From a virus, in the IMG/VR virus record IMGVR_UViG_3300025127_000210, positions 1-27,114 of that record: DNA of 27,114 nucleotides, one strand, 5' to 3'. Positions 1-27,114 of this stretch are shown one piece after another; within the stretch, counting starts at the first letter, position 1; each line of letters starts with the position of its first letter. A program made the translations under genes and the position numbers. A model generated the notes under the pieces. It had not been told where the DNA came from. It worked only from the letters and a program-made list of their open reading frames with translations, and made no database searches.

Positions 1-2
1 CT

Positions 3-1841
3 TCATCTACCATTGGCGCAGATACAAGTGGTCAATCAAATCATTATACTTCTCAAAATTTAAATGCTTTTGATGTTATGCCAGATAGTCCAACCAATAA
101 TTTCGCTACTCTTAATCCTCAAATAGGAAAAGCACTAACTACCTATGTTGACCCTCGCCACGGAAATTTAGAAATTGATACTACGAATACTGGCAGAGGT
201 ACAACTTTTAGCACAATGGCTATGCCGACAGGAACGGGAGAGAAATATTACGCAGAATATAGATATAAGGCTGATACTGGGTTGATGAGAATTGGAATTA
301 TATCTGTTGACCAAGCAAATAAATATCTGGAAACCAATAATTTTGACTCACCTACAATTGACAATGTAAGTTATACAAGCTCTACAGGTAAAATTGCTGT
401 TAATGGCGCATCACAAGAAGTCGTTGCGACTTATACCGTTGGGGATGTCATAGGCATGGCCGTAGATTTAGAAAATGGCACAATTCAATTTTCCAAAAAT
501 GGTAGCAATGTTGGTTCAGCAGTATCACAATCTTTCATAAGCAGTAACGAAATGTTATTTGCCGCTGGTGATAGTTCCAATAGTCAAGATGTAAGATATT
601 CAGCTAATTTTGGTCAGGACAGCACTTTTGCAGGAGATGAAACAGTCGCAACAAATACGGATACTAATGGTATAGGCGCATTTCATAGTGCTGTACCTTC
701 AGGTTTTAAGGCATTATGTGCCAAAAATCTTCCAGAACCAGCTATCTCACCAAAAGATGATGACCTTCCAGAAGATTACTTTGAAGCAAATCTTTGGACA
801 GGAAATGGTTCAAGTCAAAGTATATCTAGTTATGAATTTTCACCAGATTGGGTTTGGATAAAAGAGAGAAGTAGTACGTCAAGTCACTACCTAGTGGATA
901 CAATCAGAGGAAATACTTTATTTATGCAGTCTAATTCCACAACTGATGATACAACTAATACTGTAAATGTTACAAGTTTTGATAGTAATGGGTTTAGTCT
1001 AGGCAGTGGCGGCACAACAAATCAAAATACTCAAACATACGTAGGTTGGGCTTGGCTTGCAGGGGGAACACCATCAGCAACAAATAGTGCAGGAGCAGGA
1101 AATGCTCCCACATCAGGTTCTGTTTTGATAAATGGGGTAGCTTCCACAGCCAATTTAACAGGAACGATACCAGTAACAAAATTATCAGCCAACACAGAAG
1201 CAGGTTTCAGCATAGTGTCCTATACTGGTACTGGTTCAAATGCTACCATTGACCACGGACTAAGTAGCGCACCTGAGATGATTATTGTCAAAAGACGCGA
1301 CACATCAGGAACTAATTGGGCTATTTATCACACTGATTTAATAAATGCCTCTTACTATTTATGGTTAAATCTCACAAGCGCACAGGCTGTTGGTACTAAT
1401 ATTTGGAACAGTACAGACCCTACATCTTCTGTGTTTTCAGTAGGCACTAGTTCTAACACAAATTCATCTTCTGGTACTTACATTGCCTATTGCTTTCATT
1501 CTATAAAGGGGTACTCTAAAATAGGAAGTTATACAGGAAACGGAAGCACTGACGGCACAATGGTTTATACAGGGTTTCGTCCTGCTTGGGTTTTAATTAA
1601 ACAATCTAGTAGCGCAGGCAATAATTGGAATATTATTGATGCTGTAAGAGATGTTAATAATCCCGCTGGTACAGGTTTAAGAGCAAGTACAGATGCGGCA
1701 GAGGCAACTGGGTTCACGTTAGATTTTTTGTCGAATGGTTTTAAACTACGATTAACGGGTACGGCTATGAATGGTAGTAGTAGTACCTATGTCTACATGG
1801 CATTTGCTGAGATGCCCTTTAAATATGCGAATGCAAAATAG
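3..1841 (+). CDS. SPRY/lectin-like tail protein with three C-terminal repeats (5' partial)
   Basis: The frame is open to the left edge with no stop, so the gene starts outside the window; the ATG at 78 is probably internal. It is likely a virion surface or tail-fibre protein. Bases about 174-580 encode a SPRY/concanavalin-like beta-sandwich, with the SPRY-type stretch GDVIGMAVDLENGTIQFSKN. Bases about 778-1827 encode three diverged copies of a roughly 100-residue module. Each copy has an aromatic/hydrophobic core: PDWVWIKE, PEMIIVKR and PAWVLIKQ, followed by W or Y residues and a Gly/Ser/Thr-rich segment. This layout is familiar in marine phage tail proteins (I believe the module corresponds to DUF7483, not checked). 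The protein is rich in Ser, Thr, Asn and Gly. It ends 10 bases before the fibre-assembly-like gene. Function as an adhesin is inferred from domain type and position. Confidence 0.75.
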   Translation, partial: SSTIGADTSGQSNHYTSQNLNAFDVMPDSPTNNFATLNPQIGKALTTYVDPRHGNLEIDTTNTGRGTTFSTMAMPTGTGEKYYAEYRYKADTGLMRIGIISVDQANKYLETNNFDSPTIDNVSYTSSTGKIAVNGASQEVVATYTVGDVIGMAVDLENGTIQFSKNGSNVGSAVSQSFISSNEMLFAAGDSSNSQDVRYSANFGQDSTFAGDETVATNTDTNGIGAFHSAVPSGFKALCAKNLPEPAISPKDDDLPEDYFEANLWTGNGSSQSISSYEFSPDWVWIKERSSTSSHYLVDTIRGNTLFMQSNSTTDDTTNTVNVTSFDSNGFSLGSGGTTNQNTQTYVGWAWLAGGTPSATNSAGAGNAPTSGSVLINGVASTANLTGTIPVTKLSANTEAGFSIVSYTGTGSNATIDHGLSSAPEMIIVKRRDTSGTNWAIYHTDLINASYYLWLNLTSAQAVGTNIWNSTDPTSSVFSVGTSSNTNSSSGTYIAYCFHSIKGYSKIGSYTGNGSTDGTMVYTGFRPAWVLIKQSSSAGNNWNIIDAVRDVNNPAGTGLRASTDAAEATGFTLDFLSNGFKLRLTGTAMNGSSSTYVYMAFAEMPFKYANAK

Positions 1842-1851
1842 GAGATAAACA

Positions 1852-2337
1852 ATGCCGTGGAAATTAGGTACAAAAACAATTAATATGGGAAGAAGTTGGA
1901 CAGATTCTAATGGTAATCAGTACCCAAGTAATTGGTTAACACTCACTACAGATGCAGAAAAGAAAGCTGTAGGTCTTAAATGGGAAGCTGACCCCACACC
2001 TTTTGACAGCAGGTTCTACTTGTCAGCCGGTAATCCTAGAGATGTAGCTGAGTTAAAAACAGCTTGGATAGCTAATACAAAGAATACAGCAAATTCATTG
2101 TTGTCCCCTACAGATTGGTACGTGATACGAAAAGCAGAAGATAGCACTAAAACTATTCCAACAAATGTAGCAACTTATCGTGCGGCTGTTAGAACAGCTT
2201 CAGGAACAATCGAAACAGCAATAACAAATGCGTCTGACCATGCGGCATTTGTAGCCTTGTGGGATATTCCCGTAGACAGTGATGGCAACCCTACAGGTAA
2301 CGCACCAATACATAACTGGCCTGACCCACTGGAGTAA
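1852..2337 (+). CDS. Tail fibre assembly-like protein
   Basis: This is a 161-aa protein with AGGAG placed 7-8 bases before ATG. The second half (residues about 85-140) has the pattern LLSPTDWYVIRKAED...IPTNVATYRAAVRT, which resembles the 'DW...YR..LR' signature of tail-fibre-assembly and DUF4376-like proteins found next to fibre genes. A tryptophan-rich, Pro-rich tail (HNWPDPLE) ends the protein. It lies between two fibre/adhesin-type genes, which fits a fibre chaperone or small tail accessory role. There is no signal peptide or membrane segment. The family resemblance is by eye and moderate; a small structural tail protein is the alternative. Confidence 0.5.
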   Translation: MPWKLGTKTINMGRSWTDSNGNQYPSNWLTLTTDAEKKAVGLKWEADPTPFDSRFYLSAGNPRDVAELKTAWIANTKNTANSLLSPTDWYVIRKAEDSTKTIPTNVATYRAAVRTASGTIETAITNASDHAAFVALWDIPVDSDGNPTGNAPIHNWPDPLE

Positions 2338-2340
2338 TAA

Positions 2341-3810
2341 ATGGCATTTGCTAGTTCCGCATTTTCTGAAGTACCTTTTAGTGCGTTATCAAGCGTTACT
2401 GAAATAGCGCAAGGAATAGGTAGTTCTGCGGGAACTTCTAGTGTAACTGGTTCTGCCACACTGACAGCAAAAGGAACAGGTTCATCCGCAGGAACTTCTA
2501 ATGTAAGTGGTTCTGCTCTATTAATAGGGCAAGGAGTAGGTAGCTCTGCAGGAACTTCTTCTACTGCAGGAACAGGTATACGAGTACACAATGTAACCGC
2601 CACATCTGCAGGAACTTCTTCTACTGCAGGAACAGGTATAGGGGTATTTAGTGCAACTGCCACATCTGCAGGAACTTCTAACGTAAGTGGTTCTGCTACA
2701 AGTACCCAACTAGCAGCAGCATCTTCAGCAGGAACTTCTAACGTAAGTGGTTCTGCTTTACTAGTAGCAGAAGGGGTAGGTAGTTCTGCGGGAACTTCTA
2801 ACGTAAGTGGTTCTGCTTTACTAGTAGCAAAAGGGGTGGGTAGCTCTGCAGGAACTTCTAGTGTAAGTGGAGTTGCAGGGGATATAGAGAGCGGGGTAGG
2901 TTCATCTGCAGGAACTTCTACTGTAGTTGGCTCTGCTTTATTAGTAGCAGGAGGAGTAGGCAGTTCTGCAGGAACTTCTAGTGTAAGTGGAGTTGCAGGA
3001 AGTGTAACTGATGGAGCAGGTTCATCCGCAGGCACTTCTAGCGTAAGTGGTTCTGTAAGCGTAGTAGCAGGAGGAGTAGGCGATTCTGCAGGAACTTCTA
3101 GTGTAACTGGTTCTGTTACAAGCACTCAACTGGCAGTAGCATCTTCAACAGGCACTTCTAGCGTAAGTGGTTCTGCAGGGTTAACAACAAAGGCAATCGG
3201 TAGCTCTGCAGGAACTTCTTCTACTGCAGGAACGGGCATACGAGTACACAACGTAACTGGCACATCTGCGGGTACTTCTTCTACTGCGGGCAATTCTGAT
3301 TTAGTAGCTGCAGGAACAAGTAACAGTGCTGGTACTTCTTCTGTGATAGGCAGTTCAGCCCTCATAGGAAAAGGAAGTGGTAGTTCTGCGGGAACAGCAA
3401 CTGTAAGCGGAACAGGTTTTCTATCGTTTAGATTTGAAGCAAATCTATATGAAAGAGATAGAGTAGCTTTTGTACCAGCAGAGGAAGCTAGAATTGTCTA
3501 CGCTCCTGAAGACAGAGATAGACAGGTATATCCGTCCGAAGAAATTACTAGAAAAGTTTATGTATTAGAAGATGATAGAAGAATAGTATATGCAAGTGCT
3601 GAAGAAGTAAGAAAAGTATATGTAGCAGAAGAGATACCAAGAGTTGCCTTTGTATCAGCAGAAGAAGCTAGAATTGTTTATATACCCGAAGACAAAACTA
3701 GAAAAGTTTATATTTTAGAAGATACCCCAAGATTAATATACGTAAATGTTGAAAAATTAAGAAGGGTAAATGTAGTTGAAGAATTATCACGAGTAGCAAA
3801 GGTGGCATAA
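2341..3810 (+). CDS. Tandem-repeat virion protein (20-residue and 10-residue repeat arrays)
   Basis: A 489-aa protein built almost wholly from repeats. After a 28-residue leader come 17 units of exactly 20 residues starting S(A/T)GT(S/A), with consensus SAGTSSVSGSALLVAGGVGS (residues 29 to about 359). A short linker (about 360-372) follows, then 12 units of 10 residues with consensus xRxVYVxEEx (373-489). The first array is small, polar and Ala/Gly/Ser-rich; the second alternates charge and beta-branched/aromatic residues, which suggests stacked beta-strands. GGAG sits 6-7 bases before ATG. It lies between the fibre-assembly-like gene and the fibre-tail adaptor, so a tail shaft or adhesin is inferred. 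No catalytic motif is visible. Cysteine is absent. Confidence 0.7.
   Translation: MAFASSAFSEVPFSALSSVTEIAQGIGSSAGTSSVTGSATLTAKGTGSSAGTSNVSGSALLIGQGVGSSAGTSSTAGTGIRVHNVTATSAGTSSTAGTGIGVFSATATSAGTSNVSGSATSTQLAAASSAGTSNVSGSALLVAEGVGSSAGTSNVSGSALLVAKGVGSSAGTSSVSGVAGDIESGVGSSAGTSTVVGSALLVAGGVGSSAGTSSVSGVAGSVTDGAGSSAGTSSVSGSVSVVAGGVGDSAGTSSVTGSVTSTQLAVASSTGTSSVSGSAGLTTKAIGSSAGTSSTAGTGIRVHNVTGTSAGTSSTAGNSDLVAAGTSNSAGTSSVIGSSALIGKGSGSSAGTATVSGTGFLSFRFEANLYERDRVAFVPAEEARIVYAPEDRDRQVYPSEEITRKVYVLEDDRRIVYASAEEVRKVYVAEEIPRVAFVSAEEARIVYIPEDKTRKVYILEDTPRLIYVNVEKLRRVNVVEELSRVAKVA
2425..3411 (+). repeat. 60-bp coding tandem repeat, 17 copies
   Basis: Sixteen complete 60-bp units (2425-3384) and one partial unit follow each other without a single insertion or deletion. 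Each encodes S(A/T)GT(S/A) plus 15 residues. Near-identical units occur far apart: units 3 and 14 both read SSTAGTGIRVHNVT, and units 5 and 12 both contain TSTQLA. This points to duplication or recombination between units. DNA identity is high in the SAGTS core and lower in the unit middle. Confidence 0.95.
3457..3807 (+). repeat. 30-bp coding tandem repeat, 12 copies
   Basis: The C-terminal 117 residues form eleven full 10-residue units and one 7-residue unit, for example ARIVYAPEDR, TRKVYVLEDD and VRKVYVAEEI. Period 30 bp is kept throughout with no indel. Units containing ARIVY and VAFV recur 60 residues apart, so a higher-order duplication of about 180 bp is likely. Confidence 0.9.
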
Positions 3811-3811
3811 A

Positions 3812-4153
3812 ATGGCGTTGAGATGGCCCGACAAAGACCCCGACGAGTTGTTAGATTACACAGTAGATTGGTCTAGATTTTTAGGAGATTTAACTATTGC
3901 CTCTGTTCAGTGGACGCATCTGCAAGATGATGGAACAGAATCCTCTGCATTATCTGCATCCAGCACTTTCAACGGATTGACCGTAAATAGTGTAGCCAAC
4001 ACCAATACTACAGCTACTATTGTTTTGAATGGTGGTACTGCCAATATTGATAACAAGCTGGTATGTCAGGTAACTACTAGTTCATCTCCCAAGACTAGTG
4101 CAGCTATAGTTACAAAAAGAGTTATACATCTTAGAGTTAGGGAGAGAAGCTAA
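3812..4153 (+). CDS. Fibre-tail adaptor-like protein
   Basis: This 113-aa protein opens with WPDKDPDELLDYTVDWSRFL and continues with GDLTI. The pattern KDPDxxLDYxxDWSxxLG is one I associate with phage fibre-tail adaptor proteins. The rest is a Ser/Thr-rich, Ig-like beta segment ending in a basic tail, LRVRERS. AAAGGTGG lies 8 bases before ATG. It follows the repeat-fibre gene by one base, and its stop overlaps the next start (TAATG). The place between fibre-type genes and the tail-tube-like gene suits an adaptor that anchors a fibre to the tail. Family assignment is from memory of the motif and not from a search. Confidence 0.55.
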   Translation: MALRWPDKDPDELLDYTVDWSRFLGDLTIASVQWTHLQDDGTESSALSASSTFNGLTVNSVANTNTTATIVLNGGTANIDNKLVCQVTTSSSPKTSAAIVTKRVIHLRVRERS

Positions 4154-4833
4154 TGGCTTACAACTATTTAGATTTAACTAATATAGTCGCTCGTAGACTT
4201 AATGAAACGGAACTTACTTCTACTAATTTTGCTACCGCAAAAGCTTTTTATTCTACTATAAAAGATTCTGTAAACACAGCTATACGTGACATCAATCAAT
4301 ACTATTCCTACTTTCCCTTTAATCACAATAAAAAAGAAGAGATATTAGTTGCAGGAGAAACTCGCTATGTGTTTCCTGCGGAGGCAAAATATATAGACTT
4401 TGATACGTTTAGAGTAAAGCGCAACACAACTTTAGATTTAGGAGAGGCTAGGTCGTTACGTAAGATATCATACGATGAATACATCAGCACTCATGTAGAT
4501 CAAGAAGATGAAACAGATGCTACAAAAGGTGGCGTACCAGAGTTTGTTTTTCGTAGTCAAAGTGAGGAGTACGGGCTAGTGCCTTTCCCTGATAAAGCAT
4601 ATACTTTAGAGTACGAATACTTTATGCACCCCGTAGATTTAATACTATTTGATGATGTTCCTACAATACCAGAATCGTACAAACACGTAATAATAGACGG
4701 GGCTATGTACTATTGTTATTTGTTTAGAGATAATATTGAAATGACAGCATTATCAAAACGTAAATTTGAAGAAGGCATGAAGAATATGCGTAAACTTCTT
4801 GTAAACGAACACTTATATATGAGGGCTATATAA
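4153..4833 (+). CDS. Tail-tube/head-tail adaptor-like protein (T7 gp11-type)
   Basis: A 226-aa protein whose first 60 residues look alpha-helical (VARRLNETEL, then AIRDINQYYSYFPF). A mixed segment follows with the motif TRYVFPAEAKYIDFDTFRV, then a helical end. Podovirus tail tubular protein A (T7 gp11, about 196 aa) and related adaptors share this arrangement of an N-terminal helix bundle, a 'P.d...i..v.v' strand region and a C-terminal helix. It overlaps both neighbours by one base. Position directly before the nozzle-like gene supports the assignment. Sequence identity to T7 is not evident by eye, so it is a fold-level and context-level call. Confidence 0.55.
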   Translation: MAYNYLDLTNIVARRLNETELTSTNFATAKAFYSTIKDSVNTAIRDINQYYSYFPFNHNKKEEILVAGETRYVFPAEAKYIDFDTFRVKRNTTLDLGEARSLRKISYDEYISTHVDQEDETDATKGGVPEFVFRSQSEEYGLVPFPDKAYTLEYEYFMHPVDLILFDDVPTIPESYKHVIIDGAMYYCYLFRDNIEMTALSKRKFEEGMKNMRKLLVNEHLYMRAI

Positions 4834-6383
4834 TGCCAGATCGTTGGCAAACCTATCCATTAGAATTTTCAGGGGGATTGATAAGCAATCTCAGTCCGTT
4901 ACAGCATGGCAGCACTGCTCCGGGGTCTGCTAGAACTTTAACAAATTTTGAACCATCAACTGATGGGGGGTATCGCAGAATAGAAGGATTTGAAAAATTT
5001 AATTCTAATACTGTTACTGGACAAAACAATATTTTAGGAGTTGTTTTTTACAAAGATAGAGCTATTGTTGCTCGTGATCAATCTGCAGGAGATCCAAAAT
5101 TATTTGCAGGAGCTACATCAGGAGCGTATGTAGATTTATCAACCAGTTTAACTTTGGGAACTAATTCTTCTAGAGTACGTTTTGCTAGATACAATTTTGA
5201 CGGGACAGATAAATTATACATAGTGGATGGTATAGACTATCCTTTAATTCTTGCTGGAGTTTCTGCAAGTGATTTAAGCCAGTTGTCTAGTCCTTCAGAT
5301 ATACAAGGAGCTAGTCACGTCACCGAATTTAAAGATCATATATTTTTAGCTAAAGGTGAAAATTTAGTGTTCTCTGCACCTTTTTCAGATACTGACTTTA
5401 CAGCAGCATCAGGGGGCGGTATAATCAATGTAGGTAGCGACATCACAGCAATAATTCCTTTTCGTGAACAACTTATAGTATTCTCTGAATCTAAAATCAA
5501 TAGAGTGGTTGGTAACAGTATTTCTGATTTTAAAATGCAACCAATAGCGGATGATATAGGGTGTATATCGGGAGACACGGTACAAGAGATAGCTGGTGAT
5601 GTAATATTTTTAGGGCCAGATGGATTAAGAACGCTAGCAGGCACAGAGAGAAATCAAGACTTTAATCTTGGAGCTATAACTAAACCTATACAAAAAGAAA
5701 TGGTATCTCTTACTACAAACAGCACTTCTTTTGCTTCTCTTGTAATACGTGAGAAATCTCAATACAGAATACTTGGATTTAACACGAATGTAACAGAATC
5801 CGCATCTAAAGGCATTATAGGAACACAGCTACAAACTGCACAAGGCATGGCAATAAATTGGGCAGAAACAAGCGGAATAAAGGCGTACGTTGCAGATTCT
5901 GTATACGTTGGAAAAGTAGAAACTGTCCTATTTGCAAACGACGATGGATATGTTTACAAAATGGAAAGCGGCAATAGTTTTGATGGAGACGATATAACTG
6001 CTAGTTTTTCTACTCCGTATTTTCCTATATCAGACCCTAGATTAAGAAAAACAATATATAGAGCAACTGTGTACACAGAACCACAAGGAAGCGTAGCGTT
6101 AGATTTTAATTTAAAATACGATTTAAGTGGAGAAGGTGTGATCGAGCCAGAAACAATAACTCTTAGTAATACGTCTGCATCTGGGAATGTTTTTACATTT
6201 GGCAGTTCTAATGCTGTTTACGGTACAGCAAAATACAGCGGAGAAACTTTACAATCAATATTTGATACACAAACATTAGGTTCAGGATTTACTGTATCTT
6301 TGCAGTTTGAATCTAGTGGTACAACGCCCCCGTTTGCAATGGACGCAGCAGTCATAGAATACGGGCAATACGGAAGAAGGTAA
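4833..6383 (+). CDS. Tail nozzle/stabilisation-like beta-rich protein
   Basis: A 516-aa protein beginning WQTYPLEFSGGL, with TLTNFEPSTDGGYRRIEGFE at residues about 35-54. The 'L.NFEP...GGYRRI.G' motif is typical of podovirus tail stabilisation or nozzle proteins. The remainder contains many short beta blocks (LYIVDGID, IFLAKGENLVFSAP, VIFLGPDGLRTL), consistent with a propeller-like fold. GAGGG sits 7 bases before ATG. It follows the tube/adaptor gene and precedes the long fibre, as in T7-like tail modules. T7 gp12 is longer (794 aa), so this is a compact version or a P22-type plug analogue; I cannot decide between these. Confidence 0.6.
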   Translation: MPDRWQTYPLEFSGGLISNLSPLQHGSTAPGSARTLTNFEPSTDGGYRRIEGFEKFNSNTVTGQNNILGVVFYKDRAIVARDQSAGDPKLFAGATSGAYVDLSTSLTLGTNSSRVRFARYNFDGTDKLYIVDGIDYPLILAGVSASDLSQLSSPSDIQGASHVTEFKDHIFLAKGENLVFSAPFSDTDFTAASGGGIINVGSDITAIIPFREQLIVFSESKINRVVGNSISDFKMQPIADDIGCISGDTVQEIAGDVIFLGPDGLRTLAGTERNQDFNLGAITKPIQKEMVSLTTNSTSFASLVIREKSQYRILGFNTNVTESASKGIIGTQLQTAQGMAINWAETSGIKAYVADSVYVGKVETVLFANDDGYVYKMESGNSFDGDDITASFSTPYFPISDPRLRKTIYRATVYTEPQGSVALDFNLKYDLSGEGVIEPETITLSNTSASGNVFTFGSSNAVYGTAKYSGETLQSIFDTQTLGSGFTVSLQFESSGTTPPFAMDAAVIEYGQYGRR

Positions 6384-6386
6384 AAA

Positions 6387-8474
6387 ATGGGAACAGGTTA
6401 CACACGAAACGATACAGCTAATAATATAGCGGATGGTAACGTAATAAGTGCTGCTCCGTTAGACGGTGAGTTTGACGCATTACAAAGTGCTTTTAACGCG
6501 TCTTCTGGGCATACGCATGATGGTCAATCTGGAGAAGGCGGCCCTGTGAGTAAGTTAGGCCCGTCCGCACAAATAGAACAAACTACCACTGCACTCACCC
6601 CTAGCTCTAACAACACAATAGATTTAGGAACTAGTTCTGCAGAATTTAAAGATTTGTTTTTACATGGTACGGCCAACATAGACAAGCTGGTGCTTGCTGC
6701 TTCGGACGGAAGTAACGATGGGGTTGCATCTAGTTTAGAACCAATAGCCACAGCTACGCACAATTTAGGGTCAGCTACGTACGCATTCAATACAGCTTTT
6801 GTTACTGCTTTAAATGTTCGCAAGAATGATTCTCCAGTAGTTACTCTTACAAACTTATCTACAGACATGACTGCTACAGAGATTGTAGGATCTATTATAT
6901 GGGAAAGCTTAGACACACAACAATCCGGTGTTGACCTCGCACAAATAGACGCAGTGATTGTTGATAGTTTAGATGATGCAGGGGGTGATCAAGTAAGTCT
7001 TACTTTTAAGACAGGCAACGCTGAATCTCTTACTTTAGCTATGACATTACAAGATAATGACATTATTGCTGCTGACGATATAGCTTTACGATCTGATGCT
7101 TCTGTATTGGCTTTTGGTGCAGACGATGATGTTACTTTGACACACGTTGCAGATACAGGGTTATTGTTGAACAGTACAATGGCTATTCAGTTTAATGACG
7201 CTAGTCAATTTATAAACGCTCCTAATGCCACAACTTTAGACATTAACGCTACTGACGAAGTAGAAGTAAACGCTACCCTTATGGATGTAAATGCCAATCT
7301 AGATGTGTCAGGCACATACACAGGTGGCGGACTAATGACTACTGGGGGTAACATCGTCATACCAGACGGGGGTCAAATAGGCTCTGCATCTGATACAAAC
7401 GCTTTAACTATTAGTTCAGGTGGTGTTGTTGCTGTAACAGCCACTACCGCAAACACGGATTCTACTGACGGTGCGCTTACCGTTGCAGGGGGAGCAAGTG
7501 TTGCCGCAGACTTTTCTGTAGGAGATGACCTAAGACTTGCCTCAGATAGTTCTGAACTAAGTTTTGGCGCGGATGGCGAGGTTAAATTTACTCACGTTCA
7601 TAACACAGGGCTACAAGTAACAGGTAATCTTGTAATGATGGGAACAACAAGTGCAGCAGGATCTATACAGTTTAGAGAAGACACCGATAACGGAACTAAT
7701 GCTGTCACACTTATTGGCCCTGCCTCCACAGCAGACATCACTCTTACATTACCATCAACTGCAGGAACGTTAGCTCTTACCACAGACATTGCGAGTAGTG
7801 GTATATCATCAGGAAATGTAGCCACCTTTGGTAGTGGGGTAGAGGATGACGATTTTCTACGCATAGATGGTACTACAGTAGAGGGAAGAAGTGCTGTTCA
7901 AGTTCTATCAGATATAGGGGCTATCTCAGCCAGTAGCACTGATACCCTTACTAATAAAAGTTTGACTGCTCCTATTCTTACAGGGTCTTCATCTGCGGCA
8001 GGGTCTATAATATTTAAAGAAGACACAGACAATGGCACAAATGCTGTAACTCTTATAGGCCCAGCAGCCACTACAGACGTTACTCTAACCTTACCAAATG
8101 TTACAACAAGTACATCACTAGCGGCATTAAATTTAGCACAAGAATACACAGCATCTCAAAACTTTGACGAACAATCTCTTAGTGATGGAGCTAACATAGA
8201 TTGGAACTTACAAACACAACAAGTGGCAACCGTAACTCTAGGGGGTAACAGAACTTTTAATGCACCTAGCAATCATGTGGCAGGTCTAGTTTGTGTTTTA
8301 ACAATCGTGCAGGATGGCAGTGGTTCTCGAACAGCAACTTTTAATTCTACATTTAAGTTTACAGGGGGTTCTGCCCCAACACTAACAACCACTGCTTCGG
8401 CTAGGGACATACTTGTATTTATAAGCGATGGCACAAACCTTCGCGAAATTGGACGTTCACTTAACCCAAGTTAG
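6387..8474 (+). CDS. Tail fibre protein
   Basis: A 695-aa protein. Residues about 47-58 carry SSGHTHDGQSGEGGP, a metal-binding-like HxH stretch common at the start of fibre shafts. Two kinds of internal repeats follow. One has the form LxFGADxxVxxTHVxxTGL (about 7075-7194 and 7525-7630). The other has SAAGSI(Q/I)F(R/K)EDTDNG, then GTNAVTLIGPA and T(D/T)(I/V)TLTLP (about 7639-7776 and 7984-8115). Such repeats are usual in beta-helical fibre shafts of marine phages. The C-terminal part, after residue about 590, is a non-repeated Thr/Ser-rich domain that may be the tip. AGAAGG precedes the ATG by 6 bases. It is likely involved in host recognition; the receptor cannot be told from sequence. Confidence 0.75.
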   Translation: MGTGYTRNDTANNIADGNVISAAPLDGEFDALQSAFNASSGHTHDGQSGEGGPVSKLGPSAQIEQTTTALTPSSNNTIDLGTSSAEFKDLFLHGTANIDKLVLAASDGSNDGVASSLEPIATATHNLGSATYAFNTAFVTALNVRKNDSPVVTLTNLSTDMTATEIVGSIIWESLDTQQSGVDLAQIDAVIVDSLDDAGGDQVSLTFKTGNAESLTLAMTLQDNDIIAADDIALRSDASVLAFGADDDVTLTHVADTGLLLNSTMAIQFNDASQFINAPNATTLDINATDEVEVNATLMDVNANLDVSGTYTGGGLMTTGGNIVIPDGGQIGSASDTNALTISSGGVVAVTATTANTDSTDGALTVAGGASVAADFSVGDDLRLASDSSELSFGADGEVKFTHVHNTGLQVTGNLVMMGTTSAAGSIQFREDTDNGTNAVTLIGPASTADITLTLPSTAGTLALTTDIASSGISSGNVATFGSGVEDDDFLRIDGTTVEGRSAVQVLSDIGAISASSTDTLTNKSLTAPILTGSSSAAGSIIFKEDTDNGTNAVTLIGPAATTDVTLTLPNVTTSTSLAALNLAQEYTASQNFDEQSLSDGANIDWNLQTQQVATVTLGGNRTFNAPSNHVAGLVCVLTIVQDGSGSRTATFNSTFKFTGGSAPTLTTTASARDILVFISDGTNLREIGRSLNPS

Positions 8475-8482
8475 GATTAGAC

Positions 8483-8713
8483 ATGGAAATAGACGCAATG
8501 CTCTTCTGGAATATCATTCTCACAATGATTGTAGCACCAGCGTTCTGGGCGTTTCGTCAAATGTTTGCAGAAGTAAAACGAATACAGATATTACTAAACA
8601 AGACCCGTGAGGAGTACGCAACACGCGTAGAAGTGCGAGAGAACATGGACAGACTTATGGAAGCGTTGCATAGGTTAGAAGATAAGCTGGATAGAGCTTT
8701 GAGTAAGGATTAA
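8483..8713 (+). CDS. Small membrane-anchored coiled-coil protein
   Basis: This is a 76-aa protein with one N-terminal hydrophobic segment (residues about 6-25, FWNIILTMIVAPAFWAF). A charged heptad-like helix follows to the end (VKRIQILLNKTREEY, then MDRLMEALHRLEDKLDRAL). One membrane helix plus a cytoplasmic or periplasmic coiled coil is compatible with a pinholin- or holin-like lysis role, but also with a virion membrane protein. No endolysin is next to it. It begins 8 bases after the fibre stop and ends 2 bases before the next gene. An overlapping frame from 8428 lacks these features and was discarded. Function is uncertain. Confidence 0.65.
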   Translation: MEIDAMLFWNIILTMIVAPAFWAFRQMFAEVKRIQILLNKTREEYATRVEVRENMDRLMEALHRLEDKLDRALSKD

Positions 8714-8715
8714 TC

Positions 8716-10092
8716 ATGGCAGATGAAACAAAAGTAAATACAGAACAAGAAGCTCAAGAAGAACAAGAAGCTAAAGTAGATGCTAATACAAGATCTACGC
8801 TTGAAGAACAAGCTGATATAGGTATACCTACACTAGATGTTTCTTTACAAGAAGAATCGCCGAATGAGATTTTATCTACAGATTCTGTTGAACTAGATAC
8901 TGAGATAGATCCCCTAAAAGCTGATCAAGTAAGCACAATAGGTAGAAATGTTGAGATGCCTAAAGCTCCTGCATCAGACATAGGGCAGGTTAGTAGCATT
9001 CAAAAAGTGTCCTCTGATATTGATAAAATGACTGCTGCACAGATTGAGTCTAAAACTTACATGCCAGAGGTAACAGGCACATTATCTTCTGGTGCGTTAG
9101 CTGACCCTGTTACAGGAGAACTAGACCCTCGTGCTACAGTTCAATTTCAAATGGAGCAACTTCTTAATGGTATGCAGGATGGTGGACAAATGCCCCCGTG
9201 GGCTAGTCCTGCTGTACGCAAAATAGCTGGAGTGATGCAATCTAGAGGTTTGGGCAAATCTAGTATGGCCTCTGCAGCTATGGTTCAAGCTGTTATGGAA
9301 TCAGCAATTCCGATTGCAAGTGCAGATGCTAACAAGTACGCGGCAATACAACTTACTAATTTAAATAACCAACAGAAAACTGCTTTACAAAATGCTGCTG
9401 TTACAGCCGCTATGGACAGAGCAAACTTAAATGCACGTTTAACAAGTGCAGTAACAAACGCACGAGCTTTACTTGCAGTAGACACAGCAAATCTAAAAGC
9501 ACGACAACAAGCAGAGACTCTATCGTACAACGCCCTTACTCAAGCACTGTTTAAAGACGCGGCAGAAGAGAACGCACGTAGACAATTTAACGCAAAGAAT
9601 GAATTACAAGTAGAAGAGTTTTTTGCAGAACTTGGCGTACAAGTTGAAACGGCTAATGCAAATCGTTTAGCTGCAATTGATCAGTTTAACGTAGGACAAG
9701 TTAACGCCATGCAGCAGTTTAACGCTAACTTCATGGATCAGCGTGAGAAGTTCAATGCAAATATGCAGTTTGCCATAGACCAATCAAACGTACAGTGGCG
9801 TAGGCAGATAAACACAGCAAACACAGCCTTGCAAAATGAAACAAATAGAATAAATGTACAGAACCAATACAATGCAAGTCAAAATGCTATCAACAACTTG
9901 TGGCAAATGTACAGAGATAACGCTGCTTGGAACTTTCAAAAGGCAGAATCTTTCTTGCAAAGAACTCACGAATTAGGCATTATGGCTATGGAGTTTTCTA
10001 ACTCACAAAGATTGTACGATCAGAAACAAAAAGATGATCTTGCTATGGGTGTTGCAAACTGGGTAGCACTCTGGGCATCACAACGATTTTAA
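8716..10092 (+). CDS. Putative internal virion (ejection) protein, 458 aa
   Basis: The first 90 residues are acidic and low-complexity (Glu/Asp/Gln/Thr). Residues about 140-458 are almost wholly helical and very rich in Ala, Asn and Gln. A recognisable segment is SRGLGKSSMASAAMVQAVM (about 175-193); the 'RGLG.SSMA..a...A.mE.a.pIA..DA' pattern recurs in marine podovirus internal virion proteins. Repeated INxxNxxxQxxxN-like turns occur in residues 300-420, with many FN dipeptides (QFN, KFN). There is no membrane segment or enzyme motif. AAGGA stands 6 bases before ATG. It heads a block of large helical proteins that would correspond to the T7 gp14-gp16 ejection set by position. Function is inferred. 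Confidence 0.6.
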   Translation: MADETKVNTEQEAQEEQEAKVDANTRSTLEEQADIGIPTLDVSLQEESPNEILSTDSVELDTEIDPLKADQVSTIGRNVEMPKAPASDIGQVSSIQKVSSDIDKMTAAQIESKTYMPEVTGTLSSGALADPVTGELDPRATVQFQMEQLLNGMQDGGQMPPWASPAVRKIAGVMQSRGLGKSSMASAAMVQAVMESAIPIASADANKYAAIQLTNLNNQQKTALQNAAVTAAMDRANLNARLTSAVTNARALLAVDTANLKARQQAETLSYNALTQALFKDAAEENARRQFNAKNELQVEEFFAELGVQVETANANRLAAIDQFNVGQVNAMQQFNANFMDQREKFNANMQFAIDQSNVQWRRQINTANTALQNETNRINVQNQYNASQNAINNLWQMYRDNAAWNFQKAESFLQRTHELGIMAMEFSNSQRLYDQKQKDDLAMGVANWVALWASQRF

Positions 10093-10101
10093 GGAATAGA
10101 T

Positions 10102-10503
10102 ATGAGTTTTCTAAAAACATTTGCTTTAAGTGCGGCACTAGGCCCGTTGCTATCCTCTGCAGCAGGGGGATTTTTAGGTACGAAAACACCAGAGAAAGAG
10201 AGCAGCACTGTGAAAAGTTTAGCTGACACTTTTCTTCTTATGTCCGGTACTGATTTAAACAAACCTGAAACGTACATGATACAAACTTCTGCACAGCCAG
10301 ACAAACGAAGTTACTACGAAATGAAAGCAACAGGGTACATGAAAGAAGGTAGTATGCCAGAACAGGTACAAGCTATGCCTGTTGGATACTACAATCCTGA
10401 CGTACAAGTTGCGTTACAAAAAGCAAGCACATTTAACAATCAAGAAGTAAAAGATTTGATTGCTATGTACTCCACACCGGTTGAACCTACAGTAAAGATA
10501 TAG
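10102..10503 (+). CDS. Hypothetical virion-associated protein with hydrophobic N-terminus
   Basis: A 133-aa protein. Residues 2-25 are hydrophobic and small (FLKTFALSAALGPLLSSAAG), resembling a membrane-inserting or signal-like segment. The rest is polar, with several Tyr and Met (SYYEMKATGYM, VGYYNPD). A C-terminal helix NNQEVKDLIAMY follows. AAGGA is 6 bases before ATG. It sits between two helical internal-virion candidates. I do not recognise a family. An ejected protein that contacts the host membrane would fit, but nothing in the sequence proves this. Confidence 0.5.
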   Translation: MSFLKTFALSAALGPLLSSAAGGFLGTKTPEKESSTVKSLADTFLLMSGTDLNKPETYMIQTSAQPDKRSYYEMKATGYMKEGSMPEQVQAMPVGYYNPDVQVALQKASTFNNQEVKDLIAMYSTPVEPTVKI

Positions 10504-10511
10504 GCTAAAAA

Positions 10512-11051
10512 ATGGATTTACGAAAAGCTGCAGAACCCGGATCGATAGAAGCAAAAGACCCTTTTGCATCTGCACCCCCCGGACACTCACTCACACAAGA
10601 TAACTCACGATGGGCTTGGGGAAATCCCTCACAGATAGCAGACCCAGAACAAGCTTTGAATGAGGCTATTGCATCACTTAAAAATCCACGCACACGTAAG
10701 GAGTTGGTCAAGTTACTTGTTGTAGGGGCATCTATTGAAGTGCTTGTAGAAGGGTACATATTACAGTCCTTTCAAGAAGGTAAGTTTACACCTGATGTAG
10801 GCATATTAATTAAAGGGCCACTAGCTCTTGTGCTTGCTAACGTAGCAGAAGAAGAAGGTATTCCGTATAGGTTCTTTGAAAACGATAACGAACTACAACG
10901 AGACGAGATGGACGACGCAACGTTCTACAGTATGATGAAGCGTAACAATCCTGCTATGTTTGCGTACGTCAGAGAGATGATTAACAGAGGAATACGAGAA
11001 GGTAAGATGCCAAAAGAAGTACAAGAGACATTCCTAGAGGCAGGAGAATAA
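10512..11051 (+). CDS. Conserved marine-phage protein with PPGHSLT motif
   Basis: A 179-aa protein with PPGHSLT at residues 22-28 and RWAWGNPSQIADPEQAL shortly after. A hydrophobic helix follows, LLVVGASIEVLVEGYILQ (about 68-85), and then FTPDVGILIKGPLALVLA (about 92-109). The 'PPGHSLT...W....PP...DP..A' start and the 'F.PDV...I..P' core are shared by a family I have seen in many marine podo- and myophages. Its function is not known to me. The hydrophobic stretches may be buried rather than transmembrane. It lies within the internal-virion block, so a structural role is likely. Confidence 0.55.
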   Translation: MDLRKAAEPGSIEAKDPFASAPPGHSLTQDNSRWAWGNPSQIADPEQALNEAIASLKNPRTRKELVKLLVVGASIEVLVEGYILQSFQEGKFTPDVGILIKGPLALVLANVAEEEGIPYRFFENDNELQRDEMDDATFYSMMKRNNPAMFAYVREMINRGIREGKMPKEVQETFLEAGE

Positions 11052-11054
11052 AAG

Positions 11055-13088
11055 ATGGGCATAGGGGCAGCACTTGGTTTAGGGTTGGTAAAAGGATTTA
11101 CTACAGCTTTTCAATTAGAACAACAACGTAGAATAAAAGATGAAGAGAAGCTAGATCAGCTAGATATAATTTTAGCTAATGCTTCTGTAGATCCAAAAGC
11201 AAAAGGCAGCCAAGTAGCAAAACTTGCTGAAACAATCAAAAATGCCCGTGCAGAGTTTGATGCAAAAGACCCAATCAGTTTGTTTGGTCGCCCTACAAAT
11301 AAAGTAGAATTAGAACTTACGGATGCACAAAACATAATAAATTCTGTTGAAGAATACAATTCAGACTTTGGCTATGGTATTAAGTTAATGAGTGACTTCC
11401 AAAGTCAACCAAGCACAGGAAGTGCTATAATAGCTCTAAAAGAAATAAATAGTAAATTAGAAGATAGTACGTTTAGATCAACTATCGCGGCTGGAGGGCA
11501 GCCAGCCTATACAGCTTTGAATGGCGCAATAGATGCAGCAATAGCAGTAATACAAGCAGAACATCTTAAAGGGGGAGCTAATCAAAGTAGTCTACTTCTT
11601 TTTGGCGATCCAGCAGAGGGAAATGAAGGAATATTAGACAATTTTACTAATTTATTTAGCGACGATGGCATTCTAAAAAATATGGGTACAAATATAAATG
11701 TTCCTGCGGCATCTCCTAACAAGGTAGTTGTAGATTCACAAAATAATAATAATAACAACGTTGATTCTGTTAACCTAGTTGGAGGAACATATGTGTACAC
11801 TTTACCTGAAGGGGAAACTTACAAAAACGGGTTAAACGTATACTCCTCTAAACACAACGTTAATACAGCCGAAGCATTTCAGCACTATAAACAAACATAT
11901 CTTGCAGGAATAGATATTACGAATGAACAAGCAGATGATCAGTTTGATCTTGCACTAGAGTTTCTATCTCGTGTCGATGATCCAACAGCTTACGACTTTA
12001 ACAATGTAGTCAAACCTAGAAACAAAACAAAAGCTCTTACATTTTTTCCAGACTTGATGAACAAAGCTCAAGGTAGTGAAGAAGAAAAATTTGAGAGTGT
12101 CGTGTACGCTATTGCACCTTTTATACCAATATCTTCTTCCTCTTTGAGCAATGAGTCTAAAAAGAATTTTGATACGGCAGGTATATCAGTTCGCACGTAT
12201 CTTGAAGAAAGAACCCAAAAAAAGTTTGAAGATCTACAAAAAAACGATGAAGCACAAGCAATAGTTATAAAAGATTTAGAAAGGTTATTTTCATTACGGG
12301 AAAAGATAGATGAACCTACTGCTTTATCAAAAGTTAAAAAGGGTATAGATTTTGTCTTTAATCCACAGGGAGGATTTATTGTTGCTGGACTTAGAAGTAT
12401 AGGTGAGTTGTTCGATAGAGAAGATAAAGTGCTTCCAAAAGATGACAGAACTGTTCTTGAAAATGACAAAAAGTTAACAGAAGGTTACATGACATATTTA
12501 AGTAACAGAATTAAAAATGCCGAACCGGGATTTGCTGAATTTGAAGCTTTACGTATATCTCTTGCGTTTAAAATGGCTCGTGCTGAAGATCCTTCTGGAA
12601 GATTATCTAACCAAGATATTGAATTACAGATGCTTAGATTAGGAGGCGACTTCGGAACAAGAGACTATTCTTTATCACAATTAGCCGAAACTATAAGAAC
12701 ATTTAAACAAAACAAAGCGTCTTTTGAAAAAGTTCTAGCTTACGCAGGAGACACAGCTCTTTACAAAAAAAGAGATGCACACAAGTTTCAAGTTGTAGAA
12801 GCAGCTTTGTCTGTAAATAGAATGCTTATTAGCTACAACGCTGCTAAAAAATTAGGTGAGAAATCACTAACTCCTCTCGTATTCGATCAAACACAGCTAG
12901 AAGATGAAGCTCAACAACTGACCGTCCCGGAAGGTGCATCGTTTGTAGACGATCAATTTCTTTCTGGTTTTCAAATTGCCTTTGATCAAAACGGTATTCC
13001 TTTGAAAGATCCGCAAGGTAACATAATATACAAAAATAAACAGACAGGGCAGTTAACCATTGACCCTACGCTACAAGAGGAAAACTAA
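11055..13088 (+). CDS. Putative internal virion protein, 677 aa
   Basis: The protein starts with a glycine-rich hydrophobic segment, GIGAALGLGLVKGFTTAF, then a basic/acidic helix (EQQRRIKDEEKLDQLDIIL). The body is mainly helical with a poly-Asn run at residues about 229-235 (from codons aat/aac) before a beta patch, VNLVGGTYVYTLPEGE. A later region FNPQGGFIVAGLRSIGELF may be hydrophobic. The C-terminal 40 residues (SGFQIAFDQNGIPLKDPQGN) resemble a small beta hairpin seen at the ends of other phage internal proteins. GGAG precedes ATG. No lytic transglycosylase or peptidase signature is visible. Role in DNA ejection is inferred from size and position next to the 1534-aa gene. Confidence 0.55.
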   Translation: MGIGAALGLGLVKGFTTAFQLEQQRRIKDEEKLDQLDIILANASVDPKAKGSQVAKLAETIKNARAEFDAKDPISLFGRPTNKVELELTDAQNIINSVEEYNSDFGYGIKLMSDFQSQPSTGSAIIALKEINSKLEDSTFRSTIAAGGQPAYTALNGAIDAAIAVIQAEHLKGGANQSSLLLFGDPAEGNEGILDNFTNLFSDDGILKNMGTNINVPAASPNKVVVDSQNNNNNNVDSVNLVGGTYVYTLPEGETYKNGLNVYSSKHNVNTAEAFQHYKQTYLAGIDITNEQADDQFDLALEFLSRVDDPTAYDFNNVVKPRNKTKALTFFPDLMNKAQGSEEEKFESVVYAIAPFIPISSSSLSNESKKNFDTAGISVRTYLEERTQKKFEDLQKNDEAQAIVIKDLERLFSLREKIDEPTALSKVKKGIDFVFNPQGGFIVAGLRSIGELFDREDKVLPKDDRTVLENDKKLTEGYMTYLSNRIKNAEPGFAEFEALRISLAFKMARAEDPSGRLSNQDIELQMLRLGGDFGTRDYSLSQLAETIRTFKQNKASFEKVLAYAGDTALYKKRDAHKFQVVEAALSVNRMLISYNAAKKLGEKSLTPLVFDQTQLEDEAQQLTVPEGASFVDDQFLSGFQIAFDQNGIPLKDPQGNIIYKNKQTGQLTIDPTLQEEN

Positions 13089-16000
13089 ATGGTAGATAGA
13101 CCTACTAACGTACCTACAGCAGACATACCTGCATCTGGAGTTGTTGCAAGTCTTGTGCCTAGTCTTGCTGAAGAGGAACAAAAGAGAGTTACTCCACCCC
13201 TACCTACGTTAGATGACATAATATCTAACAACGTTGCTCCCCCACCTGAAGCTAGAATATACAGTCAAACTTTGGAAAGCGCACGAGGTGGTAACAAAGC
13301 AGCACAGCAAGACATTGCTAGAAGCATGAGTATATATGCAGCAGGTCGTCGTACTTCCGAAGCAGCCACGTACATTCCCGGAACAGAAGTTCTGCCTACA
13401 GGAGAGAGAGTAACAAAACTACCAGAGTCATTTGGCCCTAGAGTATCAGCCGTACTAGAACAAGAGTACATCGATCCGCGTACGTACTTTGACAACTATC
13501 TATCGAATATCATACCAGACAGAGACACAAGACAGTTGTTCATAAACGATTTTGATAGCGGCAATATTTTTACAGAAACTGAAAGAATAATCGGTAACGC
13601 TTTTCCCGGATTTGTACAGGGAGTTGGGCCGTTCGCTTTGTACGCGGGAAATGCTGTAAAGGCAGGAGTTAGTTCAGCAGCAGAAAGTTTGTTAACATTG
13701 AGTCCCCTAGATGCTGTTGAGAACTTTTCAGAGTCTTTTTCTAAAACAATGCCGTCGGTAGAAGCAATGGCTCAGAAGTATAGAGAAGTAGTACGAGATA
13801 AGATAGGAATAGGAAGTTACGCTGAACGTTTGAATGAAACGTACAAACAAAAATACATAGATTTGTACGGACAAGAAGCGTACGATACAAACTTTGTACG
13901 CGAACAAGATGGTCAAAAGTTTGAGTTGCCTATTGTAAATGACGATACTGCCGAAAAACTGTTAGAGTTTCAATACTCCGGCCTATCTCTTCCTGAGAAA
14001 TTTATTAAAAACGTAGGAATAGAGACAGCACTGGTAAAACCTTTTGCGTTTCTACGTTTAGGAAAAGGGGCAAGCGACTTTGCAAAGTGGGGAGCAGTAG
14101 CTAAAAAGTACCCAGAGTTAGCGGATCTTCCTGCAGCAGTTGCGTTACGAAGAGCAAAGGTAATGGATGCAAGTAACTTTGCAACAAAAGGATACTACAA
14201 GTTCACTAACATAATAGGCGGAATATTTGATTCTGAAGGAGCAGTTGGAACATTCTTAATGAACAAAGCTGCTGCAAATAATTTTAAAGCTGTTAATAAC
14301 AGGATAGACGATTTAAATACGCAGATAAATAACTTACAAACAGCAAAACTGTCTGCGTCGCCTAGTGGAATAAAAGACATAGATAAACAACTGAGAGTGC
14401 TAGATGGACAGTTAGGTAGAGCTAATTCTACTTTAGCAAACATACGGGCTAGAGGAGCAAGTGACCCGTACTCATTTAACACAAGTGTTGATACCGTTCT
14501 TATTGCATCTGGACAAACAGTAGGAGAAGAGTACCTTGCTCCGTTGTACGATTTGGAAAGAGATACAGGAGGATTGATTGGTGCATTGACAACAGCAGTC
14601 ATGGGAAGACCATCTGTAAAACTTACTGGAAAAATTTTAAAAGGTGCAGATGATACTTTTTTCTACGCTGCCGGACAAAAAACTTTTGGGTTTGTGTTTG
14701 ATCAATTCGATAAGTTAGCCAACTATACAGTAGGTGTTCCACGAGGAACATTTGTAGATTTAAATATAAGAGATTACATTGAAAAGGTTCTTCCAGAAAA
14801 TGCTACCACTGCACAAAGAAATGAAGCTATAATTGCATACAGAACCCTCTCTGATTTATTTGGTGGTATTGGAGATGCTGCAGATGAATCAGGAAAAAAA
14901 TACAAAAAAGATTTATTTGATGCTTTAGTTGATTACCAAAATACTAAACAAACAATTCTTGACTACGCACGAGATTTAAACATACCTGATGATGTAAAAA
15001 ACAATGTGCTAACAGATTTAGAAGCATTCTTTAAATTAAGTTTTGCTCAACAAGCAAACATAGCTCCCTTGAAAGCTTTGGAAAGAACAGGTTTAAAATC
15101 TTTCTCTTTAAAAGGTTTAACTGCAGCTTTTGGTCAACAGCAGTTATTAGAGAGACAATACAAAGCAACTAACTTAGGGTTACAAGTATTTAGTCAACGC
15201 ATGACAGAATTAGGTATCTCTGTAGATGATGGATCAGACCTTGCAAAGTTTATAGACAATCTAAAACAATCTAATCAAAATAACTTAGATATATTAGAAC
15301 GTAACAAATCATTGTACAATGAACAAATAGACAGTTTTATAAAAAACAAAGTTCCTGACCCTAATGTGAATTTACAAGAGGGGTTTCTTGATCAGCTTGA
15401 AAACCTTGCAGCAATGAAAATAAATTTAAAGGGCATTGACATATCTGATGAAGCAGCTTTGCAAGCAGAAATAATAGAAATAAAACAAACTGTATCAACA
15501 GCTCTTGATCAAAGAATGAGCAATGTAAAAGAGATGCGCGTCAGTGCAGGGCAAGCTCAAGCAGTTGAAAACGAACTTACTCTTATGTACGACGCGAGAA
15601 AAATGCTTAGAAAAGTACAAGGAGAAGCAATATATACAGAAGCACAAACAGCTTTGAAAGGACAGAAAGTTGATTTAGCTCCCTTCGTACAGAAAATGGT
15701 AGACACCCGTCTTGGACTAACAGCCATCAGACAAGAGTTTAGTCCAGAAGGAATATTCTTTAAAGGACGAGGTGGACGTGCTGCTTTACGTGCCATGAAT
15801 AACATGGCAAGAGATGCTATATTTGAAGATTTATTGATAGACGAAGTAGACAAAGTATCCGCTTTTGAAAATATGAGAGCGTTCTATGCTAGTCCGACTA
15901 TTCTAGATGAAGCAGGAAACACCGTAACAAACAGGCTCTACATATCTGATAATCCTTCGACGTTAGAGATAGCTTTAATGCAAGCTTTCAAAGAGGGAAG

Positions 16001-17693
16001 TACGTTTAATCCTTTTAAATCTGGGGACGTATTTGAAGTAGAAGAGATGTACAGACATTTCAGAGATATGAGTAAAAGTTCTAACGATCCACGAGTTACA
16101 AAAATATCAGGAGACATAGCTGACTTTATAAATAAATCGTACGACGAACAACAAAAAGGCATAATTGAAGGAGCTAGAAGTAGATATCAAGCTCTTAAAT
16201 TTGACCCTCTTCGCAAAGGTTCTATTGGAGCAAAGATTGAGTCTAGCATAACTGGCCCAGAACGAGCAGATCCTCAAACAGGAGAGTCTTCTAGACCTAC
16301 ACTCAAGGGTGCGCTAGACTGGCACAAAGAAGTTGTAGATAACATATTTGCAGGAATAAAGGACGAACCGTTTGCCACTAAAAAACTATCGGACAGCCTT
16401 AACGAGTTGATGGCATCGTGGGGAGATAATCTTGAAACACTTCCAAATGGACAAAGAAAATGGGTATTTGATTTTTCAAAAAATGCAGAATCTCGTAAAG
16501 ACATTGAAACTTTAAAATCAAGTCTTCAATTACAAATTAATGAATATTGGGGAGCAGAAAGAATAAATCTACTTCGCAAATTTCAAACAGCATTTGATAC
16601 TAGTTTGAGACAGGGATCTGATAAACTACCACAGCCCTCTGGTAAAGCTGGAGATTACGATTTTAATCTTTTAGAAAATATAGATGAAATACAACAAGGA
16701 TTGACTGTGTTTGTGAGAACAGAAGAGGGTGGTGATTTAATACCTGTACAGTTAGTTGATTTGAAAAAAATTGCATCGGAAGATAAATCAATAGATGAAT
16801 TAATAAAGATCGACCCATCAGTAAAAGAAAAATATTCAGAGTTTGTAAACAACGTTACAACAAAAGCGAAAAACATACAACGAGAAGGGTTAAGGTCTTT
16901 TGACACAGCTTTTGCTGCACAAGATAGAATACAAAATTTACTATCAACAACTCCTGATAAATTCTATGAACAATACGTTTTAACTGGAGATATGGACGGA
17001 ATAGATTTTGCAAGATCACAATACATAGAGTCAAGAACATCCGAAGTGCTAAAAGAGGAAGTAAAAATATCTGCAGCACAAGCTGCAAAAGAGTTTGATG
17101 ATGGTGTTCGCTATTTAATTGCAGACGGAATGAAATCACGAGCGACAACAGTTCCCGTAGACTACAGTATAAGTGGCGGGGGTACGCGTACAACTATGAA
17201 AATGCAAAACCCTCAAATGTTACTAAGCGACCTTGAAACAAATCAAGCAGCAAGAGAAGTGATGGACTCCTTCTTAGGAGCGAAGCATACAGATTTCTTA
17301 GAAGCAATTACTAAACATGCTCTGAGTGCCAAGTCATCATCTGAAATGGCGTTTACTGTTACAGGGAAAGTACGCGGCATAAGCACAAACGAAGCGATTA
17401 GTCGTGCGTTTAACATAGCAAGAGGAATGGTTAGCCCACAATACGTAGCAGCAGAGTTTGCTTTTAGAATTATGTCTCAAAGCAGACTGGGTGCTTTGGA
17501 AGTTGCTGCACGAAACGAAGATGTGGCACTGTTTATTAAAGATATATTAGAAGATCCCAAGTCGATTGACATGTCACGGGTAAGAAGTGTAGTTCCAATA
17601 CTACAGGCAGAGATAGCCAAACAAATAGCTTCAAATCGCTACGTACTTAGCGAGGATGAATTAATACTTAACACAGAAGAGGAATCAAACTAA
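13089..17693 (+). CDS. Giant internal virion (ejection) protein, 1534 aa
   Basis: This is the largest gene in the window. The Pro-rich N-terminus (PPLPTLDD, VAPPPEAR) leads into a predicted helical protein with many Gln, Asn, Lys and Leu. A moderately hydrophobic segment, GFVQGVGPFALYAGNAVKAG, sits at about 175-194. Coiled-coil-like stretches occur at about 395-445 (DDLNTQINNLQT) and 730-880. The C-terminal part keeps R-rich helices (RSRYQALKFD; FAFRIMSQSRLGALEVAAR). Length and order match the role of T7 gp16 (1318 aa), but I see no transglycosylase Glu motif. AGAGGA precedes ATG by about 8 bases, and the stop overlaps the next ATG by one base. Transport into the host with the DNA is a context-based inference. 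Confidence 0.6.
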   Translation: MVDRPTNVPTADIPASGVVASLVPSLAEEEQKRVTPPLPTLDDIISNNVAPPPEARIYSQTLESARGGNKAAQQDIARSMSIYAAGRRTSEAATYIPGTEVLPTGERVTKLPESFGPRVSAVLEQEYIDPRTYFDNYLSNIIPDRDTRQLFINDFDSGNIFTETERIIGNAFPGFVQGVGPFALYAGNAVKAGVSSAAESLLTLSPLDAVENFSESFSKTMPSVEAMAQKYREVVRDKIGIGSYAERLNETYKQKYIDLYGQEAYDTNFVREQDGQKFELPIVNDDTAEKLLEFQYSGLSLPEKFIKNVGIETALVKPFAFLRLGKGASDFAKWGAVAKKYPELADLPAAVALRRAKVMDASNFATKGYYKFTNIIGGIFDSEGAVGTFLMNKAAANNFKAVNNRIDDLNTQINNLQTAKLSASPSGIKDIDKQLRVLDGQLGRANSTLANIRARGASDPYSFNTSVDTVLIASGQTVGEEYLAPLYDLERDTGGLIGALTTAVMGRPSVKLTGKILKGADDTFFYAAGQKTFGFVFDQFDKLANYTVGVPRGTFVDLNIRDYIEKVLPENATTAQRNEAIIAYRTLSDLFGGIGDAADESGKKYKKDLFDALVDYQNTKQTILDYARDLNIPDDVKNNVLTDLEAFFKLSFAQQANIAPLKALERTGLKSFSLKGLTAAFGQQQLLERQYKATNLGLQVFSQRMTELGISVDDGSDLAKFIDNLKQSNQNNLDILERNKSLYNEQIDSFIKNKVPDPNVNLQEGFLDQLENLAAMKINLKGIDISDEAALQAEIIEIKQTVSTALDQRMSNVKEMRVSAGQAQAVENELTLMYDARKMLRKVQGEAIYTEAQTALKGQKVDLAPFVQKMVDTRLGLTAIRQEFSPEGIFFKGRGGRAALRAMNNMARDAIFEDLLIDEVDKVSAFENMRAFYASPTILDEAGNTVTNRLYISDNPSTLEIALMQAFKEGSTFNPFKSGDVFEVEEMYRHFRDMSKSSNDPRVTKISGDIADFINKSYDEQQKGIIEGARSRYQALKFDPLRKGSIGAKIESSITGPERADPQTGESSRPTLKGALDWHKEVVDNIFAGIKDEPFATKKLSDSLNELMASWGDNLETLPNGQRKWVFDFSKNAESRKDIETLKSSLQLQINEYWGAERINLLRKFQTAFDTSLRQGSDKLPQPSGKAGDYDFNLLENIDEIQQGLTVFVRTEEGGDLIPVQLVDLKKIASEDKSIDELIKIDPSVKEKYSEFVNNVTTKAKNIQREGLRSFDTAFAAQDRIQNLLSTTPDKFYEQYVLTGDMDGIDFARSQYIESRTSEVLKEEVKISAAQAAKEFDDGVRYLIADGMKSRATTVPVDYSISGGGTRTTMKMQNPQMLLSDLETNQAAREVMDSFLGAKHTDFLEAITKHALSAKSSSEMAFTVTGKVRGISTNEAISRAFNIARGMVSPQYVAAEFAFRIMSQSRLGALEVAARNEDVALFIKDILEDPKSIDMSRVRSVVPILQAEIAKQIASNRYVLSEDELILNTEEESN

Positions 17694-17968
17694 TGAAAAT
17701 GTACAACAACGGACAGCGTAAAAGCATGGCATACGGAAGTATGGTACGAAAGCCTATGAACATGGGGGGTATGGCAGAGATGTCTGCGCCACAAAAGAAA
17801 GGTAATATGACAGGTATGCCTATGATGGCTGGTGGCGGTAAGCTAAAGATGGTAGAGAAAGATGGAAAGAAAGTTCCGTTCTTTGCTGCCGACGGAAAAG
17901 GCAAGATGGCTTACGGTGGTCAGATGAAGAAGAAGATGTTACACGGTGGCAAAGTTCACACAAAGTAA
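17693..17968 (+). CDS. Met/Lys/Gly-rich small protein
   Basis: A 91-aa basic protein with about 16 Met and 17 Lys, many Gly, and repeated motifs such as MAYG and GGxMKKK. It has no Cys or Trp. Similar M/K/G-rich short proteins occur in marine phage structural modules; function is unknown to me, with nucleic-acid or virion packing as possibilities. The start overlaps the stop of the giant protein by one base (TAATG) with AGAGGA upstream. Its last 13 bases overlap the end of the first - strand gene, so it closes the rightward arm. Confidence 0.6.
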   Translation: MKMYNNGQRKSMAYGSMVRKPMNMGGMAEMSAPQKKGNMTGMPMMAGGGKLKMVEKDGKKVPFFAADGKGKMAYGGQMKKKMLHGGKVHTK

Positions 17969-18183
17969 CCCTGCGTACCTCTTTGTACGTCGTCGGCTAC
18001 ACGTCGTAGATACGTTATGTAATTAAAAAAGGGCTGGCTCAAGTCTTCTTCTGGAATGCTATTCTGGAATATTTCTGCCAGCTCTTTTGGATCTACAGAC
18101 TCGTACTCTGTTTCTATTCTTCCGTCTTGTCTTAGAAAGACGTTTAGTTGAAACAGTTTTGTTTTTTTAGGTTTTCTAGACAT
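17956..18183 (-). CDS. Hypothetical 75-aa protein
   Basis: Starts at ATG 18183, which overlaps the stop of the zinc-ribbon gene (ATGTCTAG); a longer start at 18210 lies deeper inside that gene and has no Shine-Dalgarno. The basic N-terminus SRKPKKTK is followed by a beta hairpin-like FQLNVFLRQDGRIETEY. A helical, acidic segment (ELAEIFQN) and an aromatic helix (FFNYITYLRRVADDVQ) complete it. I do not recognise the family. It is the last gene of the leftward arm and overlaps the final + strand gene by 13 bases at its 3' end. A terminator-like hairpin lies within it. Confidence 0.5.
   Translation of the reverse strand: MSRKPKKTKLFQLNVFLRQDGRIETEYESVDPKELAEIFQNSIPEEDLSQPFFNYITYLRRVADDVQRGTQGYFV
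18031..18088. terminator. Possible bidirectional terminator between the convergent arms
   Basis: GGGCTGGC at 18031-18038 can pair with GCCAGCTC at 18077-18084 (eight pairs, one G-U in the + strand RNA). On the + strand the stem is followed by TTTT (18085-18088). On the - strand the same stem is followed by TTTTTT (complement of 18025-18030). The weak point is the 38-base loop. The position just past the end of the + arm is where a shared terminator is expected. Confidence 0.35.
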
Positions 18184-18331
18184 CTGCATCTTCTTTCGGG
18201 AGGTACACATCTACGTGACTACGACAGTTAGGACACGATAGGTTTGTTACCATAGAGTACGTGTCGTCTTCATCTTCGATGTCGTGATCCCCACCCCATA
18301 TTAATTCAGTGTTACAATGCCAACACTTCAT
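18176..18331 (-). CDS. 51-aa zinc-ribbon protein
   Basis: ATG at 18331 opens a 51-codon frame ending TAG at 18176. The protein begins MKCWHCNTELIWGGDHD and has a second pair in NLSCPNCRSH. This gives CxxC...CPxC, a zinc ribbon with an acidic loop (DIEDEDD) between the knuckles. Small proteins of this kind (MKCWHC-x-TELIWGGDHDIE) are familiar from marine phages. AGGTGAG lies about 5 bases before ATG. It overlaps the upstream PD-(D/E)XK-like gene by 20 bases and the downstream 75-aa gene by 8. Role is unknown; DNA or RNA binding or a transcription effector is possible. Confidence 0.75.
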   Translation of the reverse strand: MKCWHCNTELIWGGDHDIEDEDDTYSMVTNLSCPNCRSHVDVYLPKEDADV

Positions 18332-18791
18332 TTAACTCACCTATCTTTAAGTTATAACAGTCTGCCTTAAATATATATCCGTTGTCTATATCTAAATCCC
18401 CTCTGTTATATCGAATGGCTTTCTTGTAGAAGTCTTCTTTAGATATCTCTCCAAGTATCCACGCACACGACAAATCAGTAAGTATCCGTACAAAAACGTA
18501 CGAGTCACACTTTTGTTTTGAACCGTGTGCAGACACAGAACAATCATAGTAAGTACGTGGGGGCGTATTGCAACGTTTTGTTTTAACGTCAATTCGTTTC
18601 TTATCTAGAACTAAATCATAGTTCGGATTGTTTACGATTGTAGCTCCTGCGTATTCCGCTACAATTATCTCACCAATACATCCTACTTCGTTGCTTTGAC
18701 TTCCAGTTATGCTGCCCTGTAACACACCTACAGAGGCAGCTTTCTTTTTAGCAGCTTCACGTATTTGAGGTGTTATCTGTACTTTTATCAT
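18312..18791 (-). CDS. PD-(D/E)XK nuclease-like protein
   Basis: This 159-aa protein has an arrangement seen in restriction-endonuclease-fold enzymes. G40-E41 and E46 lie in the helix GCIGEIIVAEYAG, D59 in NYDLVL, and D68-V-K70 in RIDVKTK. The core would thus be E...D...DxK. Beta strand YVFVRI follows, then WILGEISKEDF, a pattern that follows the catalytic core in several phage and restriction nucleases. A basic helix (REAAKKKAAS) starts the protein. It overlaps the DUF6447-like gene by 35 bases. Substrate is unknown; DNA degradation or processing is an inference. Confidence 0.55.
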   Translation of the reverse strand: MIKVQITPQIREAAKKKAASVGVLQGSITGSQSNEVGCIGEIIVAEYAGATIVNNPNYDLVLDKKRIDVKTKRCNTPPRTYYDCSVSAHGSKQKCDSYVFVRILTDLSCAWILGEISKEDFYKKAIRYNRGDLDIDNGYIFKADCYNLKIGELNEVLAL

Positions 18792-18981
18792 CTGGCTTCT
18801 CTGTAGATATAATCAACATATTACGAAATACTTGTTGGGCTGCAATTATTTGATCCATATCAAAACGTAAATCTATTTCTTTTTGTTTCAACTCTCGTAA
18901 TTGTTTCACATAATATTTTTGTGTGTCATCAAAAGATTCTACATCGTATTCTTTGTCTTTTATTTTTATTTTATCTTCCAT
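18757..18981 (-). CDS. DUF6447-like small helical protein
   Basis: A 74-aa protein starting MEDKIKIKDKEYDVESFDDT, where the 'I..kdKEYDvesf.d..k....qL' start and the following helix LRELKQKEIDLRFDMDQIIAAQQVF resemble DUF6447 proteins. The helix has a hydrophobic heptad pattern, so dimerisation is possible. The Ser/Asp/Thr-rich C-terminus looks disordered. It starts directly after the stop of the 56-aa membrane protein (no gap) and overlaps the next gene by 35 bases. Function is unknown. Confidence 0.6.
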   Translation of the reverse strand: MEDKIKIKDKEYDVESFDDTQKYYVKQLRELKQKEIDLRFDMDQIIAAQQVFRNMLIISTEKPDDKSTDNTSNT

Positions 18982-19152
18982 CTAAAACCATCCTAATTTA
19001 ACACCATTATGTGCGATGATAAAGAAGCAAGCTATCAAGTGAGTAATAACCCAAAAGGTACGCAACATAGCAGCAATATCACTTTCGTTTTCGTCATTTG
19101 ATATCTTGCTTCCAATCGTCTTCGCCCAGATTCGCCATACTTTACTTCTCAT
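18982..19152 (-). CDS. 56-aa single-pass membrane protein
   Basis: ATG at 19152 opens a 56-codon frame ending TAG at 18982. The basic, aromatic N-terminus (RSKVWRIWAKTIGSK) and acidic middle (NDENESD) lead to a hydrophobic segment of about 18 residues, TFWVITHLIACFFIIAHNG, and a short end (VKLGWF). One transmembrane helix is likely. The frame overlaps the DUF1127 gene by 11 bases and abuts the DUF6447-like gene, as expected for a real operon member. I recall similar short proteins ('W...A...G.k...D...aD..a..RT....h...CFFII') in marine phages, not checked. Function is unknown. Confidence 0.7.
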   Translation of the reverse strand: MRSKVWRIWAKTIGSKISNDENESDIAAMLRTFWVITHLIACFFIIAHNGVKLGWF

Positions 19153-19333
19153 AGTTCTTTCGTTGTAACTCCGTATACGCTAGACTCTCTATCTCGTGTC
19201 TGCGTATCCCCATGTCTTCCAGAGTGTGATCAGGCAGTTCTTGTAACTGTCTTATTATCTTACGTGTCTTACGCCAATCTATAACATACCTAACAAATCT
19301 GGTCAAATAATTCTCTAATGCTACTTTTTTCAT
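19142..19333 (-). CDS. DUF1127 domain protein
   Basis: A 63-aa basic protein. Residues about 17-50 match the DUF1127 (YjiS-like) pattern: a W-R-R/K-x-R start (DWRKTRKIIRQL), then L...T/D..L.DMGI.R.EI (LPDHTLEDMGIRRHEIESL). DUF1127 proteins are numerous in alphaproteobacteria, where some act in RNA turnover, stress or phosphate responses. GAGGA stands 6 bases before ATG, an unusually clear Shine-Dalgarno for this arm. It starts only 7 bases after the ribonucleotide reductase stop and is followed by a membrane protein. A role in altering host RNA or stress control is speculative. Confidence 0.8.
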   Translation of the reverse strand: MKKVALENYLTRFVRYVIDWRKTRKIIRQLQELPDHTLEDMGIRRHEIESLAYTELQRKNYEK

Positions 19334-19340
19334 AATATCC

Positions 19341-21284
19341 TCATGCTGCGTTTAAATCTACAACTTCACAAACCCCGGCAGTACACGCAAGTTCACGAGA
19401 ACCTGATGTGTTATCTTCCCTTTCAAAGTCTGTTAGTTGTTGCCAATCTATCAGTACACCGTCGTCTGTATGATTGAACGATTTCATCCAATCGTTGTAC
19501 TCTTCTAAAGTTATATCTTGATACGGAGCTTGTTGATACGTATGATCAGAGTGTGGCAAGAAAGATACACCTGATGCAACGTCAAAGTTCTCGTACACCC
19601 AAGCTCCAACTTCCATCCATTCATCTTCTTTAACAGATATAGTTATAGATGGTTTGTGTTCACACCAATGCAAGGCGTACGTCTTCCAAAGTTCTAACTG
19701 TTCTATAGCAGACATCTGTGTGCGTGTGACTGCTCCTTTTGGAGATGACATAGCAAAACTAAACACAGTGGTTGAATCTGGTTTCATCACGTCTGGTTCA
19801 GAAGGAACACCAGAATAAATTAAAAATTGTGTCAGTGGATCTTTGTTATCCCCACGTACAGTTCGTATGTAATAATCGTTGTGCCTAGCATGAATACCAC
19901 TAGCCGCGTCCACTAGTTGAGACACAGTACCCGACGGCTTTACACAAGTAATGGCAACGCTCTGTGGGATTCCAAGCATCTGGGCATACTCTTTGTTTGT
20001 TCGAACTGCTTCTTGCTTCATTTCTTCTAGCCATCTGGGGCTGTCTACACCCTTTGATAAGACGGAGTGATCCATAATACCAGTCAACGAGACACCCAGT
20101 AAGCGTTCTTCTTCTGTGTTGTCTTTCCATACTTTCCTCAAATATTTAAAATCTGTAAGAGTCGATTGAAGTGTACCTAATATAGTAGCTATACGAACTT
20201 TGCGCTTCAAGCTATCTAAACTGTCAGTTTCACGTACAACCACTTCACTTAAATTACAAAATTGATATGGACGTAGGATTATCTCACTACAAGGGTTAGT
20301 TCCCCACATGTGTCCTGTTTCACGTCTGCCATTTTTTGCAACTTGTTTGTCAGCAGCGTCACGATTAAAGATGCCACGCTCACCAGACTTACTGTCGTAC
20401 AGAGCTAACCACTCACGCATAAACGTTCCTATCTCTGGTTTGTTTTTGTACGCAACAGAATTATTAGACAAAGCTCTTTGACCTTCGTTTTCCCACCATT
20501 GGCCTGATTTAGCGTGGGCCATTTGATCATCGTTTAAATTAGATAAACTAATTAAAGCGGATCTTCTAACACCACCAACAACCACAACCTCGCCTATCTT
20601 GCACATAATATCGTGACATTCGATAGGATATAGTTTACGACCTTTTGCTTTTTGAAATATTTCTACACAAAATGTAAATAAATCTACTAAGGGTTGTGGG
20701 CCTGATGCACGACCCCCCATAATACTCAAACGTGAACCAGCGGGGCGTATTGCACTAACATCCCAAGTGGGTATTTGACCAGCGTACAACAACGCAATCA
20801 ATTCCCTAAGAGCTTTTGCCCACCCCGGCTTACTATCTGCTACCTTTATTACGGTATCTGATTTACTGAATGTATCACTGATTGTAGGAAGTTTCTCTAC
20901 GTTCTCTCGTTCTACACTAAACCCTACTCCTGTTCCACACATAAGTATATAGCAACACTCATCAAAAGAACGAGGATTATCAACAGGAATATAAGAACAA
21001 TTATATCCACAAATGTTATCGCGTGCAAGGGCTGCTCCTGCTGTCATCATAGCTCTCATAGAGGGCATTACATCTAAATTTAGTATAGCTTCTTGTATCT
21101 CATTTATATCTGTTTTAGACAACTCAACCGCATGTTTTGTTTTTACGTGATTTGACATGAAACTTATATATCGATCCACTGTTTCATCCCAGTCCTCACG
21201 ACGCTGTTCAGAATCTATCCAACGAGCATATCTAGATTTGTGTATAAACTGTTGGTACGAAGTTGGTAACATATTACTCAGCAT
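19341..21284 (-). CDS. nrdJ: Adenosylcobalamin-dependent (class II) ribonucleotide reductase, monomeric type
   Basis: A 647-aa enzyme that would convert ribonucleotides (probably triphosphates) to deoxyribonucleotides using coenzyme B12. Landmarks match the Lactobacillus RTPR type. C96 is in GYNCSY, and C332 is in TNPCSE (thiyl-radical cysteine by analogy). C343 is in QFCNLSE, exactly 11 residues after C332 as in RTPR C408/C419. KPSGT is at 449-453, and the C-terminal CTAGVC (C634/C639) has the CX4C redox spacing. Segments NPRSFDECCYILMCGTGVGF and GVRRSALISLS are also typical. No small NrdB subunit is present, as expected. It overlaps the DUF3310 gene by 11 bases; a second ATG four codons in is an alternative start. 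It would supply dNTPs without need of oxygen. Confidence 0.93.
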   Translation of the reverse strand: MLSNMLPTSYQQFIHKSRYARWIDSEQRREDWDETVDRYISFMSNHVKTKHAVELSKTDINEIQEAILNLDVMPSMRAMMTAGAALARDNICGYNCSYIPVDNPRSFDECCYILMCGTGVGFSVERENVEKLPTISDTFSKSDTVIKVADSKPGWAKALRELIALLYAGQIPTWDVSAIRPAGSRLSIMGGRASGPQPLVDLFTFCVEIFQKAKGRKLYPIECHDIMCKIGEVVVVGGVRRSALISLSNLNDDQMAHAKSGQWWENEGQRALSNNSVAYKNKPEIGTFMREWLALYDSKSGERGIFNRDAADKQVAKNGRRETGHMWGTNPCSEIILRPYQFCNLSEVVVRETDSLDSLKRKVRIATILGTLQSTLTDFKYLRKVWKDNTEEERLLGVSLTGIMDHSVLSKGVDSPRWLEEMKQEAVRTNKEYAQMLGIPQSVAITCVKPSGTVSQLVDAASGIHARHNDYYIRTVRGDNKDPLTQFLIYSGVPSEPDVMKPDSTTVFSFAMSSPKGAVTRTQMSAIEQLELWKTYALHWCEHKPSITISVKEDEWMEVGAWVYENFDVASGVSFLPHSDHTYQQAPYQDITLEEYNDWMKSFNHTDDGVLIDWQQLTDFEREDNTSGSRELACTAGVCEVVDLNAA

Positions 21285-21588
21285 AATTAGGCTCTCTCCC
21301 TTCTAATTGATTTATTCTCATATCAATGTATCGTTTTGCTTTTTCCAGATCAGTTTTCTCATCTGTGTTTTCTTTTGCCCCTGCTCTAGCCACGTACTTT
21401 ATTACATTGCCCATCCAAAAGGGCATATCATTTTTCATAATAAACGTAATTGGTTCAATATCCCAACGCTCGTAGTGAGGTGGATTTTTAATTACATCAG
21501 ACTGTGCGTTCGCTTGTAGCTCAAGGTCTAACTGTCTTCTTTTCATGTATTCTTCGTGTTTTTCGTATTGTAATTCTCGTTTCTTCAT
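21274..21588 (-). CDS. DUF3310 protein
   Basis: A 104-aa protein. The second half has the DUF3310 pattern: NPPHYERWDIEPITFI (about 35-50), then F.MGNVIKYVARAG (about 57-70) and DLEKAKRYIDMRI (about 80-92). The family is common in phages and occurs with nucleotide-metabolism genes; its biochemical role is not settled. A charged helical extension of about 30 residues (KKRELQYEKHEEYMKRR) precedes the domain. It overlaps its upstream neighbour by ATGA and the reductase by 11 bases, so translational coupling with the reductase is likely. Confidence 0.85.
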   Translation of the reverse strand: MKKRELQYEKHEEYMKRRQLDLELQANAQSDVIKNPPHYERWDIEPITFIMKNDMPFWMGNVIKYVARAGAKENTDEKTDLEKAKRYIDMRINQLEGREPNYAE

Positions 21589-21929
21589 TGTTTCTTTCCA
21601 AAATCAACTTTTATAACATTATCGCTGTTGCCTTTAAGAGGTAACTCTTCTCCATTCTCAAGCGTTAGAAGAGCAGAATCAGCAACATCTTTAAATGCTA
21701 TTTCAGCTATTCCTCTATCAAATAACTCGTGAATGTCTTCTCGTAAGTACGACAGTAACCCGTGTTGAACTGCCATAGCCGCTGGAATATTTTTTATAGT
21801 GTATTCTTTTCCTTCACTTGTATCGTACGCCATAACTGAAAAAGAGTCAGGTTGAGATCCTTGTTTCAATATTATATAGTATCTGTTAGGTAACAGCGAA
21901 GCCTTTTCTAACTTATCATCTATGTCCAT
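21585..21929 (-). CDS. Hypothetical 114-aa protein
   Basis: I do not recognise this family. The protein begins MDIDDKLEKASLLPNRYYII, then strand-like SFSVMAYDTSEGKEYTI. A helical segment with AAMAVQHGLLSYLRE follows, and it ends in LTLENGEELPL and KVDFGKKQ. An alpha/beta fold with no Cys or catalytic signature is suggested. It overlaps endonuclease I by 14 bases and the DUF3310 gene by 4 (ATGA), so it is co-translated with DNA-metabolism genes. Confidence 0.6.
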   Translation of the reverse strand: MDIDDKLEKASLLPNRYYIILKQGSQPDSFSVMAYDTSEGKEYTIKNIPAAMAVQHGLLSYLREDIHELFDRGIAEIAFKDVADSALLTLENGEELPLKGNSDNVIKVDFGKKQ

Positions 21930-22296
21930 TTTTCAACCAATCAGAAGGTATACTTCCTTCTGCCCATTCGAAGTTATAACGTGTTGCCCACATAGCGTAC
22001 GTCGTTTTACTACCTCTGTATATTTTATTTCTACAATTCATAAACAACAGACGTAAATCTATATCAGGATATTGTTTTTTTACAAGCAATAATTTTACCC
22101 TGTCTGCTTTATCTAAATGCCCCTTTGCTTCAATATAAACGTCCGTAGAGACGATGTAAAAATCTGGGGTGTATGTACGAGGGTCAGGTATGTACACAAG
22201 CTTCTTACTTTCGTATTCGAACTTAACACCTCTCTTAGCAAGAGTCTGTGCTATGTTTAATTCAAACTGTGATCTGTACCCGCCATACTTTTTCAT
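21916..22296 (-). CDS. T7-type endonuclease I (Holliday junction resolvase)
   Basis: A 126-aa nuclease that cleaves branched DNA, as T7 gp3 does. Using ATG 22296, the protein starts MKKYGGYRSQFE, matching the T7 start region '..RKVGAFRSGLE'. GGTGA lies 6 bases upstream, so the longer frame from 22413 is rejected. Catalytic residues by analogy with T7 E20, D55, E65, K67 are E12 (SQFELN), D45 (YTPDFY), E56 and K58 (IEAKG). Further matches are KKQYPDIDLRLLF, KIYRGSKTTYA and the end IPSDWLKNG (T7 IPAEWIK). It would remove branches before packaging and help degrade host DNA. Confidence 0.92.
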   Translation of the reverse strand: MKKYGGYRSQFELNIAQTLAKRGVKFEYESKKLVYIPDPRTYTPDFYIVSTDVYIEAKGHLDKADRVKLLLVKKQYPDIDLRLLFMNCRNKIYRGSKTTYAMWATRYNFEWAEGSIPSDWLKNGHR

Positions 22297-22301
22297 TGCT
22301 T

Positions 22302-22685
22302 TCACCGGAGTAGTTGGATAGATTTTAGTCTCTTTGTAACGTACCCTGCCAGACGAGGGGAAGACTTTTCTATGATTTGTATCTCTTGAGCTAGCTGTTG
22401 TATCGGTACGCAAGTCAATACTCCCATTCCTAACGATGCTTTTCCTATTGTACTTATTTCCTTCTCCACGCGTCTTATGTCTCTTGCTTCAGAGGCGGCA
22501 GTGAGATACCCCGCTTCAGAAAAATTATCACGCAACGTCAGAGGGAATCCCCTGCCCGTATTACGTATATGAACTATGTGTCTTCCCCCACCTGTTTGTT
22601 TATCTGACTCTACATAAACGTGATGTAAGTTTTCGTTTAAATCGATCAGTTTTAAATCGTAAGTAGGAACGATTAAGTATGTCAT
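22302..22685 (-). CDS. Hypothetical 127-aa protein
   Basis: Start ATG 22685 overlaps the exonuclease stop (TGATG); a GTG one codon earlier is less likely. The protein begins MTYLIVPTYDLKLIDLNENL, with a beta-like KQTGGGRHIVHIRNTGRGFPLTL. A helical second half follows (ASEARDIRRVEKEISTIG, then PIQQLAQEIQII) with a basic end (VTKRLKSIQLLR). The glycine-rich GGGRHIVHIRN and the helical half could bind nucleic acid, but no known domain is evident. It sits between two nucleases and is probably co-translated with them. Confidence 0.6.
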   Translation of the reverse strand: MTYLIVPTYDLKLIDLNENLHHVYVESDKQTGGGRHIVHIRNTGRGFPLTLRDNFSEAGYLTAASEARDIRRVEKEISTIGKASLGMGVLTCVPIQQLAQEIQIIEKSSPRLAGYVTKRLKSIQLLR

Positions 22686-23575
22686 CACACGCGCTCAGAC
22701 TTTAAACTCGTGTACCAGACTTTTGGTGGAAACTTTGCTCTTGATGTAACTTTATCGTGAAGAACAGCTTTAGGCCAACAATGTTGTCTATAACCACAAA
22801 ACCCACATTCTTTTGGCATGAGTTTGTTTCCCGTAGGAACTACCTTGCCTTTTGTTTTTACTGTTTCAGCTTGAGCAGTGTATCCTTTAACGAAATTAGA
22901 ATGAGGGTTCATAAGGTACTTCACTCTACGTTCTGCATCTTTCAAGTACGCTGCCTTATCATCTCTCCACGACGGAACTTCTACCTGTAACACCTCACCA
23001 CTAGATTTATTAACAACTATCCAACCGCCAAAAGGATAACCAGAAGCTTCACTGTACAAATAACCTTGCATAATATATCCAAATGGATCTTCCTCAAGTA
23101 ACTTTTCATAGCCTTGAGCGTATTTATTTTTAAATGCCCAATCGCTAGCAGATTTTATGTCCCAGACTTTTGTTTCACCATTCTCTTCTATTATAACATC
23201 CAATGTTCCTAAAACAGTGTGTCCCGCTATTTCTAAAGAACACGGTTTTTGAGCGTCTATTACGTTTACTCCAGCTTGTCTCATAATCAACATAAGTATA
23301 GCTTCTGTAATATCTCCGAAAAGAAAACGAAGTACCGCATTGTACTCCATGTTCTCCTGTACTCCCTTTTTGTCTAACATTTGTTGACATAAAGGTCTAC
23401 CAAGTCCGGACATACGTAAACGCCACCCCTCGTCTGATCGTTTCATTTGTTTTCTAACAGACGTGTGGCAATCTTCTATGAATTTATCAAGAAAATTGGG
23501 GGAGAGCTGTGTCTCCCCCTTTATTGCTTTTTGTAAGAAGTCTTGTACGTTAAGCAGCGTCAACATCGAAATCAT
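22685..23575 (-). CDS. PD-(D/E)XK exonuclease with Cas4/AddB-type iron-sulfur cysteines
   Basis: A 296-aa protein of the RecB/Cas4 nuclease group. The core is E91 (FGDITEAI), D126 (LGTLDVI), D139-I-K141 (KVWDIKSAS) and Q170 (GYIMQGYLY). Four cysteines fit a 4Fe-4S site: C63 (GRPLC) in the N-terminal part and C257, C260, C266 (CGFCGYRQHC) near the end, as in Cas4 and AddB. It would be a single-strand or end-processing exonuclease in host DNA breakdown or phage recombination. It overlaps the upstream ssDNA-binding-like gene by 26 bases, and an ATG at 23566 is an alternative start. A strong hairpin lies within its first 26 codons. Confidence 0.85.
   Translation of the reverse strand: MISMLTLLNVQDFLQKAIKGETQLSPNFLDKFIEDCHTSVRKQMKRSDEGWRLRMSGLGRPLCQQMLDKKGVQENMEYNAVLRFLFGDITEAILMLIMRQAGVNVIDAQKPCSLEIAGHTVLGTLDVIIEENGETKVWDIKSASDWAFKNKYAQGYEKLLEEDPFGYIMQGYLYSEASGYPFGGWIVVNKSSGEVLQVEVPSWRDDKAAYLKDAERRVKYLMNPHSNFVKGYTAQAETVKTKGKVVPTGNKLMPKECGFCGYRQHCWPKAVLHDKVTSRAKFPPKVWYTSLKSERV
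23498..23519 (-). other. Perfect 8-bp hairpin inside the exonuclease 5' region
   Basis: GGGGGAGA (23498-23505) and TCTCCCCC (23512-23519) are perfect inverted repeats with a 6-base loop. It is among the most GC-rich short elements in this AT-rich arm. In the - strand RNA it lies 31-52 bases past the ssDNA-binding-like gene stop and is followed by AAUUUUC. It could be a partial terminator, an mRNA 3'-end stabiliser for the upstream gene, or a brake on exonuclease translation. Confidence 0.6.
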
Positions 23576-24401
23576 CCGCGAGATCCGCGTCCTCTTCAGA
23601 CAAGACCTTCTTGAGTGATTCTCTGTTTTCTTTCATAACGTACTCATTGTGTGACTTTACAGTCTCAGCAAACATACCCATTAACTCTTTTTCGGTGTCA
23701 GCAATATCCATTGCATCTCCCTCTTTCAAGACAGGCACGTAATAAACCACTGAACCTTTCTTCATTCGATTAGTGGTCAAATCAAAAGAAGTACGTTGCA
23801 TTAGTTTATTATTCCTACGAAGCAAATCTATAGCATCAGCGACAGGCTTGAAACCTGATCGTTTGAAATACGCAACGACTGGAACTTTATCCAAAGCAGT
23901 TGGATTTTTCTCCGCATCGTAAAACGTACCAGAAATTTGTCCGTAAATTATTTGATTACACACTACGTTTCGTGAGTGTATATAACTGGGATCATCATCT
24001 GATAAAGCGTTTTCCTCATCTCGTGACAGTCTCCCACATTTGTTAGTTCCCATAGTATCAGGAAACTCCCCTTGCAACCCTGTCTTTTGCACAGACTTTG
24101 AAGCGAAGGTTTCTTGCTCTTGATCCCATAGGCTATATTCATACGTCCGAAGTAACGGGCGTAAAGAAACTTTTGAAGCGTACAAAAACTTACCGTCTAA
24201 GAATATCTTCCACTCGCCTCGTGGCAGTGACGTTCCTTCCTCAGTTTCAGTGTCGTAGTTTATACTTAATCTTGGCAGCCCTGTTTTTTTTGGGGCATCA
24301 CCTTGACCACTAAGTTCCATAAGTTTTGCGTCGTCGTCGTTTTGAAACGCGGCAACAATATTATCGATATCTTCCATTACTTGTATTTCCATTCCGTCCA
24401 T
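23550..24401 (-). CDS. Putative ssDNA-binding protein
   Basis: This 283-aa protein ends in a strongly acidic tail (LSEEDADLADDFDVDAA), the hallmark of T7 gp2.5 and T4 gp32-like proteins that contact replication partners through it. The body (about 40-200) contains beta-rich segments (GEWKIFLDGKFLYASKV, YIHSRNVVCNQIIYG) that could form an OB-like fold. Basic/aromatic patches follow (VVAYFKRSGF, VVYYVPVL). The gene follows the polymerase and has its own promoter and a strong AAAGGAG 8 bases before ATG, consistent with a highly expressed replication protein. No sequence match to a named SSB family is evident by eye, so the call rests on the tail, size and place. Confidence 0.55.
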   Translation of the reverse strand: MDGMEIQVMEDIDNIVAAFQNDDDAKLMELSGQGDAPKKTGLPRLSINYDTETEEGTSLPRGEWKIFLDGKFLYASKVSLRPLLRTYEYSLWDQEQETFASKSVQKTGLQGEFPDTMGTNKCGRLSRDEENALSDDDPSYIHSRNVVCNQIIYGQISGTFYDAEKNPTALDKVPVVAYFKRSGFKPVADAIDLLRRNNKLMQRTSFDLTTNRMKKGSVVYYVPVLKEGDAMDIADTEKELMGMFAETVKSHNEYVMKENRESLKKVLSEEDADLADDFDVDAA

Positions 24402-24425
24402 AACTTTAACTCCTTTACGTTAAGA

Positions 24426-24446
24426 CTAGTAAAAATATCATACTAG
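24426..24446. promoter_or_regulatory. Operator-like palindrome over the -10 box
   Basis: CTAGTA (24426-24431) and TACTAG (24441-24446) form a perfect inverted repeat with a 9-base centre. It covers the -10 box and the expected start of transcription of the downstream gene, where a repressor would block RNA polymerase. The half-site is short and AT-rich, so chance is not excluded. No repressor gene is in the window. Confidence 0.3.
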
Positions 24447-24465
24447 GCAACCACAGATAAGTCAA
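24437..24465 (-). promoter_or_regulatory. Sigma70-type promoter for the ssDNA-binding-like gene operon
   Basis: On the - strand TTGACT (24465-24460) is followed by exactly 17 bases and TATGAT (24442-24437): five of six matches to consensus in each box. Transcription would start near 24430, leaving a leader of about 28 bases with an AAAGGAG ribosome site. The region is the only intergenic gap above 12 bases in the window (41 bases, 24402-24442). The -35 lies in the end of the polymerase gene. This points to use of host RNA polymerase for this operon. Confidence 0.7.
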
Positions 24466-25981
24466 GCCAGTTGATTCCTATTTTCAATTCTATCTCAACA
24501 GGCATATCATACTCGACATTATACCGTCGTGCCGTTTCATTTGGTAAAGATAGCATAGCCTTCTTCATCAAATCTATACAAATCTGTTCTTCGTCTGGAT
24601 GTACATCAATCACTATTGAATCGTGTACTGTATTACAAAGCACAGATTTTAAATTATTGTGTTTCATTAAATTATATAACTTAACCAGCGCAATGGGCAG
24701 TAAGTCTGCTGTTGCAAATCCTTGAACAGGATAGTTACAAATAGCAGTTCTGTTTGTGGCTGTACCCCATCGTGTCCATTGTGCGTCAGGAAACGCATAT
24801 TGCCTACCTGATGGTAACGTTATTTGCTTTTGTTGCACAGCTTCTTTTTGTAGACTTTCATGCCACTCCGTTACTCCAAAATATTTTTCTTTGAATGCAC
24901 GGTAGTATCGTTGTTGATCTTCCGTTCCCGTGACACCCCCATACAAAGGCTTAAACGTGTGAGCTTTAGCCTCTTGTCGCGTACAACCGATGATGTTTGC
25001 GGTATAACTATGTACGTCTAATTTATCGACTACATCTGCATACGCTTGTGCGTCGTTCGATAAGAAACCCGCTACACGAAACTCTAGTTGCGAGTAATCC
25101 CCTTCAAGTATCTTACCATTCTCAAACCTACTCTCGACCACTTGACGTATAGCGAAGGTATTACCTCGTGGCATATTTTGAAAGTTCGGGTTACGAGAAG
25201 AAAGGCGACCCGTCGCTGTAATCGTCTGCATAAATTCTGGGTGTATAAAACCATATTCGTCCACATTGTTTTCCATTCCTTCTACAAACGTACTAAGGTA
25301 AGTACGCAACGCGTTGTATCGCACGTACGTTTCTACAAATTCTCGTGCATCTCCTGTCAAATCCCCTCTACGTTCTTCCAGTGTCACCTTATCTGCTTTG
25401 AAACCAGCAGATGCCACGTCTATCACCCCTCGTGGTACAAGTTTAAATCCAGCTACCTCTCGTGTTCGTTCGTACGTAACACCTTTACCACCGCACAACT
25501 TACAAACTCTTCGCATAGAACTTTCTGTGCCGTCTTTCTTTATGTAAGCGTATCTGCCTTCTCCACCACAGTTATAGCACTGCCTTCCGATTGTTTTGTA
25601 CATAACGTCCGTCATGCTTCTTACACTTCGGGTAAAATCTTTACGTGACATTCTTCTGCGTAGTTTAGGTTTCTTTGTCGCCCCCCTCATCTCGTGTCCT
25701 AGATTGAACACTTGTGACCACAGAGATTTATCTTTTACTTTACGTGAATACAAAAGCATACTTCTATCATCTGGACTAGCAAGGTTTATCGGAGTATCCC
25801 CCATAGCCTCGCGTGCTAGCTCTACTAACTTTACTTCTAGCCCGTCCATCTCTTCTTGATACTGTTTACGTATCTTATCTAACGTATCAAGATTAATTCG
25901 TAGACCGTTATACTCTATGTCTGCAAGTACGCGGGTCATTTCTAATGATAGTCTAAGCGTAGGTATCAAAGTGTTTTTCAT
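24443..25981 (-). CDS. Family A DNA polymerase, polymerase domain only, with DnaJ-type zinc finger
   Basis: A 512-aa polymerase. ATG 25981 is chosen because GAGGAG lies 7 bases upstream; the frame extends nine codons further only to a TTG. Motif A is LEGDYSQLEF (D295), the O-helix is RQEAKAHTFKPLYGG and motif C is VHDSI (D454). F343 lies where E. coli Pol I has F762, unlike the Tyr of T7. The early thumb segment has LADIEYNG and PINLASPDDRSMLLYSR, as in T7-like phage polymerases. Residues 135-167 carry CYNCGGEG and CKLCGGKG, two CxxCxGxG units of the DnaJ type, the feature reported for HMO-2011. The 3'-5' exonuclease domain is absent and lies in the upstream gene, overlapping by 29 bases in a different frame. 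Confidence 0.93.
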   Translation of the reverse strand: MKNTLIPTLRLSLEMTRVLADIEYNGLRINLDTLDKIRKQYQEEMDGLEVKLVELAREAMGDTPINLASPDDRSMLLYSRKVKDKSLWSQVFNLGHEMRGATKKPKLRRRMSRKDFTRSVRSMTDVMYKTIGRQCYNCGGEGRYAYIKKDGTESSMRRVCKLCGGKGVTYERTREVAGFKLVPRGVIDVASAGFKADKVTLEERRGDLTGDAREFVETYVRYNALRTYLSTFVEGMENNVDEYGFIHPEFMQTITATGRLSSRNPNFQNMPRGNTFAIRQVVESRFENGKILEGDYSQLEFRVAGFLSNDAQAYADVVDKLDVHSYTANIIGCTRQEAKAHTFKPLYGGVTGTEDQQRYYRAFKEKYFGVTEWHESLQKEAVQQKQITLPSGRQYAFPDAQWTRWGTATNRTAICNYPVQGFATADLLPIALVKLYNLMKHNNLKSVLCNTVHDSIVIDVHPDEEQICIDLMKKAMLSLPNETARRYNVEYDMPVEIELKIGINWLDLSVVA

Positions 25982-26522
25982 CAAACAACTCCTCAAATGT
26001 TGTACCAAACTTAGCTAACTGTCCTAGCGCGACTTGTTCTGTAGACTCCACGTCTGCTTCTCCGTATTCTTTTACTATTTCCCACGGTATATCGTAGAAT
26101 GTCTTGCCGCTAGATAAATAATCCTTAGTCAAGTCTTTCTTCTTTTCTACCGTGCTATACTTTTTTGATAAAGCTTGCAAGTTCAAAGGCCACCCACGAG
26201 ACTTAGACAAGATATATTCTGCAACCATAGTATCGTAGATGTGACCGTCATACTTAAAACCACAATCTCTTATCCAACACAAATCAAACTTGAGGTTTTG
26301 ACCTACAACGACATCAGCCAAATTTAAAGCATCTTGAAATATTTTAAAGCCGTCGTTACTAGGCTGTTGTGTAGAGTGATAGAAACACAGATAGTTAGGC
26401 TTACCACCCAGCCACTGATAACCAATAGAAACTAATCGATTACCAAAGTAAGGCAACGGGGTCATACCTCCCGACTGTTTCATAATGTGTGTAGTTTCTA
26501 CATCAAAGACTAGCACGCGCAT
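25953..26522 (-). CDS. DEDDy 3'-5' exonuclease (detached proofreading domain of the polymerase)
   Basis: A 189-aa protein matching the exonuclease domain of family A polymerases. Exo I is VFDVETT (D7, E9), Exo II is GQNLKFDLCWI, and Exo III is YGEADVEST with the Y-x3-D spacing of DEDDy enzymes. The protein stops (TAG at 25953) where a joined polymerase would run on; its last residues, EELFDEKHFDTYA, overlap the first codons of the polymerase gene. Exonuclease plus polymerase come to about 700 aa, close to T7 gp5 (704 aa), so the pair is a split polymerase. GAGGAG lies 10 bases before ATG. It overlaps the HNH gene by 20 bases. Proofreading in complex with the polymerase subunit is inferred. 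Confidence 0.9.
   Translation of the reverse strand: MRVLVFDVETTHIMKQSGGMTPLPYFGNRLVSIGYQWLGGKPNYLCFYHSTQQPSNDGFKIFQDALNLADVVVGQNLKFDLCWIRDCGFKYDGHIYDTMVAEYILSKSRGWPLNLQALSKKYSTVEKKKDLTKDYLSSGKTFYDIPWEIVKEYGEADVESTEQVALGQLAKFGTTFEELFDEKHFDTYA
25989..25994 (-). promoter_or_regulatory. Shine-Dalgarno that sets the polymerase start
   Basis: GAGGAG reads on the - strand inside the last codons of the exonuclease gene, 7 bases before ATG 25981. It decides the polymerase start and argues for independent or coupled initiation rather than ribosomal frameshifting. Confidence 0.75.
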
Positions 26523-26820
26523 GTATTTCTTTCTCCTCGATAGTAGATTTTATTTGATGGCAATTCCTACACAAAACTTGGCACTTTCGTATCTCATCAA
26601 ATAGTTTTTTAAGCGAACCCAACGTTAGCCTAGATACAGATGCAAGTTTAGTTTTCCTATCTAGATGATCAAAATCAAGAGCGCACCCTTGTGCATTGTA
26701 TCCACATTCAGCGCACCCTTTTCTTTCTTTGTATCGATTCAGATGGTGCTTACGTCGGTTTCTACGCTTGGCAGCGTACAAAACTTTTCTGTGCTTTTGC
26801 TCTGGTGTTCTTATACGCAT
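26503..26820 (-). CDS. HNH endonuclease
   Basis: A 105-aa basic protein with a Zn-type HNH fold. CAEC (C36, C39) and CRNC (C84, C87) would hold zinc. LDFDHLDR gives D51-H52, and LCRNCHQIK gives N86 and H88. The Lys/Arg-rich N-terminus (HRKVLYAAKRRNRRKHH) would hold DNA. It is a free-standing homing-type or packaging-type HNH nuclease. It overlaps the helicase stop by one base and the exonuclease by 20, so it is inserted neatly in the operon. Its place next to a split polymerase recalls homing endonucleases that spread in phage polymerase genes; this link is inference. Confidence 0.85.
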   Translation of the reverse strand: MRIRTPEQKHRKVLYAAKRRNRRKHHLNRYKERKGCAECGYNAQGCALDFDHLDRKTKLASVSRLTLGSLKKLFDEIRKCQVLCRNCHQIKSTIEEKEIHARASL

Positions 26821-27113
26821 CAGTAATATATCCCTGTTTGTATGTCTATGTGTGAGTTAATCATGCCGTGCCATCCGTTTATTTTATTTTTAGATACGCA
26901 TATATGACGCATAGTGTTTTCTACATCACTAGATCCAGTTTTGCCAATACCTATTATCATATCTGCTTCTCCAGCTTTACCCGTGCGCGAGTTGTCCAAC
27001 ATGGAGTAGTCTATAAACTGTCTATCATGCCCCTCATAGTTTGCCTGACTAACAGCCCAGACAAGACAACGATTACGTTTCGCTATCTCACGAGCGTACA
27101 CGTACGTTGCTTT
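26820..27113 (-). CDS. RecA/DnaB-like replicative helicase, C-terminal fragment
   Basis: The frame is open to the window edge, so this is the last 97 residues of a longer gene; the GTG at 27101 is not a real start. LVWAVSQAN fits a Walker B strand followed by the Gln/Asn sensor of RecA-fold helicases (DnaB: LSQLNR). MLDNSRTGKAGEADMIIGIG matches the segment corresponding to DnaB 'DLR.SG.IEQDADVV'. It ends with a C-terminal beta strand and Lys/Asn stretch (RHICVSKNKINGWHGMI). It would unwind DNA at the phage fork. The gene lies upstream of HNH, exonuclease and polymerase. The Walker A part lies outside the window, so a Sak4-like recombinase ATPase is an alternative. Confidence 0.7.
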   Translation of the reverse strand, partial: KATYVYAREIAKRNRCLVWAVSQANYEGHDRQFIDYSMLDNSRTGKAGEADMIIGIGKTGSSDVENTMRHICVSKNKINGWHGMINSHIDIQTGIYY

Positions 27114-27114
27114 C

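Follow-up and report, generated by a model that had tools for sequence, protein, structure and literature searches.

We found that the replicative DNA polymerase of a virus is encoded by two overlapping genes, one for the 3'-5' exonuclease and one for the polymerase domain. The split at the exonuclease/polymerase boundary is genuine and is conserved in numerous marine relatives of phage HMO-2011. From our sequence comparisons and structure models, we consider it probable that this locus specifies an HMO-2011-type replicative polymerase of family A as two polypeptides, which are produced in a coupled manner and assemble as in the Klenow fragment into a proofreading enzyme.

The split locus and its recurrence

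The window, meaning the whole stretch of DNA that was analysed, comprises the entire virus record of 27,114 bases. The split polymerase locus lies on the minus strand, with the exonuclease gene followed by the polymerase gene, and has the following features, listed in the direction of transcription.

26820-27113, minus strand: C-terminal part of a DnaB-like helicase, truncated at the edge of the contig (phrog_19, E 3e-10)
26503-26820, minus strand: HNH-like endonuclease ORF in the helicase-exonuclease interval (weak match to PF01844, E 0.19)
26533-26538, minus strand: GAGGAG, read from the sequence as the likely ribosome site for the exonuclease, 10 nt ahead of its ATG
26522-25953, minus strand: exonuclease gene, ORF with ATG start and TAG stop, 189 aa
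25989-25994, minus strand: GAGGAG, Shine-Dalgarno sequence of the polymerase, 7 nt ahead of its ATG and within the exonuclease FEEL codons
25953-25981, minus strand: exonuclease/polymerase overlap of 29 nt, with the polymerase frame at +1 relative to the exonuclease frame
25981-24443, minus strand: polymerase gene, ORF with ATG at 25981, 512 aa
25481-25579, minus strand: part of a DnaJ central domain within the polymerase gene, with the motifs CYNCGGEG and CKLCGGKG (weak match to PF00684)

The stop codon (TAG) of the exonuclease falls within the polymerase gene. The HNH-like ORF overlaps the start of the exonuclease gene and is a neighbour, not a part of the enzyme. Two ORFs lie downstream of the polymerase gene, followed further on by a DUF3310 gene and ribonucleotide reductase. 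The preliminary description of a 189-aa exonuclease, a polymerase ATG offset by +1 and a GAGGAG 7 nt upstream agrees with the sequence and the ORFs, and the two parts add up to 701 aa, as expected from its remark on a T7-sized polymerase.

The exonuclease matches PF01612 (Pfam, E 2.9e-9) and its PHROG annotation is DNA polymerase / exonuclease subunit, while the polymerase matches PF00476 (Pfam, E 5e-50). All residues that define a DEDDy 3'-5' exonuclease are present, namely D7/E9 in Exo I, N76/D80 in Exo II and Y153/D157 in Exo III, and D7, E9, D80, Y153 and D157 are 100% conserved in 39-40 aligned split relatives. Motifs A, B and C of family A polymerases are conserved as well (DYSQLE, K339 with LYGG, and VHDS). 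Since the catalytic residues of the exonuclease and the three polymerase motifs are kept, both proteins are likely active.

A tblastn search of IMG/VR yielded at least 599 relatives. Among the best 80 of these, two genes in different frames were found wherever the exonuclease was present, with a +1 offset throughout, and no fused gene was detected. When the search was extended by using distant members and also a DNA pattern, it gave 281 distinct related loci, comprising 182 split loci, 90 fused loci and 9 loci without a detected exonuclease. The +1 arrangement occurs in 180 of the 182 split loci, and the genes overlap in nearly all of them. The split thus recurs among HMO-2011-type relatives, a point that the preliminary description had left to alignment. 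A 1-base indel, introduced by sequencing or assembly into an intact gene, would likewise yield a +1 shift, but 180 distinct loci from many metagenomes carry the identical split, the ribosome site is selected (see below) and versions with separated genes exist. The recurrence in independent assemblies rules out sequencing error, to which we assign practically no chance. The earlier argument that the ribosome site speaks against a simple error is upheld by its selection.

Two proteins and an embedded ribosome site

The position of the cut was determined by alignment and structure prediction. When the polymerase of phage HTVC033P is aligned to Klenow, the cut maps between the exonuclease and polymerase domains. 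A naturally fused homologue (L425) was folded with AlphaFold2 (pLDDT 90.7, pTM 0.83), and the resulting model, which matches Pol I structures in Foldseek, contains an exonuclease helix at residues 147-172, a loop at 173-176 and the first polymerase helix at 177-196. Homology to the window polymerase starts at residue 172. For the window polymerase, AlphaFold2 gave a model of this chain alone, with a pLDDT of 87.4 and a first helix at residues 6-21; in the PDB it matches large fragments of bacterial Pol I. The alignments and the L425 model place the cut in the interdomain loop.

The ribosome site of the polymerase is embedded in the last codons of the exonuclease gene, and its codon usage indicates that it is under selection. 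The first Glu codon of the FE(E/D) sites is GAG in all 113 loci (113/113), compared with 47% of the Glu codons elsewhere in the exonuclease genes (846/1788); where other Glu-Glu pairs occur, the first codon is GAG in 28 of 168. Matches to the Shine-Dalgarno sequence of 4 nt or longer precede 88% of the junction starts and 24% of 7,840 control ATGs; in all of these counts the loci are related and hence not independent events, and the automatic choice of start codon is wrong in some rows. Lineages with KEL, GEL, ERM or GDL instead of FEEL retain an AGGA/GGAG-like string. The codon bias and the retention of this string across lineages bear out the internal ribosome site that was first noted in the window.

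The junction differs among the split loci. One to several small unrelated genes lie between the exonuclease and polymerase genes in L336, L359, L377, L380 and L399; the first inserted gene has a weak helix-turn-helix match and, close to its end, the conserved motif GHWMITKPW. In L389, the junction holds an HNH gene. At the junctions of L254, L255 and L258, the open polymerase frame reaches 49 codons further upstream than the aligned start, which is longer than elsewhere.

The exonuclease and polymerase are separate proteins and not a frameshift product, as far as can be read from the gene arrangements. A programmed +1 ribosomal frameshift within the overlap, making a full-length fused polymerase alone or beside the separate proteins, would require the +1 relation and the overlap that nearly all split loci display. 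A constant frame is, however, also expected if one split was inherited. In the L336 lineage and in L389 the genes lie apart with other genes in between, so that a frameshift fusion is impossible there. The stretch that is open in both frames is down to 11-23 nt in some overlapping lineages and has no common sequence, and the selected Shine-Dalgarno sequence also argues against frameshifting. As a general mechanism, frameshift fusion is ruled out by the separated genes and the short, unshared overlap stretches, and we regard frameshifting in any form as highly improbable. The separated genes corroborate the earlier proposal of two distinct polypeptides.

We propose that the enzyme was ancestrally one chain and that the cut arose in the loop linking its polymerase domain to its 3'-5' exonuclease domain. 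Translation would begin with the exonuclease, and the polymerase would be initiated separately at its own ATG from the embedded Shine-Dalgarno sequence. To judge by the overlap alone, the polymerase start is probably coupled to the end of exonuclease translation, which lies 29 nt downstream. Such coupling would hold the amounts of the two proteins similar, and cannot apply in loci where the genes lie apart. The exonuclease and polymerase domains of Klenow are separable, and the two proteins described here would most likely assemble in a Klenow-like manner into a polymerase that is proofread in trans.

The exonuclease could instead act on its own, in host DNA degradation, recombination or end processing, with a polymerase that has lost proofreading. 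This would fit separate genes that are free to move apart and a C-terminal tail, FGTTFEELY, which is common to the split exonucleases, including those in loci where the genes lie apart, and is absent from the fused homologues. However, the exonuclease is homologous along its length to the exonuclease domain of the fused relatives, adjoins the polymerase in almost every locus and has kept all its catalytic residues, and a replicative polymerase without proofreading would be costly. We therefore consider a standalone role unlikely. Similarly doubtful is a variant of the two-subunit enzyme in which the tail holds the exonuclease as a proofreading subunit that can detach, with these abundant phages varying their proofreading through the ratio or binding of the subunits. 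In L380 the tail stretch runs into the beginning of the following gene and may act as the ribosome site of that gene, and a role of the tail in the protein is thus only a lead.

In T4-like phages, split polymerases are linked to a mobile HNH endonuclease. An HNH-like ORF is located directly upstream of the exonuclease, as in the window, in 35 of the 140 split loci checked, and the L389 junction holds an HNH gene, both of which would fit a mobile HNH endonuclease that caused and maintains the split. Most split loci, however, have a junction without any gene, the upstream ORF is patchy and flanks the exonuclease at its opposite end, and the HNH gene of L389 looks inserted later, into a gene already split. 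An HNH origin of the split is thus very unlikely. The patchy distribution of the upstream ORF resembles that of a mobile gene. In L389 the HNH-type gene (5000-6100, minus strand) seems to use the polymerase start position of relatives, and the polymerase has its own ribosome site.

Relation to HMO-2011-type phages and origin of the split

Compared with HMO-2011-type polymerases (HMO-2011 gp12, HTVC033P gp22 and those of CRP phages), the window polymerase has 36-48% identity and the exonuclease approximately 31-38%. The hallmark of these polymerases is an incomplete DnaJ domain that carries two CXXCXGXG motifs and lies between the exonuclease and polymerase domains (PMC9038755). Both motifs are present in the window polymerase, CYNCGGEG at residues 135-142 and CKLCGGKG at residues 160-167; the match to PF00684 (DnaJ central domain) is weak, with an E of 0.0017 that falls below the curated cut-off. 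The affiliation extends beyond the polymerase in long related contigs: of 12 such contigs of 35-56 kb, 10 encode TerL (53-58% identity to HMO-2011) and 10 an HMO-2011 capsid protein. The gene order of the window is also like that of HMO-2011, where the helicase adjoins one unsplit polymerase gene (gp11-gp12). A host search of bacterial genomes returned one distant match only, in a Planctomycetaceae MAG.

In the polymerase tree, the split clade groups with the HTVC033P, CRP and HMO-2011 polymerases. The deeper branches are weakly supported, and the outgroups are very long. The tree was rooted with Bf7 and Vibrio 1.015, and the deeper order is unsure because long branches meet at this root. Another tree, in which PaP3, ICP2 and further outgroups were included, was uninformative owing to very long branches. 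The split loci and the fused loci nearby form a clade with 100/99 support and a weak basal order. Eight metagenomic fused polymerases are close to the split clade (L412, L425, L392, L376, L317, L416, L407 and L335). HTVC033P-like loci are fused as well, and no isolate carrying this split was found in the phage collection. L412, L425, L392, L376, L317 and L416 are placed close to or inside the split clade, and may represent re-fusion. A tree with all split rows as one clade withstands the AU test (p 0.38), so that one split, with or without re-fusion, and a few independent splits are all possible.

HMO-2011-type phages reportedly belong to the dominant viruses of the sea, and their polymerase serves as a marker gene. 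In a published survey, the phylogeny was limited to polymerase sequences of more than 540 aa (PMC9038755). The split polymerases, at approximately 512 aa, would fall below this filter, and the lineage may therefore be undercounted if such sequences were omitted. Because its genes occur fused, overlapping and apart, the polymerase of this group also provides a natural series for asking whether proofreading can act in trans.

Comparison with known split and fused polymerases

The window resembles HMO-2011-type polymerases in homology along both parts, in the DnaJ insertion with its two zinc motifs, in its neighbouring genes, and in the TerL and capsid genes of the long split contigs. It differs in having two genes, whereas the HMO-2011, HTVC033P and CRP isolates checked all have one fused chain of approximately 678-716 aa; all reported HMO-2011-type polymerases are single chains, unlike that of the window. 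With the Klenow fragment of E. coli Pol I the window has two domains in common, and its split maps to the boundary between them, but E. coli Pol I is a single natural chain without the DnaJ-like insertion.

The preliminary description considered T7-like polymerases to be normally one chain. The cultured HMO-2011-type phages checked do have one chain, but in all LUZ24-group phages the polymerase and 3'-exonuclease are in separate genes, and phiEco32 is reported to be organised similarly (PMC3517423); the arrangement in the window is thus not without parallel. LUZ24-like phages, phiEco32 and the window have the 3'-5' exonuclease as its own gene, with the helicase upstream of it. In the LUZ24-like phage PaP3, the annotated 175-aa exonuclease (gp39) and 545-aa polymerase (gp32) are approximately 1.7 kb apart and do not overlap, in contrast to the 29-nt overlap in the window. 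The PaP3 polymerase has 27% identity to that of the window over 191 aa (E 0.001), and the exonucleases have no sequence match. Being so distant in sequence, the PaP3-type and window splits probably arose separately.

Family A phage polymerases in two ORFs are also found in Vibrio phage ICP2 (approximately 400 and 294 aa; at 1718-3811 in ICP2_2013_A_Haiti) and in the OM43 phages MEP401/402, with one gene between ORF13 and ORF15 of MEP401 (PMC10580990). These are cut inside the polymerase domain, while the window is cut at the exonuclease boundary. Separate exonuclease genes were already known from a few other phages, and what is new in the window is a different lineage, adjacent and overlapping genes, and an embedded ribosome site.
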